Below, one piece after another: positions 1 to 64,000 of a stretch of 64,000 nucleotides of DNA. A program made the position numbers and the translations under genes. Origin of the DNA: Candidatus Dadabacteria bacterium (GTDB lineage Bacteria > Desulfobacterota_D > UBA1144 > Nemesobacterales > Nemesobacteraceae); the NCBI GenBank assembly GCA_022822065.1, contig JAJECI010000003.1, positions 62,001 to 126,000 of the forward strand, read 5' to 3'. Positions within the stretch are counted from its first letter, which is position 1; the number at the start of each line of letters is the position of its first letter. The notes under the pieces were generated by a model, which saw nothing but the letters and a program-made list of their open reading frames with translations, did no database searches and was not told where the DNA came from.

Positions 1-547
1 CGAGCTGCTTCGGTTCGAGGGTTTTAAGCGTGTCTATGTCCACATACACTCGCCACGGCTGATAGAAGGCGCCGATGAGATTTTTTCCGTGAGGGGTGTC
101 TACAGCAGTTTTCCCTCCCACCGAACTGTCGACGCAGGCGACTAGGCTTGTGGGCACCTGAACGCAGGGAACCCCCCTCATGTAAGTGGCGGCCACGAAC
201 CCTGCAGTGTCTCCCACGACCCCGCCGCCGAGCGCTATGACCGAAGAGTCCCTGCCGAATCCCGATTCAAGCATCCTGTCTTCTATGAAGGACTTGATTT
301 CTCTGGTTTTGCTCTGTTCTCCCGCCGGGAAGACGATCATACCGACTTCCGGGAGCGCTTCCTCAAGATCCCTCAGAAGCTTCGCTCCGTAGATATCCGC
401 CACGTTTGAATCAGTTACTAGGGCGTGGGAATGAGCTATGGACGCCTCGGCCAGATCGTCGGCAATCTGGCTCACAAGACCTTGTCCGATCAGGATTTCA
501 TAGGAATTATCTTCGTTTGAACTGACTTTGACTTCTATCTTCTTCAA
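1..547 (-). CDS. aroB: 3-dehydroquinate synthase, partial
   Basis: Second enzyme of the shikimate pathway: NAD-dependent cyclisation of DAHP to 3-dehydroquinate in the cytoplasm. The reverse strand encodes the family block VGGKTAVDTPHGKNLIGAFY followed by QPWRVYVDIDTLKTLEP, and the N-terminal part reads EVKVSSNEDNSYEILIGQG, typical of AroB. The C-terminal half lies beyond the window's first base. No in-frame ATG is near the expected N-terminus, so I chose TTG at 545-547, 3 bases after the apt stop, which implies translation coupled to apt. A strong ribosome binding site is not visible, so the exact start is less certain than the identity. Confidence 0.9.
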   Translation of the reverse strand, partial: MKKIEVKVSSNEDNSYEILIGQGLVSQIADDLAEASIAHSHALVTDSNVADIYGAKLLRDLEEALPEVGMIVFPAGEQSKTREIKSFIEDRMLESGFGRDSSVIALGGGVVGDTAGFVAATYMRGVPCVQVPTSLVACVDSSVGGKTAVDTPHGKNLIGAFYQPWRVYVDIDTLKTLEPKQL

Positions 548-550
548 TAT

Positions 551-1114
551 TTACCCCGGCATTCTAAGTAGGGACCAGACCGGGTGAGGGGAAAGAGCCT
601 CGGCCCCCTTGAGTCCCGTGAGTTCTATAAGAAAGAGGTATCCGGCGACGCTTCCGCCTAGTTTTTCCACTAGGCGCCCGGTACTCTGCGCCGTTCCTCC
701 CGTGGCCAGAAGATCATCGACGATTACCACCCTGCTTTTGCCGTTTATCGCGTCTTTGTGAATTTCCAGAACGTCTTTCCCATACTCAAGATCATATGAA
801 ACGCTTGCGGTGTCGCTTGGCAGCTTGCCGGGTTTCCTAACCAGGATCAGCCCTTTTCCAAGCTTGTATGATAAGGCGGAAGCGAATATGAAGCCTCGGC
901 TCTCGGGTGCTGCAAAGGAGGTTACCTCTTTGCCGGCGAGCGTTTCCGCCATGATGTCGACGGCTTTTCGGAAAACTCCGGCGTTTTTAACAAGCGTGGT
1001 TATATCGTAGAAGAGTATTCCCTTGCTCGGGAAATCAGGAACGCGTCTTATGTGACTTTCGATCTCTTCCAGTGTCATTTCCTTTTCTGTTTGCTTGCTA
1101 GGGGAGGTTTTCAT
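551..1114 (-). CDS. apt: adenine phosphoribosyltransferase
   Basis: Purine salvage: adenine plus PRPP gives AMP and pyrophosphate. The 187-residue protein has the type I phosphoribosyltransferase PRPP loop [13 protein letters not shown] near residues 128-140, and the Apt signatures [14 protein letters not shown] and APESRGFIF. Its ATG overlaps the upstream stop as TGATG (1112-1116), a sign of translational coupling; a second Met at residue 13 (MTLEEIE) is the family-like alternative start. It sits between the LOG-like gene and aroB in one minus-strand run with almost no spacing. Confidence 0.93.
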
Positions 1115-1581
1115 CAGGCCTTTTTCCTGAGGGAGGATAGCTCAAAGGCTGTTCTCACTGCTTCTTCCGGGGTCTCGCATTTGATAATTTCCTCGGAGAC
1201 ATCCCAGGTGTCAAGCCCGATGACGGGAATTCCGGACTTAAGTGCGAACGATATTTCCGACAGGGTGCCGAAACTGCCTCCAATGGCGATTATAGAATGG
1301 CTTGACTTCGCTACTATCACGTTTCTTGCTTCACCCATCCCCGTAACTATTGGTATGTCGATGAATCTGTTGGCCGAGGAGGATTCGGGGCCGGGGAGAA
1401 TCCCGATTGTGGTGCCCCCGACTGATTTTGCTCCTCGGCACGCGGCTTCCATAACTCCTCCCATTCCGCCGCAAAGCAGAAAACAGTCTTTTTCGGCAAT
1501 CAGAAATCCGACCTCTTCCGAAGTTCTTTTTTCCTTCTCGCTTGCGTTAGCCGCTCCGATTACCCCTATGATCGTTTCCAT
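1114..1581 (-). CDS. TIGR00725/LOG-like nucleotide-binding Rossmann protein
   Basis: A 155-residue protein of the LOG/'lysine decarboxylase'-like fold (TIGR00725 type). Visible signatures are GVIGAANAS at the N-terminus, [15 protein letters not shown] around residues 37-51 and [14 protein letters not shown] around 101-114, matching the family's two glycine-rich phosphate-binding loops with a Glu. Some relatives are cytokinin-activating phosphoribohydrolases, but this short subgroup lacks an assigned reaction, so I do not claim one. It is the first gene of the apparent LOG-apt-aroB run and overlaps apt by three bases. Placement next to apt would fit a nucleotide-related job (inference). Confidence 0.8.
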
Positions 1582-1686
1582 TAAAGTTTCACCGGGTTGC
1601 GTTTAACAAGCTTGTATAAAACGGTTAGAATCACAATTCCCAAAGTATACCACGGGTTTAAGCGATTTATATCACGGGAAAACCTT

Positions 1687-2307
1687 ATGTATTGCGCGAA
1701 AACTTGGCTGACGCTTATTTTTTCAGTTTGCTTCCTATTTCCCTTTCCTCTTGAGGGAAGCCAGGTGAATCTCAGGATTCCTCACGGTTTTGAATTCGGG
1801 ATTTCCAAAAAAGACGCACTTGGCCTGATCGAATCTTCCAAACTCGAGGTTATCTCTGATCGCGAATACTCAAAGAATCTACGAAAAGTCGTTCTGGGCG
1901 GTTCCTTGTCCGGAGTTACTCTTGACCCCCCGCCCGACCACGAAACCCGGCTTGAATTTTACAAAGACAATCTTATGTCAAGTTCCATCTTGTTCAGTTT
2001 TGAGGATGAGACCCGTTTTGCGTTCGCAAAAAGCGAACTTGTCGGCGATCTCGCCAATGTTCTCGGCGACACTTTCAAGCGGGAGAAAATGTTTTCTTAC
2101 GAAGTTTTGTCGTGGGATCTTTCTAACACAGTAGTACTTGCAAGCCTGAACTCTAAAAAAAGAACAATAGAAATTGAATATATTTATAAACCTGTTCTGG
2201 AGAAAAAGACGGCTAAGGATCTGCACCTCAAACGCAGGGAGGATTTTGGGGACCCTGCCAGGCAGATGTTTATTGATAATAACTTTTCAGCGCAGAAAAA
2301 ACGCTGA
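1687..2307 (+). CDS. hypothetical exported protein
   Basis: I do not recognise this 206-residue protein. An open frame extends upstream to 1597, but the ATG at 1687 gives a clean signal-like N-terminus (MYCAKTWLTLIFSVCFLFPF, then PLEGSQ), so I prefer it. The mature part is mixed alpha/beta with RIPHGFEFGISKKDAL, and LEFYKDNLMSSSILFSFED followed by a charged tail. The segment about 'KKDALGLIES' and later strands recalls small periplasmic proteins, but no family can be named. It stands alone on the plus strand between minus-strand genes. Confidence 0.6.
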   Translation: MYCAKTWLTLIFSVCFLFPFPLEGSQVNLRIPHGFEFGISKKDALGLIESSKLEVISDREYSKNLRKVVLGGSLSGVTLDPPPDHETRLEFYKDNLMSSSILFSFEDETRFAFAKSELVGDLANVLGDTFKREKMFSYEVLSWDLSNTVVLASLNSKKRTIEIEYIYKPVLEKKTAKDLHLKRREDFGDPARQMFIDNNFSAQKKR

Positions 2308-2446
2308 TCCCCAAAAACTACGGTTCTTCTCTTGGGTCTTGCGACCTGCCGCGAATTTTTAAAACCACATTAGGTGAGTTTGAGAACGCTCCTAGACTGA
2401 CACAGCGTGGGAAAGCAAAGCGGTCCCCTAATTTTCTTTTTGCGCT

Positions 2447-2767
2447 TTACGAAGGTCTTCCGTAAAGATTCAGAAGCGTTCCTATGTGGAAAGCCAGGGC
2501 TACGTATATACCGCAGAGAAAGAGCTTCTGATAGCCGGCAAGATACTTGTTTACCAGGAATATAAGCGAGAGAAGCAAAAGAAACCACCCTATGGTTTCT
2601 AAAATTAGATGCGCGAGCTTCTGTACCGGCACTTCAGGGCTCCCGCTGGCTCTTGATCTGAAAACCTCCGGCAACTGCATGAAAACTAGGGAGAAGAAAG
2701 TCCCCAGTATATATGTGCCGGCGAAAAACCCGAGAAGAACAAACAAAATGAGCAGTAAAAGTTCCAT
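2447..2767 (-). CDS. small integral membrane protein, unknown
   Basis: A 106-residue protein with about three hydrophobic segments: residues 1-30 (ELLLLILFVLLGFFAGTYIL), about 59-73 (IGWFLLLLSLIFLVN) and about 80-100. Between the first and second lies a polar loop (PEVFRSRASGSPEVPVQK). A GAGG sequence sits about 10 bases before the ATG at 2767. No family recognised; it is not in an obvious operon. Base composition and the consistent TM pattern support it being real. Confidence 0.55.
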   Translation of the reverse strand: MELLLLILFVLLGFFAGTYILGTFFSLVFMQLPEVFRSRASGSPEVPVQKLAHLILETIGWFLLLLSLIFLVNKYLAGYQKLFLCGIYVALAFHIGTLLNLYGRPS

Positions 2768-2800
2768 GGTTAAAGAACCTCAGTAAAAATATATCATATT

Positions 2801-2848
2801 GCCGTATTATGTATAAGCGGTCTTGTTTTTTACCGCTATGCATACGGC
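2801..2848. repeat. interrupted inverted repeat in the intergenic region
   Basis: GCCGTAT (2801-2807) pairs with ATACGGC (2842-2848), and inside it AGCGGT (2816-2821) pairs with ACCGCT (2832-2837). The two helices are separated by an internal loop and capped by a T-rich loop. It lies between the start of the small membrane protein and the tamA-like gene. It could be an RNA hairpin or protein site; a T-rich stretch follows on the plus strand but not directly. Confidence 0.35.
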
Positions 2849-2972
2849 ATTTTGTTAATTGTCTTTTAGTCCGGAATTGTTCTGGGCGCGGTTTTGGGCG
2901 CACGGCCGGTTATCGTTGACTTTTGTGCAGCTAAAGTGTCCACTTCTGTTTCTAAACCGCCGGGTTTTTTCA

Positions 2973-3007
2973 GTTTGTCCTTGTTAAAATCGGTTTGTCC
3001 TTGTTAA
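2973..3007. repeat. two tandem 15-bp direct repeats before tamA
   Basis: GTTTGTCCTTGTTAA occurs at 2973-2987 and again at 2993-3007, a 20-base period, ending just before the tamA-like start. Both copies are exact. They may be regulator binding sites in the leader or a chance local duplication. Confidence 0.6.
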
Positions 3008-3012
3008 CATTA

Positions 3013-4923
3013 ATGGAAATGCATAGTCCTATATCTTCTTTTTCTGACCGCAACGACAGCGGCAACTTCCCCCGCGAATTCCTTTGCATACATCAATGGG
3101 GCGCCTTTTTACTTTCGGGACTTCTTTTTTTTCTCGTGCTTTTTCCCTTGGCTTCGGACGTTAGCGCCGAGGAAGCGGAGAAGGACGAAACAGTTTTTAT
3201 CTCCGGGATCAGTATAAAGGGGTTAAAAGATGTAGAACTCGAGAGGATAAAGGACTCCATGATAACTTCTTTTCCCTCAAGGAAGCCTTGGAGAAAACGT
3301 CCAGAATTCAACGAGCAATTCCTTGAGGACGATATAAAGAGAATAGAGCAGGTTCTCAGGGAACATGGTTATTACGGTTCCACAGTAACCCATACCTTAG
3401 ATTTCCGGGATGAAAACCGAGAGGTGGATATAGAGATAAGGGTGGACCAGGGAGACCCTGTAATAGTGAAGACTCTGAACATAGCAGTTCTTGGGAACCA
3501 GCCGGACGATTACGTCTCCGATGTCGCCGAGGTGATTCTCTTGGAAGAGGGGAAACCTTTTTCCCAGATAAGCTACCAGAAGTCAAAAGTTCTTATCACG
3601 GATTTGTTTTCCGATAGGGGTTATCCTCTGGCAGATGTAAAATCCGAGGCGATTGTAAGCCTGAGAAGCAGGGAGGTCAATGTTGAATTCACCATCGATC
3701 CGGGCCAGGAATATTATTTCGGCGACGTGATGTTCAGGGGAAATTCCAATATTGCCACCAGACTTCTCGAGCGGGAGATAGAGTACGAGAAAGGGGACTT
3801 GTTTTCTCTCAAAGAGACTCAGAAATCACGGGCGAACATTTTTGAAACCGGCCTTTTTAGTTCCGTTATAGTGGATACTGATTACGACGAGCAGAAGTTC
3901 GAGGTTCAGACTATATACAGCGTTACCGAGAGGAAACTCGGAACGATAAAGCTTGGAGCTGGATACGCCACGGAGGACAATTTAAGGGCACAGCTATCTT
4001 GGAGCCAGAGGAATTTTCTCGACGGCGGAAGGACTCTGCAGATTACTTCCAGTTATTCCTCTCTGACACGGGGATTGCTGACCAGACTTGATCAGCCCCA
4101 CTTAGTCGGCAGGAATTCCAGCCTTGCTTTTTTGCTTGACGTGAGAAGGGACGATTTCCCGGGCTATCAGGGCTTGAGTTTCGATTTTAACAGTACTTTG
4201 TCCAAGGAGTTCTTTGATTATCTCACGCTTTTCAGTTCCCTAAACGTCTTATACGCGAATATAGAATCTCAGGTGGTAAGAACACCGATTGAGAGTGCCC
4301 GCGACAGCGTCTTCCTGACGGTTGTTGATCTGGGAGTTGAGTATGACCTGACCGACAGCCTTATAAATCCTACCAGTGGAATGCGGCTGTTTTTATTCAT
4401 GGAAAGGCCGATTCAGACTACTAGCTCCGCCCGCACCGATTACCTCAAGTTTCTGGCCGAGTTAAGATACTACAAGAATGTTTCTGGAATCGTTCTGGGA
4501 AAAAGGGCGACGATTGGAAATATAAGCACACTTGGGAAGACTGACCCGCTTGACGTACCGATCTTCAAGAGGTTCTTCGCCGGAGGCAGCGCTAGCATGA
4601 GGGGCTATTCATTTCAGCATCTGAGTCCGCTTAATTCGGATCGGGACCCTCTGGGGGGCAACTCCATGTTCGTTGGCAACGCTGAAGCCCGTTTCGGGCT
4701 TTTTAATAAGCTTGGAGCGGTAATTTTCTTCGATTACGGAAATGTTTATTCAAAGAGCTTCGGTTTCAGTGCTTCCAACCTGAAGTACGCGGCCGGTGCC
4801 GGGTTGAGATACCATACGATCATCGGGCCGATCAGGGCGGATTTCGGCTACCTTTTAAACCCCGAAGACGAGGAGAGAAACGACAGGTTCAAGATTTTTA
4901 TAAGCATAGGACAGGCCTTTTAG
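3013..4923 (+). CDS. Omp85-family outer membrane assembly protein, TamA/BamA-like
   Basis: About 636 residues: signal segment near residues 30-52 ([16 protein letters not shown]), about three POTRA repeats (roughly 60-135, 145-225, 235-310; the last contains [11 protein letters not shown]), then a C-terminal beta-barrel. The Omp85 loop-6 motif appears as [14 protein letters not shown] near 520, and the chain ends [11 protein letters not shown], an outer-membrane barrel ending with a terminal Phe. Three POTRAs and this length fit TamA better than five-POTRA BamA. It would insert or assemble outer-membrane proteins. The frame is open to TTG at 2995; ATGs at 3013 and 3019 are the likelier starts, although none has a good ribosome site. 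It ends overlapping the alaC stop by two bases. Confidence 0.85.
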
Positions 4924-6116
4924 TAGTCGCTGGAGCCCTGAAGAAGCTTTCTCACGCCCCTGGCGGCCTGAGTTATTCTGTTCTCATTCTCAACAAGTGC
5001 GAGTCTTACGAATCCTTCCCCGTAGTGTCCGAATCCCACTCCGGGGGACACCGCGACTTTTGATTTCTCTATAAGCAGTTTCGAGAATTCAAGCGACCCC
5101 ATTTCCGCGAACTCTTCCGGTATCTGCGCCCATACGAACATCGTGGCTTTCGGTTTTGGGATTTCCCATCCGGCTCTTGCGAATGACTCGATCAGTTTGT
5201 CTCTTCTTGACCTGTAGGTTTCCCTTATGCGCTCCACATGCTCCTGGGGTCCGTTAAGAGCCGTGATCGCGGCTATCTGTATCGGCTGGAATATTCCGTA
5301 GTCAAGATAGCTTTTTATCCTTTTGAGTGCCGAGACGATTTCCGGATTTCCCACCATGAAACCGACCCGCCAGCCGGGCATGTTGTAGGTTTTGGAAAGG
5401 GAATAGAATTCCACCGCGATGTCTTTGGCTCCTTTCACCTGCATTATGCTCGGGGCCTTGTATCCATCGTAACACAACTCCGAGTAGGCAAGGTCATGTA
5501 CCACGGTAAGACCCGTTTCCCGCGCTAGGTCACAGACTTTCTCGAAGAAATCAAGATCCATTACTTGCGTGGTCGGATTGTTGGGGAAGGAAATAATGAG
5601 CACCTTGGGTTTCGGCCACACTTGCTTTATCGCTTTTTCTATCGAGAGTATCAGATCTTCTTTTTCCCCCATCGGACAACTGTGAGTGTCTCCTCTCGCT
5701 ATTATTACGGAGTAGCTGTGTATGGGATAGGTGGGGTCGGGAACTATCGCCATATCTCCCGGGGATAGTATTGAAAGCATCAGATGGGATATGCCTTCCT
5801 TCGAACCTATCGTGACGACGGTTTCTGAATCCGGATCAAGGTCAACGTCGTACTTTCTTTTGTACCAGTCGGTTATGGCCAGACGAAGCTTTGGCAGTCC
5901 GGCGGAAGTGGAGTACCTGTGGTTTCTGGGTTCTCTTACCGCCTCGCGCAGTTTTTCCACTATGTGGTCCGGCGTAGCCTGATCGGGGTTTCCCATGCCG
6001 AGGTCGATTATGTCTTCTCCCCTCGCGCGGGCCTGGTGCTTGAGTTCGTTGACTACGCCAAGCACGTATGGAGGAAGTCGGTTTATCAGGGAAAAATTGT
6101 AGTTCGGCGCGTTCAT
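4920..6116 (-). CDS. alaC: alanine/LL-DAP-type aminotransferase (class I, PLP)
   Basis: 398-residue fold-type I aminotransferase. The PLP lysine lies in [15 protein letters not shown] (about 242-256), with [13 protein letters not shown] and the C-terminal Arg segment [15 protein letters not shown]. The N-terminus ([19 protein letters not shown], then [14 protein letters not shown]) is characteristic of the AlaC/YfdZ subgroup that makes alanine from pyruvate and glutamate. An LL-diaminopimelate role is possible for close relatives and cannot be excluded. It is convergent with the tamA-like gene, and its TAA overlaps that gene's TAG. Confidence 0.85.
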
Positions 6117-6148
6117 GGTATCTGCCTGTTTTTTGCTGGCACTATTCT

Positions 6149-6166
6149 ATTATAAATGCTTATAAT
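6149..6166. promoter_or_regulatory. back-to-back -10-like boxes between alaC and rlpA
   Basis: The 131-base gap between divergent alaC and rlpA holds a perfect TATAAT on the minus strand (6149-6154) and another on the plus strand (6161-6166). No good -35 box is visible at 16-18 bases for either, so assignment as promoters is tentative. Confidence 0.35.
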
Positions 6167-6247
6167 CTCAAGACTGCGGGTGGCGGAACCGGTGCTTCCG
6201 GCGCCCTGGTGCCTGTGCGTAAGTGCGTTGTGGTAAAATAACGTTTT

Positions 6248-6913
6248 ATGGTCTGGCTCAGATTTGTCCTTTTGATAGTGCTTTTACCGGTCGGCTGTTT
6301 TCCCTTTTCAGGTTTGCCGAAATGGGAGAGCCGGGATTTCTCTCTCCCCCGGTCGACGGATACTGTGCAGTACGGCAAGGCTTCCTGGTATGGAGACAAG
6401 GAACATGGGAACAGGGCCGCAAGTGGCGAGGTATTCGACAGGTACGCCTATACCGCCGCTCACAAGGAACTTCCTTTTGACACTGTCGTACGTGTTACCA
6501 ATCTTGATAATGGCAAGAGGGTAAAGGTCAGGATAAATGACAGGGGTCCTCACGTAAAAGGCAGGGTGATAGATCTTTCCTATGCGGCCGCGAAGTCCAT
6601 CGGACTCGTTAGAAGCGGTGTTGCGGATGTGAAAGTCGAGGTTCTCTCTACGCCTTCGAAAAGGTCGGAGAGTCTTTTTATCTCCCTGTATACTGTTCAG
6701 GCCGGTTCTTTCCGCGGCAGGGCAAAGGCCTATGAACTCAAAAAAGAACTTTCGCGTGTCACGGACGAAGAGGTGAGGGTGGAATCTTTTGCCTTTGAGG
6801 GGAATACTTATTACAGGGTTAGAGTGGGCAGGTTCAAGAAAAGGAAGGACGCCGAGAGGCTTCGCGTGGTTTTGAGAAGGCGGGGGTACGCGGCCAGCAT
6901 ATACGTTGAATGA
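6248..6913 (+). CDS. rlpA: septal ring lytic transglycosylase RlpA, lipoprotein
   Basis: RlpA cleaves denuded glycan strands during cell separation. The 221-residue protein has a lipoprotein signal with lipobox LPVGC (Cys about residue 17). A double-psi beta-barrel domain follows (about 40-130: YGKASWYGDKEHGNRAASGE, DTVVRVTNLDNGKRVKVRINDRGP, RVIDLSYAAAKSIGL). A C-terminal SPOR domain spans about 147-221 (YTVQAGSFRGRAKAYELKK). This is the standard RlpA order. The gene ends 36 bases before panB on the same strand. Confidence 0.93.
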   Translation: MVWLRFVLLIVLLPVGCFPFSGLPKWESRDFSLPRSTDTVQYGKASWYGDKEHGNRAASGEVFDRYAYTAAHKELPFDTVVRVTNLDNGKRVKVRINDRGPHVKGRVIDLSYAAAKSIGLVRSGVADVKVEVLSTPSKRSESLFISLYTVQAGSFRGRAKAYELKKELSRVTDEEVRVESFAFEGNTYYRVRVGRFKKRKDAERLRVVLRRRGYAASIYVE

Positions 6914-6949
6914 TCTCCAGGGGTCTCGAAAGAAGGATAGTGTCGGATA

Positions 6950-7750
6950 ATGAATAAGCTGAGAACAACTGATTTTCGCAAGATGAAAGAGCGGGGTGAG
7001 AAGATTGCCACGATAACGGCTTACGACGCCACCATTGCCGCGATAGTGGACGCGGCGGGAGTGGACATGGTTTTGGTCGGGGATTCCCTCGGCAACGTGG
7101 TCCAGGGGCTTGAAGATACGCTTTCTGTTACGCTGGATGAAATGATTTATCACACGAAAATTGTTTCAAGAGGAGTAACCCGGGCCCATCTGTGCACGGA
7201 TATGCCCTTTCTTTCCTATCAGAAGTCTCCCGAAGACGCCATAGAGAGCGCCGGAAGGCTTTTAAAGGAAGGGAGGGCCGAGTCGGTCAAGCTTGAGGTG
7301 AATGATGCGTACGTCGATACCGTGTACCGCATCCAGAAAGCCGGGATTCCCGTTGTTGCCCATATAGGGCTTTGTCCGCAGTCTGTTCACGTAATGGGTG
7401 GTTACAAGGTGCAGGGAGGCTTGCCGGGAGAGCCCGAGGCGCTTCTGGACCTAGCCAAGTCCTGTGAGCAGGCGGGCGCTTTCATGATGGTTATTGAAAG
7501 CGTTTTATCAGGGGTGGCCAAAGATATTACCCAAAGCCTCGGAATACCGACGGTCGGAATAGGTTCCGGGGCGGATTGCGACGGACAGGTACTTGTTATA
7601 AACGACATGATCGGCCTTACGCCTGAGCCGCTTCCCAAGTTCGTCAAGAAATACGCAAAGGTTGCGGACACAATCTCTGATTCAACAAAAAAATACGTGG
7701 AAGAGGTAAAAAAAGGGACTTTCCCCTCGCAGGAGCAATCTTATGGATAG
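6950..7750 (+). CDS. panB: 3-methyl-2-oxobutanoate hydroxymethyltransferase
   Basis: First committed step of pantothenate synthesis: methylene-tetrahydrofolate adds a hydroxymethyl group to alpha-ketoisovalerate, giving ketopantoate. The 266-residue TIM-barrel protein has the hallmark stretches KIATITAYDATIA, VGDSLGNVVQG, THLCTDMPF-like (RAHLCTDMPFLSYQ), AHIGLCPQSVHVMGGY and GIGSGADCDGQVLV with catalytic/metal residues conserved. Its stop overlaps the panC start by eight bases (ATGGATAG), so the two are translationally coupled. Confidence 0.96.
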   Translation: MNKLRTTDFRKMKERGEKIATITAYDATIAAIVDAAGVDMVLVGDSLGNVVQGLEDTLSVTLDEMIYHTKIVSRGVTRAHLCTDMPFLSYQKSPEDAIESAGRLLKEGRAESVKLEVNDAYVDTVYRIQKAGIPVVAHIGLCPQSVHVMGGYKVQGGLPGEPEALLDLAKSCEQAGAFMMVIESVLSGVAKDITQSLGIPTVGIGSGADCDGQVLVINDMIGLTPEPLPKFVKKYAKVADTISDSTKKYVEEVKKGTFPSQEQSYG

Positions 7751-8600
7751 CGTGGAAGCGCTTTCTGTGCTCAACTCTCCTTCCGACATGAAGAAGATTT
7801 CCGATGCTTGCAGAAAAGCGGGCAAGAAACTCGGCTTTGTTCCCACTATGGGGGCCCTGCACAAAGGGCATATTACCCTCGTGGAGGAATCGGTCAGAAG
7901 AGGGGACGTGACAGTCGCAAGTGTTTTTGTCAATCCCACGCAGTTCGGACCCGGCGAGGACTTTGATCGTTACGAAAGGGACTACGAAGGCGATGTGGAA
8001 AAACTTGCGCGCTGCGGCGTTAACTATCTGTTTTACCCGGATGTAAGCGATATTTACCCCGACGGCTTTCAGACCACGGTTTCTGTGGGGAACCTTGGGG
8101 ACTGCCTTTGCGGTCCTTTCAGGCCGGGGCATTTTGACGGGGTGGCAACAGTCGTTCTTAAGCTGTTTAACATTGTCCGCCCGGATTTTGCGGTGTTTGG
8201 AAGAAAGGACTACCAGCAGCTTAAGATTATCCAGAAGATGGTACGGGATTTCGATATCGACATTGAGATAGTGGAAATGCCGATAGTACGGGAACCTGAT
8301 GGACTTGCTATGAGTTCAAGAAACGCTTACCTCAGCACGGAGCAGAGAATCAGGGCGACTTCGGTGAGCAAGGCCCTGCGGGAGATCGAAAAGAAATTCA
8401 AAAGCGGTTGCGATGACTGCAAAATTCTCCTTGCCGAGGCAGATAGGGTATTGCGTATGGCTCAAATTAATGATATTGATTATATTGAGATAAGAGACCC
8501 TGAAACCCTTGAGCTCCGGCACAGAGCAGTTGGGGGTGACTTGGTGGCGCTGGCCGTGAGGCTGGACGATACCAGGCTTATCGATAATATTGTGCTTTAA
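7743..8600 (+). CDS. panC: pantoate--beta-alanine ligase
   Basis: ATP-dependent condensation of pantoate with beta-alanine to pantothenate. The 285-residue nucleotidylyltransferase-fold protein shows GFVPTMGALHKGHITLVEES (HxGH motif), VFVNPTQFGPGEDFDRY, FRPGHFDGVATVVLKLFNI, FGRKDYQQLKIIQKMV and the KMSKS-equivalent AMSSRNAYLS. Start ATG at 7743 follows AGGAG by a short spacer within panB. Part of panB-panC-panD. Confidence 0.96.
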   Translation: MDSVEALSVLNSPSDMKKISDACRKAGKKLGFVPTMGALHKGHITLVEESVRRGDVTVASVFVNPTQFGPGEDFDRYERDYEGDVEKLARCGVNYLFYPDVSDIYPDGFQTTVSVGNLGDCLCGPFRPGHFDGVATVVLKLFNIVRPDFAVFGRKDYQQLKIIQKMVRDFDIDIEIVEMPIVREPDGLAMSSRNAYLSTEQRIRATSVSKALREIEKKFKSGCDDCKILLAEADRVLRMAQINDIDYIEIRDPETLELRHRAVGGDLVALAVRLDDTRLIDNIVL

Positions 8601-8610
8601 GAGGTTGGTA

Positions 8611-9003
8611 ATGCAGAGAGTACTCCTGAAATCCAAAATACACAGGGTTACGGTAACCGATGCCGAGCTGGATTATGAAGGGAGTCTTACGCTTGATAGA
8701 AATCTCATGGACGCGGCGGATCTGTTTCCCTATGAAGAAGTTCACATTTTCAATCTGACCAACGGCCACCGTTTCTCAACCTACGTGATCGAAGGCGCTA
8801 GAGGCTCGAACATAGTTTGTGTAAACGGTGCGGCGGCGCATCTTGCGAGAAAAGGCGATTGCTTGATAATAGCGGATTTTGCAATCTATGATGAAGAACA
8901 GAGCCAAACACACAAACCCAAGCTTATATACGTGGATGAGATGAACAATATAAGCAGCATAAAGTCCGGAATTAACGGTCTTAAACTTGCGACCGATGGG
9001 TGA
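8611..9003 (+). CDS. panD: aspartate 1-decarboxylase (pyruvoyl enzyme)
   Basis: Makes beta-alanine for PanC by decarboxylating aspartate. The proenzyme self-cleaves at Gly-Ser; here DYEGSLTLDRNLMD carries the Gly-Ser at about residues 24-25, and NGHRFSTYVIEG and NGAAAHLARKGD match the family. I chose ATG at 8611 (MQRVLLKSKIHRVTVT), which matches family N-termini, over an in-frame upstream TTG-like extension; GAGGTT precedes it. 130 residues is normal length. It closes the pan operon. Confidence 0.95.
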   Translation: MQRVLLKSKIHRVTVTDAELDYEGSLTLDRNLMDAADLFPYEEVHIFNLTNGHRFSTYVIEGARGSNIVCVNGAAAHLARKGDCLIIADFAIYDEEQSQTHKPKLIYVDEMNNISSIKSGINGLKLATDG

Positions 9004-9056
9004 CTTTTCCTTGTTTCAGCCGAAAGCCGCGTAAGACTTGCGGATCAAAGCTCTGT

Positions 9057-9085
9057 TTGACATAGCCAGTTCCTATAGTTACATT
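9057..9085 (+). promoter_or_regulatory. probable sigma-70 promoter for the nucleotidyltransferase/CDP-alcohol operon
   Basis: TTGACA (9057-9062, perfect -35) is followed after 17 bases by TACATT (9080-9085), matching TATAAT at four of six positions. It lies in the 194-base gap after panD and about 110 bases before the next start. I saw nothing else in this gap. Confidence 0.45.
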
Positions 9086-9197
9086 AGACCCCGAGGATGT
9101 TGAGGAAACAAGGCGTTATTCCTCGTGTTTTTCACCGGGATTATGGCTTGCGCTTCTCGACTCTACGGGTGTGTTGTCTATTTAAGAAATCTGACTT

Positions 9198-9980
9198 ATG
9201 AAAGCTATAATACTTGCAGCGGGCAGGGGAACTAGGTTATATCCCTACACTCATGACAAGCCCAAGTGTCTTCTTGATATTGGCAACATATCCATACTTG
9301 AACACCAGATAAATCTTATAAGGGACTGCGGCATAAACGAAGTCGTGATCGTCGTGGGTTTTGGTTTTGAGAGGGTGGAAGACTTCCTAAGAAGCTATGA
9401 TGGCTTGGGAATGAGAATAAACACCCTTTACAACCCGTTCTACCAATCTACAAACAGTCTCGTGTCTCTCTGGATAGCTAGAAGCGAATTTGACGAAGAT
9501 TTAGTGGTCATGAACGGGGACGATGTGTACGAGATAGGTGTTTTGGACAAGGCGCTTGCGGTCAGGGATGAAAAAATCTGTCTTCCCATAAAAAAGAGAC
9601 CTCGCTATGAGAGGGAGGACATGAAAGTTGTTGTCAACGACAGCAGAATCACGAAGATCAGCAAGGAGATATCAAACGCCGAGACCTCCGCCGAATCGGT
9701 CGGCATAAGAGTGTTCAGGGATACGGGAGTTGAATTGCTCAAAAGGGCGGTTGAGGAAGAGATGAGGAATCCCGGTGCCGAAGGGAAATGGTACATTTCC
9801 TCAATACACAGGCTTATAAACAAGGGGTATAAAATCAAGCCCCTCGATATAGGCGAACTTTACTGGATGGATGTCGACTGTCCGCTGGATCTTTTCAGGG
9901 CGAGAAAACAGGCTGACAGATTCTTGAAAAAGGACTACCGTGCCCCAAATTTTCTGAGAGTTGTCGACTCCTCTGAATAA
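9198..9980 (+). CDS. sugar/inositol/choline-phosphate nucleotidyltransferase
   Basis: A 260-residue GT-A nucleotidyltransferase. The NTP-binding signature AIILAAGRGTRLYPYTHDKP plus the KCLLDIG lysine is intact, with a metal-site VVMNGDDVYE near 111-120, and a C-terminal segment GKWYISSIHRLINKG, then GELYWMDVDCPLDLFRAR. This last stretch is typical of the subgroup making CDP-choline or CDP-inositol from the phosphate. The next gene, seven bases on, encodes a CDP-alcohol phosphatidyltransferase, so it probably supplies the CDP-activated head group (inference). Substrate is not certain. Confidence 0.8.
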   Translation: MKAIILAAGRGTRLYPYTHDKPKCLLDIGNISILEHQINLIRDCGINEVVIVVGFGFERVEDFLRSYDGLGMRINTLYNPFYQSTNSLVSLWIARSEFDEDLVVMNGDDVYEIGVLDKALAVRDEKICLPIKKRPRYEREDMKVVVNDSRITKISKEISNAETSAESVGIRVFRDTGVELLKRAVEEEMRNPGAEGKWYISSIHRLINKGYKIKPLDIGELYWMDVDCPLDLFRARKQADRFLKKDYRAPNFLRVVDSSE

Positions 9981-9986
9981 TCTGCC

Positions 9987-11339
9987 ATGAAAGATGCTAT
10001 TGTACTTTGTTCTGGCACAGGAACAAATGGCGAGGATCTATCCAAATTCCCAAGCAAATCGATAGCGCAAGTTCCTCAACTCAAAAGAATCATAATAAAT
10101 TGCCAACGTGTCGGAACCGAGCAGTTTCATATAATTACCGACAACGCGGGTCTTCTTAAAAACCTTCTTATTGATGACCCGAGAATCACATCGGACATAA
10201 ACTGGGTCCTACCTGGAGGGTCGGTGTCGATAGATTCGGGAAGGGTTCTTATTTTAGAATCCTCTCTGGTTGTCACAAACTCCGATTCCCTTGAAAAATT
10301 CGTTCGTGATTCATCTGATTGCCGCGAGGATGAATTTTCCGTGCTTGTTAACCAGGACGCTGATCCTGTTGTTGGCACAGACGGGGAAACCGGTTACGTA
10401 AACAAGTATTTCGGTGGAGGAAGCAGTGTTTTTGGCGCTTTCTCCGTCAATTTCACAGAAGTTGGATCCGTGCTTTCGGCTTCCGGACTCGATACCTGGC
10501 TTGGTGACGAGGCTACGCGGAACCGCATGAGGATCTTCGGTGCCGACAGCGGGTATTGGTACCGTCTTTCGGATACCAAAGAATCTCGAAAAGAAGCGGA
10601 AAGAATCATTTTTTCTCACGTAGGTAAAACGGCCACCGGATGGATAGCCAGAAATATAAACGGCCGGATGTCTCTTCCTTTGAGCAAGCTCCTGATAAGA
10701 ACATCTCTTACGCCTAACGCTGTTAGCGTTCTGATTAACCTGATAGGAGTGCTCTGCGGGCCGTTTTACGCCCTTGGTTATCCGGTGCTCGGAGCTCTTT
10801 TCATGCAGGCGGCAACTGTTTTGGACAGGTGTGACGGGGAAGTTGCGAGAATAAAGCTTATGGAGACGAAGAAGGGGCAGTGGGTTGATACCATAAGCGA
10901 CCAGTTCACAGTGCTTTCCTTCCTGATCGGAGTTCCCGTTGGGTATTATCTTCAGACCGGAAGCACCGTTGCGGTGATCCTCGGAAGCTATAACATCATT
11001 ATTTTCATCCTGTTTCTGATATGGTCGTTTTACTTTTTGATAAAGTACACGAATTCCGGCAGTCTGGTTGCGTATTTTGAAGTCGACAAGCATATCAATC
11101 CCGAGGAGCTTTCCCTCCCAAGGAAACTGCTTGCCCGTCTTCGCTTTTTGGGGAGAAGAAATTATTATTCGGCCGCATTGGTTCTCATAGCGATAATCGG
11201 AGGAAATTCCCTAGTTCTTTTCGCCACGTCTTTTACTCTTACTCTGTTTTTGATACATCAGCTTGAAGATGTTGTGAGAATCCTCCGCATTGGAGGAAAG
11301 CCCGAGGAAGTTCTTCAAAAAGAAACGGAACAGGGCTAA
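9987..11339 (+). CDS. fused nucleotidyltransferase-like / CDP-alcohol phosphatidyltransferase
   Basis: 450 residues. Residues about 1-215 resemble a nucleotidyltransferase fold but the signature loop is degenerate (LCSGTGTNGEDLSKFPSKSI instead of LAAGxGxR...K). Residues about 235-440 form a membrane domain with several hydrophobic helices and a perfect CDP-alcohol phosphatidyltransferase motif D-x2-DG-x2-AR-x8-G-x3-D-x3-D beginning at Asp280 (DRCDGEVAR). The two-part layout matches the bifunctional inositol-phosphate cytidylyltransferase / di-myo-inositol-phosphate-phosphate synthase family. It follows the intact nucleotidyltransferase by six bases. The product may be an inositol phosphodiester or an inositol phospholipid; the sequence does not decide. 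Confidence 0.78.
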   Translation: MKDAIVLCSGTGTNGEDLSKFPSKSIAQVPQLKRIIINCQRVGTEQFHIITDNAGLLKNLLIDDPRITSDINWVLPGGSVSIDSGRVLILESSLVVTNSDSLEKFVRDSSDCREDEFSVLVNQDADPVVGTDGETGYVNKYFGGGSSVFGAFSVNFTEVGSVLSASGLDTWLGDEATRNRMRIFGADSGYWYRLSDTKESRKEAERIIFSHVGKTATGWIARNINGRMSLPLSKLLIRTSLTPNAVSVLINLIGVLCGPFYALGYPVLGALFMQAATVLDRCDGEVARIKLMETKKGQWVDTISDQFTVLSFLIGVPVGYYLQTGSTVAVILGSYNIIIFILFLIWSFYFLIKYTNSGSLVAYFEVDKHINPEELSLPRKLLARLRFLGRRNYYSAALVLIAIIGGNSLVLFATSFTLTLFLIHQLEDVVRILRIGGKPEEVLQKETEQG

Positions 11340-11501
11340 GACGGCAATACCTGCCAGTTACCAAACAGGGTCACAGAACATTTTTGAACTGCTACCGCGG
11401 CAGCTATCTGGAGTTTCTGTGGAATTTTATCAGACAGAAAGAGAGAAGGCTCAAGACGCTTCCCCAGGAGATGAACATGAAGAGTGCAGCGGCGAAATCC
11501 A

Positions 11502-13058
11502 TTATCTTTTTCTCCTACCGGCAATGTAAACCATAGCTAAAAGGAAAACAAACAACCCCACAATATAAAACCTGGCGAACCAGATATTCCAACCGGTCTC
11601 TCCGATTACCGAGGGCAGGGTGCTGTATCCCCACCATGATATGAGAATCAGAAGGAAAAACGGTGTCAGATATTTCAGAATGTAGTAAAAAACCCGCGGC
11701 GCCTGTATAAATCCCCCCGAATTTATCTCGTTCCAGGCTCTGTCGGCCCCGAATATCCACATGAACATTACTATTTCAATGAATCCGAATACGACGAGCA
11801 TTATGGTGCCGGCCCAGAAATCCCATTCGTCAAGGACCTGACTTACCAGTATTACCGGCAGGACGCTCACGATTATTATCAGCATGGTGTATACGACAGC
11901 TCTTTGCCTCGAGATGCCGAATTCATCCTGAAGGAAAGTTACTACGGGATATGCTATGGCTACGGACGAGGTCATGCCGGCGAAAAACAGGAGAAAAAAC
12001 CACAGAAATCCGAAGATTCTGCCCGCCTCAACCCCTCCTAGGCTTCCCGAAATGCTGCCGAACACCGCGGGGAGGCTTACGAATCCCAGGCTAAAGGCAC
12101 CTGATTGTGCTACGGTGACCACGCTTGCGACTCCGAAGAACGCCACTGCCGCCGGAATGGCTATAGAGCCCCCGAGAACTATCTCCACCGTTTCGTTAAG
12201 GGTTGCCGAAGTCAGGCCGCTTAGGGTTACGTCATCATCGGTCTTTATGTAGGATGCGTACGCAACTATTGCTCCGAAAGCCAGACTCAGGGTGAAGAAA
12301 ATCTGCCCGGCCGCCGCTATCCATACTTTCGGGTTTTTAAGGGCTTCAAAGTCGGGATTCCAGAGAAAGTTAAGTCCCTCCATCGCGGTTCCGTGATCAG
12401 TTTTGAGCGTCAGAGTCTTTACTACGAGTATTATCGCCAGAACGAATAGCATGGGGAGGGCATACTTGACGAATATCTCTATGCCTCCCGATATTCCTTT
12501 CAACATGATGTAGAAATTTGCGGCGATTGTGATTACAAAGGCGGTAATAGCCATTTTGGAAGGGGTGAGGAACACCCCGTCTCCCACACCGAGATAATTG
12601 GCAAGAAAGCTGCTGTAGGGTTTTACGTACTCCGCGGCGTTTGAAACCGACCCCGGATCAAGACTGGGATTGCTTCCCAAGAGAAAGTGCAAGGCATATC
12701 CCAAAGTCCAGGATTCAATGTAAACGTAGTAAATTGTTACGACAAGGGGTACCCAGAGCCCTATAACGCCAAGGGTTCTGGAAACGGGGCTTTTCCAGAA
12801 AAGATTGAATATCGCGGGGGTTGTTCCGTGCCCGCGAGACCCTCCATATCTTCCCATTCCCCATTCCATCCACATGATCGGAATTCCTATCAGGACGAAT
12901 GCTATGAAATAGGGAATCATAAAAGCGCCGCCGCCGTTTTCCGCGGCCTGCGTTGGAAATCTAAGAAAGTTACCGAGGCCTATGGCGTTACCCGCCATGG
13001 CTAATATAAGGCCTGTCTTGGTCGCCCAGGCGTCCCTATTGTTAGAACCGTTTTTCAT
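11502..13058 (-). CDS. sodium-dependent transporter, SNF/NSS family
   Basis: 518 residues with about 12 membrane helices. The NSS signature is at the N-terminus: [20 protein letters not shown] then [20 protein letters not shown], the unwound TM1 sodium/substrate site, followed by [16 protein letters not shown]. Such proteins import amino acids or related compounds with Na+. Substrate cannot be predicted. Monocistronic by appearance: it is divergent from the dksA-like gene and convergent with the CDP-alcohol gene, from which 162 bases without visible features separate it. Confidence 0.9.
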
Positions 13059-13150
13059 TTCGGAAGGGTCAGAATCAAGGAAAATTATATTATCACCGAG
13101 GCGGGGAATATGACAAGATAATAACCCCTATCTCCTAGCAATAACCGGTA

Positions 13151-13178
13151 TTGACAAAAAGAATAATAATTTTATCTT
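13151..13178 (+). promoter_or_regulatory. sigma-70 promoter of the dksA-like gene
   Basis: Perfect -35 TTGACA (13151-13156), 16-base A/T-rich spacer, -10 TATCTT (13173-13178). The predicted transcription start near 13185 is 39 bases before the GTG start at 13224. Confidence 0.6.
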
Positions 13179-13223
13179 AATTCACCTTGAAAAATCTAGA
13201 CTTTGATCAGCAGAGGAGTCATC

Positions 13224-13682
13224 GTGCCCAGAGTAAAGAAGGAAAAACCTGAAAAAAAGACCTCGAAGAAAAGTTCTTCTGCGGCGACCGGCGCAAAGGC
13301 TAAGTCGAGGAGAACCAACCCCAGAAAATATACCAAGAAGTTCCTTAACCAGATGACTGCAATGCTTAAAGAGATGAGAAAGGAACTACTTGAAGATGTA
13401 ACCCGATCAATTAAAGAGGAATCGGATCATCTGCGTTTCAATGTCGGAGATTTTTATGATCACGCATCCGAAGACAGGCAGAGAGAACTTGCCCTTACTC
13501 TTTCGAACAGAGAGCGCAGCAAACTGCATCAGATAGATGATGCCCTAAAGAGGATTGAAAAAGGGGAGTATGGTTTCTGCGAGGTTACAGGGGAAAAAAT
13601 AGGGGAAGAGAGGCTCATGGTCATGCCCTTTACGAAACTGAGTGTCGAAGCTCAGGAAGAAATCGAAAGGGGAGATTACTGA
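13224..13682 (+). CDS. DksA/TraR-family protein lacking the zinc-finger cysteines
   Basis: 152 residues: a basic, Lys/Ser-rich N-terminus (to about 45), a coiled-coil region (about 46-110) and the C-terminal DksA/TraR globular motif IEKGEYGFCEVTGEKIGEER, about 109-128, then LMVMPFTKLSVEAQEEIERG. DksA proteins act in the RNA polymerase secondary channel with ppGpp. The usual four Cys ligands are reduced to one (CEVT instead of CxxC; none in the second pair), as in zinc-independent DksA2-type paralogues. GTG at 13224 is chosen because AGAGGAG precedes it by five bases and the promoter fits; a TTG at 13203 lacks this. It overlaps the mtnA stop by seven bases. Confidence 0.85.
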   Translation: MPRVKKEKPEKKTSKKSSSAATGAKAKSRRTNPRKYTKKFLNQMTAMLKEMRKELLEDVTRSIKEESDHLRFNVGDFYDHASEDRQRELALTLSNRERSKLHQIDDALKRIEKGEYGFCEVTGEKIGEERLMVMPFTKLSVEAQEEIERGDY

Positions 13683-14725
13683 TCCTTCTTCTTAAGTCTG
13701 CCGAGAGATTTCGTGTAGGGTTTTTTAAACAGCCCGACTTCAGTTATCAGGCATTCGATATTCTCGGCCGGTGTAATGTCAAAAGCGGGGTTGATTGCGG
13801 CAACTTCCGCACTTATTCGTTTCCCGTCTATGTGCGTTACTTCTTCGGGTTCCCGTTGCTCAATTATAATATCCTCTCCGCTTAAGCATTCGGTATCTAT
13901 GGTTGAAGTGGGGGCCGCTACGTAAAAGGGAATGCCGTGATGCTTAGCCAGGACGGACAGGGAATAGGTTCCTATCTTGTTTGCCGTATCTCCATTTGAA
14001 GCTACCCTGTCAGCTCCGACCACGACCGAATTCACGATCCCCTTACTCATCAGATGCCCGGCCATGCTGTCGGTTATCAAACGGACCGGGATTCCATCCC
14101 GCTCAAGCTCCCACGTAGTGAGCCTTGCTCCTTGGAGAACGGGTCTTGTCTCCGATGATATTACGCTTATATTCTTGCCTTGGCTAAAGGCTGACCTTAT
14201 TACGCCTAAAGCTGTTCCATAACCGGCGGTAGCAAGTCCTCCGGCGTTGCAGTGCGTGAGGATGACGGAGTTTTCTCTTATGAGCTTGGATCCGTTTTCC
14301 CCGATCTGCATGCATGTTCTAAGGTCTTCTTTCTGTATGTTAATTGCCTCGGTTATGAGAAGATTCTTTATTTCTTCAACTTTTTTACCTCTGCACTTGG
14401 AAATCAGTCCGTTCATTCTGCCGATGGCCCAAAACAGATTTACGGCTGTCGGTCGCGTCAGGGCCAGGTGCTCCGATATGGCTTTCATGCGCTCTTCGAA
14501 ATCTTCGTAGGGGCAATCGTTTTTGATACCCGCGGCCCCGAGAGCCATTCCCATGGCGGCCGCTATTCCTATCGCCGGGGCTCCCCTGATAACCAGTTCC
14601 CTTATGCATTCGGCCACCTCTTCAAAAGAGGCGCATTCAACGTAAATTTCCTCCCCTGGAAGCTTTCTCTGGTCAATCATTAAAACCCTGTTGTTTTTCC
14701 ATTCTATAGTTTGAAAGGAGTTCAT
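13676..14725 (-). CDS. mtnA: S-methyl-5-thioribose-1-phosphate isomerase
   Basis: Methionine salvage: converts methylthioribose-1-phosphate to methylthioribulose-1-phosphate. The 349-residue protein has the family signatures RGAPAIGIAAAMGMALGA, THCNAGGLATAGYGTALGVI with the catalytic Cys, and VVGADRVASNGDTANKIGTY with the catalytic Asp. I take ATG at 14725 (MNSFQTIEWKNNRVLMIDQR), which matches family N-termini and makes an ATGA overlap with the prmA stop; a longer frame from 14773 would overlap prmA by about 50 bases. No other methionine-salvage gene is in the window. Confidence 0.92.
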   Translation of the reverse strand: MNSFQTIEWKNNRVLMIDQRKLPGEEIYVECASFEEVAECIRELVIRGAPAIGIAAAMGMALGAAGIKNDCPYEDFEERMKAISEHLALTRPTAVNLFWAIGRMNGLISKCRGKKVEEIKNLLITEAINIQKEDLRTCMQIGENGSKLIRENSVILTHCNAGGLATAGYGTALGVIRSAFSQGKNISVISSETRPVLQGARLTTWELERDGIPVRLITDSMAGHLMSKGIVNSVVVGADRVASNGDTANKIGTYSLSVLAKHHGIPFYVAAPTSTIDTECLSGEDIIIEQREPEEVTHIDGKRISAEVAAINPAFDITPAENIECLITEVGLFKKPYTKSLGRLKKKDQ

Positions 14726-15609
14726 TCTGCGGGCTTCCTCGTTTTCTTTAACCTCAGGAGCAGTCCGGCCCATCCGCCTTCGATCTTCTCGCTGACAATA
14801 TCATAACCCGAGTTTCCGTAAATTTCGGCCACTTCGCCTTTCTCGTTTGCCTGTATTCCGGACACTATAAGATGTCCTAAAGGGAGAAGTCTCTCTTTCA
14901 GACTCTCCTTTATTGAGATAAGAGTATCCTTGGATGTGTTGGAAACAACTACGTCGAATTTTTTCCGTGTGCAGTCCGCAGAACCACACCAGACTTTTAC
15001 CTTGTCGGAAGTTGCGTTTCTTGCGGAATTCGAGATGGTTTCTTTTGCGGCCTTGAAATCAATATCTGCGCAAAACGAGATGCATGCCCCCAGTTTGATT
15101 GAGCAGATGCCCAGAATGCCGCTCCCGCACCCCACGTCAAAAACGGAACACCCGGGGGATTTTTCGATAATTTCATCCAGATAATTTACGCATATTCTTG
15201 TTGTCTCGTGATGTCCCGTGCCAAAAGCGTTTCCCGGATTTATTTCAACTACCTTGGTTCCCCGCTCCGCCTTGTATTGTTTTTCCCATGGGGGTTTGAT
15301 AATTATCCGACGACTCGCCCTTACCGGTTTCAGATAGGATTTCCAACCTTCCCAGTCCGCTTGATTGATGTGTCGGGTGGTGAACCGCACCGCCTCGGCG
15401 TTTTCGCCAAAAAGCGTGGAGAACTCCCTTACGGCTGTTATGATTCCCGCAGTGTCCGTTTCTTCCTTAAAATACGCATGAATTAACGGTTCTCCGTGTT
15501 CTCTTTGCTCCTCGCTTACGGCTCCGGCCCCAAGACCCAGGAGCAGATCCGAAACAAGTGCAGGCATTTCCCCTGGCAACTCAATCGTAAGTCTCTTCAT
15601 TCTTTCCAT
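14722..15609 (-). CDS. prmA: ribosomal protein L11 methyltransferase
   Basis: SAM-dependent methylation of ribosomal protein L11. The 295-residue protein has the PrmA substrate-linker segment IKPPWEKQY, the motif NPGNAFGTGHHETTRICVNY (about 122-141) and SAM motif I SVFDVGCGSGILGI (about 156-169). The usual ANILA-type motif IV is altered here to VVSNTSKDTLIS, keeping the Asn only. The start could be Met1 or Met4; neither has a clear ribosome site. Translationally coupled to mtnA downstream. Confidence 0.88.
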   Translation of the reverse strand: MERMKRLTIELPGEMPALVSDLLLGLGAGAVSEEQREHGEPLIHAYFKEETDTAGIITAVREFSTLFGENAEAVRFTTRHINQADWEGWKSYLKPVRASRRIIIKPPWEKQYKAERGTKVVEINPGNAFGTGHHETTRICVNYLDEIIEKSPGCSVFDVGCGSGILGICSIKLGACISFCADIDFKAAKETISNSARNATSDKVKVWCGSADCTRKKFDVVVSNTSKDTLISIKESLKERLLPLGHLIVSGIQANEKGEVAEIYGNSGYDIVSEKIEGGWAGLLLRLKKTRKPAE

Positions 15610-15681
15610 GGCGGATAATTAATTATATTTGTCGCGCTTCGTCAAATTTACAAAAAAGTGAGGATATATATAATATTCCTC

Positions 15682-16041
15682 ATGAAGGCAGAAACCAGGG
15701 AGACGGTAAGAACCATCCTGATTCAGAAGATGTCCGATATACTGGGCATTGCCTATGATACTGTTGATAGGATGAGCAAGGGGTCCAATTCTTTCCCAGA
15801 CCCGCTTGACAGGGCGCTGTCCGAGTCAAACAGGGTTCTTGAACTTCGGGAGAGGGACAGGGAGAGAAAACTGCTTCGAAAAATACGCGACGCGCTCGCG
15901 AGGCTTGAGAATGGTTCTTACGGAATCTGTGAGGTGTGTGAAGAGGAGATCTCGGAGCAAAGGCTGATTGCAAGACCGGAGACTACTCTTTGCATAGAAT
16001 GCAAGGAAGAACAGGAAGATATTGAAAAGAAATTCGGCTAG
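15682..16041 (+). CDS. DksA/TraR-family zinc-finger transcription regulator
   Basis: 119 residues from ATG 15682 (MKAETRETVRTILIQKMSD); the frame is open to GTG 15658. Helical/coiled-coil region (about 1-70) then the complete C4 zinc finger LENGSYGICEVCEEEISEQR, with the second cysteine pair in TTLCIECKEEQ (Cys about 83, 86, 104, 107). It differs from the paralogue 2.4 kb upstream by retaining all four cysteines. Its GAGG is 20 bases from the ATG, so the initiation site is unclear. It probably modulates RNA polymerase together with ppGpp or as a DksA-like factor. Confidence 0.85.
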   Translation: MKAETRETVRTILIQKMSDILGIAYDTVDRMSKGSNSFPDPLDRALSESNRVLELRERDRERKLLRKIRDALARLENGSYGICEVCEEEISEQRLIARPETTLCIECKEEQEDIEKKFG

Positions 16042-16044
16042 TTC

Positions 16045-16509
16045 TTAGTTGTCAAGAATCATAGTTCCGCTGAGCAAGTTAAGCATAGACTCCTTGGTTA
16101 TTCTCCACTCTCCCAAGACCTTCGATAAATTAATAACCTCTCTGGCTTTATATGTCATTGAATAACTATCTATCTTTACGTCAATCGAAGAGAGCATCAT
16201 CACCCTTGCGTCTGCTCCGTTGATGTATATGTACCTTTCGGATTCACCGAACGATACCGTGTCAATGATGGATACGTGATCCCTGAACCTGCTTACCAGC
16301 TTGTGCTTGTCAAATACTCCTTCCCCTGAAGTTGCCCTGTAGTCTTCGTGTATGCACTCAGAATATATTTCAGGGTCTTTTAGCTCAAAGGCGCTGGTCC
16401 TTTTGTCCAAAAGTAGATTTATCTTCTTCTTCTCTTCATCAGAAGACCCGCAGGAGGCGAGAAAGATAATCGCAACCAGATATGCAAGCAGCTTGTATGC
16501 GGTAACCAT
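16045..16509 (-). CDS. NTF2/SnoaL-like lipoprotein
   Basis: 154 residues with a lipoprotein signal (MVTAYKLLAYLVAIIFLASC, lipobox LASC, Cys20). The rest reads as a DUF4440/SnoaL-like cone fold: LLLDKRTSAFELKDPEIYSE, CIHEDYRATSGEGVFDKHKL, then strands ending GEWRITKESMLNLLSG. The function of such exported NTF2-like proteins is not known; binding of a small ligand is the common idea. It ends three bases from the convergent zinc-finger gene. Confidence 0.7.
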   Translation of the reverse strand: MVTAYKLLAYLVAIIFLASCGSSDEEKKKINLLLDKRTSAFELKDPEIYSECIHEDYRATSGEGVFDKHKLVSRFRDHVSIIDTVSFGESERYIYINGADARVMMLSSIDVKIDSYSMTYKAREVINLSKVLGEWRITKESMLNLLSGTMILDN

Positions 16510-16633
16510 GTCTGTTTTTTTTGGGTGGAATTACATCGTTTGATCAAGACGCGCGTTCCGGACCGATACGCACAGCGGCCCGGCAAATTATCGTATCGTT
16601 AAGTTCACGTGGCGAACTGCTTGCCCGCAGCTT

Positions 16634-16651
16634 AGGAGAAAGACTTCTCCT
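16634..16651. repeat. short hairpin just past the bamD stop
   Basis: AGGAGAA (16634-16640), loop AGAC, TTCTCCT (16645-16651): a perfect seven-base stem starting five bases after the minus-strand bamD stop. It has no T-run, so it may stabilise the mRNA end rather than act as an intrinsic terminator. Confidence 0.45.
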
Positions 16652-16655
16652 TCTG

Positions 16656-17342
16656 CTAGGATGACTGCTCGGATAATTTCTCCTCAGTCTCTCTGAGAAG
16701 CTTCCTGGCTTTTTCTGCGTATTCGGTGTCGGAGTAATTTTCAAGAACGTTTCTGTACCTTTCCGCCGCGGCCCCGTAGTTCTTCTTCTTCTGATAGAAT
16801 TTCCCTATGTAGATCTCTCTTTCCGCGAGCATTCTTCTGGCTTCCTCGATTTTATCCTGGACCTGCTCAGCGTACTGGGAGTCGGGGTAGGTTTTCTTGA
16901 GCAGCGTGAACCATTTTATTGACTGAAGCCGCTTAGAATGGTTTCTGTCCTTTCCCGCTTTCATTTTATAGTAGGAGAGTCCCAGGCGATACATTGCGTA
17001 ATCAAGTTCTTTATGACCCGGATGGTTCACTATGAAATTTTCGTATTCCTCAGCGGCCAGAGTGTATTCCTTTTTCTTAAAATAGACATCACCGCTTCTG
17101 AGTTCGGCCAGTGCGGCGTACTTGGTATAGGGATAGCGGATCTGTATTTCCTTGAGGATGTCGAATACTTTATCGTAATTTGTTCCGCCGAAAATCCAGG
17201 GAAAACCACCTTCCTTGTTAAGTTCTTCAAGAATTTCGTCGTTAAGTTGCTCCGCTGTTCCTTCGTAAATCGCCTGCTTTCCCCCGCAGGAGAGCGTAAG
17301 GAGCAGGGCGATAGTTACTAATAATTTTCCTGGGTTTTTCAT
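16656..17342 (-). CDS. bamD: outer membrane assembly lipoprotein BamD
   Basis: Component of the BAM complex that inserts beta-barrels. 228 residues from ATG 17342 (MKNPGKLLVTIALLLTLSC, lipobox LTLSC), chosen over an open extension to 17450 because it begins a proper lipoprotein signal. Then about four to five TPR-type repeats: NYDKVFDILKEIQIRYPYTK, KKEYTLAAEEYENFIVNHPG, then YRLGLSYY, SIKWFTLLKKTYPDSQYAEQ and KKNYGAAAERYRNVLENYSD. This spacing is typical of BamD/ComL (YfiO). Shares the minus strand with the upstream UPF0173 gene, 76 bases apart. Confidence 0.88.
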   Translation of the reverse strand: MKNPGKLLVTIALLLTLSCGGKQAIYEGTAEQLNDEILEELNKEGGFPWIFGGTNYDKVFDILKEIQIRYPYTKYAALAELRSGDVYFKKKEYTLAAEEYENFIVNHPGHKELDYAMYRLGLSYYKMKAGKDRNHSKRLQSIKWFTLLKKTYPDSQYAEQVQDKIEEARRMLAEREIYIGKFYQKKKNYGAAAERYRNVLENYSDTEYAEKARKLLRETEEKLSEQSS

Positions 17343-17418
17343 AGCTCTGTTTTGTGGGGCCGTCTTTCTATGAGGACAAAGAAGCCCCTTTAGTTCTGAA
17401 GTAAGAGTTCTCTGCGAG

Positions 17419-18138
17419 TCATGTGATCTGCTGTCCCGGTTCCAAGGCAACCACGCTCAGCGAATCCATGTCCTTGGTCAGCGACTTCAGTTCATCCGGA
17501 GTTCCCACCAGAAGCGGAAAAGTTCCGTAGTGCATGGGGACGACCCATTCCACGTTAAGCAGCCTGCATGCGTATGATGCCTCAAGCGGAGACATCGTGA
17601 AGAGATCTCCGATGGGTAGCATTGCCAGCTGCGGTTTGTATATTTCCGATATAAGTTTCATGTCACCGAAGATGCTTGTATCTCCGGCGTGGTATATTGC
17701 GTAGTCGTTCTCAAACTTTATTACATAACCTACCGGCTCTCCGCCGTAGATAACCGTTCCGTCTTCCTCCTTAATGCTGCTGCTGTGCTGAGCGTGGGTT
17801 ACTGTGAACCTTATTCCGTCTATTACCACGCTGCCCCCTTTGTTGCACGGCATGCAGTTTTGAACTCCTTTTGAGCTCAGCCAGTCGCAGATCTCCCAGT
17901 TTGCCACCACTTTGGAATTATATTTGCTGCATAGAGGAATCACGTCACTTATGTGGTCAAAATGTCCGTGTGTGACTGCTATGATGTCAACATGACCGAC
18001 TTCACGGAGCTGTTCCGGACACGAAGGGTTCCCCTCAATCCACGGGTCTATCATCACCGTTTTGCCGGCGGGCGATTTTACTGAGAAAGTGGAATGTCCA
18101 AAGTAGGTTATTTCTATTCCATTATTCAGTATTTTCAT
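17419..18138 (-). CDS. UPF0173 metal-dependent hydrolase (metallo-beta-lactamase fold)
   Basis: 239 residues from ATG 18138 (MKILNNGIEITYFGHSTFSV), preceded by GGGG seven bases away; a longer frame from 18213 has no such site. Metal ligands are visible: VTHGHFDHISDV (HxHxDH, about 58-63), VTHAQHSSS, YHAGDTSIFGDM and the late His in VPMHYGTFPLL. This matches UPF0173/YtkL. The substrate is unknown. Family members are widely conserved cytosolic hydrolases. Confidence 0.88.
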   Translation of the reverse strand: MKILNNGIEITYFGHSTFSVKSPAGKTVMIDPWIEGNPSCPEQLREVGHVDIIAVTHGHFDHISDVIPLCSKYNSKVVANWEICDWLSSKGVQNCMPCNKGGSVVIDGIRFTVTHAQHSSSIKEEDGTVIYGGEPVGYVIKFENDYAIYHAGDTSIFGDMKLISEIYKPQLAMLPIGDLFTMSPLEASYACRLLNVEWVVPMHYGTFPLLVGTPDELKSLTKDMDSLSVVALEPGQQIT

Positions 18139-18226
18139 TGCTTGTCCCCTTTCTTGACGCTCTTTCGGTTTTATATATCTGGTTAGTAAACCCGAAAAGA
18201 ACCTTTTGTGCAAAGTCTCGGGCTGT

Positions 18227-18254
18227 TTGAAAATATCGGCTGTGAGTGTAAATT
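18227..18254 (+). promoter_or_regulatory. possible promoter of serS
   Basis: TTGAAA (18227-18232), 16-base spacer, TAAATT (18249-18254), about 50 bases before the serS ATG. The -10 is a moderate match. Confidence 0.38.
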
Positions 18255-18304
18255 AGACACCTGACTTTTAGTTTTTTCAAGTTCTGCCGGAACATGTGCT
18301 TTAG

Positions 18305-19585
18305 ATGCTAGATCCCAAATTAATTGAGCAAAATATCGATCTTGTGGGTGAAAAACTCGCTACCCGCGGTTTTGACACCGATCTCTCGGAGTTTGTAGTA
18401 CTGAATTCCCAGAGAAAAGAGATAATAAAAAGGGTTGAGGCTCTGGAACACCAGAGAAACGAAGGCTCAAAAAAGGTGGGTGCCCTTAAGAGGTCCGGAG
18501 ATCAGCAGGGGCTCTCAGAACTTATGCCCGAACTGAAGGCTCTCTCGGGTGAGATAAAGGATCTTAACGAAAAGAAAGCGGAGGTGGAGGGGCTTCTCAG
18601 GGAGTTTCTCCTGACCGTTCCCAACATGCCCGATTCCTCGGTTCCCGAGGGTCCAGACGACACGGCGAATATCGAGATAAGGAAGTGGGGAGAGCCAAGG
18701 AATTTTGACTTCAAGGTAAAGGACCATGTGTTGCTGGGGGCTGAGCTCGACATACTGGATCTTCCGAGGGCGACGAAGATCGCGGGTGCACGGTTTGCGC
18801 TTTACAAAAATGCGGGCGCGCGGCTTGAGAGGGCTCTCATAAATTTCATGCTTGATGTTCATAGCAAGCAGCATGGGTACACGGAGGTCCTCACTCCCTT
18901 CGTAGCCAACACGGAGAGTCTTACTGGAACGGGAAATCTCCCCAAATTCGAGGAAGACCTTTTCAAGCTTAGCGATACGGACTATTACATGGTTCCCACT
19001 GCCGAGGTTCCCGTTACCAACATTCACCGCGATGAGATAATTCCCGCGGAAATGCTTCCGATTAAATACGTGGCTTACACTCCGTGCTTCAGAAAGGAGG
19101 CGGGTTCTTACGGAAAGGACGTACACGGGATAATAAGGCAGCATCAGTTTAACAAGGTGGAGCTTGTACGCTTCGCCGACCCGGAGAACTCGTATGAGGA
19201 ACTTGAAATGCTGACTGCTGATGCAGCCAAGATTCTTGAGCTTCTGGGTATCCCATACAGGGTTATAATTCTCTGCACGGGAGACATGGGATTTTCTTCC
19301 GCCAAGACTTATGATCTTGAAGTATGGGTGCCGAGTGAAGGCAGATACAGGGAAATATCGTCCTGCAGCAATTTTGAGGCGTTTCAGGCGAGGCGTGCCA
19401 ATATAAAATACAGAAAATCAAAAGGTTCCAAGCCGGCCTATCTTCATACTCTCAATGGTTCCGGGGTGGCTGTGGGCAGGGCTCTGCTGGCGATTGTTGA
19501 GAATTTCCAGACCGAAGAGGGAACGGTGGAAGTTCCCGAGGTGCTGGTTCCCTATATGGATGGTATCAGGGTTATCGGCCGGTAA
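18305..19585 (+). CDS. serS: seryl-tRNA synthetase
   Basis: Charges tRNA-Ser. 426 residues: N-terminal coiled-coil tRNA-binding arm (about 30-105), then the class II catalytic core with [14 protein letters not shown], motif 2 [20 protein letters not shown] and motif 3 [20 protein letters not shown]. Start [14 protein letters not shown] matches the family. It is convergent with frr, only 12 bases apart, and no terminator is seen between them. Confidence 0.97.
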
Positions 19586-19597
19586 TCCGCGCGGTTC

Positions 19598-20922
<1,325 letters not shown>

Positions 20923-21519
20923 TCATTCGCCCAGTTGGTATCTTACGAACCTTTTTACAACTATGTTTTCGCCGATCTTGGCTATCAGGTTGTTTACAAG
21001 GTCCACGACTTTCATCTTGGGATCTCTTATGTAGGGCTGCTCAAGAAGGCATATTTCCTCGAAAAACTTGTTTATTCTTCCCGCAACCATTTTTTCCGCT
21101 ATATTCTCGGGTTTTCCCGATTCCATAGCTTCTGCCTTGAGAATCCGCCTTTCATTTTCTATTTCTTTTTCCGAAACCTCTTCCTTTCTTACGTAAGTCG
21201 GATTGTTTGCCGCTATCTGCATAGCGACCTCCCTGCAGAGGTTCTGAAACTCGTCGTTTCTGGCCACAAAATCCGTCTCGCAGTTGACCTCGAGCATTAC
21301 GCCGATCTTGCCGCCCGCGTGAACGTATGAGGATATGATTCCCTGGTCGGTCTTTCTGGTAGTTTTTTTAGAGGCTTTCGCGACGCCCTTTATTCTCAGG
21401 ACCTCGGAAGCTTTTTCGAAGTCCCCGTCGGTTTCCACGAGTGCGTTTTTGCAGTCAATAAAAGGAGCTCCTGTCTTTTCTCTCAACTCCTTTACCATTA
21501 TTGCCTTGATTTCAGCCAT
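20923..21519 (-). CDS. tsf: elongation factor Ts (short form)
   Basis: Nucleotide exchange factor for EF-Tu. 198 residues: N-terminal UBA-like domain KELREKTGAPFIDCKNALVE, then the core with ILKAEAMESGKPENIAEKMV. E. coli EF-Ts is about 283 residues, so this is the short type that lacks most of the second core subdomain, as in several bacterial phyla. The key TDFVARNDEFQ segment is present. Two bases separate it from rpsB. Confidence 0.95.
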   Translation of the reverse strand: MAEIKAIMVKELREKTGAPFIDCKNALVETDGDFEKASEVLRIKGVAKASKKTTRKTDQGIISSYVHAGGKIGVMLEVNCETDFVARNDEFQNLCREVAMQIAANNPTYVRKEEVSEKEIENERRILKAEAMESGKPENIAEKMVAGRINKFFEEICLLEQPYIRDPKMKVVDLVNNLIAKIGENIVVKRFVRYQLGE

Positions 21520-21521
21520 TT

Positions 21522-22442
21522 TTAATCCTCTTTTTTGTCTTCTGTCTTTTCCGAGATCTCTTTCTGCGCCTGAGCGTCTTCACTTTCTGAAGATTCGGAG
21601 ATCGCTACCGAAACAAAGCTTTCCTCGTTGTCCTCGGACTCAGCTTCCTTGAAAACAAACACCTTCCTTTCTACCACTACGCCTTCAAGGCTGTCTTCTT
21701 TTACCTGTTCAACCTCTCCGCTCACCAGTTTTTCCTGGTATACGTGAGTTCCTTCAATGCAGGCGTCCGCTATTTTTGAAGTGAACAGCTTTATCGCCCT
21801 TATGGCGTCGTCATTGCTCGGAATCGGATAATCCGCATTTGCGGGATCGCAGTTCGTGTCCACGATAGCTATAACAGGTATCGAGAGGTTTCTCGCTTCT
21901 CTTATGGCTATATGCTCTTTTTTCGTATCTACGACGAAAATAGCGTCGGGAGCCCGTCTCATGCTTACTATTCCACCCAGAAGCCCCTCAAGCTTCACTG
22001 TCTCTCTTCTAAGGTTTTTCGCTTCTCTTTTCGGAAGCATCTCCATCTGTCCGTCTTCCTCAAGTTTCTTCAACTCCAGCAGGTAATCAACCCTCGAACG
22101 TATCGTGTTGAAATTGGTAAGGGTTCCGCCCAGCCAACGCGTGTTTATATAGGGCATGTTGCATCGGACCGATTCTTCCTCGATTATTCCCCGGGCCTGT
22201 TTCTTGGTTCCCACCAGCAAAACTGTTCCTCCGTCCGCCACTGTGTTCTTCACGAAATTGTACGCCCTGTTGAAAAGCGTGACGGTCTGCTGAAGATCGA
22301 TTATGTGAATGCCGTTTCTTGCTCCGAAGATGAAGGACTTCATTTTCGGGTTCCAGTGGCTTTTCTGGTGTCCGAAATGCACCCCCGCTTCAAGCAGGCT
22401 TTTCATGCTGAGTTTTTCGCTGGCTACGGCTTCTTCTGTCAT
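21522..22442 (-). CDS. rpsB: 30S ribosomal protein S2 with acidic C-terminal tail
   Basis: 306 residues. Core signatures: [20 protein letters not shown], then [38 protein letters not shown] and [20 protein letters not shown]. The core ends near residue 230. After that comes a roughly 70-residue acidic tail ([29 protein letters not shown]). Typical S2 is about 240 residues, so the tail is an extension. The ribosome site GGAGGA lies nine bases before the ATG, and a promoter at 22478-22506 precedes it. Confidence 0.96.
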
Positions 22443-22477
22443 TAATTATCCTCCGAATTCCTTTTGCAAATCAGGTT

Positions 22478-22506
22478 TTAATACCAGAAAAACAATTATT
22501 AATCAA
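22478..22506 (-). promoter_or_regulatory. promoter of rpsB-tsf-pyrH-frr
   Basis: Reading the minus strand: TTGATT (22506-22501), a 17-base spacer, then TATTAA (22483-22478). The predicted start near 22471 gives a leader of about 30 bases carrying GGAGGA before rpsB. Confidence 0.5.
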
Positions 22507-22563
22507 GTTGTAGGGTATCATAATGTTCCGTAACTTTCCCGATTCCGGGAGCAAGAAGACAAG

Positions 22564-23445
22564 ATGAAATATCTCGTGATAGCAAATCCCAAGGCGGGCA
22601 CAAAAGCGCCTGGCCCGACCCTTGAGCAGATCCGCAGTGCTTTTGAAGCAAGAGAAATTATCTGCGAGGTGAGATTTACGCAGTTCCCCGGGCACGCCGA
22701 GAAGATCGCCGCGGAAGGGCTTAGTGAGGGCTTTACACACATGATTTCTCTTGGAGGAGACGGTACATCAAGTGAGATCGTAAGTTCGATTCACGGAAGC
22801 GAGGCCGTTTTGGGAATTATTCCGGGCGGCAGCGGGAACGATTTTTCAAAGGCAGCCGGTATTCCGCTTGATACGCGTGCGGCGGTGGACAATATTTTTT
22901 CTGGCCGAACGAGAAAAGCTGATGTGGCTTTTGTTGACGAAAAATGCTTTATAAACGGTTTCGGAGTAGGAATGGACGGGGCCGTGGCGCACGATTTCGG
23001 GGATCTGGGTCTCAGGCGCTTCGGTTCCTTCGGTTACATTGTTGGAGCGGTGATCGAGGCGTTTCGGTTCCAGGGGTTTTTCTCCAAGATGGATGGAGAA
23101 GTCGACGCCGCGGGCGAAAAACTGCTTCTCTTCGGCGCTTCAAACGGCCCTTTTCAGGGTGGAAAGTTCAATCTAGCTCCTGGGGCTGACATATTCGACG
23201 GATATCTCGACATCCATATAATAAGTGACATGAGTTCCCTGGGAAGGCTTTTTAAGATACAGAAGGTACTTGAGGGCCGCCACGAGGGACTTCGAGAGGT
23301 CAGTATCGTAAGGGCAAAGCAGTTGCGGTTTGAAACCTTTACGGATCTTCCGGCTCACATGGACGGGGAGACATTCCTTCTTCGTTCCGGAAAACATGAT
23401 ATACGGATTGGGGAGCAGGGAGTAAACATCATAGTTCCCGAGTAG
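22564..23445 (+). CDS. diacylglycerol/lipid kinase family protein
   Basis: 293 residues of the DAGK catalytic fold: IANPKAGTKAP at the N-terminus, the ATP-loop SLGGDGTSSEIVSSI (about 61-75), then IIPGGSGNDFSKAAGIP (about 87-103) and the C-terminal DLPAHMDGE. Relatives phosphorylate diacylglycerol, undecaprenol-like or sphingoid lipids. It is divergent from rpsB and sits 45 bases before plsC, suggesting joint work in phospholipid turnover (inference). Confidence 0.88.
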   Translation: MKYLVIANPKAGTKAPGPTLEQIRSAFEAREIICEVRFTQFPGHAEKIAAEGLSEGFTHMISLGGDGTSSEIVSSIHGSEAVLGIIPGGSGNDFSKAAGIPLDTRAAVDNIFSGRTRKADVAFVDEKCFINGFGVGMDGAVAHDFGDLGLRRFGSFGYIVGAVIEAFRFQGFFSKMDGEVDAAGEKLLLFGASNGPFQGGKFNLAPGADIFDGYLDIHIISDMSSLGRLFKIQKVLEGRHEGLREVSIVRAKQLRFETFTDLPAHMDGETFLLRSGKHDIRIGEQGVNIIVPE

Positions 23446-23490
23446 TCCAGACTCACGGAAGTTTTTTTGCGACGCAACGGAGTAGCAGTG

Positions 23491-24216
23491 ATGAAGAAGA
23501 TAAGAAGCATTGTGGCGATAATTTTTTCGTCCCTGTTTACGGCATTCTGGGGCAGCGTGGGAATTGTGATGTCGCTTCTCGCCGTAAGGCATCTTATAAA
23601 GTGCTCCGTTCGGCCTTGGGGAAAAACAGTTCTTTGGTCCTGCGGAGTGCGGCTTGACGTAAGAGGAACTGAAAATTTCCCGGAAGCCCCTTTCATAGTG
23701 ATGTTCAACCACCAGAGCTCCCTAGACATACCCGTTTTCTCCGCGGTGCTGCCTTTTGAGTGGAGAGCGGTCATGAAAAATGAAGTTGCCTCGATTCCCT
23801 TTATCGGCTGGGTGTGCTCACTTAGCGGACAATATTTCGTCGCGAGGGACGGTTCGGTTGGAGATACGAACAGGGTACGGGAAATCGTAAGGAAAATAAG
23901 AAACGGGCCTTCGGTGGTTATTGCTCCTGAGGGCACAAGAAGCGAGGATGGAGAACTCCTTCCCTTTAAGCAGGGCGGTTTTTTTATGGCCTCGCTTTCA
24001 AGGGTGCCGGTTGTGCCAATGATCATATGGGGAGGCAAGGATATAAGAAAAAAGGGTTCCTACGAACTTAATACCGACGGGGATATTGTAGTCAGGGTCC
24101 TTCCTCCTATAGATACCGCAAGCTTTCCAAAGGGAAAAGAGGGCGGCGAGAAGCTTGAGAGCGTGGTCCGGGAAGAGATGCTTCGCGAGATTGAAAAAAT
24201 CCGTGGCAAGCGTTAA
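23491..24216 (+). CDS. plsC: 1-acyl-sn-glycerol-3-phosphate acyltransferase
   Basis: Adds the second acyl chain to lysophosphatidic acid. 241 residues from ATG 23491; GGAG lies nine bases upstream and an open extension to TTG 23467 is less convincing. A membrane segment (about 3-30) precedes the acyltransferase motifs NHQSSLDIPV (NHxxxxD, about 80) and APEGTRSEDGELLPFKQGG (about 150-168). Follows the lipid kinase closely. Confidence 0.92.
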   Translation: MKKIRSIVAIIFSSLFTAFWGSVGIVMSLLAVRHLIKCSVRPWGKTVLWSCGVRLDVRGTENFPEAPFIVMFNHQSSLDIPVFSAVLPFEWRAVMKNEVASIPFIGWVCSLSGQYFVARDGSVGDTNRVREIVRKIRNGPSVVIAPEGTRSEDGELLPFKQGGFFMASLSRVPVVPMIIWGGKDIRKKGSYELNTDGDIVVRVLPPIDTASFPKGKEGGEKLESVVREEMLREIEKIRGKR

Positions 24217-24315
24217 ACTCTAGGTTGTCCGGGCTTGGTTGGAACTTTCGTTTGCTCTGTTTTGTTTGCCCCTGTACCCGTACTCTGATACGGGTTGCGT
24301 GAGGTTGTCTTCTTT

Positions 24316-25971
24316 ATGAACGATCATCAGGGAATTGCGGATTTAGATCTGCAGACCATCGCGGCTCTTTCCGGAATGCCGAAGATAAAGAACCTGGTTA
24401 ATCCCAAAGATCCGACCGAGATGTCGGAGCGGGTTACCGTAACCTTCAAGCCACTTCCGAAAAATTACCCGGACACCGAGATAAGCGCGTACAGGGAAAG
24501 ACTCAGGAACTCGCTTCTCCAAAACGGGGTTAACGTTATTTCCTGGGAAGACGCGACAACCGAGGACGCATCTTACGGGATGTTCTCAAAGCTCATGGGA
24601 CTCAGGTCCGTGAGGAGGAAAGTAAACGCCGTAATAGACGTCAGAAAGAAGCTTTCTCCTCTCAGGTGGTTTCTTAGCAAGATAGCGGAGAACATCTACA
24701 GGCTTGCCAGAAAGGACAGCCTGTCGGTCAGCAGCATACTGAAGATAAGCGGCTGGGCGGACGATTTCACCGTCGGCTATCTCCAGGACCCCTATAACAC
24801 TCAGGTCATAACGATAATGTCCCTTGACCCTGAGTTTGAGAATGAGGATACGACCTATGAAAGAAAAATCTCCATAGGGCTGAAAAACCTGATAGCCAAC
24901 ATGTCGGAGATCGTTATAGGGGTTTCATACAGCAAGTTCGGGATAACAAACATGAATCTCTCCGATTCCATATACACCCATGATCAGCTTGATGATTTCG
25001 TGCTCTATTCGCTTATTCCGAAGATATACGCCCCTATAAAGCCACCCGTTCTGACGCGTTTTTCCGTAAGCGAATACGACCCGGGGGAGTTTGAGTATGC
25101 CAAGAAACTGTCTACCTTGGGCACGGACCTCAAAAGCACCGACCTTTTTCCCGCGGGGTCAAAATTCGTGGATGCGATAAAGCGCCTTTCGCACAGGGAT
25201 GTGGCGAACAAGATACTTGACGGAAGAACCGGTGTTTCATACGGATTCATAGCGCTTGCCGAACCTCCCGGATACGATGGGGAGAAACACATCGATGAGA
25301 ACATGTGGAATTCCCTGCAGGAAATTCCGGGTTACAACCCCGACGAGGTAAGAGCGGCCTCAAACGACAGATGGTATGTCAAGACCCTTCTCGGTGACGG
25401 AACGGTGTACCAGCAGGTTCCGGACATATGGATCGTCACCTCGAGGTCGGGATGTGATAAAACAAACCTGAATCCGGATTCGGATATAGTCAGGATCGGC
25501 CTCGTAAAGGGAAAACTTCATCTTCAGATACCCAGAGGAGTCGACCTGGGGAGAAGAGACATAAGGCCGTCTTTTGATACTTACGTTATACTCTCTCAGG
25601 CACTTTCCTCCGCTCTTTATGCCCCCTCTCTGATTGAAAAGGAAATGTCCATCCTGCATTTCCACGGCTACCCTGACCCATGCTGGTTCGGTGTGAGCGA
25701 ACACCACGCCGGAGCCCAGAACCCCTCTCTTCCCTGCGGCACCGTGGAAGCCGCGCTTCTTAACTACTCCGCGGTTTATGAAACCGCGACCAAAAACGGC
25801 AGCGACATAAAGCTCCTGTGTCTTGTTGAGTCGGATCACGGGGTTAACGTTCTAGGGCCCGACAGAGAATATCTCGTGCAAAGGCTGCTTGCCGGTTCAA
25901 GCGAAGGTCATATACTCCTCGGCGGGAAGTATCTTCCCATGCTTAAGCGGCAAGAAGTCGCTTCGCAATAG
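24316..25971 (+). CDS. large conserved-looking protein of unknown function
   Basis: 551 residues, not recognised. No signal peptide or clear transmembrane helix is seen; it reads as soluble and alpha/beta. Noticeable stretches are ISGWADDFTVGYLQDPYNTQ, EIVIGVSYSKFGITNMNLSD and, near the end, DPCWFGVSEHHAGAQNPSLP followed by CGTVEAALLNYSAV, a His/Cys-rich segment that could bind metal or hold an active site (inference). Codon use resembles the neighbours, so it looks like a resident gene. ATG 24316 has GAGG 11 bases upstream; an upstream TTG at 24295 is possible. Fourteen bases precede the next gene, an oxidoreductase, suggesting cotranscription. Confidence 0.7.
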   Translation: MNDHQGIADLDLQTIAALSGMPKIKNLVNPKDPTEMSERVTVTFKPLPKNYPDTEISAYRERLRNSLLQNGVNVISWEDATTEDASYGMFSKLMGLRSVRRKVNAVIDVRKKLSPLRWFLSKIAENIYRLARKDSLSVSSILKISGWADDFTVGYLQDPYNTQVITIMSLDPEFENEDTTYERKISIGLKNLIANMSEIVIGVSYSKFGITNMNLSDSIYTHDQLDDFVLYSLIPKIYAPIKPPVLTRFSVSEYDPGEFEYAKKLSTLGTDLKSTDLFPAGSKFVDAIKRLSHRDVANKILDGRTGVSYGFIALAEPPGYDGEKHIDENMWNSLQEIPGYNPDEVRAASNDRWYVKTLLGDGTVYQQVPDIWIVTSRSGCDKTNLNPDSDIVRIGLVKGKLHLQIPRGVDLGRRDIRPSFDTYVILSQALSSALYAPSLIEKEMSILHFHGYPDPCWFGVSEHHAGAQNPSLPCGTVEAALLNYSAVYETATKNGSDIKLLCLVESDHGVNVLGPDREYLVQRLLAGSSEGHILLGGKYLPMLKRQEVASQ

Positions 25972-25985
25972 TTTTTTCAGCGGAA

Positions 25986-26894
25986 ATGGACGAAATAAGC
26001 CCCGAACAAAGCTCAATAGGGTGGATAGGAACAGGCATCATGGGGGCGCCCATGTGCATGCACCTCGTTCGCGCCGGGTACCGAGTCTTTGTTTTTAACA
26101 GAACAAAGAAAAAGGCCGGGGAGCTTCTGAGCGAAGGGGCCAGCTGGTGTGACTCTCCTATTGAAGTTGCCCGCCGGGCCGATGTTATCTTCACGATTGT
26201 CGGTTATCCCGATGACGTAAGAGAAGTATATTTCGGTAGCAAGGGTCTTCTGGTTGAGCCCGCATCAGTCCGCGTCTTTGTCGACATGACCACAACCGAG
26301 CCTACTCTTGCAAAGGAAATGTACGAAAAAGCGGTCGGCTTGGGCTGCGTTTCTTTGGATGCTCCGGTCTCCGGGGGAGACGTGGGCGCCGTTAAAGGAG
26401 AACTTTCAATAATGGTTGGAGGAGATGAGGAAGCTTTTGATCTGGTAAAACCGCTTCTGGGGCTCCTTGGAAAAAACATCGTATATCAGGGCAAGGCGGG
26501 CTCCGGGCAGCACGCGAAGATGTGTAACCAGATTACGGTAGCGGGAGTAATGATAGGAATCTGCGAGAACTTGATCTATTGCAAGAAGGCGGGGCTCGAC
26601 CCGCATACCATGCTTCGTTCGGTGGGAAGCGGTGCGGCTTCGAGCTGGCTTCTTAACAATCTCGGCCCGAGAATCATGGATGGGGATTATGACCCGGGTT
26701 TTTTCGTTGAGCACTTCATAAAGGATATGGAGATTGCCCTCAGGGAATCGCAGAGGATGGGAATTGATCTTCCCGGGCTTGCTCTTGTTAAATCTCTTTA
26801 CGAAAGGGCGAGCGTCCTCGGGCACGGAAGGCTTGGAACGCAGGCGCTTTTGCTTGCGCTTGAGGATCTTTGCGCGGATGAAAACCGGAACTGA
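25986..26894 (+). CDS. NAD(P)-dependent 3-hydroxyisobutyrate-dehydrogenase-type oxidoreductase
   Basis: 302 residues of the beta-hydroxyacid dehydrogenase family: Rossmann loop IGWIGTGIMGAPMCMHLVRA (about 11-30), substrate-binding DAPVSGGDVGAVKGELSIMV (about 121-140), the catalytic Lys in GSGQHAKMCNQI (about 178) and DMEIALRESQRMGIDLPG. Family members oxidise 3-hydroxyisobutyrate, tartronate semialdehyde or glyoxylate-type substrates; the precise one is open. Twelve bases upstream of the quinone-oxidoreductase gene. Confidence 0.88.
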   Translation: MDEISPEQSSIGWIGTGIMGAPMCMHLVRAGYRVFVFNRTKKKAGELLSEGASWCDSPIEVARRADVIFTIVGYPDDVREVYFGSKGLLVEPASVRVFVDMTTTEPTLAKEMYEKAVGLGCVSLDAPVSGGDVGAVKGELSIMVGGDEEAFDLVKPLLGLLGKNIVYQGKAGSGQHAKMCNQITVAGVMIGICENLIYCKKAGLDPHTMLRSVGSGAASSWLLNNLGPRIMDGDYDPGFFVEHFIKDMEIALRESQRMGIDLPGLALVKSLYERASVLGHGRLGTQALLLALEDLCADENRN

Positions 26895-26906
26895 AGGAGG
26901 TTTTTA

Positions 26907-27908
26907 ATGAATTCTGACAGCTTTAAGGCAATGGTTGTAAGCAGAACCGAAGATGGGAAGTTCACGAGGGAAGTCACGACCAGAGAACTCGACAGTCTGC
27001 CCGACGGGGAAGTGCTCTTAAACGTAAAATACTCATCCCTGAATTATAAGGACGCACTTTCTGCCATAGGAAACAGGGGTGTTACGAAAAATTACCCCCA
27101 TACTCCCGGGGTTGACGCCGCCGGTATAGTCGAGCATTCAACAAATCCGGAGTTTCAACCTGGAGACAAAGTTATAGTGCATGGCTACGATCTGGGGATG
27201 GATACTTCCGGGGGATTCGGACAGTACATCAGGGTTCCGGCTGACTGGGTGGTTAACCTGCCTGAGGGACTTGAGCTAAAAGAGTCGATGATGTACGGAA
27301 CCGCGGGTTTTACAGCGGCGCAGTCCGTGTTGAGAATCGTTGAAGGCGGAGTAGAGCCGGAAGACGGAAAGATTCTTGTGACGGGGGCGACGGGAGGGGT
27401 TGGCAGCATGGCCGTCGCTATTCTTAGGAAAGCCGGCTACGGAGTGACGGCTTCCACGGGAAAACCCGACCAAGAGCAGTTCCTGAAGGACTTGGGGGCC
27501 GAGGAGGTCATAGGGAGAGAGGATTTGACCGATCCTTCGGGAAGACTGCTTCTTAAGGGGCAATGGGCCGGAGTGGTTGATACAGTGGGCGGAGAAATGC
27601 TTGCCACCGCTATTAAGTCCGCGAGGCAGAGAGGCGTTGTGACTACATGCGGAAATGTCGCCTCTCATGAACTCAATATAAATGTCTATCCGTTTATATT
27701 GAGGGGAGTTACGCTTGTGGGTATAGATTCGGCGAGCTGCCCGATGAAAAGAAGGAGGCTCGTATGGGAAAAGATGTCAGGGGAGTGGAAGCTTGATACC
27801 TTTGAGCAGATGTGCAGGACAGTTTCCCTTGAAGGTCTCGACCCCGAGATAGACATTATACTGAAAGGCGGTCAGGTTGGGAGAGTCCTAGTTGATCTTT
27901 GGAATTAG
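26907..27908 (+). CDS. YhdH/YhfP-type medium-chain reductase (acrylyl-CoA reductase-like)
   Basis: 333-residue zinc-free MDR protein: VKYSSLNYKDALSAIGNRGV, then YPHTPGVDAAGIVEHS, and the NADPH loop VTGATGGVGSMAVAILRKAG. The N-terminal SLNYKDA and GVDAAGIV segments are characteristic of YhdH/AcuI, which reduces acryloyl-CoA to propionyl-CoA. A strong GGAGG lies upstream of the ATG. Cotranscribed with the preceding dehydrogenase by spacing; a role in CoA-thioester or 3-carbon metabolism would fit both (inference). Confidence 0.88.
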   Translation: MNSDSFKAMVVSRTEDGKFTREVTTRELDSLPDGEVLLNVKYSSLNYKDALSAIGNRGVTKNYPHTPGVDAAGIVEHSTNPEFQPGDKVIVHGYDLGMDTSGGFGQYIRVPADWVVNLPEGLELKESMMYGTAGFTAAQSVLRIVEGGVEPEDGKILVTGATGGVGSMAVAILRKAGYGVTASTGKPDQEQFLKDLGAEEVIGREDLTDPSGRLLLKGQWAGVVDTVGGEMLATAIKSARQRGVVTTCGNVASHELNINVYPFILRGVTLVGIDSASCPMKRRRLVWEKMSGEWKLDTFEQMCRTVSLEGLDPEIDIILKGGQVGRVLVDLWN

Positions 27909-28068
27909 AAATCCTAATACCCCAGATTGAGCCCATCATGGCGCGTCGCTTGGAGAGCCGTTCCGATATTTGAAGATCTACCTGTTTGAGCGTATTCCCA
28001 TATTGTAGATTGTCTTAGAGGGCAGGTGATATGATACAATTTACAGAAAGAGAATAGGTGCTCGCGAG

Positions 28069-28602
28069 ATGTCGTTCAGAAATTTCTTATGGGCAACGCA
28101 CACAGTTTTTCTGATTATATTCAGCTTAGTAGCTTGTGGTGGTGAAAGCGACTATAACTATGACTACGACGATGCTTATTACGAAATCGAGGGCACAATC
28201 TTAACCATTGTGGACTCCCAGTCCTTTCTTCTGGGCGATATCCTGGTAATTCACGGTCCTTCAACCCGGTTCGGATCCGGCGACGCCGACGACCTAGCCG
28301 TTGGCAGACGCGTAGAGGTTGAAGGTACCAGAATAAGCTCGGGAACCGTAGTGGCCAGAGAAATTGAGTTTGAAGATTGGTACTACGACGATGCTCATTA
28401 CGAAATCGAGGGCACAATCTTAACCATTGTAGACTCCCAGTCCTTTCTTCTGGACGATATCCTGGTAATTCACGGTCCTTCAACCCGGTTCGAATACGGC
28501 GACGCCAGCGACCTAGCCGTTGGCAGACGCGTAGAGGTTGAAGGTACCAGAATAAGCTCGGGAACCGTCGTAGCCAGAGAAATTGAGTTTGAGTATTGGT
28601 AA
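28069..28602 (+). CDS. lipoprotein with two near-identical DUF5666-like repeats
   Basis: 177 residues: lipoprotein signal with lipobox VACG (Cys about 23), an acidic Tyr/Asp spacer, then two copies of a 73-residue unit (YEIEGTILTIVDSQSFLL, DILVIHGPSTRF, LAVGRRVEVEGTRISSGTVV, AREIEFE). The unit reads as a small OB/beta domain of the DUF5666 kind, usually exported and of unknown function. The two copies differ at only a few residues, so the duplication is recent or kept identical by gene conversion. Confidence 0.78.
   Translation: MSFRNFLWATHTVFLIIFSLVACGGESDYNYDYDDAYYEIEGTILTIVDSQSFLLGDILVIHGPSTRFGSGDADDLAVGRRVEVEGTRISSGTVVAREIEFEDWYYDDAHYEIEGTILTIVDSQSFLLDDILVIHGPSTRFEYGDASDLAVGRRVEVEGTRISSGTVVAREIEFEYW
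28165..28383 (+). repeat. 219-bp tandem repeat, copy 1
   Basis: First unit of the in-gene duplication, starting TACGACGATGCT. Copy 2 starts at 28384. Period 219 bases, exactly 73 codons. Confidence 0.85.
28384..28599 (+). repeat. 219-bp tandem repeat, copy 2 (last unit cut short by the stop)
   Basis: Second unit; differs from the first by scattered single bases (for example GGCGATATC versus GACGATATC, TTCGGATCC versus TTCGAATAC), mostly changing Gly/Asp or Gly/Glu residues. Confidence 0.85.
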
Positions 28603-28746
28603 TAAGACTAACTACTACGGGCAGAAATCATTCCACGGCTATTTTTCTCCATACTTTCTTGTATCTTTCTCAAATGACGATTCTGAAAAAAACATGTACT
28701 TTAGATAGACAGGTGTTTTCGCAATTAAGGTCTTCAGGGTAATAAA

Positions 28747-29181
28747 ATGAGCAGAACGTTTCTTTTGTTTTTCATAGCCACAGCTATATCATGGAATGTG
28801 GCTTTTGCTGAAAAGCATTTCTCCGAATCTCCTCCCGGAGCCAAGGTGTATATCATTTCCCCGAAAGACGGGGATGTTGTCGGCAAAACCTTTACAGTGA
28901 GATTCGGGCTGGTGAACATGGGAGTTGCTCCAGCCGGGGTCAAGCTTCCAAATACCGGGCATCACCATCTGCTAATTGATCTTGAGACTCTGCCAGACAT
29001 GGAAAAACCTCTTGCCTTCAGCGAGAACGTAAGGCACTTTGGAGGCGGGCAGACGGAAACGGAAATAACCCTTGCTCCCGGGAAACATACTCTGCGTTTG
29101 CTGTTGGGCAATTATTTGCACATACCCCATAAACCTCCCGTGCTTTCGGAGAAAATAACTGTTATCGTGAAAGACAAGTGA
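28747..29181 (+). CDS. DUF4399 family exported protein
   Basis: 144 residues with a cleavable signal (MSRTFLLFFIATAISWNVAF, then AEKHF). The body matches DUF4399: PGAKVYIISPKDGDVVGKTF, GVKLPNTGHHHLLIDLETLP with a His-rich GHHHLLID core, and LAPGKHTLRLLLGNYLHIPH. Periplasmic, function unknown; the triple His suggests possible metal binding (inference). Single gene upstream of tRNA-Ser. Confidence 0.82.
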   Translation: MSRTFLLFFIATAISWNVAFAEKHFSESPPGAKVYIISPKDGDVVGKTFTVRFGLVNMGVAPAGVKLPNTGHHHLLIDLETLPDMEKPLAFSENVRHFGGGQTETEITLAPGKHTLRLLLGNYLHIPHKPPVLSEKITVIVKDK

Positions 29182-29200
29182 AGCACGTCTGGTTTATCTG

Positions 29201-29206
29201 TATAAT
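29201..29206 (+). promoter_or_regulatory. -10 box of tRNA-Ser
   Basis: Perfect TATAAT 12 bases before the mature tRNA end; no convincing -35 at 16-18 bases. Confidence 0.45.
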
Positions 29207-29218
29207 CTGATTTTTGCC

Positions 29219-29304
<86 letters not shown>

Positions 29305-29347
29305 ACGTATGTTTGAACGAAACAACTGCAAATTCTCAATAACAATT

Positions 29348-30940
29348 ATGGCAAAAGTATCAAATGGAAAAGTAGGCAGAGAACAAGAACGAGCAGAATT
29401 GCACCGCACGATCTGGCAGATCGCCAACGATCTGCGCGGGAGTGTCGACGGTTGGGACTTTAAGCAATATGTGCTCGGGATGCTCTTCTACCGGTTCATC
29501 AGCGAGAACCTCACAAACTACATTAATGAAGAAGAGCGACGCACTGGAACTAAAGATTTTGATTACGCAACGCTTTCAGACAAAAAAGCTGAGTTCGGTC
29601 GAGATGACACAGTAAAAGAAAAAGGATTTTACATGCTCCCCAGCGAGTTGTTTGTGAATGTGGCAAAGAACGCACGCCACGACTCGGACTTGAACGAAAC
29701 GCTCGAGACTGTTTTCAACAATATTGAAAACTCTGCCAAAGGCACCGAGAGTGAGGACGACCTTAAGGGGTTGTTTGACGATATTGATGTCAACTCCGCC
29801 AAACTTGGCAATACCGTAGAAAATCGGAATCAGAAACTCACTAGGCTTCTTGAAGCTATCGGCGGGCTCCGTTTCGGCGATTATGCCGACAACTCCATTG
29901 ACGCTTTTGGTGATGCCTACGAGTTTCTGATGACCATGTACGCTTCAAACGCTGGAAAATCCGGTGGCGAGTTCTTCACGCCTCAGGAGGTCAGTGAGTT
30001 GCTTGCAGAAATTACTACCGTAGGCAAGAAAGAAGTGAATAAGGTCTACGACCCAGCTTGCGGTTCCGGTTCGCTACTACTCAAATTTGCCAAAGTCCTC
30101 GGCAAGGATAAGGTTCGGCAAGGTTTTTTTGGCCAGGAAAGCAACCTTACTACCTACAACCTCTGCCGTATCAATATGTTTTTGCACGATATCAACTACG
30201 AGAAGTTTGATATCGCACACGGCGATACACTTACTGATCCAAAGCATTGGGATGATGAACCGTTTGACGCAATCGTCTCCAATCCGCCCTATTCCATTAA
30301 ATGGGAAGGCAATGCGAATCCGATCCTCATCAACGACTCTCGCTTTTCTCCGGCTGGCGTGCTTGCGCCAAAGAGCAGAGCCGACCTTGCTTTCACAATG
30401 CACATGCTTTCATGGCTTTCCACGAGTGGCACTGCGGCTATTGTTGAGTTTCCGGGTGTACTCTACCGTGGCGGAGCTGAGCAAAAAATACGCAAGTATC
30501 TGGTGGAAAACAACTATATTGATACGGTTATTCAGCTTCCGCCTGACCTCTTTTTCGGAACCACTATTGCGACGTGCGTCATTGTGCTCAGAAAGAGCAA
30601 GAAGGACAATAAAACATTGTTCATTGATGCATCTGCTGAGTTCTTTCGTGGTGGCAACAAGAATACATTAAGTGAAGCAAACCGCGCTAAGATACTCGAC
30701 GCATTTACCAACCGTAAAGATATTGAACACTTTGCTGCTTTAGTTGACAACAAGATAATCTCTGAGAATGACTACAATATTGCTGTATCAAACTATGTTG
30801 AGGGCAAGGACACTCGTGAGGTGATAGACATTACTGAACTCAACAAGAAAATTGCGAAGATTGTTGTACGACAGCAAGAGTTGCGCGAGGCGATTGATGC
30901 TATTATCGGCGATATAGAAGGAGCAAATAGCAAGGAATAG
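29348..30940 (+). CDS. hsdM: type I restriction-modification system methyltransferase subunit
   Basis: N6-adenine methyltransferase subunit. 530 residues from ATG 29348 (MAKVSNGKVGREQERAELH); an upstream frame reaches 29309 but lacks support. N-terminal HsdM helical domain (LHRTIWQIANDLRGSVDGWD), SAM motif I VYDPACGSGSLLLKFA near residues 232-247, and catalytic motif IV SNPPYS near 310-315. With HsdS it forms the methylase (M2S), with HsdR the nuclease complex. All key motifs intact. Confidence 0.95.
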   Translation: MAKVSNGKVGREQERAELHRTIWQIANDLRGSVDGWDFKQYVLGMLFYRFISENLTNYINEEERRTGTKDFDYATLSDKKAEFGRDDTVKEKGFYMLPSELFVNVAKNARHDSDLNETLETVFNNIENSAKGTESEDDLKGLFDDIDVNSAKLGNTVENRNQKLTRLLEAIGGLRFGDYADNSIDAFGDAYEFLMTMYASNAGKSGGEFFTPQEVSELLAEITTVGKKEVNKVYDPACGSGSLLLKFAKVLGKDKVRQGFFGQESNLTTYNLCRINMFLHDINYEKFDIAHGDTLTDPKHWDDEPFDAIVSNPPYSIKWEGNANPILINDSRFSPAGVLAPKSRADLAFTMHMLSWLSTSGTAAIVEFPGVLYRGGAEQKIRKYLVENNYIDTVIQLPPDLFFGTTIATCVIVLRKSKKDNKTLFIDASAEFFRGGNKNTLSEANRAKILDAFTNRKDIEHFAALVDNKIISENDYNIAVSNYVEGKDTREVIDITELNKKIAKIVVRQQELREAIDAIIGDIEGANSKE

Positions 30941-30942
30941 TT

Positions 30943-32187
30943 ATGGTAAAACATATGAACAAAATTGAGAAATTGATCGCCGAACTATGTCCAAATGGTG
31001 TGGAATTTAAGGAACTTCAAGAAATATTTGACATTAAAAACGGTTACACCCCGTCAAAGAAAAATTCAGATTACTGGACGAATGGGACAATTCCTTGGTT
31101 TCGAATGGAGGATATACGCAAGAATGGTCGGACTCTTAGTGATTCTATTCAACACGTTACCCCACAGGCGGTTAAGGATGGTTATCTTTTTCCTGCAAAT
31201 TCAATCATTATCGCTACAACAGCAACCATTGGCGAGCATGCGTTGCTAACTGTTGATTCGCTAGCGAATCAACGGTTCACTTTTTTGAGTAAAAAAGTGA
31301 ACCGTTCTATTGACATGAAATTCATGTTCTATTACGGATATGTTTTAGGTGAGTGGTGTAGAAGCAACACTAACACTGCAAGCTTTGCCTCGGTAAACAT
31401 GAAAAAGTTTAAAAAATTTAAAATCCCCATTCCACCGCTTGCAATCCAAGAAGAGATCGTAAAGATCCTTGATACCTTTACAGAACTAGAGGCAGAACTA
31501 GAGGCAGAACTAGAGGCAGAACTAGAGGCAAGAAAGAAACAGTATGAGTATTATCGCAATGAACTATTGACGTTTAATCGGGGGGGGGGGAGGAGTATAG
31601 CGTTAGGGGAGATAGGGACCATGGTTAGAGGAAGTGGATTACAGAAAAAAGACTTTGTGGAGAGTGGTGTTGGTTGCATTCATTACGGTCAGATTTACAC
31701 CTATTATGGGACTTTTGCCGATAAAACAAAATCGTTTGTATCAAAAGAGCTAGCCAACAAGTTGAAGGAGGTTGAAAAAGGAGATTTGGTTATTGCCACT
31801 ACCAGTGAGAACGTTCAAGATGTCTGCAAAGCGGTTGCTTGGCTTGGAGAACAGGAGATTGTTGCTGGTGGAGACTTAGCGATTTTCAAACATAATGAGA
31901 ACCCCAAATATTTAGCATATTATTTTCAGACACCAAGCTTTGCGGATCAAAAAAGAAAGTATGCTAAAGGAACAAAAGTTATTAGAGTGTATGCGAAAGA
32001 TTTGGCAAAAATCAAAATCCCCATCCCACCGCTTGCTGAACAGAAACGCATTGTTTCCATCCTTGATAAATTTGAAGCGCTCGTAAACGACATTTCCATC
32101 GGTTTACCCGCCGAACTTGCCGCACGACGAAAGCAGTATGAATACTATCGCGGCAGGCTTTTAACATTCAATGAATATGTCAGTTAA
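30943..32187 (+). CDS. hsdS: type I restriction-modification specificity subunit, probably phase-variable
   Basis: 414 residues in two homologous halves, each a target-recognition domain plus a conserved coiled-coil: half 1 about 1-212, ending ARKKQYEYYRNELLTF; half 2 about 227-414, ending ARRKQYEYYRGRLLTF. Both carry KIPIPPLA. Each half should read one half-site. The central linker has four ELEA repeats (31483-31530). Between the halves an uninterrupted run of 11 Gs (31580-31590) encodes NRGGGRS. The sequenced length is in frame (full-length 'on'). Losing one G gives a stop after 218 residues; gaining one gives a stop after 228. A second ATG with AGGGGAG lies at 31621. Start at 30943 is supported by AAGGA six bases upstream. 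Confidence 0.93.
   Translation: MVKHMNKIEKLIAELCPNGVEFKELQEIFDIKNGYTPSKKNSDYWTNGTIPWFRMEDIRKNGRTLSDSIQHVTPQAVKDGYLFPANSIIIATTATIGEHALLTVDSLANQRFTFLSKKVNRSIDMKFMFYYGYVLGEWCRSNTNTASFASVNMKKFKKFKIPIPPLAIQEEIVKILDTFTELEAELEAELEAELEARKKQYEYYRNELLTFNRGGGRSIALGEIGTMVRGSGLQKKDFVESGVGCIHYGQIYTYYGTFADKTKSFVSKELANKLKEVEKGDLVIATTSENVQDVCKAVAWLGEQEIVAGGDLAIFKHNENPKYLAYYFQTPSFADQKRKYAKGTKVIRVYAKDLAKIKIPIPPLAEQKRIVSILDKFEALVNDISIGLPAELAARRKQYEYYRGRLLTFNEYVS
31252..31273. repeat. perfect 22-bp palindrome inside hsdS
   Basis: GTTGATTCG, central CTAG, CGAATCAAC: the whole 22 bases equal their own reverse complement. It lies in the first target-recognition half. Confidence 0.9.
31271..31306. repeat. perfect 16-bp inverted repeat with 4-base loop inside hsdS
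   Basis: AACGGTTCACTTTTTT (31271-31286), loop GAGT, AAAAAAGTGAACCGTT (31291-31306). All 16 pairs are perfect. It overlaps the end of the preceding palindrome by three bases, so the two form neighbouring hairpins in coding sequence. Confidence 0.92.
31483..31530 (+). repeat. four tandem 12-bp repeats in the hsdS central linker
   Basis: GAACTAGAGGCA occurs four times without a mismatch, encoding ELEA x4 in the helix that separates the two recognition domains. The unit is a multiple of three, so copy-number change would not shift the frame. Confidence 0.95.
31580..31590 (+). repeat. 11-G homopolymer tract in hsdS
   Basis: Eleven consecutive G residues in the coding strand, between the two half-subunits. 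Length change alters the reading frame (see hsdS entry). Confidence 0.95.
31605..31623 (+). promoter_or_regulatory. internal ribosome binding site and ATG for the second HsdS half
   Basis: AGGGGAG (31605-31611) is followed after nine bases by an in-frame ATG at 31621 (MVRGSGLQ). Translation from here would give a 188-residue C-terminal half-subunit. Confidence 0.5.
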
Positions 32188-35100
32188 CAATAAGTACAAT
32201 TTGGTAGTGGAGAATCCGCAGAGTACAGTCGTAGCGGAATATTCGCCGGAGAGAAGCCGCGCTGAGCAGTATCAAAGCGAGGCGGATCTTGAAAGCGCAT
32301 TTATTGAACAACTTGAATCCCAAGCGTACGAGTATCTGCCGATCACAGATGAAACCGATCTGATCGTAAACTTACGTACACAACTCGAGAAACTCAATGA
32401 CTACAATTTCAGCGACAGTGAATGGAAACGATTCTTTATGGATGAGTTGGCAAACTCTAACCAGAGCATTGAAGAAAAAACTGCAACAATCCAGGAAGAT
32501 TACATCAAAAACCTCACTCGTGACGATGGCTCAGTTAAAAACATCTACCTTCTCCGCAAGGACAACATTCACGACAATACGTTGCAAGTCATCAACCAGT
32601 ACTCAACCGACGAGGGTCAACGCGCAAATCGCTATGACGTAACCGTGCTGGTGAACGGATTGCCTCTGGTGCACATTGAACTCAAGCGTCGTGGCGTCGC
32701 TATTAAAGAAGCATTCAATCAGATCAACCGTTACCAGCGCGAGAGTTTCTGGGCTGCGTCGGGACTGTATGAATATGTCCAGCTCTTTGTTATTTCAAAT
32801 GGCACGCATACTAAGTATTACAGCAATACGACGCGCTCTCAGCACATCAAGGAAGCTAATGAGAGAGGAGTTAAGCGGGGCAAGCGTTCAAGCAATAGCT
32901 TTGAGTTTACGAGTTGGTGGGCGGATGCAACCAACAAGCCAATTACTGATTTAATGAATTTTGCGAAGACATTTTTTGCCAAGCACGCACTCTTGAACAT
33001 TTTGACCCGCTATTGTGTTTTCACGACCGACCGCCAACTCCTCGTGATGCGTCCATATCAGATTGTTGCAACTGAGCGGATATTGAACCGTATTGAAGTG
33101 AGTACAAATTATAAAAAACTCGGAAGTCTGGAGGCTGGTGGATACATCTGGCACACGACCGGATCGGGCAAGACGCTCACAAGTTTCAAAACGGCGCAAC
33201 TTGCGAGCAAGTTGCCGTATGTAGACAAAGTGCTGTTCGTGGTAGACCGAAAGGACTTGGACTATCAGACAATGAAGGAATATGACAAGTTCGAGAAGGG
33301 TGCTGCCAACAGCAATACCAGCACGAAAATTCTAAAGCGGCAACTCGAAGATCCGAACTCACGCATCATTATCACAACGATTCAGAAACTTGATCGATTC
33401 GTCGGGCGTAATAGAGGTCACACGATCTTTGAATGTCATGTGGCGCTCATTTTCGACGAATGCCATCGGTCGCAATTTGGTGATATGCACATAGCGATCA
33501 CTAGGGCGTTTAAGCAATATCATCTCTTTGGCTTTACCGGCACGCCGATTTTTGCGGTAAACGCTTCTTCTAGTAGCCGTGCTGACCTTAAGACTACCGA
33601 ACAAGCGTTTGGGGATAGATTACACTCGTACACTATCGTAGATGCGATTGCAGATAGAAATGTTCTGCCTTTCAAGGTCGATTATGTCTCAACGGTTCGT
33701 GAAGCGGAAGATATTGAGGATAAGAAAGTAAGCGATATTGACCGCGAGGCCGCGCTTGCTTCGCATGATCGTCTGGCGAATATTGTGGGTTATATTCGAG
33801 AACATTTTGATCAGAAGACCAAGCGAAACAGTTCATACAAGCTTAAAGACCGAAGACTTGCCGGGTTCAATTCAATTTTTACTGTTTCTTCGATTGAAGT
33901 AGCCAAAAAATATTATGCCGAGTTTAAGAAGCAGCTCGCAGACGTACCAAGCGACAAAAAGCTTAAAGTGGCATTGATCTACAGTTTTGGCGTAAACGAA
34001 GAGGATGTAGATGGGATGGTAGACGAGAACTCAGAGGATACGAGTGGACTTGATAAAAGTTCGCGGGATTTTCTTGAGAATGCCATCGCTGACTATAATG
34101 CGATGTTCGGAACATCCTATGGTACGTCTTCTGACAGGTTTCAGAATTACTACAAGGACGTAAGCGAGCGAGTAAAAAACCGAGAGATCGATATTCTCAT
34201 TGTAGTAAATATGTTTTTGACCGGATTTGATGCGACCACGCTCAATACTTTGTGGGTTGATAAAAACCTGCGATTACATGGACTGCTGCAAGCGTATTCG
34301 CGTACTAACCGCATTCTCAACAGCGTCAAAACCTTCGGGAATATCGTGTGTTTCCGAAACTTAGAGGAAGCGACAAACAAATCAATCGCCCTTTTTGGAG
34401 ACAAGGAAGCAAGAGGTATTGTCCTCCTGAAGGCATACGATGATTACTACAACGGATACAAAGATGGCGAGAAGGAAGTACGCGGCTACAAGAGTCTGGT
34501 TGAGGAGCTTCAGGATAAATTCCCTGTTGGCGAGCGTATCTTGGGAGAACAGAACCAGAGAGACTTTATCAAGCTCTATGGCGATATATTGCGCGTACAG
34601 AACATCTTGGTGACTTTCGATGAATTTGCCGGCAACGAAATACTCTCAGCCCGTGACCTGCAAGACTACCACAGCATGTACATAGACCTGTACAACGAAT
34701 TTCGCGGAGGCACTGAAAGCGAGAAAGAAAACATTAACGACGACTTGGTCTTTGAGATGGAACTTATCAAGCAGATAGAGATCAATATTGACTACATACT
34801 AGGGCTTATCAAAAAGTACCATGAAAATCACATCAAGGACCGAGAACTGCTGATTGATATTAAAAAGGCGATCAATTCAAGCGTTGAACTTCGGAATAAG
34901 AAAGACCTCATTGATCAGTTCATTGCAACACTTGATGTTCACTCTGTAGTAGATGATGACTGGCAGAAGTTTGTTGAAAAGAAAAAAATTGAAGAACTTG
35001 AGGATATCATTAAAAGCGAGGGACTGAATCATGACGAAGCATACGCATTTGTACGAAATGCATTCCGCGATGGAAATATTGCCACGACCGGTACAGCGAT

Positions 35101-35263
35101 CGCAAAGGTTTTGCCTCCGGTGTCTCGCTTCTCTCCGGGTGGTGAACGTACCCAGAAGCGAGAGAGTGTTCTCTCCAAACTGACGAACTTCTTTGATCGA
35201 TTCTTTGATATTTCCAAGAAGGAATTTGTTGTTCTTCATGAACAAAGTTATCCCTATCAATGA
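32171..35263 (+). CDS. hsdR: type I restriction enzyme, endonuclease/translocase subunit
   Basis: 1030 residues. N-terminal PD-(D/E)xK nuclease with HIELKRRGVAIKEAFNQINR near 167-187; then SF2 translocase: Walker A TTGSGKT near 328-334, DECHRS (DEAD-box variant) near 429-434, FGFTGTPIF, and the motif VI-like QAYSRTNRIL near 706-715. A helical C-terminal region contacts HsdM. The ATG at 32171 overlaps the hsdS end by 17 bases (ATG at 32177 is the alternative), so translation is coupled. No frameshift or motif loss is visible, so the restriction activity looks intact. Confidence 0.95.
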   Translation: MNMSVNNKYNLVVENPQSTVVAEYSPERSRAEQYQSEADLESAFIEQLESQAYEYLPITDETDLIVNLRTQLEKLNDYNFSDSEWKRFFMDELANSNQSIEEKTATIQEDYIKNLTRDDGSVKNIYLLRKDNIHDNTLQVINQYSTDEGQRANRYDVTVLVNGLPLVHIELKRRGVAIKEAFNQINRYQRESFWAASGLYEYVQLFVISNGTHTKYYSNTTRSQHIKEANERGVKRGKRSSNSFEFTSWWADATNKPITDLMNFAKTFFAKHALLNILTRYCVFTTDRQLLVMRPYQIVATERILNRIEVSTNYKKLGSLEAGGYIWHTTGSGKTLTSFKTAQLASKLPYVDKVLFVVDRKDLDYQTMKEYDKFEKGAANSNTSTKILKRQLEDPNSRIIITTIQKLDRFVGRNRGHTIFECHVALIFDECHRSQFGDMHIAITRAFKQYHLFGFTGTPIFAVNASSSSRADLKTTEQAFGDRLHSYTIVDAIADRNVLPFKVDYVSTVREAEDIEDKKVSDIDREAALASHDRLANIVGYIREHFDQKTKRNSSYKLKDRRLAGFNSIFTVSSIEVAKKYYAEFKKQLADVPSDKKLKVALIYSFGVNEEDVDGMVDENSEDTSGLDKSSRDFLENAIADYNAMFGTSYGTSSDRFQNYYKDVSERVKNREIDILIVVNMFLTGFDATTLNTLWVDKNLRLHGLLQAYSRTNRILNSVKTFGNIVCFRNLEEATNKSIALFGDKEARGIVLLKAYDDYYNGYKDGEKEVRGYKSLVEELQDKFPVGERILGEQNQRDFIKLYGDILRVQNILVTFDEFAGNEILSARDLQDYHSMYIDLYNEFRGGTESEKENINDDLVFEMELIKQIEINIDYILGLIKKYHENHIKDRELLIDIKKAINSSVELRNKKDLIDQFIATLDVHSVVDDDWQKFVEKKKIEELEDIIKSEGLNHDEAYAFVRNAFRDGNIATTGTAIAKVLPPVSRFSPGGERTQKRESVLSKLTNFFDRFFDISKKEFVVLHEQSYPYQ

Positions 35264-35342
35264 AGCCATGCCTGATTATAAAGATTGAAAGAACAACCAA
35301 TCTTGAACAGTTTTATTCTGATCCATATACCAAGAGATTCCG

Positions 35343-36191
35343 ATGGATAAACCCATGGTTGGAAAACTTTTTGTTGTCTCAACTCCTATAGGGAATCTTG
35401 AGGACGTCACTCTGAGGGCTCTTGATGTTCTCAGAAATTGCCAGTTGATAGCGTGTGAGGATACGAGAACCACGAAAAAACTTCTTGCCCGCTACGGAAT
35501 CGAAACCAACCTCACGAGTTATCATGAACACAACGAGGTTGAAAAGTCGCAGAGGCTGCTTGAAGAACTCAAGGAGGGGAAGGACGTGGCGCTTGTTTCC
35601 GACGCCGGAACCCCTTCGGTTTCCGACCCCGGGTGGAGGCTTGTAAATCTCTCGATTGAAAACAATATAGAGGTAGTACCCGTACCCGGTCCCTCGGCCG
35701 TTTTGTCTGCGCTTGTCGTTTCGGGACTTCCCACGGACAGTTTTCTCTTTCTCGGTTTTTTCCCTAGGACCGTCGGCAAGAGAAAAGAGCTTTTAAAGGA
35801 CGTAAAGGACTACCCGTACACTCTGATTTTCTATGAGTCTGCCAGAAGACTTTCAGGCACCTTGAGTGTTTTGCTGGAAATCCTCGGCGATAGGGGGATC
35901 TGCGTCGCAAGAGAAATGACAAAGCTCTATGAAGAGGCAATCCGGGGATCAGTTTCGGAAGTGATTTCAGTCCTTTCGGAAAGAGATTCGGTTAAGGGAG
36001 AAGTGACAGTCGTCTTGGAGGGCAGCAGGGAAGGGCGTAAGAAGATCTCGACTGAAGAAACGCAAAAGACCCTGCGCGCGATGAAGGAGCGCGGGGTTGC
36101 TCTCAGTGACGCCGTCCGTGCGGTCTGCGAATCCTCGGGAGCATCGAAGAACAGCGTCTATAGGATTGCTCTTGGAATCTGGGAAGGGTAA
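35343..36191 (+). CDS. rsmI: 16S rRNA (cytidine-1402 2'-O)-methyltransferase
   Basis: 282-residue tetrapyrrole-methylase-fold enzyme: GKLFVVSTPIGNLEDVTLRA, ACEDTRTTKKLLARYGI, SDAGTPSVSDPGWRLV, PGPSAVLSALVVSGLPTDSF and GFFPRTVGKRKELL are the standard RsmI blocks. It methylates C1402 in the decoding centre. Housekeeping-type base composition resumes here, marking the right edge of the restriction block; 79 bases without a visible feature separate it from hsdR. Confidence 0.95.
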   Translation: MDKPMVGKLFVVSTPIGNLEDVTLRALDVLRNCQLIACEDTRTTKKLLARYGIETNLTSYHEHNEVEKSQRLLEELKEGKDVALVSDAGTPSVSDPGWRLVNLSIENNIEVVPVPGPSAVLSALVVSGLPTDSFLFLGFFPRTVGKRKELLKDVKDYPYTLIFYESARRLSGTLSVLLEILGDRGICVAREMTKLYEEAIRGSVSEVISVLSERDSVKGEVTVVLEGSREGRKKISTEETQKTLRAMKERGVALSDAVRAVCESSGASKNSVYRIALGIWEG

Positions 36192-36196
36192 GAGCG

Positions 36197-36364
36197 CTAC
36201 TCTTGTTTTGAGCGCTTGTCGGCTATTGAGCCGCCTACCTTCACCTGTTTTTCCATCTTTGATTTCCTTCCCACGGCCTCAGCCTGAATATTCGACTGGC
36301 ATGACTCGCATATGAAGTCGGGAGAAGGCTTGCCGCACACAGTACACTTTTTCTCTTTACTCAT
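36197..36364 (-). CDS. small zinc-ribbon protein
   Basis: 55 residues from ATG 36364 (MSKEKKCTVCGKPSPDFICE), chosen because GGAGG precedes it; a longer frame starts at 36418. Two CxxC pairs (CTVCG, about 7-10; CESCQ, about 19-22) form a treble-clef/zinc-ribbon-like site, followed by a basic-polar tail. No family named. It ends five bases from the convergent rsmI. Confidence 0.7.
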   Translation of the reverse strand: MSKEKKCTVCGKPSPDFICESCQSNIQAEAVGRKSKMEKQVKVGGSIADKRSKQE

Positions 36365-36448
36365 AACATGCCCTCCTGTTTCGGGAGAAGAAGCTTCATA
36401 CTTTTGATAATAACACATTTCTCTGTCGAGGTGTGTGCCGAAGTGCGA

Positions 36449-37912
36449 TTATCCAGGTGGGGCGACTTCTTTTTCATACCATTTGGTGCTTTGCTCGTAG
36501 GCGTACGCGACATTTAGCACCGTCTGCTCGTCAAACGGTTTTCCCATTATCTGAAGTCCTATCGGAAGCTTCTCGGAACTGAATCCACATGGAACCGATA
36601 TTCCTGGCAGTCCCGCTATGTTGCAGGGAATGGTAAGTATGTCGGACAGGTACATTTTGAGGGGATCCTCTGTTTTTTCACCTATTCTGAAAGCGGTCTC
36701 AGGAGAAGTGGCACTTGCTATGACGTCGACTTTTTCCCATGCGTTCTCGAAATCTTTTATTATCAGAGTTCTTACCTTCTGCGCTTTCAGGTAATAGGCG
36801 TCATAGTAGCCCGTTGAAAGAGCGTAGGTACCAAGCATTATTCTTCTTTTCACCTCGTCTCCGAATCCTTCCGAGCGGCTTCTGAAAAACAAGTCCCTTA
36901 AGGTTTCCGGATTTTCGCAGCGGTAGGTGTATCTTACTCCGTCGTATCTCGCGAGGTTCGAACTTGCTTCCGAGGGGGCAATTATATAGTAGGTTGAAAC
37001 CGCGTAGCGGGAGTGAGGAAGTGAAATCTCCACGATCTCCGCTCCTAGGGTTTCAAGCTCGGCGATAGCTTTGCGGACGGATTTTTCCACTTCGGGATCC
37101 ATCCCCGAAATAAAGTATTCCTTCGGTATGCCTACCCGCAGCCCCTTTACGTCCGCGCTGAGCGCGCTTGCGTAATCGGCTGCCGGAAGGTTTACGGATG
37201 TTGAGTCCATCGGGTCATGGCCCGCTATGGAAGAGAGGATTATGGCCGCGTCCTCCACGGTTTTCGCAAGCGGTCCCGCCTGATCAAGGGAAGAAGCGAA
37301 TGCGATCATGCCGTAGCGGCTTACCCTTCCGTAGGTTGGTTTCATTCCCACTACTCCGCAGAGGGAACCGGGCTGTCTTATGGAACCCCCCGTGTCTGTT
37401 CCTACTGACGCGACGCACAGATTTGCCGCTGTGGCAGCGGCACTGCCTCCGCTTGATCCTCCCGGAACCCTGTCGGTGTCCCAAGGGTTTTTTACCGGCC
37501 CGAAGTAAGATGTTTCGTTTGAAGATCCCATGGCGAACTCGTCCATGTTGTTTTTCCCGAGTACTACGGAACCGCTTGCCATGAGTTTTTCGGCCACGGT
37601 GGAGTTATAAGGAGGGACGAAATCCCGCAGCATTTTCGACCCGCAGGTGGTCCTTGAGTCCTTTGTTACGAAAATATCCTTAAGCGCTATCGGGACTCCA
37701 TGGAGAGGGCCCAGATAGTTTCCTTCGGATATCTGTTTTTCCGCCTTTCTGGCGGCCTCCAAGGCCGCTTCTTCCCAGACGGTTATGTATGAGTTTATCT
37801 TTCCATCCTCGGAGGATATGCGCTCGAGAAAAAGTTCGGCAAGCTCCACCGGGGAAGCCTCTCTTCTCTCTATTAACGCGGCTGCCTCTTTTATGGTTCT
37901 TGGGATGGACAT
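36449..37912 (-). CDS. gatA: aspartyl/glutamyl-tRNA amidotransferase subunit A
   Basis: Amidase subunit of the GatCAB complex that converts Glu-tRNA-Gln (and Asp-tRNA-Asn) to the amide. 487 residues with the amidase signature Ser-cisSer-Lys: Lys in IALKDIFV (about 79), and [20 protein letters not shown] (about 152-171) plus [20 protein letters not shown]. It follows gatC by four bases. gatB is not in the window. Confidence 0.96.
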
Positions 37913-37916
37913 GGGG

Positions 37917-38213
37917 TTAGTCTTGGTCCTCTATGACTTTTGGAACCGTGAAAAAATCGTTTTCTTTGCCAGGTGCGTTGCTAAGGGCATCTTCAGTTGT
38001 TATTAGTTGATTCACCTCGTCTTTTCGGAAGGGGGTTGAGAGTTCAAGCACATGCGATGTGGGCTCCACGTCTTTCGTGTCAAGCTCGGCAAGCTCATCT
38101 ATGTGGACGAGGATGTCGCCGAGCTGGCGAGTGAACTTCGAAAGTGTTTCGTCATCAAACTCGAGCCTTGCAAGCTCGGCTGTGTTGAGTACGTCTTCTT
38201 TGGATATTTTCAT
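37917..38213 (-). CDS. gatC: aspartyl/glutamyl-tRNA amidotransferase subunit C
   Basis: 98 residues with the GatC pattern [20 protein letters not shown], then [40 protein letters not shown] and [20 protein letters not shown]. It wraps around GatA. First gene of gatC-gatA; spacing of four bases to gatA implies coupling. Confidence 0.95.
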
Positions 38214-38250
38214 TATTAGAGTCCTGCGTCGGCTTCTTGCCCGGGAATTT

Positions 38251-39210
38251 CTAACGGCTCTCTGGAGTCCCGCGGATAATGCTCTCCGCGAAATCGACTA
38301 TCTGCGATTCAAGCTTGGTCCCGCTGAAGAAATTTATTTCCTGAACGCATGTCGGGCTCGTGGTGTTGACTTCGGTCAGATACCCTCCGACTATGTCGAT
38401 TCCGACCATATAGAGCCGGTCTTCTATGAGTTTCTGTCTGAGACCGTCGCATATCTCCAGGTCCCTTTCCGTAAGCGTGGTTTTTTCGGGATGTCCTCCG
38501 GAGTGGAAATTGCTTCTGAATTCTCCCTTTGCGGCTACCCTCATTACTGCCCCTATGGGCTGGCCGTTTAGAATTATAACCCTTTTGTCTCCCTGCGAAA
38601 CCTCTTTTATGAATTTCTGGGCCATCACGTAGGTCCGCCCGAAGTCGGTTATGTTCTCGAATATAACGTTGAGGTTAGGATCATCGGCTCTTACGAGAAA
38701 AATTCCCTCCCCGCCGTAACCGTCAAGCGGTTTTACCACAATTTCGTTACCGGTTTCGTAGAGAAACTCCTTTAGCTTTTCGATGTCTTTTGAAACCAGG
38801 GTAGGGGGGATATAGTCGGTGAAATTAAGGCTATACATTTTCTCGTTAGATTCCCTTATCCCGGCCGGATGGTTGATCACGTGAGTTGCGGACTCGTCAA
38901 CCCTGCTTAGTATGTAGGTTGAGTAGATATAGTCCATGTTAAAGGGAGGATCCTTCCTCATCCATACGACGTCGAAGTCATCAAGCGGAGAACTTTCCGT
39001 GGAACCCTTTGAGTAGTAATCACTTTTTCTCTCGAGGCGAAGCGCCGTTGAATCCGCCCATGCCCTCGAGTCTTTGACGAAAAGATCCTTGAGTTCGCAG
39101 TAGCGGACTTCATGTTCCCTTGCCTGGCATTCAAGCATTATGACGAAGGTGGTGTCCTTGTTTATGTTTATGGATTCGATCGGGTCCATTACGAAAAGCA
39201 TTTTCGACAT
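38251..39210 (-). CDS. gshB: glutathione synthetase
   Basis: 319-residue ATP-grasp enzyme joining gamma-glutamylcysteine and glycine. MLFVMDPIESININKDTTFV and VVWMRKDPPFNMDYIYSTYI are GshB hallmarks, with ATP-grasp VVKPLDGYGGEGIFLVR, GDKRVIILNGQPIGAVMR and VNTTSPTCVQEINFFSG. 37 bases upstream of gatC on the same strand. It implies the cell makes glutathione; gshA is outside the window. Confidence 0.95.
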   Translation of the reverse strand: MSKMLFVMDPIESININKDTTFVIMLECQAREHEVRYCELKDLFVKDSRAWADSTALRLERKSDYYSKGSTESSPLDDFDVVWMRKDPPFNMDYIYSTYILSRVDESATHVINHPAGIRESNEKMYSLNFTDYIPPTLVSKDIEKLKEFLYETGNEIVVKPLDGYGGEGIFLVRADDPNLNVIFENITDFGRTYVMAQKFIKEVSQGDKRVIILNGQPIGAVMRVAAKGEFRSNFHSGGHPEKTTLTERDLEICDGLRQKLIEDRLYMVGIDIVGGYLTEVNTTSPTCVQEINFFSGTKLESQIVDFAESIIRGTPESR

Positions 39211-39307
39211 GGTGATACTCTATACAAAATAGCGGTGGCGGACAATATACCGACGGGGATTCTCCCGAGGGAATCAAACCCGGCTTAACCGGTTCCGGAA
39301 AATTCCG

Positions 39308-40180
39308 TTATCCGAAAAATGACAGCAGTTCCGCGGAGGTCTCCCGGGGTTTCTCCTCCGGGACAAAATGGCCGCAGTCAAGCGGTTTTCCAGAAACGCT
39401 GAGTGCTTTCTTTCTCCATACGTCAAGCACGTCGTAGGTTCTGTGAATGAACCCCTTTCCGCCCCAAAGGGCAAGAAGCGGACACGTTATCTTGGCATCC
39501 ATATCTTCTTCGTCGTGAACAATGTCTATTGAGGCCGCGGCCCTGTAGTCTTCGCAGCTTGAGTGAATTGCGCTGGGGTCGCTGAAACAGCGCACGTACT
39601 CTTTTACGGCCTCCGGATGAAACTTGGCTCCGGGGGCGCTCCACCTCCTGAGCTTTTCGAGAAGATAGTATTCCGGGTCCGCCCCTATCATTTTCTCCGG
39701 AAGTCCGTCGGGCTGGATAAGAAAGAACCAGTGATAGTAACCCGTGGAGAAGTGCTTGTCCGCGGTCTTGAACATGTGGTGAGTAGGGGCAATGTCCATG
39801 ACGCAGGCCTTTAGGACTTTTTCAGGGTGATCAAGACACATGCGGTGAAGCACCCTGCCTCCCCTGTCGTGTCCCGCTGCGTAGAATTCACGAAAACCCA
39901 GAGCTTCCATTACCGAGACCATATCCGCTGCCATAGCCCTTTTTGAATAGTTTGAGTGATCTTTTTCCCCGGCAGGCTTAGAGCTGTCTCCGTAACCTCG
40001 AAGATCGGGGCACACGACCAGAAAGTTCGAGGCGAGTGTACCCGCTACCGCGTGCCACATAACATGCGTCTGCGGATAGCCGTGCAGGAGAAGTATAGGT
40101 TCTCCTTTTCCTCCCCAGACCGTGTTTATCTCGACTTCGGGAGTCTGGATTTTCTGCTTTTTGAAGTTTTTGCCGAACAT
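39308..40180 (-). CDS. fluoroacetate-dehalogenase-like alpha/beta hydrolase
   Basis: 290 residues. The residues of the fluoroacetate dehalogenase active site line up in order: nucleophile Asp105 in GHDRGGR with Arg106 and Arg109, Asp129 in DIAPT, halide-pocket His150-Trp151 in YYHWFFL, Tyr212 in DYRA, and catalytic His271 in CGHF. HGYPQTHVMWH and PDLRGYGDSSKP are the oxyanion-hole and family motifs. The closest reading is a haloacetate/fluoroacetate dehalogenase, but many relatives are hydrolases of other acids, so substrate is unproven. Confidence 0.85.
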   Translation of the reverse strand: MFGKNFKKQKIQTPEVEINTVWGGKGEPILLLHGYPQTHVMWHAVAGTLASNFLVVCPDLRGYGDSSKPAGEKDHSNYSKRAMAADMVSVMEALGFREFYAAGHDRGGRVLHRMCLDHPEKVLKACVMDIAPTHHMFKTADKHFSTGYYHWFFLIQPDGLPEKMIGADPEYYLLEKLRRWSAPGAKFHPEAVKEYVRCFSDPSAIHSSCEDYRAAASIDIVHDEEDMDAKITCPLLALWGGKGFIHRTYDVLDVWRKKALSVSGKPLDCGHFVPEEKPRETSAELLSFFG

Positions 40181-40330
40181 TTCCTCTGATATTCTAATCG
40201 AATCGGAATGCTGTTTACACTAAACGGGCGGGCAATACCTGCTGCGCGAAATAAAATAGGCTGGGAATTATATACATAACTGCCAAACTTCCCCCAAGCG
40301 GTTTCTCTCCTGACAAAGGAACAAGATGAG

Positions 40331-40355
40331 ATTATCCCTAAAACTTAGGGGTAAT
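40331..40355. repeat. 11-bp stem hairpin in the gap after the double-Cache gene
   Basis: ATTATCCCTAA (40331-40341), loop AAC, TTAGGGGTAAT (40345-40355); 10 Watson-Crick pairs and one G-U. It sits 37 bases beyond the minus-strand stop at 40392 with no T-run on either side, so a terminator role is not clear. The rest of the 211-base gap holds nothing I recognise. Confidence 0.5.
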
Positions 40356-40391
40356 CGCCTTGATGCGGGATTTTAAAGTTATTGAAGCAAT

Positions 40392-41834
40392 CTAAATATG
40401 TTTTCTTAAGAAAACGACCGGGAACAAGACAGACGCTATCAAGAACAGGTTAAGCAAAGCACTTTGAGGCGTACGGGTGGTTGCGGCGATTGCGCATCCT
40501 TCGTCATCCTCTTTGCAGTATTCGGCATCGTCCAGATAAATTCCTGAACCGACGATACGCCAGGTTGGAGGAGCGCCCAAAGCGGCAAACTCAGGTGGTG
40601 TTGTGTCTATCACCTCAATATAGCTTTTCTTTATGGAGAAGCCGGGAACCTCGTCTTTTTCAAGATAGCCCTCGTTGTTGTCCCCAGGAGTCTCGGGATG
40701 GTCCCAATGATATGTGACGAAGCCGTTATTCCCCACTGCCAAATCCGCGAGGTCTCCGCTTCCATTTGTCACTGCATTGCGAAAAGCTTCCAGAATATTT
40801 GCTCCGTCGCACTGAATCGGGTCCGGGTCGGTTAATGAGACGCTTACTCCGTAGAGATGAAAATCGAGTCCGTTAAGAACAGCGAGACCCTTCTCTGGTT
40901 CCAGCAAGAAGGGGTATATAGAACCCTTGCTGTAATCTCCTTCGCCGATACAGCCTGTTGTCGCGAGAGCTATCCGGACAGATCTTTCTCCGAGTTCTTC
41001 CTCCGCAGACTGTATCTGTTCCGGTGTGCCGCCTACGGCACGGAGGACGAGTTGAGGGTCCTCTCTGAATAGTTGCGATGCTATCTTGCCCTCGCGTTCC
41101 TTGAATTTCTCGCCAACCGCTTTTACATACTGCACAAGCAGTTTTTCCTTCTCTTGCGGATCTTGCTCATCATCAACCTGCTTTGCGGTGACGGGAAGGC
41201 TGAACAGGGGGTCATTGCAGTTAGGGTTGTCCCTCTCGATTAGACTGTAGTTATCCTCTGCGTGATGAAGACCCACTATACTGATTGTGCGGCCGCCGGC
41301 GGAGAAGACCTCCGTGGCCATTGCACATAACGTTCTGTCTTGTCCGTCATAGTGGTAATCTATACATGTCGGGTTCTCGCTGTTGCTGTCGAGCAGGGTT
41401 TGCATGGTTCCGGTCGTCATGCCGTTCCCGTCTTTAAACTCAAAGGAAGGGAGAGATCTTTTGAAATGCAGGTCGGGATACAATCCATGGTTTACTATAT
41501 ATCCCTCGGGGTTTACAACTATGGAGTAGACTTCGCCATTATTGAAGACCCCCTGTTCCCTCATCCGTTGTGCCAGTATCACCAATTCTTTGGCTTGCTC
41601 CGGGCGACTAAGGCTTGAGTCCTCCTGAATCAGGGCAATGTGCTTTGCCAGGTGACGAGTCAGTTTCTCTATGGAATCCGCATCTCCAACACCGACGCCT
41701 TCCGCATTTATATCGAGATCCGGACTGTGGGAATGGCCTTTGTATTCATGAGCGGACGCTTCAGTGCCGAATAAGAAACTAATGCCAAGTGCAAAAAACA
41801 AACTTAAGAAAATCCCGTACATTTTAATCTTCAC
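40392..41834 (-). CDS. exported, C-terminally anchored protein with two Cache-like domains
   Basis: 480 residues from GTG 41834, with GGAGAGAG upstream; longer frames to 41912 and an ATG at 41822 are possible. Signal peptide (YGIFLSLFFALGISFLFG, TEASA). A first single-Cache-like domain (about 90-180) contains NNGEVYSIVVNPEGYIVNHG. A second (about 300-445) contains a long GSIYPFLLEP segment and NGFVTYHWDHPETPG, then IKKSYIEVI, matching the sCache end pattern. A tail with GCAIAATTRTPQ, a hydrophobic stretch and RKHI resembles Cys-containing CTERM sorting tails. No kinase, cyclase or methyl-accepting domain follows. Confidence 0.65.
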   Translation of the reverse strand: MKIKMYGIFLSLFFALGISFLFGTEASAHEYKGHSHSPDLDINAEGVGVGDADSIEKLTRHLAKHIALIQEDSSLSRPEQAKELVILAQRMREQGVFNNGEVYSIVVNPEGYIVNHGLYPDLHFKRSLPSFEFKDGNGMTTGTMQTLLDSNSENPTCIDYHYDGQDRTLCAMATEVFSAGGRTISIVGLHHAEDNYSLIERDNPNCNDPLFSLPVTAKQVDDEQDPQEKEKLLVQYVKAVGEKFKEREGKIASQLFREDPQLVLRAVGGTPEQIQSAEEELGERSVRIALATTGCIGEGDYSKGSIYPFLLEPEKGLAVLNGLDFHLYGVSVSLTDPDPIQCDGANILEAFRNAVTNGSGDLADLAVGNNGFVTYHWDHPETPGDNNEGYLEKDEVPGFSIKKSYIEVIDTTPPEFAALGAPPTWRIVGSGIYLDDAEYCKEDDEGCAIAATTRTPQSALLNLFLIASVLFPVVFLRKHI

Positions 41835-41968
41835 GCTAGTTCTCTCTCCGATGAATTTTTTTACCGCACTTAAATAACAATGACGGCCAACAGCTATCTT
41901 ATTAAAAGGCAATTACCACTATAAGTAGCCACTTGCTCCATCATATTTATTAAGGAATTATTCTTTCA

Positions 41969-41993
41969 GGTTGACAGATTACCGACGTCAACC
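41969..41993. promoter_or_regulatory. operator-like dyad before the double-Cache gene
   Basis: GGTTGAC (41969-41975), 11-base spacer, GTCAACC (41987-41993): perfect seven-base arms about 135 bases upstream of the GTG at 41834, in the 286-base gap shared with divergent nfi. It has the geometry of a dimeric regulator site. Confidence 0.4.
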
Positions 41994-42120
41994 CAACATC
42001 GCAGGCTGTGAAAGCCCCATACGGCTTAGTAGGGATTTTATTCTCCCGCTTAACTGTTTGTCAAGTAAATATAAGTAAAGCTTGTAACCACTGTCAGCTT
42101 TAGCGGGGTGTTCTGTTTCC

Positions 42121-42831
42121 ATGCACCATAAAGACGGCTTGATAAAAGACCTTGAGATACTCTATTCTGCAAAACCTACTCCTGTAAGGGGAGCTTCCCG
42201 TATTCAGAAAGAGCTTTCCCGAAGGGTTCTGCAAACCCCTGACCCGAAGCGTATTCACACGATTGCCGGTGCCGATATTGCTATCTGCGTTAAGGAGAAA
42301 AAGCTTGTCTGCGGAATGATTCTTTTTTCCTATCCTGAACTCGAGGAGATCGAGAGGGTATGGACTGTCTCGGATGAGGCATTTCCCTATGTTCCAGGAC
42401 TTCTGGGGTTCAGGGAGGCGCCTTGCATCATAAAAACTTTCGGCAAGCTTCGTGAGTGCTGTGACATGATCATGATAGACGGACACGGACTTGCTCATCC
42501 AAGAGGCTTTGGCCTTGCCTGTCACGTCGGGGTTTTGCTTGATATTCCGGCAATGGGCGTTGCGAAAAAATGCCTCTATGGGACTTTCAGCGAACCGGGG
42601 TTTAATAGGGGCGAAAGAACGTTAATAAGAGGGAAAGACGGCGAAGTTGTTGGTGCCGCTTTAAGAACCAGAGACGGTGTGAAGCCGGTTTTCGTGTCTA
42701 TTGGGAACAGAACCGATCTCGATACCTCAGTTGCGATTGCCCTTGAGTGTTCCCGAGGTCTTAGGATTCCCGAACCTACAAGGCTTGCCGACAAGTATGT
42801 AGGCCTGCTCAAAAAAGATGTGTGTGGATAA
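42121..42831 (+). CDS. nfi: endonuclease V
   Basis: Repair endonuclease that nicks beside deaminated purines such as inosine. 236 residues with HTIAGADIAICVKEKKLVCG (catalytic Asp in GADIA), DEAFPYVPGLLGFREAPCII, MIDGHGLAHPRGFGLACHVG (second Asp/His cluster) and MGVAKKCLYG. Divergent from the Cache-domain gene. Confidence 0.94.
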   Translation: MHHKDGLIKDLEILYSAKPTPVRGASRIQKELSRRVLQTPDPKRIHTIAGADIAICVKEKKLVCGMILFSYPELEEIERVWTVSDEAFPYVPGLLGFREAPCIIKTFGKLRECCDMIMIDGHGLAHPRGFGLACHVGVLLDIPAMGVAKKCLYGTFSEPGFNRGERTLIRGKDGEVVGAALRTRDGVKPVFVSIGNRTDLDTSVAIALECSRGLRIPEPTRLADKYVGLLKKDVCG

Positions 42832-42902
42832 ATTGCACCGCATACTTCTAAATGGGAGTATCCGGTCGGTTAAACTCATATTGCTCTAGGGAGGAATATA
42901 AT

Positions 42903-43073
42903 ATGCGGGAACAGAAGATAAAAACCCCTTCGGATATATATGGACATCTGTACAGGCTGCTCAACGCAAAAATGAAGGAGGAAAGACTTGAGGGGCTTGA
43001 TGAGAAAGCGGAACTTACGTTGCGGACAATAGAATTCCTTGAAAGACACTTGGAAAGGGAAGAAATGGGATAA
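42903..43073 (+). CDS. small helical protein, unknown
   Basis: 56 residues, MREQKIKTPSDIYGHLYRLL then NAKMKEERLEGLDEKAELTL and RHLEREEMG: strongly helical, charged. ATG 42903 is preceded by AGGGAGG with good spacing, which favours it over the open frame from 42852. Function unknown; lies between nfi and the next small gene on the same strand. Confidence 0.6.
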   Translation: MREQKIKTPSDIYGHLYRLLNAKMKEERLEGLDEKAELTLRTIEFLERHLEREEMG

Positions 43074-43094
43074 TACGTGAAAGAAAAAAGCTAG

Positions 43095-43559
43095 ATGAGT
43101 AGCTCTGTGGACCAGCATATTGTGAATTTCAATAGATCTTTTGAAACTTGGGATATCGAGCTCCCAGAAGATGTCGTCAAAAATCGACAACGAGGCAAGA
43201 TCGTCAAGAGCGGGTGGACTATCTGGTATCTGTTTGGGACGGACGAAACTGGCAAGTACCTTGATTATTACGCATCTCATCGGATGACAAACGACAGGCA
43301 TGTCCGTTTGTATGCCAACGGCAGTTCCAAAAGTCTGAATTCATATTGCAGCATGCGAAGAGTTTCAGACGACCCCGAAGAGAACAAGCGGCTTGAGAAT
43401 GAATTCTGGGAACACAACGAGCGCGTCTCGCGGGAACTTGAATCTAAAGGTTTCGGGCTGGAAGGAGATGAACACCCGTCGACTATCATTAACCGTGCTT
43501 TGATTTCGTCTCGAGAGTCTCATCGGAGAGTGACGAAAGGATCGGATTCAGAAGATTAA
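43095..43559 (+). CDS. conserved hypothetical protein
   Basis: 154 residues. Central WTIWYLFGTDETGKYLDYYA and SHRMTNDRHVRLYANG form a compact, conserved-looking domain; the N-terminal part contains ETWDIELPEDVVK and the rest is helical and charged (DPEENKRLENEFWEHNERVS). I recall similar uncharacterised proteins in other bacteria but cannot name a family. 21 bases after the preceding small gene, so likely cotranscribed. Confidence 0.65.
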   Translation: MSSSVDQHIVNFNRSFETWDIELPEDVVKNRQRGKIVKSGWTIWYLFGTDETGKYLDYYASHRMTNDRHVRLYANGSSKSLNSYCSMRRVSDDPEENKRLENEFWEHNERVSRELESKGFGLEGDEHPSTIINRALISSRESHRRVTKGSDSED

Positions 43560-43618
43560 GCTTAGAGACTTTACTGCTTCTTCAAATAGTGGATATCTGT
43601 TGTTCCCTGCCTGAGTTC

Positions 43619-44746
43619 TTACGCTGAGAAATCTTCCATCATCTCGATGAAGTCTCTGAAAAGATAGGAGGAGTCATGCGGCCCGGGCGAGGCTTCGGGG
43701 TGATACTGGACGCAGGAAAGGGGATATTCCTTGTGTTTCAGTCCTTCGACGGTCTGGTCGTTCAGATTTACATGGGAGACAGCGACATTGCTTTCAAGCG
43801 AATCGGGGTCTACTGCGAAGCCATGATTCTGGGAAGTTATCTCGACTTTTCCAGTCTCGAGATTCTTAACCGGCTGGTTTCCTCCGCGATGCCCGAATTT
43901 AAGTTTGAAAGTCTTTCCTCCGAGCGCAAGACCCAGTATCTGGTGTCCAAGGCAGATTCCGAAAATGGGTTTTTTCCCGATGAGCTTTCTTACATTCTTC
44001 GAGGCGTATTTAACCGCGGCCGGGTCCCCGGGTCCGTTTGAGAGAAAAATCCCGTCGGGGTCGAAAGCCAGTATGTCCTTAGAGTCTGTTTTTGACGGAA
44101 AAACCGTCGTTTCGCATCCAAGATCGTGAAGCTCCCTGAGTATGTTTCTCTTTATTCCGAAGTCGTAGACGGCGACTTTGAACTTTCTGGAGGGTTCGGA
44201 GCTTTTGTCCCTGCTGTGGCGCCACTTTCCCGTTCCCTCATCCCAGGCGTAAGGCTGCGCGCAGCTTACTTCCGTTACCAGGTCGCGTCCGACTATTCCC
44301 GGCGAGGAGTCGACTTTCTCGGCCAGGGTCTCGGGGCTTGTCTCGACAGTTGAGATAATCCCCTTTATCGCTCCGCCGATTCGTATGATCCTCGTGAGTT
44401 CCCTGGTGTCGATTCCCTGTATTCCGGGTATTCCATGTCTTGAAAGAAAGCTGTCGAGGCTTTCTTTCGATCTCCAGTTGCTCGGGTAGTCCCAGTATTC
44501 CTTTACGACGAAACCGCTTAGGTGAGGTTTTTCTGATTCGAAATCCTCGGGGTTGATTCCGTAGTTGCCTATTTCGGGATAGGTCATTACGATGATCTGA
44601 CCGTTGTAGGAAGGATCCGTGAGTATTTCCTGGTAACCAGTTAAAGAGGTGTTGAAAACAACTTCCCCGGTTACCTCTCCCTGGGCTCCGAAGCTTGTGC
44701 CTTCAAATACTTTTCCGCCTTCAAGTGCGAGGTAAGCTTTTTTCAT
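43619..44746 (-). CDS. carA: carbamoyl-phosphate synthase small subunit
   Basis: Glutamine amidotransferase half of carbamoyl-phosphate synthase, feeding pyrimidine and arginine synthesis. 375 residues with FNTSLTGYQEILTDPSYNGQ, QGIDTRELTRIIRIGGAIKG, the class I GATase Cys in FGICLGHQILGLALGG, and QYHPEASPGPHDSSYLF. carB is not adjacent and not in the window. Confidence 0.96.
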   Translation of the reverse strand: MKKAYLALEGGKVFEGTSFGAQGEVTGEVVFNTSLTGYQEILTDPSYNGQIIVMTYPEIGNYGINPEDFESEKPHLSGFVVKEYWDYPSNWRSKESLDSFLSRHGIPGIQGIDTRELTRIIRIGGAIKGIISTVETSPETLAEKVDSSPGIVGRDLVTEVSCAQPYAWDEGTGKWRHSRDKSSEPSRKFKVAVYDFGIKRNILRELHDLGCETTVFPSKTDSKDILAFDPDGIFLSNGPGDPAAVKYASKNVRKLIGKKPIFGICLGHQILGLALGGKTFKLKFGHRGGNQPVKNLETGKVEITSQNHGFAVDPDSLESNVAVSHVNLNDQTVEGLKHKEYPLSCVQYHPEASPGPHDSSYLFRDFIEMMEDFSA

Positions 44747-44922
44747 TGTTCAGGGGGTTAAAATATATACGCCTGTGGTAATGTCAAATTCCGTGTTCTC
44801 GACGAGATTGACGCGACGGCTTTCGGAGTGCTATCGTAGGGAAATCGATTTATTCCAATTAATAAATTCTGTTGTATTATTTGTTGTCTGAAAAATTCAT
44901 TACGAGCGTGAAAAATACCGAT

Positions 44923-46710
44923 ATGAACTGGGACCTCACTTCTTACTTTCCCGAATTTCAGGGACCTGAGTATAAGGAATTCAAAGAGAATCTCTCCCGT
45001 GGCATAAAAAGTCTCGACGAGAAATCCTCGGCTTCTGATCCTCTTTGCGGGGAAAACCTCGCGTTCTGGAAAGATGTCTTCCTGGAAACGGAGAGGTTCA
45101 TAAGCCAGTATTCCCATATCCGTTCCTATGTGGGATGTCTCAGCGCTTCGGATTCCAACAGGGAGGATTATCTGCGCGAGGAGGCGGCGATTTCCCTTCT
45201 CGGTTCGGATCTCGAGAAGCTTGAGGTTCAACTGCAAAGAGCGCTTCGGGATGTCGAAGAAGATCTGATTTCAGAATTTGCCTCTCTTCCGGATATAGAG
45301 TCGGCTTCCTACTACGTAAGGCGCGTTTGGCGAAATTCCCGGTTCACCATGTCCGCTCCGAAGGAAATTCTGGCCTCGGAACTGGGAGTCGACGGTATAA
45401 GTGCCTGGGGGCGGATCTACGATACCGTGTCCTCCAAGATGACATTTGAGATGGTCTATCCCGACGGGACGAAAAAAAGGCTTCCCATGTCACAGAGAAG
45501 ATCGCTTATGGAAAGTCCTGACAGGGAGATAAGAAAGGCCGCTTTTTTCGGGGGCAACGAGGCCTGGGAGGATTTTGAAGACGTGGCCGCCGGCGCCGTG
45601 AACGCCATATCAGGAACCAGGCACACGCTCTACAGGCACAGGGAGATCGATCATTTTCTCGACGTAGCGCTCTTTGACGTGGCGGTCTCGAGACAGACTC
45701 TGGATTCCATGATGGAGGCCATACGGGAGACGGTTGAGCTTCCAAGGAGCATTCTTAGGCTCAAGGCCGAGACGCTGGGGCTCGATGGGGTGTCGTGGTA
45801 CGATCTGGGGGCTCCTATGAATCTCGGCAAAACCGGCGGGGTTGACTGGGACGGCGCAAAATCCATGGTTTCCGGTTCCTTCTCGGCTGCCTATGCGCGC
45901 CTCGGCGGGTTTTTTGACCATATGTGCCGGAGCGAGTGGATAGACTGGGAAGTAAGGGAAGGAAAAAGACCCGGGGGTTTCTGCACAGGCTCTCTTCTCA
46001 CCGGAGAGTCAAGGATATTCATGACCTATAACGGCGGGGTAGGGGACATACTCACCCTCGCTCACGAGGCGGGCCACGCCTTTCATTCTCACGTGATGAG
46101 GGAACTTCGCCCCTATGCGCAGTTCTACCCCATGACGCTTGCCGAAACCGCCTCGACTTTCGGGGAAATGCTGCTTGCCGAGGGGCTGCTGCGAGATCCC
46201 TCAACGAGCGTCGAGGATAAAGTGCTTGTGAGGGATGCGGAAGTGAATCACGGGGCCATATATCTTCTGGACATCCCCGTCAGGTATGAGTTTGAAAAGA
46301 AACTCTACGAACGGCGTGCCGAAGGGGAACTGACTGTGAGCGAGCTGAAGGAACTTATGACCGAGACACAGAAGGAGATTTTCGGAGACGTGCTTTTGGA
46401 ATACGATCCGTTTTTCTGGGCTTCAAAACTCCATTTCTACATAACGGGCGTCAGTTTCTATAATTTCCCCTACACTTTCGGTTACCTGCTGAGCAGGGCG
46501 CTTTTCGAAAAATTCAGGCGGCATGGAGAGGAATTTATTCCGGTTTACGAAGAGTTTCTCGCCCTCACCGGTTCGGACGATGCGGAAGGAGCGGTGAAAA
46601 GGTCAATCGGGGACGATATAACGAGCAAAGATTTCTGGAAGGAAGCAATTTTTACCCTCTCCCGGCCGCTTGAGGAACTCAAGGAGCTTTTGCCCTCGGT
46701 TGCTACATAA
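44923..46710 (+). CDS. M3 family oligoendopeptidase F
   Basis: Cytosolic zinc peptidase degrading peptides. 595 residues from ATG 44923 (MNWDLTSYFPEFQGPEYKEF), which matches family N-termini; the frame opens earlier at 44872 without support. Zinc motif HEAGHAFHSH (HExxH, about 383-392) and third ligand region ETASTFGEML. FRHTLYRHREIDH-type segments and ARLGGFFDHMCRSEW fit PepF. Its stop overlaps the convergent ctaB stop by eight bases. Confidence 0.9.
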   Translation: MNWDLTSYFPEFQGPEYKEFKENLSRGIKSLDEKSSASDPLCGENLAFWKDVFLETERFISQYSHIRSYVGCLSASDSNREDYLREEAAISLLGSDLEKLEVQLQRALRDVEEDLISEFASLPDIESASYYVRRVWRNSRFTMSAPKEILASELGVDGISAWGRIYDTVSSKMTFEMVYPDGTKKRLPMSQRRSLMESPDREIRKAAFFGGNEAWEDFEDVAAGAVNAISGTRHTLYRHREIDHFLDVALFDVAVSRQTLDSMMEAIRETVELPRSILRLKAETLGLDGVSWYDLGAPMNLGKTGGVDWDGAKSMVSGSFSAAYARLGGFFDHMCRSEWIDWEVREGKRPGGFCTGSLLTGESRIFMTYNGGVGDILTLAHEAGHAFHSHVMRELRPYAQFYPMTLAETASTFGEMLLAEGLLRDPSTSVEDKVLVRDAEVNHGAIYLLDIPVRYEFEKKLYERRAEGELTVSELKELMTETQKEIFGDVLLEYDPFFWASKLHFYITGVSFYNFPYTFGYLLSRALFEKFRRHGEEFIPVYEEFLALTGSDDAEGAVKRSIGDDITSKDFWKEAIFTLSRPLEELKELLPSVAT

Positions 46711-47623
46711 GGTTTCCGATAACCCTCTCCACGGGGGAGAGCGACTTGACCAGTATGTCAACCACTATGCCGAGCATTATGAGAAGCATGTAGATGATTG
46801 AAGCCGAAAAGGCCTTCCCGTAACCGCGGTTGGCGAAAACGCTCCTCACCACCAGGTAATTGAAGTATATTCCGGATACCGCGGCGAAAACTGCGAAATA
46901 GACGGTGTTTGTTCCCGTGAGCCACAGGATGAAAGTCAGGGGTATCAGGGAGAGGGAGTAGATAAGTATCAGCATGTTGGTGTACTTCGTGCCCAGGGCG
47001 ACGGGAAGTACGTTTATCCCGGCTTTTTCGTAATCCTTTTTGTATTTCTGCGCGAGCACCCAGAAGTGGGGAGGCTGCCAGAGCATCATGAATATGAATA
47101 CTATCATTGCGTCGAGTTGCAGAACGGGTTTTATGGCGGTGTAGCCTATAAGAACGGGAAGGGCGCCCGGTATTCCCCCGAGCACTGTACCGAAAGGGGA
47201 AGTTCTTTTAAGAAAAAGGGTGTAAATAAGGGTGTAGCTTAGAATCGCGAGGAGAATAAGCGCCGCATTTACGTAATTGAAGTAAGAAAACGAGATCAGG
47301 AGAGCCACGACCATCATGAGTATCGAGATTGTCCACGCATTTTGGTCTCCGAGAACTCTCAGGGCTTCGACCCTTTTGTTGAGGCGGGTCATCTGCTTGT
47401 CGATTTTCTTGTCAAGAAGGTTATTCAGAATTGCCGCTCCACCGGCGCTAAGAAGAAGAGATGCAACGCACAGAAAAACCGTCTGTAAGGAGGGGAGGGC
47501 CCGGCTGGCCACCACCATTCCCGCAAGACCGGTGAACGCCACGCTCATTATTATCCCGGGCTTGGAGAGGATAACGGCGGAAACCGCCATGTTTCCCACG
47601 GATTTTTTCTGTGTTTCACTCAT
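46703..47623 (-). CDS. ctaB: protoheme IX farnesyltransferase (heme O synthase)
   Basis: Adds a farnesyl group to heme B to give heme O, the precursor of heme A for the oxidase. 306 residues, about eight TM helices, with NNLLDKKIDKQMTRLNKRV, the prenyl-diphosphate-binding Asp-rich motif, and TFLFxxM-type MLWQPPHFWVLAQKYKKDYE. Two bases after ctaA; last gene of the oxidase operon. Confidence 0.94.
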   Translation of the reverse strand: MSETQKKSVGNMAVSAVILSKPGIIMSVAFTGLAGMVVASRALPSLQTVFLCVASLLLSAGGAAILNNLLDKKIDKQMTRLNKRVEALRVLGDQNAWTISILMMVVALLISFSYFNYVNAALILLAILSYTLIYTLFLKRTSPFGTVLGGIPGALPVLIGYTAIKPVLQLDAMIVFIFMMLWQPPHFWVLAQKYKKDYEKAGINVLPVALGTKYTNMLILIYSLSLIPLTFILWLTGTNTVYFAVFAAVSGIYFNYLVVRSVFANRGYGKAFSASIIYMLLIMLGIVVDILVKSLSPVERVIGNLM

Positions 47624-47625
47624 TG

Positions 47626-48495
47626 CTAAAAAGTTTTCTCGGCGACGGTATCCTTACTTATATACCCGAACCAGGTGAGAAGGCAGAGGGAAAGTATCAG
47701 AAGACCGATTGCGAGATGAACGGCGGTGACGTAAAAGACAAGTTTTGAGGTTACGACCACAATTCCAAGTCCAATCTGAAGGAAAAGCAGGGCGACTGCC
47801 CGAGACATGTTTTTTCGGGCTTCCTTGAGTCTTTCGGATCTTCTCGAGAGAATCAGTACGAAGATAAATACCACCGTGAGCAGGTAAGCGACCGCTCTGT
47901 GCGTAAAGTGCGCCAGCACCTTGCCCGAGAGTTCGGGCGGAATCCAGTAGCCCAGACACGTGGGAAAATCAGGGCACGCAAGCCCCGCTCCTAGGTGCCT
48001 TACGTAAGCTCCCAGGGAGGCCTGGATGAATACGAGCAGAAAAAGCGCGAAAAAAAGTCCGGCCGGACCGGAGAAACGGAAGTCGGGCTTTCTAACGGTG
48101 CCGTCGAAATACACCATATAGAGGGTGATTGAAAAGATTATGATGGCGTTTGTGAAATGGATAGTAGTCAGGTCCACGGGAAGCTTTGTGAGAACCACGA
48201 TTCCTCCAAGCACAATCTGAAACAGAAGAAGCAGGACTACGAGCAGCGGAAGTACCCTGTAATTTTTTCTGTACGCGCGGAATCTTCTGTAACAGAGGAT
48301 AAAGAGCACTATGGACGTTATGCCGCCTATTACGCGGTGGGAGAATTCAACGTATATATCCCACCTGAAAGGCGGGATTATCTCCCCGTGGCAAAGCGGC
48401 CAGTCGGGACAGGCGAGTCCGGCCTTGAGTCCCGATACCGCGTTTCCCCATATAAGAAGTATGAACAGAAGCCCTAAAGCAGTTTTTGCGAGCAT
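47626..48495 (-). CDS. ctaA: heme A synthase
   Basis: Oxidises heme O to heme A. 289 residues, about eight helices, with GAGLACPDFPTCLGYWIPPE and the repeated His-containing pairs (YVEFSHRVIGGITSIV and AHFTHRAVAYLLTVV). The N-terminal LKAGLACPDWPLCHG gives the CtaA/COX15 pattern. Cys and His residues suit a heme-binding protein. Confidence 0.93.
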   Translation of the reverse strand: MLAKTALGLLFILLIWGNAVSGLKAGLACPDWPLCHGEIIPPFRWDIYVEFSHRVIGGITSIVLFILCYRRFRAYRKNYRVLPLLVVLLLLFQIVLGGIVVLTKLPVDLTTIHFTNAIIIFSITLYMVYFDGTVRKPDFRFSGPAGLFFALFLLVFIQASLGAYVRHLGAGLACPDFPTCLGYWIPPELSGKVLAHFTHRAVAYLLTVVFIFVLILSRRSERLKEARKNMSRAVALLFLQIGLGIVVVTSKLVFYVTAVHLAIGLLILSLCLLTWFGYISKDTVAEKTF

Positions 48496-48511
48496 GCCCG
48501 TTTTTGTGTGG

Positions 48512-48820
48512 CTACTTTATTACCGGCACCCTTGTGAAGGTTTCCATTATGGTGAAACCGATGAGAAGGAAAAGCAGGAAAAGAGGATACAGGGCGTATA
48601 TCCACGTAAGCTTGTCTTCAAACTTAAGATGCATGAAATACAGGGCGACGATCGCCGCCTTTATCGACGCTATTAACATTGCTACGACGATATTGAAGTC
48701 GCCGAAATCGAACTTCGCGACATAAACCGTAACTGCCGTTAGGACAAACAGCGCAAGACATACGGCGGCGTATGCCCGAAGACCGGTGTGATGTTCCTCA
48801 GTGTGGTCGTGTGTGCTCAT
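48512..48820 (-). CDS. cytochrome c oxidase subunit IV (caa3-type small subunit)
   Basis: 102 residues: MSTHDHTEEHHTGLRAYAAV, then three TM helices (VCLALFVLTAVTVYVAK, IVVAMLIASIKAAIVALYFM and the final GFTIMETFTRV stretch). VALYFMHLKFEDK is a hallmark of the COX4/CtaF-type subunit. Adjacent to ctaE, 13 bases apart. Confidence 0.85.
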   Translation of the reverse strand: MSTHDHTEEHHTGLRAYAAVCLALFVLTAVTVYVAKFDFGDFNIVVAMLIASIKAAIVALYFMHLKFEDKLTWIYALYPLFLLFLLIGFTIMETFTRVPVIK

Positions 48821-48833
48821 TTTCTCTCTCCGT

Positions 48834-49451
48834 CTACCCGATTAGATACAATAGCGGGAACAGGTATATCCAGATCAGGTCGACCAGGTGCCAGTAAAGC
48901 CCTCCGACCTCAACCGGGGTGTATCTGTTTCCTTCTTTGAACCTTCCCTGCTTGGCCATTATTATCAGGGCGAAAATTATACCCATTCCGACAAACACGT
49001 GGAGCATGTGAAGTCCGGTCATCATGAAGTAAAGGGCGAAGAATATGTTCGTGTCGGGAAATATATGATGGTGGAACTTCGCGCTGTACTCAAAGTACTT
49101 GTTTACCCCAAAAGCCGCTCCGCATATGAAAGTTACGGAAAGCAGTATCATCAGCCAGTTCCTGTTTCTTTTCTGCGATGCGGACACGGCCAGAGCCATT
49201 GTGAAACTGCTGAAGATAAGCACTATGGTGTTTATGGCGCCCAGAGTTACGTCCAGCTTCTTGTGCGATTCGTAGAAAAGATCCGGGTACTTGGCCCTGA
49301 AAAGCGCGTACGCCGCGAAGAGTCCCCCGAAAAGAAGAATTTCTGTTCCGAGGAAAAGCCACATCCCGAATTTAGCCGCGTTGTGCGTTACGGCGTCTCC
49401 GAGCCCGTGTCCGTGCGCGTGGCTTTCGGCGTGTTCTGCTGTGCTGCTCAT
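48834..49451 (-). CDS. ctaE: cytochrome c oxidase subunit III
   Basis: 205 residues, about five TM helices: KFGMWLFLGTEILLFGGLFA, then ALFRAKYPDLFYESHKKLDV, HMLHVFVGMGIIFALIIMAK and EVGGLYWHLVDLIWIYLFPL. These match the short subunit III. The N-terminus is His-rich (HAESHAHGHGLGDAVTH). Downstream of ctaD by 20 bases. Confidence 0.93.
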   Translation of the reverse strand: MSSTAEHAESHAHGHGLGDAVTHNAAKFGMWLFLGTEILLFGGLFAAYALFRAKYPDLFYESHKKLDVTLGAINTIVLIFSSFTMALAVSASQKRNRNWLMILLSVTFICGAAFGVNKYFEYSAKFHHHIFPDTNIFFALYFMMTGLHMLHVFVGMGIIFALIIMAKQGRFKEGNRYTPVEVGGLYWHLVDLIWIYLFPLLYLIG

Positions 49452-49471
49452 TTTTTGCGTTAGCCTCCGAT

Positions 49472-51076
49472 CTATTTTTTCCCGTAAGCGTAAGTCCAGT
49501 CAGTTACAGTCGGTATTTCGTCAAAATTCTCATGTGGTGGCGGGGAAGGAACCTGCCACTCAAGAGAGAGGGAACCGTAGGGGTTTGACGATTCGGGCCG
49601 ACCTTCTTTCCACAGCGGTATAAGCAGGTTCACGGTCATTATTAAAACTCCAAGCCCGAGTATCCACGATCCGTAGGTCGAAAGGGCATGATAGGATATG
49701 TACTCTTCGGGATAGGTCGCATACCTTCTGGGCATTCCCTGGAAGCCCATGAAAAACTGCGGGAAAAACGTTACGTTGAATCCTACGAAAATCAGGAACC
49801 ACGCGATTTTCGCGGTCAGTTCATCGAATACCTTTCCGAACCATTTCTGATACCAGAAGTGAAGGGCCCCGAAAAATCCCATCACAGTTCCTCCTATCAT
49901 GACATAGTGCATGTGAGCTACTATGAAGTACGTGTCGTGCAGGTGCACGTCAACGGCCAGGGCACCCAGATAAACACCGGTCAGCCCTCCGACCGTGAAA
50001 AGCACTATGAATGACAGCGCGTATAGCATGGATGAATGAAAGTCTATTGATCCTTTGTACAGAGTTGCGGTCCAGTTAAACACCTTTACGGCCGTCGGGA
50101 TGGCCACAAGCATGGTCAGAAATGAGAATATCGCCGCCGCCGTTTCCGATATGCCGCTTACGAACATGTGGTGCAGCCAGACAAAGAAGCTTATTATGGC
50201 TATCGCAAAGCTTGAATACGCGATTGCCTTGTATCCGAAGATGGGTTTTCTTGCGAAGACGGGGATTATCTCGGAGATAATTCCGAAGGCGGGAATAACC
50301 ATTATGTAGACGGCGGGATGGGAGTAGAACCAGAAGAAATTCTGGAAGAGTATGGGGTCCCCTCCCTTGGCCGGATCAAAAAAGCCTATGTCAAATGCTC
50401 TCTCCGCTATCAGCAGAAGAAGCGTGATTCCTACCACCGGAGTTGCGAGCAACTGCAGTATCGCGGTCGCGTAGGATGCCCATATGAAAAGCGGCAGTCT
50501 TGACCATGTCATTCCAGGTGCCCGAAGCTTGTGGATGGTCACTATGAAGTTCATTCCGGTGAGAATCGACGAGAACCCGAGGACGAAGACCCCCAAGGTT
50601 ATCATTATTACCTTGGTGCCCGTCTGAATGCTGTAGGGAGTGTAGAACGTCCAGCCCGTGTCAGCCGGCTGCGCAAGCGCGGAAAGCAGTATTGCCGTTC
50701 CGACAAGATATATCCAGAAGCTCAGTAGGTTGATTCTGGGAAACGCCACGTCCCTGGCCCCGATCATAAGCGGTATCAGGAAATTGCCGAAACTCGCTGC
50801 GATTCCCGGGACGATGAAGAAGAAAACCATCAGGGAACCGTGGAGCGTGAACGCTACGTTGTACTCCGTTGCGGTTCTGAAGAAGTCAAGCTCGGGAGTC
50901 ATAAGCTCGTACCTCATTCCCAGAGCCGTCAGGCCGGCGATCATGAAGAAAAACGAGATCGTAACGAGATAAAGGATCCCAATGCGTTTGTGATCCGTTG
51001 TCAAGATCCACGACTTTAAACCTTTCTGGGCTAAATACGGTATGTGCTGGGTTTGCGTCATGACTCCGTTTGCCAT
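49472..51076 (-). CDS. ctaD: cytochrome c oxidase subunit I
   Basis: Catalytic heme a/a3-CuB subunit pumping protons. 534 residues, 12 helices: first heme ligand in AFTLHGSLMVFFFIVPG, CuB ligands in WFYSHPAVYIMVIPAFGIIS and LHHMFVSG, the LHDTYFIVAHMHYVM pair for heme a3 and heme a, and GLTGVYLGALAVDVHLHD. All ligand His positions are visible. The start region MANGVMTQTQHIPYL could alternatively begin at Met6. Confidence 0.96.
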   Translation of the reverse strand: MANGVMTQTQHIPYLAQKGLKSWILTTDHKRIGILYLVTISFFFMIAGLTALGMRYELMTPELDFFRTATEYNVAFTLHGSLMVFFFIVPGIAASFGNFLIPLMIGARDVAFPRINLLSFWIYLVGTAILLSALAQPADTGWTFYTPYSIQTGTKVIMITLGVFVLGFSSILTGMNFIVTIHKLRAPGMTWSRLPLFIWASYATAILQLLATPVVGITLLLLIAERAFDIGFFDPAKGGDPILFQNFFWFYSHPAVYIMVIPAFGIISEIIPVFARKPIFGYKAIAYSSFAIAIISFFVWLHHMFVSGISETAAAIFSFLTMLVAIPTAVKVFNWTATLYKGSIDFHSSMLYALSFIVLFTVGGLTGVYLGALAVDVHLHDTYFIVAHMHYVMIGGTVMGFFGALHFWYQKWFGKVFDELTAKIAWFLIFVGFNVTFFPQFFMGFQGMPRRYATYPEEYISYHALSTYGSWILGLGVLIMTVNLLIPLWKEGRPESSNPYGSLSLEWQVPSPPPHENFDEIPTVTDWTYAYGKK

Positions 51077-51095
51077 CTTCTTCTCCTTGATATTG

Positions 51096-52043
51096 CTACT
51101 TCAACGTTTTTATATACTCGATAAGAGCGGTTACTTCATCCTCAGATAATATACCTTTGAAGGAAGGCATCGTTGGGGCGTAGCCCGCTACCATTTTTGC
51201 CTGGGGTTCATAAATTGATTCCCTTAGATAATTTTCGTCCACAAGGACCGAGGAACCGTCTGCAAGTTTCTCTGTTTTCCCGTAAAGATTCTTGAAAGTC
51301 GGTCCTATGACTTCCTTGCCGTCTACGCTGTGGCACGCGAGGCACCCCCTCTGGGAATAAAGGTCTTTTCCTCTCTCCACCGGGGATACGCTGATTGCCG
51401 CCAAGGCGGGTCCGTCTTCAAGCTCGTCTCCTTTTTCCCACCTTGCGAACGCCTCTGGACTCAGGACGTTAACCTTGGCAAGCATTTTCGAGTGCCCGGA
51501 ACCGCAGTATTCGGCACACAGAAGATCAAAGGTTCCGACCTTGGTCGGGGTGAACCAGAGCTGCTGGTAGCTGCCCGGGAGAATATCCTGCTTTACCCGG
51601 AACTGCGGAACGAAAAAGCTGTGAATAACGTCATCCGATCTCATTATGAGCCTAACGGGCTTGTTCTGCTGCACGAACAGTTCGTTAAGCGACTTTTTTC
51701 CGGTGAAATACTCAAATTCCCAAAGCCACTGCTTTGCCACTACGTTAACTTCGATCGCCTCTGCGGGCGGATTGCGAAGCTCCTTGAAGGCTATCCACCC
51801 CCACGCGAAGATGACCATGAGCAATATGGTCGGGATTATCGTCCAGATGGTTTCAATGACCGGGTTGTGAGTTATGTAGGCGGTTTCCTGGTCCTCGCTT
51901 TTCCTCCTGTACTTGATTGAGAAGGCTACGAGTACGGCCGAAATCAGTACGAAGAAAAATACTGATACGATTGTTACGAAGAGGGTTATGTTATCAACGC
52001 TTGCTGCGAGATTTGAAGCTGATTCCGGTATCCAGGTGGACAT
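51096..52043 (-). CDS. ctaC: cytochrome c oxidase subunit II with fused cytochrome c domain
   Basis: 315 residues. Two N-terminal TM helices (about 15-40 and 65-90), then the cupredoxin domain with CuA ligands in LLCAEYCGSGHSKMLAKV, and a C-terminal cytochrome c domain with CLACHSVDGKEVIGP (CxxCH) and a Met near the end. The fusion is the caa3 arrangement: electrons can pass from the attached heme c to CuA. Linker about 205-225. Confidence 0.95.
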   Translation of the reverse strand: MSTWIPESASNLAASVDNITLFVTIVSVFFFVLISAVLVAFSIKYRRKSEDQETAYITHNPVIETIWTIIPTILLMVIFAWGWIAFKELRNPPAEAIEVNVVAKQWLWEFEYFTGKKSLNELFVQQNKPVRLIMRSDDVIHSFFVPQFRVKQDILPGSYQQLWFTPTKVGTFDLLCAEYCGSGHSKMLAKVNVLSPEAFARWEKGDELEDGPALAAISVSPVERGKDLYSQRGCLACHSVDGKEVIGPTFKNLYGKTEKLADGSSVLVDENYLRESIYEPQAKMVAGYAPTMPSFKGILSEDEVTALIEYIKTLK

Positions 52044-52068
52044 TTATGATTTACAACCTCCGCAATAA

Positions 52069-52887
52069 TTAATGGGTTTTTCTTTCTCTTCTCCACATCA
52101 TGAAGAGAAACGCTACGAGAACCGTAAGGGTTACCATTCCTCCCGCCTTGACGACGTTAAGAGCGGCAAGCGCGTATCTTTTCCCCACAGGATCAAACTG
52201 ATAACAGAACATAAGCACTTTATTAAGCAGCTCCGAGGAACCTATCTTTCCCTCAGAAGCCTCTATTAGAGATAATTTGAAGTTACGGGGGTCATACTGA
52301 ACTCCGTAGAGGTATCGCGAGATTGTCCCATCCGGCGTGAGTATCACTATTCCCGAAGGATGAGCGAACTCCTCGCCGTCTTTTTTGAAACGGAATCCCA
52401 CTGAATCGGTAAGCCTCAGTATGTTTTCCGCTGTTGCCGTTAGAAAGTACCAGTCTTTGGCTTCCTCAGCCCCGCCCGCAAGCGCTTTCTTGTATCTCGC
52501 GGATTTCTCGCCGATAACGTCAAGGGGTTCCTCCGGGTCGAAGCTTACGGTCACCACGGTGTAGTCCTTGCCCGGCCTGAAGGAATCTAGCTGGTTTATG
52601 GCTTCCAGGACTCCGTCTGTTCCAAGAAGGCAGAGCCTTGGGCACGTGAAGTAGGCAAGACTCAGGACCACTGGTTTTTTCTGCCCGAAAAAAGAGGAAA
52701 TATTCACCGCTTCACCGCTTTCTCCGCGGAATTCAGTGTCAAGGTCTATGGAAGACGCAAGTTTCTCGTCAAAACCTATCTCTTCTACGTCGTTTACGTT
52801 AGAAAGTGCCTGGGCGTCCGATGTGAAGAGAGCCGGAGCCGTGCTTGAGATATACATAACACTGAGAAAAATGAAGAACCTCCACAT
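52069..52887 (-). CDS. SCO1/SenC copper chaperone
   Basis: Copper delivery to the CuA site of subunit II. 272 residues from ATG 52887 (MWRFFIFLSVMYISSTAPAL, signal or anchor); a TTG extension reaches 52944. Copper motif CPRLC in AYFTCPRLCLLGTDG (CxxxC) and the partner His in FAHPSGIVILTPDG, with the thioredoxin-like VVTVSFDPEEPLDVI. A C-terminal TM helix (VTLTVLVAFLFMMWRRERK) is present. It begins the oxidase gene run, 25 bases from ctaC. Confidence 0.88.
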   Translation of the reverse strand: MWRFFIFLSVMYISSTAPALFTSDAQALSNVNDVEEIGFDEKLASSIDLDTEFRGESGEAVNISSFFGQKKPVVLSLAYFTCPRLCLLGTDGVLEAINQLDSFRPGKDYTVVTVSFDPEEPLDVIGEKSARYKKALAGGAEEAKDWYFLTATAENILRLTDSVGFRFKKDGEEFAHPSGIVILTPDGTISRYLYGVQYDPRNFKLSLIEASEGKIGSSELLNKVLMFCYQFDPVGKRYALAALNVVKAGGMVTLTVLVAFLFMMWRRERKTH

Positions 52888-53055
52888 GAAAGGAGCCGCT
52901 TTCCGGCCATTTTTTAAATGAAAATAATTATTTGAAGGCTTCAAGGGAGAGGGCTTTTTCCCTTCCCACGCTTCAAATAGGCGTAGATTCTATCTGATGT
53001 TAATTCTCTGTCAAGAATTCGTTTTTTTACGCTTATTCGGATTTTCGGACTCTGT

Positions 53056-54126
53056 TTATTTTCTTCCAAGGCAAAGAACTATACCGATCCCGATAAAGGC
53101 CGTAAGGGTCGACGAACCGCCGTAACTGATGAAGAAAAGAGGAGTGCCGATGATCGGCATAAGTCCCGTTACCATAGCGATATTTATCACGGCGTGCCAG
53201 AAGAACATGGCTGCGATTCCAAAGCATGCGATCGTCGAGAAGCAATCTTCTAGGGATGTTGCTATATTGAGGATAAAAAGGATTATCGAGAAATACAGAA
53301 GAAGTATAAACACTGAACCCCGGAATCCCCACTCCTCGGAAATCACCGAAAATGCGAAATCCGTATGGTGTGCGGGAAGAAAATTCAAGTTGGACTGTGA
53401 ACCCAGAGAAAAGCCTTTTCCGTAACCCATTCCGGAACCTATCGCAATCTGGGACTGAATTGAGTTGTAGCTTACGCCAAAAGGGTCAGAGGAGGTGTCC
53501 AGAAAGGAATATATCCTTTCCTTCTGGTAGTCCTTGATCACAAGATGCCAGACCGGCACGATGGATATCAGCGCTATGATTATTATTCTCAGCAGTGCTT
53601 TTCTGCTGATTCCCAGAAGCAAGATGATGCTTGAACCTATGAGAAGGATGGTAATCGCGGTTCCCATGTCGGGCTGAGCAACTACCGCCGCGGTAGGAAG
53701 AAGCAGAAGAGCTAAAGGCTTGAGAAGTTCCACCGAATTGTAATTTCCCTTTGCGGCCACCTCATTTGCGTAGTAATTAGCAAGCACCATTATTATCCCG
53801 ATTTTAATAAATTCGGAGGGCTGAACGGAGACCGGACCTATCTGGAACCAGCTTTTGGATCCCGATACCGTTTTTCCGAATACGAAAAGTAACGCCAGCA
53901 GCGCGAGGAAAAACAGGTAGAAGGTAAACGAGTGGTTTTTCAGCGTCAGGGGTCTTAAGTAGCTTATAGCCGCCACAGTCAACAATCCTATGAGTATCCA
54001 TATGAGTTGTTTCTTGAATGCACCCAAGCCGTCCAACAGGGAGACGCTATAGAGGTTGACGAGTCCTGCCACGCAAAGCGAAGCAGTCAGCAGCAACAGC
54101 CAGGAGTATCTATTCAGATTTGGCAA
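53056..54126 (-). CDS. rodA: rod-shape peptidoglycan glycosyltransferase RodA
   Basis: SEDS-family polymerase working with PBP2 in elongation. About 356 residues, roughly ten helices; landmarks GSGMGYGKGFSLGSQSNLNF, LPAHHTDFAFSVISEEWGFR and a C-terminal PIIGTPLFFISYGGSSTLTA. I favour TTG at 54126 (then PNLNRYSWLLLLTASL) because GAGGGGA sits eight bases before it, and it overlaps the mrdA stop by 17 bases; an ATG at 54171 would overlap by 62. Confidence 0.9.
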   Translation of the reverse strand: MPNLNRYSWLLLLTASLCVAGLVNLYSVSLLDGLGAFKKQLIWILIGLLTVAAISYLRPLTLKNHSFTFYLFFLALLALLFVFGKTVSGSKSWFQIGPVSVQPSEFIKIGIIMVLANYYANEVAAKGNYNSVELLKPLALLLLPTAAVVAQPDMGTAITILLIGSSIILLLGISRKALLRIIIIALISIVPVWHLVIKDYQKERIYSFLDTSSDPFGVSYNSIQSQIAIGSGMGYGKGFSLGSQSNLNFLPAHHTDFAFSVISEEWGFRGSVFILLLYFSIILFILNIATSLEDCFSTIACFGIAAMFFWHAVINIAMVTGLMPIIGTPLFFISYGGSSTLTAFIGIGIVLCLGRK

Positions 54127-55906
54127 TTCGAGCTTCCCCTCGCTCCTTCTTGAGCCTGAAATAAGTTTCAATGACTTTTTTTGCTATCGGAGCTGCGACC
54201 ACGCTTCCGCTCCCCCCGTTTTGAACAAGAACGGTTACGGATATCTCCGCCGAATCCGACGGCGCATAGGATGTGAACCAAGCGTGGTCCTTGAACCGTT
54301 TTTCGGTTGATTCGACTTCTGACGAGACGACCTGTGCAGTTCCCGTCTTGCCCGAGACAGACGTGATTCCTGATCTTGCGTAAATCCCGGTACCTCGGTG
54401 TTCGTGTACGGCGCCGTAAAGTGCTTTTTTCAGAAAGGACACTGACTCTGCGTCAAGTTTCTGAACCGCCTCGGCTATCCGTGGCAGTTTTTTTTCATCC
54501 GTTTTTCTTATCTTAGGTTTGAGTATGCTGCCTCCGTTTGCTATTGCTGCGGTCATAACATTTATCTGGAGGGGGGTTACGGTAATGTATCCTTGACCTA
54601 TTGCCAGCATTGCAGTCTCGCCTGGGTACCAAGGTTCTTTCAGGTGCTTCCTTTTCCATGCCCTGGATGGACTCACTCCCCGTTTCTCGGGCAGCGCTAT
54701 GCCGGTTCTTTCTCCCAGTCCGAATTTCTTAAGGTACGGGTAAAGGCCGTCAACCCCAAGCTTCTGAGAAAGTTCGTAGAAGTATACGTCACACGATTCG
54801 ACAATCGCCTTGTAGAGGTCCATAAGCCCATGGCCTTCTTCGCGCCAGCAGTTAAGACGTCTCCCGTTTATCAAATGATAACCCGGGCAGTCTACGGACA
54901 ACTCCGGATCCGCCGTTTCTTCCTCCAGCAATGCGAAGGCCGTGACTATTTTGAGTACTGACCCGGGCGGATAGGTTCCTTGGGTTGAGCGGTTTAAAAG
55001 GGAAAAAGATTCTTTCCTTTTTCTTCGCTCCGGCGAAAGTCCCCTCGAGATGTGCTCGGGACGGTAGGATGGACGACTTACCATTGCCAGGACTTCTCCA
55101 CTTTTTACGTCCATCGCGACTATGGCCCCTTTCTCGCCACCCAAAGCGTCATGGGCTACCTTCTGCAGTTGTGCGTCAATGGTGAGATGTATGTCTTCTC
55201 CCTGAACCATTTCCCTGTTTTTGCGGGTTGGCAATGGTGCGGCAACAGAGTCAGAGATTATCTTTCCGTGTGCGTCTACCATGACGTATTCAAGGCCGTT
55301 TGTTCCTCTGAGTTCGTTGTCAAAGACCTTTTCAACGCCCATTTTTCCGAGTTCGTTCCCCGGTTTTATCCGACCGTAGGTTTTTACCTCTTTTGCGTCG
55401 GCGATTCCTGTGTATCCCAAGAGCACGGCGGCCGCCTCTCCTTGCGGATAGAACCTCTTGTGGCCCAGTTCAAGGAATATGCCCTCTAACGCTTCCCTGT
55501 TTTTTTCGAGCAGAAGAAGCTCATCCCTGCTTATGTCCTTGGCGATTGTAACGGGATAGAAACTTCTGAGGCTCGCTGTTTTCCGAAGTTTTTTCCGAAG
55601 TTCTTCCTCCGGAACGTTTATTATCTCTGCGAGTTTCTCTGCAAGGTCCTCGGCATCTGCTATTTCTCTCGGAAATACTCGTATGTTAAAAGACGGTTTG
55701 TTATAGAGGATTTTTTGGCCGTTTCTATCGAAAATACGTCCTCTGGGCGCAGGAAGTTCAAGTGCCCTCAGGATGTTTCTTTCCGAAAAATTTCTGTATT
55801 CTTCGCCCTTGTATATCTGGAGGTAAAACAATCTGGTCGAGAAGATGAGAAAAAATAGCACAGCTAGGGAGAAGGCTATTGTGAATCTATGTTTTAGGAA
55901 TTCCAT
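54110..55906 (-). CDS. mrdA: penicillin-binding protein 2
   Basis: Transpeptidase of the elongasome. 598 residues: N-terminal TM (about 7-27), dimerisation domain, and transpeptidase motifs: SVLK within YPPGSVLKIVTAFALLEE (active Ser), SCD (SxN-like) in VESCDVYFYELSQKLG, and KTG in GKTGTAQVVSS. PRGRIFDRNGQKILYNKPSF is the classic PBP2 N-terminal stretch. Overlaps mreD by 20 bases and rodA at its end. Confidence 0.96.
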   Translation of the reverse strand: MEFLKHRFTIAFSLAVLFFLIFSTRLFYLQIYKGEEYRNFSERNILRALELPAPRGRIFDRNGQKILYNKPSFNIRVFPREIADAEDLAEKLAEIINVPEEELRKKLRKTASLRSFYPVTIAKDISRDELLLLEKNREALEGIFLELGHKRFYPQGEAAAVLLGYTGIADAKEVKTYGRIKPGNELGKMGVEKVFDNELRGTNGLEYVMVDAHGKIISDSVAAPLPTRKNREMVQGEDIHLTIDAQLQKVAHDALGGEKGAIVAMDVKSGEVLAMVSRPSYRPEHISRGLSPERRKRKESFSLLNRSTQGTYPPGSVLKIVTAFALLEEETADPELSVDCPGYHLINGRRLNCWREEGHGLMDLYKAIVESCDVYFYELSQKLGVDGLYPYLKKFGLGERTGIALPEKRGVSPSRAWKRKHLKEPWYPGETAMLAIGQGYITVTPLQINVMTAAIANGGSILKPKIRKTDEKKLPRIAEAVQKLDAESVSFLKKALYGAVHEHRGTGIYARSGITSVSGKTGTAQVVSSEVESTEKRFKDHAWFTSYAPSDSAEISVTVLVQNGGSGSVVAAPIAKKVIETYFRLKKERGEARIAKSE

Positions 55907-56390
55907 CCAGTTTTCTCAGAAGCATTATTATCGGAACGCCGACCACTGTGTTAATAATAGCCTGATAGAACGCTAGCTCAACAAGAAATGCCGCCTGTCC
56001 GCTGCCTTGCTTAAACAGAAGGAGCATCAGAAACAGCAGGTGCATAAGCAGAGTTCCTGTAAAAAGTGCCAGAGGCAGAAAAAGGGGTTGGTTGCGGTCG
56101 TAATTGATATTGTGCATGCCCGCTCGCAGCGCCAGAAACACGGCGAATCTTGTGATAGTATGAAGTCCCAAAGCTCCGGCCGAAAAAATATCCATTAAAA
56201 ACCCGTTCAGCATGGCGAGTGTGAACAGATAAGGTGTTTCGGTTCTAACTGCCAGACAGATTATTATGATCAGATTGAGATCAGGGGTGAACTTACCCAG
56301 AGAAGATGTCGGGATTACCGATGTCTGGATAATGATGAAGAGAAAAGAGCAGAATAGGTAGAAAAAAAAAGAGAAGTTTATTCTCATCAC
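55887..56390 (-). CDS. mreD: rod shape-determining protein MreD
   Basis: 167 residues, about five TM helices (FFFYLFCSFLFIIIQTSVIP, then LNLIIIICLAVRTETPYLFT, and a FLMDIFSAGALGLHTITRF stretch). The GFLMDIFS segment is the conserved MreD core. It lies between mreC and mrdA and couples to mrdA by overlap. Confidence 0.88.
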   Translation of the reverse strand: MMRINFSFFFYLFCSFLFIIIQTSVIPTSSLGKFTPDLNLIIIICLAVRTETPYLFTLAMLNGFLMDIFSAGALGLHTITRFAVFLALRAGMHNINYDRNQPLFLPLALFTGTLLMHLLFLMLLLFKQGSGQAAFLVELAFYQAIINTVVGVPIIMLLRKLDGIPKT

Positions 56391-56417
56391 ATTCCAACTG
56401 GGCGCAGTTGGCGAGAG

Positions 56418-57224
56418 CTAATTAAGATGTATGAGCACCTCTTCAACCCTGCTCACATCTATTTCCGGTTTTATGAAGGCCTTTTTAAGTCCTCTGTCCG
56501 GCTCAATCTTTGTTACGGTTCCTATAACAATATTTTTCGGGAAAACATTGTCTTTTCCGGATGATATGATCTTGTCTCCGACTATGATATCGTCCTCTTG
56601 CTCAATGTACTTCATAACGTAATGGTTTCCCGCCCCGGCAACTATGCCCCGCGCGCGACTTCTTTGCACAATTGCGTCAGCTACGCTTGATGGGTTCGTC
56701 ATTAGCATTACCATGGAGGTTTTTTCGCTTACCGAGTGTATGGTTCCTATGGTTCTGACATTGTTCAGCACCGGAGACCCCTTCTTTATTCCGGAAGACA
56801 ATCCTTTGTCAATTATAAGGAAGCCTGGCCCTGCCAGCGAAGGGTTGCTACCTATGACCCTTGCTCCTACCATTTCTCCTTTGAAAGAGCTTTTGTAGTT
56901 GAGAAGGCTTCTTAACCTTTCATTCTCAAGCCTTATTTCTGTTAGCATCAGCTCTTGTGCTTCCATTTCCTGCAACTGTGCCTTGAGGTTGGAGTTTTCA
57001 ATGCTTGTATCGACGAGGTCAATATAATGGTCCCAGTAGTACCTTACGCCATCCTTGACGTTGTTTGCGAAGGTGCCGGAACCGTAGTTAATGCTAAGCA
57101 TCAACTTTGTAGTGTAATTGTTTTCCCTCTTTGTCAGATCAAAAGCGACGGGCAACAGATGGATTAGCGCAATTACGAGGACAAATGACAGAAAGAGCTG
57201 ATTTTTACTAAAAAAATTCCTCAT
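56418..57224 (-). CDS. mreC: rod shape-determining protein MreC
   Basis: 268 residues: one N-terminal TM helix (NQLFLSFVLVIALIHLLPVA), a coiled-coil (about 75-110: NSNLKAQLQEMEAQELMLTE then IRLENERLRSLLNYK) and the periplasmic beta-barrel core with GPGFLIIDKGLSSGIKKGSP and LMTNPSSVADAIVQRSRARG. Standard length. 206 bases separate it from mreB without a clear terminator. Confidence 0.92.
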   Translation of the reverse strand: MRNFFSKNQLFLSFVLVIALIHLLPVAFDLTKRENNYTTKLMLSINYGSGTFANNVKDGVRYYWDHYIDLVDTSIENSNLKAQLQEMEAQELMLTEIRLENERLRSLLNYKSSFKGEMVGARVIGSNPSLAGPGFLIIDKGLSSGIKKGSPVLNNVRTIGTIHSVSEKTSMVMLMTNPSSVADAIVQRSRARGIVAGAGNHYVMKYIEQEDDIIVGDKIISSGKDNVFPKNIVIGTVTKIEPDRGLKKAFIKPEIDVSRVEEVLIHLN

Positions 57225-57430
57225 TAAGGTTCCCTTCCGGTTGGGAATGCTTAATATTGATTCTTACAACCGGTAGAAGAGATAGTTGTCCAAGCTATAA
57301 TGGCAGCCGTTGCAAGAACTTACGAAACACCAAAACATAAAACTACTAGGATGCTATTGTAACACAAAAGAATTCAGGTTTCAAGACAAAAGAAGTTGCA
57401 ATCCGGCTGATATCACAGGCTTCCTGTAAT

Positions 57431-58471
57431 TTACATAGCGACGGAGTTTAGAAGATCTATATCTTCGAGAGCTTTTCCGGAGCCCATAACGACGCAATCA
57501 AGGGGCTGCTCGGCCCTTTTTATCTGGATGCCGGTTTTTTGCTCTATGCGGCTGCTCAGCCCTCTTAGAAGCGAACCGCCTCCGGCTAGCGTTATTCCGG
57601 ATTCAAAGACATCCGCAGAGAGTTCCGGCGGGGTTCTCTCCAAGGTCTGCATAATTGCATCGACTATCTGGTTTATGGTTTCTTCTACCGCCTCTGCGAT
57701 TTCTTCCACGTCAATTGTGAGCATTGAAGGAACTCCAGAAATGTTGTTTCTCCCGGTTACCTTCATCTGCATCTTTTTGCCACTGTTCATTTCCGGGTGT
57801 GAAGAGAACTTTTTCTTAAGTTCTTCTGCTGTCCTGTCTCCGATTATTATGTTGTGATTTCTTTTCAGCCACTGCTGTATGGCCTCATCCATCTTGTCTC
57901 CGCCGGTCTTGATTGATTTGCTTACGACTATCCCGGACAGTGCGATCACACCTATTCCCGTGGTTCCGCCTCCTATGTCGACCACCATGTTGCCCGAGGG
58001 TCTATGCACTTCTATCCCTGATCCTATAGCGGCACACATTGTTTCCTCGATAAGATATACTCTCCTGGCTCCCGCCGCCTCGGCCGATTCTCTTACGGCT
58101 CTTTTCTCTACTTCGGTAATCTCAAGGGGGACCGATATTACTACTCTTGGGCGTACGAAGCTTCTTTTATGGCTGTTGGATTTTTTGATGAAGTGCTCAA
58201 TCATCTTCTGAGCTGCTTCGAAATCTGCGATAACCCCATCGCGAAGAGGTCTTATGGCTTTAATCGACTCGGGGGTCCTTCCTACCATCTCCCTTGCCCG
58301 GTTGCCTACGGCGATGAGTCTTGATTTCTGTCCCGGAATGTGCTGTACCGCTACCACCGACGGTTCGTTAGACACTACCCCCTCACCTTTGAGATATACA
58401 AGGGTGTTTGCAGTTCCGAGGTCGATTGCCAGATCGTTTGAAAAATGTTCCAGAAGCTTGTCCAGTATCAT
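57431..58471 (-). CDS. mreB: actin-like rod shape-determining protein MreB
   Basis: ATP-dependent filament protein guiding the elongasome. 346 residues with DLAIDLGTANTLVYLKGEGV (phosphate 1), IDIGGGTTGIGVIALSG-type phosphate 2 (VVDIGGGTTG, about 165), GGDKMDEAIQQWLKRNHNI and GITLAGGGSLLRGLSSRIEQ. It is the first gene of the mreBCD-mrdA-rodA run, with a possible promoter at 58577-58603. Confidence 0.97.
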   Translation of the reverse strand: MILDKLLEHFSNDLAIDLGTANTLVYLKGEGVVSNEPSVVAVQHIPGQKSRLIAVGNRAREMVGRTPESIKAIRPLRDGVIADFEAAQKMIEHFIKKSNSHKRSFVRPRVVISVPLEITEVEKRAVRESAEAAGARRVYLIEETMCAAIGSGIEVHRPSGNMVVDIGGGTTGIGVIALSGIVVSKSIKTGGDKMDEAIQQWLKRNHNIIIGDRTAEELKKKFSSHPEMNSGKKMQMKVTGRNNISGVPSMLTIDVEEIAEAVEETINQIVDAIMQTLERTPPELSADVFESGITLAGGGSLLRGLSSRIEQKTGIQIKRAEQPLDCVVMGSGKALEDIDLLNSVAM

Positions 58472-58576
58472 TTTTTAATTACCTCTTCTTCTATGTTAAA
58501 TCGTTATCAAACCTGAAATACCCGCCGTATGCATCTGTAAAACAGACAAGTCTACGGCCAGATAGTTAACCTTTAA

Positions 58577-58603
58577 ATTATAGCATTTTTTTTAATTATT
58601 CAA
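58577..58603 (-). promoter_or_regulatory. possible mreB promoter
   Basis: Minus strand: TTGAAT (58603-58598), 15-base spacer, perfect TATAAT (58582-58577), about 105 bases before the mreB ATG. The -35 overlaps the end of ygfZ and the spacer is short. Confidence 0.4.
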
Positions 58604-59687
58604 AGCGGCTATAAAAGGGTCTTTCCGTTATCTTTACCGTATTTGGGGTTTTATCGGCGTAGTGTTCCCCGCCAACGGATATTTCTTCCCGAAAATCGCG
58701 GAATTCTCTTCTTATATAGCCGATGGAGATATTTTTCCCCAGAGTGGGAGAGTATGTTGAAGAGGTTATTCTCCCCACTTTTTTCTCCTTAACCCAGAGC
58801 GTGTCTCCTGGTAGCGCGCTGCCGTCTTGCTGCGCCTCGAAATACGCGAGGTGCCAGTTCACTCTTCCTCTCCACTTTATCCTCGCTATTACCTCCTGTC
58901 CCACGTAGCAGCCCTTTTCAAAGTCGAGGGCATCCCATATGCCGGCTTCAATTGGTATGGTGGAGATGTCCATATCCTTTCCGTAAACGGGGATTCCGGC
59001 CTCTATTCTCAGGGTTTCGAGAGCCTCCTGTCCGCAAAGTTCCGCGCCCGGCGGGTTTTCAAGAAGAAGTTCCCAGATTTTCTCGGCCCTGCGGTTTTCA
59101 AAAAAAACGTCAAAACCGGTTTCTCCAGTTCTGTTGAGTTTCATTACGATTGCCTCGCCGCAAGCCCGATGATCATATTCCTTCATCTGTTTAACGTCGA
59201 CGCTCAGGCGCTTTTCGATTAATTCCCCGCAGCCGGGACCGCACACGTGAAAAACACAGTAATCTTCAGTAACGTCTAGTACCTCGGCTTTGTATGAAAG
59301 CCTGAACTTGCGAAGAAGGTCCGCTATGTTCCCGGCCGTGCCGGGTTCTGTATCCATGTAGACTGAGTCTTCATTCTTAAAAACCCTCATGTCTGAAATC
59401 ATTTTTCCTTTAGGGGTGAGTATTGTTGCGTAGACCCCCGTCCCAGGGTTTTTTTCCTCTACGTCGTTTGTGAGCATTCCCTGCAGGAATTTTATGTGGT
59501 CGGCTCCCGACAGCATGAGTTTTCCCCTGCTTGAAACATCTATAACGCCCACAGATTCTCTCACGGTTTTTACTTCCCCCTCCGGGTCACCGTAGCTTTT
59601 CGGAAGAAAAAATCCGCCCGTCTCGCCGAATACGGCTCCTTGGGCTGCGTGTCTGTCATAAAGCGGAGTTTTCTTAGGGGATTCCAT
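58596..59687 (-). CDS. ygfZ: YgfZ/GcvT-like folate-binding protein
   Basis: Folate-dependent protein of iron-sulfur cluster maintenance. 363 residues with a GcvT-like N-terminal domain (SRGKLMLSGADHIKFLQGML, TNDVEE) and the YgfZ signature KGCYVGQEVIARIKWRGRVN (about 258-277). The KGCYxGQE Cys is intact. It is followed by a promoter region and mreB on the same strand, but probably is its own unit. Confidence 0.88.
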   Translation of the reverse strand: MESPKKTPLYDRHAAQGAVFGETGGFFLPKSYGDPEGEVKTVRESVGVIDVSSRGKLMLSGADHIKFLQGMLTNDVEEKNPGTGVYATILTPKGKMISDMRVFKNEDSVYMDTEPGTAGNIADLLRKFRLSYKAEVLDVTEDYCVFHVCGPGCGELIEKRLSVDVKQMKEYDHRACGEAIVMKLNRTGETGFDVFFENRRAEKIWELLLENPPGAELCGQEALETLRIEAGIPVYGKDMDISTIPIEAGIWDALDFEKGCYVGQEVIARIKWRGRVNWHLAYFEAQQDGSALPGDTLWVKEKKVGRITSSTYSPTLGKNISIGYIRREFRDFREEISVGGEHYADKTPNTVKITERPFYSRFE

Positions 59688-59809
59688 TAGCGTAAGCGCT
59701 TGCGGGGGAGGTTTTTGGCCGCCTCCTTCGTTTGTTTTGTCTCTTGAAAAACCACTGCCTGAATGTAGTATAAAGTCCCTGTTCTAAAAAGAAATTGTAG
59801 GGGTACGAA

Positions 59810-60754
59810 GTGAAAGAACTGAAAGAAAGCTATAAGGTGGTCATCATGGGTTCCGGCCCGGCTGGGCTGACCGCGGCCCTTTACACGGCACGGGCGAATC
59901 TTGAGCCGCTTGTATTTGAAGGTCCGGAAGCCGGAGGGCAGCTTACCACGACTACCGATGTTGAGAATTTCCCAGGGTTCCCAAACGGGATCATGGGTCC
60001 TGATCTTATGGATCTTATGAGGGAGCAGTCCCAACGTTTCGGGGCACAGTGCGTGCAGAAGGCCGTAACCGCTGTCGATTTCTCCAAAAGGCCGTTTCGC
60101 GTATTGACGGAAGATGAGCAGATACTTGCCTCCACATTCATTATTTCTTCGGGCGCCACGGCAAGGATGCTCGGCCTGCCTTCCGAACGTGAGCTTGTGG
60201 GTTACGGGGTTTCCACATGCGCCACATGCGACGGATTTTTCTTCAGGGATAAGGAACTTGTGGTTATCGGGGGAGGCGACAGCGCCATGGAGGAATCCAT
60301 CTTTCTTACCAAGTTCGCTACCCGGGTTACGGTGGTTCACAGACGCGACAAGCTCAGAGCGTCGGTGATAATGCAGCAGCGTGCCAGAGAAAACGAAAAA
60401 ATAGATTTTATATGGAATGGTGTAGTTGAGGATGTGCTGGGTTCAAGAGAGGACGGAGTGACGGGGGTGAAGATAAAAGACGTTGTAACCGGGGAGAGCT
60501 ACGTTAAGGAATGCCAAGGCATGTTCGTAGCGATTGGACATACTCCCAACAGCGAAATTTTCAGGGGACAGCTTGATATGGACGATAACGGTTACCTGAT
60601 CACCAGTAACGGCACCTCTGAAACAAGCGTTGCCGGCGTTTTTGCCGCTGGAGACATACAGGACACGAGATACAAGCAGGCTATAACGGCGGCGGGAAGC
60701 GGGTGCATGGCGGCTATGGACGCGGAAAAGTTCATAGAAGAGCATGGACTTTAA
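59810..60754 (+). CDS. trxB: thioredoxin-disulfide reductase
   Basis: NADPH-dependent flavoprotein keeping thioredoxin reduced. 314 residues with FAD loop VIMGSGPAGLTAALYTARAN, redox Cys in GVSTCATCDGFFFRD (CxxC at about 136-139), NADPH loop VVIGGGDSAMEESIFLTKFA and the HRRD signature. GTG start at 59810 has AGGGG eight bases upstream. Divergent from ygfZ. Confidence 0.96.
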   Translation: MKELKESYKVVIMGSGPAGLTAALYTARANLEPLVFEGPEAGGQLTTTTDVENFPGFPNGIMGPDLMDLMREQSQRFGAQCVQKAVTAVDFSKRPFRVLTEDEQILASTFIISSGATARMLGLPSERELVGYGVSTCATCDGFFFRDKELVVIGGGDSAMEESIFLTKFATRVTVVHRRDKLRASVIMQQRARENEKIDFIWNGVVEDVLGSREDGVTGVKIKDVVTGESYVKECQGMFVAIGHTPNSEIFRGQLDMDDNGYLITSNGTSETSVAGVFAAGDIQDTRYKQAITAAGSGCMAAMDAEKFIEEHGL

Positions 60755-60772
60755 CCGTTCCGTGTCTTAGTC

Positions 60773-60802
60773 TTGGACAAAGAGTTTTTATTCGGTTATA
60801 CA
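60773..60802 (+). promoter_or_regulatory. promoter for the tRNA-Val/tRNA-Asp pair
   Basis: TTGGAC (60773-60778), 18-base spacer, TATACA (60797-60802); tRNA-Val begins 18 bases after the -10. Confidence 0.5.
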
Positions 60803-60820
60803 GATTGCCTGCGTTTTTGC

Positions 60821-60895
60821 GGGCGGTTAGCTCAGCGGGAGAGCACCTGCCTTACAAGCAGGGGGTCACAGGTTCAAATCCTGTACCGCCCACCA
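60821..60895 (+). tRNA. tRNA-Val (UAC)
   Basis: Acceptor GGGCGGT pairs with ACCGCCC; anticodon loop CTTACAA in stem CCTGC/GCAGG gives TAC; T-arm CAGGTTCAAATCCTG; discriminator A and encoded CCA (60893-60895). Confidence 0.95.
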
Positions 60896-60907
60896 TCTGA
60901 TTTAAAC

Positions 60908-60985
60908 GGGGCCGTAGTTCAGCCTGGTTAGAACGCTGGCCTGTCAAGCCAGAGGTCGCGGGTTCAAATCCCGTCGGTCCCGCCA
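60908..60985 (+). tRNA. tRNA-Asp (GUC)
   Basis: Acceptor GGGGCCG pairs with CGGTCCC (one G-U); anticodon loop CTGTCAA in stem TGGC/GCCA gives GTC; T-arm CGGGTTCAAATCCCG; encoded CCA (60983-60985). 12 bases after tRNA-Val, cotranscribed. Confidence 0.95.
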
Positions 60986-61088
60986 CCCCGATTGAAAATT
61001 GCACGGAATTCCGCTTAGGGCCTAGGGGAGTTTTTAGCTTTTTTATGTATAGTTTTCGCATTAGATTCCGCCGCGGGAAGTTCGTATC

Positions 61089-62561
61089 TTGGATATTCAA
61101 AAACAGATTGAACGGTTCAAAAAGGGTTACCCTTTCCGCAGACTTCTTCGCCCCGCGACAGTTGGCGACGGCATAAAAAAACTGGGAGAAGATGAATCCC
61201 GCATTTTTCAACAGCAATACGAGGATTCACTTCCTGAAACTAGCGTGTGCAAATTCGTTCCGGCGTCGGGAGCGGCCTCGAGAATGTTTCGGGATCTCGG
61301 AATGCTTCGGGAAACTTTTTCCTCGGACGAAGCGATCTTGGATCTCGAAAGGGAAGAGGTGCTTGAGAAATTTCTCTCAAATGCGGCAAGGTTTTCCTTC
61401 GCGGACCTGCTTGAGCAAAAACTCGGAGAAAAAATAGAAAAAACTGCTTCTTCGGGGAACTTCAGGCTCATTTTTGATTCCCTTTTGGGAGACGACGGCC
61501 TGGGTTACGGAAACATCCCGAAAGGACTTGTACCTTTTCACAGCTACGGCGGGGGGCGGAGGACAGCTTTTTGTGAACATTTCAGAGAAGCCATAGGGTA
61601 TGCAAACTCACGCGGCACAGTCTCAATGCATTTTACGATTCCCCCTGCCTTTGCGGAGCAGTTCGCTCAGGAGGAGAGGAGTGCAGTCTCTCTTTTTTCT
61701 TCTAAGGGGACGGCATTTGACGTGACCTACTCGGTTCAGGATCCCGAAACGGATACAATCGCGGTTGCGATGGACAACACACCCGTTACGGACACCGACG
61801 GATCTCTACTCAGAAGGCCCGCGGGGCACGGAGCGCTGCTGAAGAACCTGAATCAACTTCGTTATGACTGCATTTTTATAAAAAACATAGATAACGTGGC
61901 GAAAGATGCACTTCTTCCCGATACCATTGAGTGGAAAAAGACCCTGGGGGGAATTCTCCACTCTATCCAGAAAAGAGTTTTCCTCTACACAGAAGCCCTT
62001 TCTTCCTCCTGGACCTCTGAGGAACTTGAGCTGGAGATAATTTCCTTTTGCCGGGAAAAACTTTTCATGGATCTCTCCCGGGAACTTCCAGGGCTGTCTG
62101 GAGCCGGCAGGAGGGAGTTCCTGTTTCAGGCGCTTCACAGGCCCATCAGGGTATGCGGCGTCGTAAAGAACGTGGATGAACCGGGCGGCGGTCCGTTCTG
62201 GGTGGAGGGAGAAAGGGGAGAATCCCTTCAGATAGTTGAAAGCGCCGAGGTTGATCAGGGCTCTTCCGCTCAGCGGGGTATCTGGGAGAGTTCGACTCAT
62301 TTTAATCCCGTTGATATTGTCTGCGGGGTGAAGAATTTTAAGGGAGAGAAATTTAATCTGAATGGCTTTGTCGACCCCGAAGCCGGAATTATCACCGAAA
62401 AGACACTAGGTACAAAGAAGATAAAGGCGCTTGAGCTTCCCGGGCTCTGGAACGGTTCCATGTCCGGGTGGATAACGGTTTTCGTGGAAATTCCTTCCAC
62501 CACGTTTAATCCGGTGAAAACCCTCTGGGATCTTCTGAAGGAACCCCATCAGGTAAATTAA
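61089..62561 (+). CDS. DUF4301 family protein
   Basis: 490 residues. The N-terminal block KFVPASGAASRMFRDLGM (about 56-73) and the middle AAGHGALL-like RRPAGHGALLKNLNQLRYDC, IFIKNIDNVA are the DUF4301 hallmarks; glycine-rich loops suggest a nucleotide- or sugar-phosphate-binding fold (inference). Function unknown. The start is TTG at 61089 with GGGAAG upstream; no in-frame ATG is nearby. The next gene, manC, begins 36 bases after its stop, so both may share a transcript and a sugar-nucleotide theme. Confidence 0.82.
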   Translation: MDIQKQIERFKKGYPFRRLLRPATVGDGIKKLGEDESRIFQQQYEDSLPETSVCKFVPASGAASRMFRDLGMLRETFSSDEAILDLEREEVLEKFLSNAARFSFADLLEQKLGEKIEKTASSGNFRLIFDSLLGDDGLGYGNIPKGLVPFHSYGGGRRTAFCEHFREAIGYANSRGTVSMHFTIPPAFAEQFAQEERSAVSLFSSKGTAFDVTYSVQDPETDTIAVAMDNTPVTDTDGSLLRRPAGHGALLKNLNQLRYDCIFIKNIDNVAKDALLPDTIEWKKTLGGILHSIQKRVFLYTEALSSSWTSEELELEIISFCREKLFMDLSRELPGLSGAGRREFLFQALHRPIRVCGVVKNVDEPGGGPFWVEGERGESLQIVESAEVDQGSSAQRGIWESSTHFNPVDIVCGVKNFKGEKFNLNGFVDPEAGIITEKTLGTKKIKALELPGLWNGSMSGWITVFVEIPSTTFNPVKTLWDLLKEPHQVN

Positions 62562-62597
62562 CACCCGGAAGTTTTTCTGTGGAAACCAGATCTCAAA

Positions 62598-63950
62598 ATG
62601 CCTGAAGAAAATCTTTACTGTCTTGTCCTTGCCGGGGGACGGGGAACCAGACTCTGGCCTCTTTCAAGAGAGTCTATGCCCAAGCAGTTCCTCGGGATAA
62701 GCGGAGATGACTCGCTTCTGCTTGGGACGCTTATACGTGCCGCCCGTCTTGTTGCTCCGGAGAACATACAAGTCGTGCTTGAGGAAAAACAGCTCCCGCT
62801 GATCAAACGGAGTCTTCAATCCACGGATTTCTCGGAAAAAATAAAGATTATTGCGGAACCCGTGGGCAGAAACACCGCCCCGGCGATTCTGCTCGGGACG
62901 CTTGGGATTGCCTCTGGAGATGAAAATGCGGTGATAATGGTTTTCCCCTCGGATCATGTGGTTGGGGATGATGATAATTTCCATGATCATGTGCGAAGAG
63001 CAGTCTCGCTTGCCGAAGATGACTACATAGTGTCTTTTGGGATTACTCCCTCAGCACCCGAGACCGGATACGGCTACATTGAGGGTGGGGAGCCGCTTCG
63101 CGACGGCGGGCTCAGAATAAAAAGATTTGTTGAAAAACCCGATGCCGAGACAGCGAGCAAATACCTGCTCTCGGGAAACTTCTTCTGGAACAGCGGAATG
63201 TTCGTTTTCCGGGCCCGGTCTATGATCGAAGAATATTCGACCCTCTGCCCCGAGGTGTATGCGCCAATCCACGGGACTTTTCACGGGGAAATCGATGGGG
63301 ATGTCTACGCCGGAGTTCCTTCCATCCCTCTTGACCGGGCGGTAATGGAGAAGACCTCGCGCGGAGCCGTAATACCGTCTTCTTTTTCGTGGAGCGACGT
63401 GGGATCATGGCGGCTTCTCTACGAGTTCTTCCCGAAAGACCGAGAGGGCAACGTGCTTGAGGGAGATGCAATCCTCGAGGACACGGAGAACTCCCTTGTA
63501 AGAAGCGCTTCGAGGCTTGTCTGCGTAAACGGTCTTCGAAACGTTGCGGTCATCGAAACTCAGGACGCCGTTTTTGTCTCCGACCTTGACCGCTCAAATG
63601 AAGCGGGCGCGTTCGCGGAGAGATTGAAAAGGGAGGGCAGAGAAGAGGCAATCCGCCCAACGGTAGTTCACTATTCTTGGGGTAGCAGAGAAGAAGTTCA
63701 AAAAGGGGAACTCTCAAGAGTAACGAAAACAACTGTTTTTCCCGGCAAATCAGCAAGGACAGAAAATATCCCTTCTGAGAATCTACGACTGCTGGTTCTC
63801 GAAGGGAAGGCCCTTATAATCGGTGAGGAAGGCAGCGATAAACTTGGCCCCGGGCAAACCGTTCTTCTTGAAGACGGGGCAAACTGCGCTGTCGAAAACA
63901 AGACAGATGATATCCTGATCATTCTTGAGGTCTTTTCCACTGTGGGTTGA
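62598..63950 (+). CDS. manC: mannose-1-phosphate guanylyltransferase (with C-terminal cupin domain)
   Basis: Makes GDP-mannose from mannose-1-phosphate and GTP. 450 residues: nucleotidyltransferase domain with LVLAGGRGTRLWPLSRESMP, KQFL, VFPSDHVV and RFVEKPDAETASKYL, then FFWNSGMFVFRA; a beta-helix segment; and a C-terminal cupin-like region (about 355-445: YSWGSREEVQKGELSRVTKT, KALIIGEEG) as in bifunctional ManC/AlgA proteins. Whether the isomerase half is active is not clear. The last 50 bases of the window after it show nothing. Confidence 0.92.
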   Translation: MPEENLYCLVLAGGRGTRLWPLSRESMPKQFLGISGDDSLLLGTLIRAARLVAPENIQVVLEEKQLPLIKRSLQSTDFSEKIKIIAEPVGRNTAPAILLGTLGIASGDENAVIMVFPSDHVVGDDDNFHDHVRRAVSLAEDDYIVSFGITPSAPETGYGYIEGGEPLRDGGLRIKRFVEKPDAETASKYLLSGNFFWNSGMFVFRARSMIEEYSTLCPEVYAPIHGTFHGEIDGDVYAGVPSIPLDRAVMEKTSRGAVIPSSFSWSDVGSWRLLYEFFPKDREGNVLEGDAILEDTENSLVRSASRLVCVNGLRNVAVIETQDAVFVSDLDRSNEAGAFAERLKREGREEAIRPTVVHYSWGSREEVQKGELSRVTKTTVFPGKSARTENIPSENLRLLVLEGKALIIGEEGSDKLGPGQTVLLEDGANCAVENKTDDILIILEVFSTVG

Positions 63951-64000
63951 AAAAAGTAGACGGAGTGGAGTTTTGACTCTGTTTTCCGTTGAGTTATGAT

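Follow-up and report, generated by a model that had tools for sequence, protein, structure and literature searches.

We propose that the type I restriction-modification system encoded within the analysed stretch of a Candidatus Dadabacteria genome (64,000 nucleotides; hereafter, the window) is very probably phase-variable and follows the design of NgoAV, whereby a poly-G tract would toggle the specificity subunit HsdS between a fused form and a half-subunit and a neighboring tandem repeat would tune the gap between the half-sites. The mechanism as such is already known; as far as can be judged from sequence, the novelty lies in the lineage, with a two-element hinge that appears alongside other unstable tracts in one genome. 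The hsdM, hsdS and hsdR genes are adjacent and form a complete type I restriction-modification operon in which the start of hsdR overlaps the end of hsdS. The features of this locus are the following:

29309..30940, + strand: hsdM, type I methyltransferase subunit, 543 aa (PF02384 and HsdM_N; TIGR00497 hsdM above cut-off)
30943..32187, + strand: hsdS, specificity subunit, 414 aa at 11 G (PF01420, two stretches)
30991..31437, + strand: first target recognition domain, TRD1 (comparison with the congeneric ortholog)
31438..31572, + strand: central conserved region, first dimerisation/spacer helix, residues 166-210 (AlphaFold2 model, pLDDT ~81-93 there; conserved columns)
31481..31530, + strand: 12-bp tandem repeat, 4 perfect units of GAACTAGAGGCA, encoding Glu-Leu-Glu-Ala, candidate spacer-length switch (TRF, 4.2 copies, 100% match)
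31580..31590, + strand: G11 tract, putative switch of the reading frame (fused HsdS or N-terminal half-subunit; sequence)
31591..32022, + strand: second target recognition domain, TRD2, family GSGLQKKDF...CIHYGQIYTYYGTF (alignment)
31598..31600, + strand: TAG ending HsdS at 218 aa with 10 G (in-silico frames)
31621..31623, + strand: in-frame ATG (Met227), possible restart of the second half (sequence)
31626..31628, + strand: TAG ending HsdS at 228 aa with 12 G (in-silico frames)
32032..32160, + strand: C-terminal dimerisation helix, residues 364-406, near-repeat of the central helix (RKQYEYYR..LLTF; model, alignment)
32171..35263, + strand: hsdR, restriction/translocase subunit, 1030 aa (HSDR_N, SWI2_SNF2, EcoR124_C; TIGR00348)

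The identification of hsdS as a type I specificity gene in the initial annotation is borne out by the profile search (E = 1.8e-53 against PF01420) and by the hsdM and hsdR genes next to it. The nearest solved structures by sequence are the S subunits 1yf2 and EcoR124II 7bst. An AlphaFold2 model built from 23 sequences (HsdS itself and 22 tract-bearing relatives; mean pLDDT 85, pTM 0.62) shows, in this order, TRD1, a 45-residue helix (166-210), a loop (211-216), TRD2 with its first strand at 217-220, and the helix 364-406. The fold was confirmed by Foldseek (best E 5e-23), with little gained over sequence comparison; the TM-scores were mostly 0.4-0.7, and the relative placement of the domains is uncertain at this pTM. 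By its sequence features, namely the EcoR124_C domain in HsdR, the tetrapeptide spacer repeats and the QYEYYR..LLxF motif in both helices, the system can be assigned to the type IC-like (EcoR124) branch. A single hsdS match is present in the genome, with no second silent or inverted copy, which rules out an inverting hsdS (shufflon).

The 11 G's at 31580-31590 on the coding strand of hsdS were reported in the initial annotation and are indeed present in the sequence, where they constitute the sole G or C run of at least 7 in the window. They encode part of R213 and the whole of G214, G215 and G216, and these codons fall in the predicted loop of the AlphaFold2 model, preceded by the helix 166-210 and followed by the TRD2 strand 217-220, in agreement with the claim that the tract lies exactly between the two halves of HsdS. 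In-silico translation also reproduced the products given for each tract length (414 aa at 11 G, 218 aa at 10 G and 228 aa at 12 G); the reading frame is kept at 8, 11 and 14 G, and a change of one G would convert the fused HsdS into a half-subunit or back, as in NgoAV. Given that the 12-G stop (31626-31628) is located just 3' of the in-frame ATG (31621-31623), coupled reinitiation of the second half is conceivable. Furthermore, given the overlap between hsdS and hsdR, the off-frame states may also reduce the amount of HsdR.

The second element, absent from the initial annotation, is the 12-bp repeat located 50 bp upstream of the G11 tract, inside the first spacer helix. It encodes four copies of ELEA in a position equivalent to that of the TAEL repeats of EcoR124I/II. 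In the ortholog from a congeneric species, there are 3 perfect units of a differing sequence, GAGCTAGAAGCA, so that the repeat number upstream of the tract varies (4 vs 3 units), again as in NgoAV. The units are identical within each species and differ between the two species in 2 of the 12 positions, the signature expected of an array that has been repeatedly contracted and re-expanded. Another tandem duplication in the window (28163-28608) consists of two 219-bp units (94% match) within the gene for a 177-aa exported protein (28069-28602) and represents a recent domain duplication.

The ortholog comes from a Candidatus Dadabacteria metagenome-assembled genome (MAG) of the same genus (CAR2_bin_20, hereafter G009; contig JAPOSJ010000227.1), in which the operon occupies the same genomic site, with the same flanking genes and an hsdM that is ~90-92% identical. 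G009 was the only genome in which another ortholog was found within the genus and the family, and in the phylum-level set this HsdS is clearly present in just two genomes, so that the comparison between species depends on a single ortholog. With regard to the question whether related genomes lack the tract, this ortholog keeps it, with 9 G compared to 11 G here, i.e., in two species of one genus the tract differs in length while its flanks align normally; as assembled, the G009 hsdS is out of frame, which corresponds to the half-subunit frame. The recognition domains appear to be mobile. TRD1 (30991-31437) recurs, with 89% identity, at the second position of the G009 HsdS, the other domains being different, which implies that the recognition domains have changed position. 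No counterpart of TRD2 was found in the G009 ortholog; in other species, TRD2-related domains are located at position 1 or 2. The hsdM gene of the G009 operon (L057, G009:C184) carries its own frame-breaking G9 tract, whereas the hsdM of the genome under study has ordinary sequence at that place. Two further G009 genes contain G9 tracts that are frame-breaking as assembled, the hsdM of a second type I system (L059:2933) and a methylase/specificity-like gene (L060:2180).

We propose the following mechanism. Slipped-strand mispairing in the hsdS tract would add or remove G's. At 8, 11 or 14 G, both recognition domains would be fused, yielding an M2S enzyme with an asymmetric bipartite target. 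At other lengths, HsdS would stop right past the first spacer helix, leaving a half-subunit that consists of TRD1 and the helix; most likely, this half-subunit would pair with itself and guide HsdM to a palindromic site composed of two TRD1 half-sites. Independently of the tract, gain or loss of a 12-bp unit would shift the distance between the half-sites by ~1 bp. The sequenced state is the fused HsdS with four repeat units.

To place these observations in a broader context, one genome per species, from ~85,000 species, was scanned for C9 beside the reverse complement of the YYR..LLxF helix end. The scan retrieved 81 stretches, nearly all of which are type I hsdS genes with a tract at the same hinge (4 sites are not HsdS); given the requirement for at least 9 G, it gives no fraction of hsdS genes that bear tracts. 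Judging by record titles, the hosts span about a dozen phyla and include Neisseria, Haemophilus, Campylobacter, Treponema, Bacteroidota, Bacillota and Saccharibacteria as well as an archaeon (Candidatus Methanoplasma). A fusable second half is present at 73 sites; as sequenced, 41 of them have the fused frame and the other 32 are in the half state, and 48 also have a tetrapeptide repeat in at least two exact copies. In a comparison set from viral contigs, which was not chosen for G runs, the run is 5 or shorter at 57 of the 60 hinge sites, most of which lack Gly-Gly. The tetrapeptide repeats are found in both sets and are typical of this branch as a whole. Off-frame stops lie within 6 codons in 69% of the cases with a tract vs 20% in the tract-free relatives, with median distances of 3.3 and 14.5 codons, respectively (Mann-Whitney p ~1e-13, which is indicative only because the sequences are not phylogenetically independent). 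That both off-frames terminate so early suggests that a clean half-subunit has been selected for. Together with the different tract length in the ortholog, the early stops in tract-bearing relatives support the interpretation of this HsdS as putatively phase-variable. A more elaborate arrangement was observed in two Flavobacteriaceae MAGs, with an hsdS that carries three G9-10 tracts in series in one (L120, CAR1_bin_5) and at least two in the other (L122, CAR3_bin_11). Each tract follows a recognition half, resulting in chains of about four recognition domains, and several tracts at once would decide how these domains are linked; these loci are possibly combinatorial specificity arrays, of which we encountered no description in the literature examined.

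The G11 tract of hsdS is not the only long run in this genome. Pattern searches of the whole assembly (1.63 Mb) identified 48 G/C runs of length 7, none of length 8-9, two of length 10 and five of length 11, compared to a geometric-tail expectation of 12-19 runs of 8-9 and 0.5-1.9 runs of at least 10. The gap at 8-9 combined with the excess at 10-11 indicates that the long tracts form a separate, maintained class, and this bimodal distribution rules out a chance homopolymer. Three of the seven runs of 10-11 are located just inside genes for secreted proteins. Two genes for signal-peptide proteins contain a C11 tract shortly past the start codon, by 21 bases in L198 (9770-9780; C10:161769 of the genome) and by 63 bases in L199 (10991-11001; C10:248990), the latter protein containing SWM_repeat and Big_5 domains. 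Both are out of frame at 11 C and would be open at 10 C for 542 and 669 aa, respectively. Members of the same family in two other genomes, G011 (L201 and L210) and G003 (L213), carry a C9 tract in the same place, so that in each of these five genes a change of one C (11 to 10 or 9 to 10) would give the open length. Another C11 tract (L194) follows a leader of the same kind but belongs to a short frame. A G10 run between TTGAAA and TAAGGT (L197:4795-4804; C8:151794) resembles a phase switch that acts on a promoter spacer; it lies ~90 bp upstream of the gene for an exported Calx-beta protein of 1239 aa. Another G10 run (L195:4722-4731; C4:38721) is found upstream of the gene for a lipoprotein-like Cu/Zn superoxide dismutase, and a C11 run (L196:5903-5913; C8:106902) separates the end of fabF from a hipA-like gene that is convergent with it.

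This set of poly-G/C loci makes phase variation in the genus likely and strengthens the phase-variation interpretation of the hsdS tract. The initial annotation spoke of a lineage without known phase variation; with respect to published work this is accurate, in that a literature search for phase variation and Dadabacteria together found no report, but the loci described above indicate that the lineage itself very probably phase-varies. On balance, we favor the possibility that this uncultivated genus of Dadabacteria has a genome-wide poly-G/C contingency programme that comprises the two-element hsdS switch (and the hsdM tract in the sister species), frame tracts in secreted-protein genes and tracts upstream of genes for other exported proteins. 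If this is the case, methylome and surface would diversify jointly in a bacterium that is environmental or associated with a host and does not belong to the classical pathogens.

Several other explanations of the tract have to be weighed against phase-variable specificity. Slippage could be real but produce an on/off switch only, with an inactive 218-228 aa half-subunit, so that off-frame cells would lose both methylation and restriction. Consistent with this possibility, many gonococcal strains are predicted to lack an active NgoAV enzyme (PMC9577141), and in G009 the frame-broken hsdM would leave the cell fully off regardless of the state of hsdS. Nevertheless, we regard it as rather unlikely given that the half-subunits of NgoAV, EcoR124I and EcoDXXI are active (PMC9577141, PMC6789123, PMC3874165) and that, in many species, both off-frames stop soon past the helix, as would be expected under selection for a clean half-subunit. 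Alternatively, the G run might be an invariant, inert linker in which GGG codons provide a flexible hinge, and it does encode Gly-Gly-Gly in a predicted loop. This appears very improbable because the tract-free relatives mostly maintain a continuous fused frame without Gly-Gly (e.g., LLSFKEGEVEWKTLG), nearly half of the fusable tract-bearing sites (32/73) are out of frame, and the genome lacks runs of 8-9 but has seven of 10-11.

The tract length might also be a sequencing or assembly artefact, given that the source is a MAG and that sister assemblies do contain poly-G artefacts, such as a 51-base run that ends contig C1 of G001. The full-length frame at 11 G, the recurrence of the hinge position in many independent species and the normal alignment of the flanks with the ortholog leave this explanation hardly credible, and even a tract length that is off by one, as could arise in metagenome assembly, is unlikely considering the intact frame at 11 G. 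Finally, RNA polymerase or the ribosome might slip on the tract so that one DNA sequence would yield both full-length and half HsdS. Long homopolymers are able to slip at the RNA level, and this general property is what the explanation draws on; tract lengths and frames differ among relatives in the DNA itself, which points to DNA-level change, and the characterized poly-G switching in hsdS occurs at the DNA level (PMC9577141), so that we assign this possibility next to no likelihood.

Under the phase-variation interpretation, a switch characterized in a human pathogen would extend to an uncultivated lineage, and the tracts at the same hinge in about a dozen phyla imply that the two-element design of hsdS is widespread rather than a Neisseria curiosity. 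In metagenomes, one would then expect both the length of the G tract and the methylation motif to occur in several forms within one population. With respect to phage defence, restriction targets would drift randomly between sister cells. For the annotation of MAGs, the implication is that many such loci resemble broken genes but are probably switch states.

Among the known systems, inverting or shuffling hsdS loci (PMC7394358) similarly alter type I specificity but require a second hsdS copy, in contrast to the single matching hsdS here. Simple sequence repeats have been identified in 7.9% of the hsdS genes in REBASE (Atack et al. 2020, to the extent cited in PMC9577141), and, as far as this citation goes, these phase-variable genes share with the present one slipped-strand repeats within hsdS. 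The type IC systems EcoR124I, EcoR124II and EcoDXXI resemble the present system in the 12-bp repeat within the first spacer helix and in the EcoR124_C domain, found here in HsdR. In EcoR124I/II, the spacer measures 6 or 7 bp (N6/N7) depending on the repeat number, and truncated half-subunits of EcoR124I and EcoDXXI, which arose by deletion or transposon insertion, dimerise and function (PMC3874165); unlike the system described here, these have no described poly-G switch.

The closest precedent is NgoAV, which was already invoked in the initial annotation, and the tract indeed corresponds to the site of the phase-variable poly-G in that system (PMC9577141, PMC6789123). Both loci have the order hsdM-hsdS-hsdR, with poly-G directly after the first spacer helix, between the HsdS halves; the truncated forms are of similar size (208 aa in NgoAV and 218-228 aa here); and a variable tetrapeptide repeat is located just upstream, in the spacer helix (0-3 copies of LEAT in NgoAV and four of ELEA here). 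In NgoAV, PacBio sequencing has linked the specificities to the state of the repeat and the poly-G, the fused protein recognizing GACN6TGC with one LEAT unit and GACN7TGC with two, and the truncated protein with two units recognizing GCAN8TGC (PMC6789123). The product of the downstream hsdS2 is inactive in that system, and the tract varies between 6 and 9 G among 92 strains (PMC9577141). The system described here differs in its dadabacterial host, in its tract of 11 G compared to 6-9 G in the gonococcus, in having been sequenced in the fused state, and in the presence of a G tract also in the orthologous hsdM of the sister species.

Follow-up and report, generated by a model that had tools for sequence, protein, structure and literature searches.

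A tract of 11 G residues lies where the two halves of the specificity subunit gene hsdS join in the window, the whole 64,000-nucleotide stretch of Candidatus Dadabacteria DNA analysed here, and it raises the question of what this locus would produce were the tract to slip out of frame. An earlier note on this DNA held that two half-subunits would then arise, the second from an internal start at ATG 31621. The tract is located at the junction of the halves, but the evidence does not favour a second half-subunit from this ATG; the locus is instead read here as probably encoding an NgoAV-like slippage switch, whose products would be the fused HsdS in one state and an N-terminal half of 218-228 aa in the other.

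The hsdM-hsdS-hsdR operon spans positions 29309-35263 of the window on the + strand, and is comprised of the following genes and HsdS repeats:

29309-30940, + strand: hsdM, N6-adenine methyltransferase subunit (PF02384, 3.1e-114; HsdM_N, 9.9e-21); its start is uncertain, a later in-frame ATG being possible
30943-32187, + strand: hsdS, specificity subunit of 414 aa, fused as assembled (PF01420, 1.8e-53, in two stretches)
30991-31527, + strand: first Methylase_S repeat of HsdS, TRD1 and spacer helix (PF01420, 2.8e-38)
31600-32118, + strand: second Methylase_S repeat of HsdS, TRD2 and distal helix (PF01420, 2.4e-15)
32171-35263, + strand: hsdR, restriction/translocase subunit (PF12008 EcoR124_C, 1.1e-67; HSDR_N, 2e-44)

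When the sequences of the subunits were compared with solved structures, the chain closest to HsdM was the M chain of EcoR124II (7bst_D, 1.1e-190), while the R chain of the same system (4be7_B) matched HsdR at 1.2e-254; all five of the best matches of HsdR (8.5e-255 to 4.4e-254) are to HsdR chains of full length, among which one is named EcoR124II R. EcoR124 subunits are thus the nearest solved relatives in sequence of both HsdM and HsdR, and the second nearest of HsdS, for which the S subunit of M. jannaschii (1yf2_A, 6.8e-43) precedes that of EcoR124II (7bst_A, 1.5e-39). By fold, 1yf2_A is again the better match of HsdS, and 7bst_A ranks fourth among 14 matches with E values up to 0.001. The fold matches also include an S-like chain of approximately 190 residues, Esub1; a search with the names Esub1 and paratox returned nothing on Esub1 among the matches listed. 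Taken together, the subunit matches identify a complete type IC (EcoR124-like) operon.

A further type IC feature, a four-residue tandem repeat, is found inside the central spacer helix:

31483-31530, + strand: four 12-bp repeats, GAACTAGAGGCA, encoding ELEA four times in the spacer helix, similar to TAEL or LEAT

Across 34 aligned HsdS sequences, the window's included, the spacer is 20 residues long in 20, 24 in 13 and 16 in one, changing by four-residue steps. The 12-bp repeat probably sets the length of the spacer, hence the gap between the two half-sites, and it would do so separately from the G tract. EcoR124I and EcoR124II likewise bear a 12-bp repeat encoding a four-residue unit in the spacer helix, although they are described with two or three TAEL units (PMC3874165) as opposed to four ELEA units here, and the window has a poly-G tract whereas none is mentioned for EcoR124 in the accessible parts of PMC3874165 and PMC3320862. 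A congener of the window's genome, G009, displays three 12-bp repeats (GAGCTAGAAGCA three times) compared to four in the window.

The tract follows just past the spacer helix that closes the first half of HsdS, and is the only run of at least seven G residues in the window. At 11 G the hsdS gene is in frame across it; at other lengths, one of two stop codons would close the first half:

31580-31590, + strand: 11-G tract where the two HsdS halves join
31598-31600, + strand: TAG closing the first half at 10 or 13 G (218 or 219 aa)
31626-31628, + strand: TAG closing the first half at 9 or 12 G (227 or 228 aa)

The end of the stop codon lies 10 nt past the tract in the 10-G form and 38 nt past it in the 12-G form, and the second TAG overlaps the surroundings of ATG 31621 in the string ATGGTTAG. 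This arrangement, in which the first half closes with a poly-G tract whose length decides between a fused and a truncated HsdS, is that of NgoAV (PMC9577141; PMC6789123). The two systems also share a four-residue repeat upstream of the tract, LEAT in NgoAV and ELEA in the window (PMC6789123), and each has its hsdM, hsdS and hsdR at a single locus (PMC9577141; PMC6789123). They differ in that the FA1090 allele of NgoAV is reported with 7 G and is truncated, whereas the window carries 11 G and is fused as assembled; moreover, NgoAV belongs to another organism, N. gonorrhoeae, and has other alleles.

The proposed switch would begin with the gain or loss of one G in nature. At 10 or 12 G, the product would be an N-terminal half-subunit, 218 or 228 aa long, bearing TRD1 and the complete spacer helix; two such halves would pair to recognize a symmetric site in which the TRD1 half-site occurs twice, whereas the fused HsdS would recognize a bipartite TRD1/TRD2 site. 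The second half would not be required as a separate protein. In NgoAV, the 208-aa HsdS1 is reported to recognize GCAN8TGC and the fused form GCAN7STCA (PMC9577141), the latter motif being printed as GCAN7STGC in PMC6789123, which attributes the motif jointly to the LEAT repeat count and the poly-G tract. Lone N-terminal half-subunits are also described as forming active enzymes of symmetric specificity in the EcoDXXI truncations and in EcoR124INT (PMC3874165; PMC3320862), although these arose by transposon insertion or engineering and not through a slippage tract; the engineered EcoR124 N-half is described as active both as a methyltransferase and in the endonuclease (PMC3320862). Similarity between the helices is thought to allow N-halves of type IC systems to pair (PMC3874165), and in the window the two HsdS halves end in helix regions that share 60% identity over 62 aa. 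The N-half switch is favoured because of this helix identity, because the subunits are of type IC, because of the tract with its frames and stops, and because of the NgoAV and EcoR124 N-half precedents.

The out-of-frame forms might instead lack any active specificity subunit, making the tract a plain on/off switch. NTHi hsdM and type III mod genes are described as switching in this way (PMC7394358), and 43 of the 92 ngoAV loci considered in gonococci were assessed as encoding no active enzyme, owing to extra hsdS1 mutations in addition to the frameshift (PMC9577141). However, the N-half of the window's HsdS looks complete, the tract sits at the very end of this half-subunit, and N-halves of type IC systems are reported to be active in NgoAV, EcoR124 and EcoDXXI (PMC9577141; PMC3320862; PMC3874165), making the on/off reading unlikely.

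The tract length in the window derives from one assembly and is the sole length of this allele seen, so that the tract could in principle be of fixed length in nature, or misassembled, with no biological switch at all. Thirteen loci (the window's included) with at least 8 G after a QYEYY motif were compared, leaving out second copies of one locus and also L119, whose match falls at the end of its stretch. As assembled, 11 of these are fused and two are split, namely G009 (9 G) and L117 (8 G; from the order of a Bacteroides genome), although 11 of 13 is no estimate of a natural ratio since the ranking of relatives by score favours fused genes. The second half is open in both split loci, and because both halves are open in each, they too favour a switch between fused HsdS and an N-half. 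The two 9-G tracts of G009, one in hsdS and one in hsdM, each come into frame with one extra G, which could reflect a common sequencing error and would suit the absence of any switch. Against this, junction tracts of at least 8 G recur in all 13 loci, many pairs of which are only 29-66% identical over the second half, and a tract that does not switch is accordingly regarded as highly improbable.

Searches with the poly-G pattern, which requires QYEYY at a fixed distance and therefore misses other spellings and distances, matched 2 of 57 genomes in the window's own class (its own and G009). In the orders to which a Bacteroides, a Campylobacter and a Craterilacuibacter genome belong, the pattern matched 3 of 393 genomes (counting the Bacteroides genome), 1 of 149 (the Campylobacter genome itself) and none of 250, respectively, and it also matched one viral contig. 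The genomes behind the related loci matched in 9 of 12 cases, and the three that did not include two (L026 and L045) that do possess a junction tract. Similar junction tracts occur in loci whose titles name Bacteroides, Prevotella, Flavobacterium, Spirosoma, Fibrobacter, Clostridia and Campylobacter, and given this variety, a switch between fused HsdS and half-subunit may exist across many phyla. According to a 2020 account, simple repeats are present in almost 10% of type I systems, and NgoAV was the hsdS case that had been demonstrated (PMC7394358). The NgoAV arrangement of a poly-G switch with a four-residue spacer repeat is now placed in a lineage outside Neisseria; the window's class contributed only 57 of the genomes searched.

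The proposal of a second half-subunit is based on two elements downstream of the tract:

31605-31611, + strand: SD-like AGGGGAG, also within Leu-Gly-Glu codons (duplex -8.3 kcal/mol)
31621-31623, + strand: in-frame ATG, codon 227 of the 414-codon open reading frame and proposed internal start

Both are present as the earlier note had described: AGGGGAG is separated by nine bases from the ATG, which lies in the reading frame of the second HsdS half and would yield a product of 188 aa. In the 10-G and 12-G forms, this is also the first ATG, GTG or TTG available to the second half, the next being GTG 31657. Ribosomes terminating out of frame might thus re-initiate at ATG 31621 and produce a C-terminal half of 188 aa that works beside the N-half. 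The stops are suitably placed for coupling of this kind, with TAG 31598-31600 lying 20 nt before the ATG and TAG 31626-31628 just behind it. An E. coli-type anti-SD applies, because the 3' end of the 16S rRNA from the same genome carries GGATCACCTCCTTT, and the duplex computed before ATG 31621 (-8.3 kcal/mol) is better than those at the hsdS (-5.4) and hsdR (-5.7) starts of the operon. A duplex at least as strong precedes 15 of the 291 internal in-frame ATGs counted across 58 open reading frames of the window, which do not overlap, are at least 120 codons long and were chosen mechanically without annotation. Among these 58 frames, 12 have a duplex of this strength at one or another of the first three start codons, as do about 10% of all positions in hsdS. 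The SD-like signal before ATG 31621 is fair but not rare, and exceeds chance only weakly.

Comparison with relatives offers a different account of these elements. The 80 relatives used are the best 80 of 302 by score, a selection that favours fused genes, and they comprise 11 with a poly-G tract at the junction and 69 without; L026 and L045, whose junction tracts fall outside the expression that defined the 13 loci, are counted among the 11, while L062, whose 8 G lie at another place in the gene, and L006, which has 8 C, are counted as tract-free. AGGGGAG falls within TTA GGG GAG ATA, encoding Leu-Gly-Glu-Ile, and LGEI is how recognition domain 2 usually begins in relatives from genome contigs. 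The Gly-Glu pair is spelled GGN GAR in 36 of the 69 tract-free relatives and in 5 of the 11 with poly-G. The protein thus accounts well for the SD-like string, which serves as a caution that such a string after the junction can be ordinary HsdS coding sequence. Ahead of the position that aligns with Met227, a duplex at least as strong as -8.3 kcal/mol occurs in 28 of the tract-free relatives and in none of those with poly-G. Met227 itself is not conserved in the alignment of the 80 relatives, where the residue at this position is F in 59, I in 9, L in 8, M in two (only one of them among the 69 tract-free), and D and R in one each.

Start codons near the junction give a mixed picture. An ATG just after the junction is found in 8 of the 11 poly-G relatives compared to 26 of the 69 others (two-sided p 0.047), which would suit re-initiation; four of those eight (L016, L019, L026 and L036) carry an identical MKMSE sequence, and the second halves of L016, L019 and L036 share 92-96% identity. 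Counting any start codon near the junction, the figures are 11 of 11 and 54 of 69 (one-sided p 0.085), and a start with an SD match as strong as that in the window is not enriched (2 of 11 compared to 17 of 69). Among the 13 poly-G loci no common internal start was found. The first in-frame ATG after the tract lies at +30 in the window, +29 in L033, +33 in L008 and L025, and +18 or +19 in four Bacteroidales-type loci (L016, L019, L036 and L118), but at +104 in G009, +114 in L117, +179 in L071 and +360 in L017, and it is absent in L056; nearer GTG or TTG codons are located at -1 in G009 and L071, +42 in L017, +15 in L056 and +23 in L033. The two split loci weigh against re-initiation in particular, as L117 has no start codon of any kind before +114 and G009 has only a GTG at the end of the tract before its ATG at +104. 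An internal start as a conserved element was rejected, as Met227 is not kept and the poly-G loci share no common start.

The stops downstream of the tract were considered in the same relatives as a possible sign of selection for clean truncation. Out-of-frame stops follow at a median of 13.5 nt in poly-G relatives compared to 27 nt in the others (one-sided p 0.03), and both out-of-frame stops fall within 40 nt in 8 of 11 compared to 32 of 69 (one-sided p 0.10); these statistics ignore relatedness, and this weak sign was set aside.

The predicted structure of HsdS (AlphaFold2; 34 sequences, mean pLDDT 90.0, pTM 0.66) also bears on the 188-aa product. In this model, recognition domain 2 opens with a strand (residues 218-220), a turn (221-224) and a second strand (225-229), with counterparts in domain 1 in the same order at residues 22-24, 25-28 and 29-33. 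Met227 would lie in the middle of the second strand, such that a protein initiated there would lose strand 218-220 and turn 221-224 and would begin within strand 225-229. Likewise, the 188-aa product matches the Methylase_S profile only from position 53, whereas the first half matches from position 1. The model thus argues against a product with a whole recognition domain, although a partly working half is still conceivable.

Precedents for a working C-half come chiefly from EcoDXXI, where the separate N and C halves are reported to work together and the C-half alone to specify a palindrome of its own half-site (PMC3874165), so that C-halves as such can work. In addition, one gonococcal strain may encode an active HsdS2 that is elongated at its 5' end (PMC9577141). 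The split NgoAV arrangement, which the earlier note had invoked as a precedent for two half-subunits, speaks against that analogy, since its second half is described as inactive and its first half alone as conferring the new specificity (PMC9577141). Among the titles listed in searches of a library in which most subscription papers are absent, none concerned an internal start of a second half of HsdS, a weak sign that such a start is undescribed. With Met227 found in only 2 of 80 relatives, a domain predicted to be cut and no common start in poly-G loci, re-initiation at ATG 31621 to give a working C-half is quite unlikely, and the ATG is most likely an incidental methionine codon. A second start would also weaken the switch, because a C-half that was made and worked would re-form the original bipartite enzyme; co-expressed halves tend to restore the fused specificity, as those of EcoDXXI are reported to do (PMC3874165). 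Alternatively, coupled re-initiation at ATG 31621 in both out-of-frame forms could yield some C-half too, such that the tract would switch between a single enzyme and a mixture of N-N, N-C and perhaps C-C pairs in one cell, which is considered very unlikely. For the favoured switch between fused HsdS and the N-half, a change of specificity would need the N-half only, by analogy with NgoAV, in which the first half suffices. The earlier proposal that the out-of-frame forms alter specificity without abolishing methylation may therefore stand by this precedent, but not by way of two half-subunits.

The congener G009, of the same genus, carries the same operon on contig C184, with hsdS split at its 9-G tract. 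Its recognition domains differ in each place from those of the window, and its first HsdS half is 44% identical to the window's first half. The window's TRD1 (30994-31446) instead resembles the second recognition domain of G009 (L084; 89% over residues 18-168), and because the first domain of one is the second of the other, recognition domains appear to have moved between positions. The hsdM gene of G009 (L103, G009:C184:1-6000) is out of frame at its further 9-G tract, and the window's hsdM has no tract at the equivalent place (near 30299). This tract may possibly represent an on/off switch atop the specificity switch, or an assembly error common to both genes.

Elsewhere in the window's own genome, seven runs of at least nine G or C residues are present. 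By eye, those at L144 and L147 fall at the start of long open frames that have a signal-peptide-like segment and common repeats, and that at L134 falls in a 127-codon frame with a similar start; these three are located on contigs C3 and C10, and slippage switching of surface proteins is possible at each. Within the window, a small open reading frame at 28069-28602 displays a lipoprotein-like start and two near-identical copies of a domain (YEIEGTILTIVDSQSFLL...).
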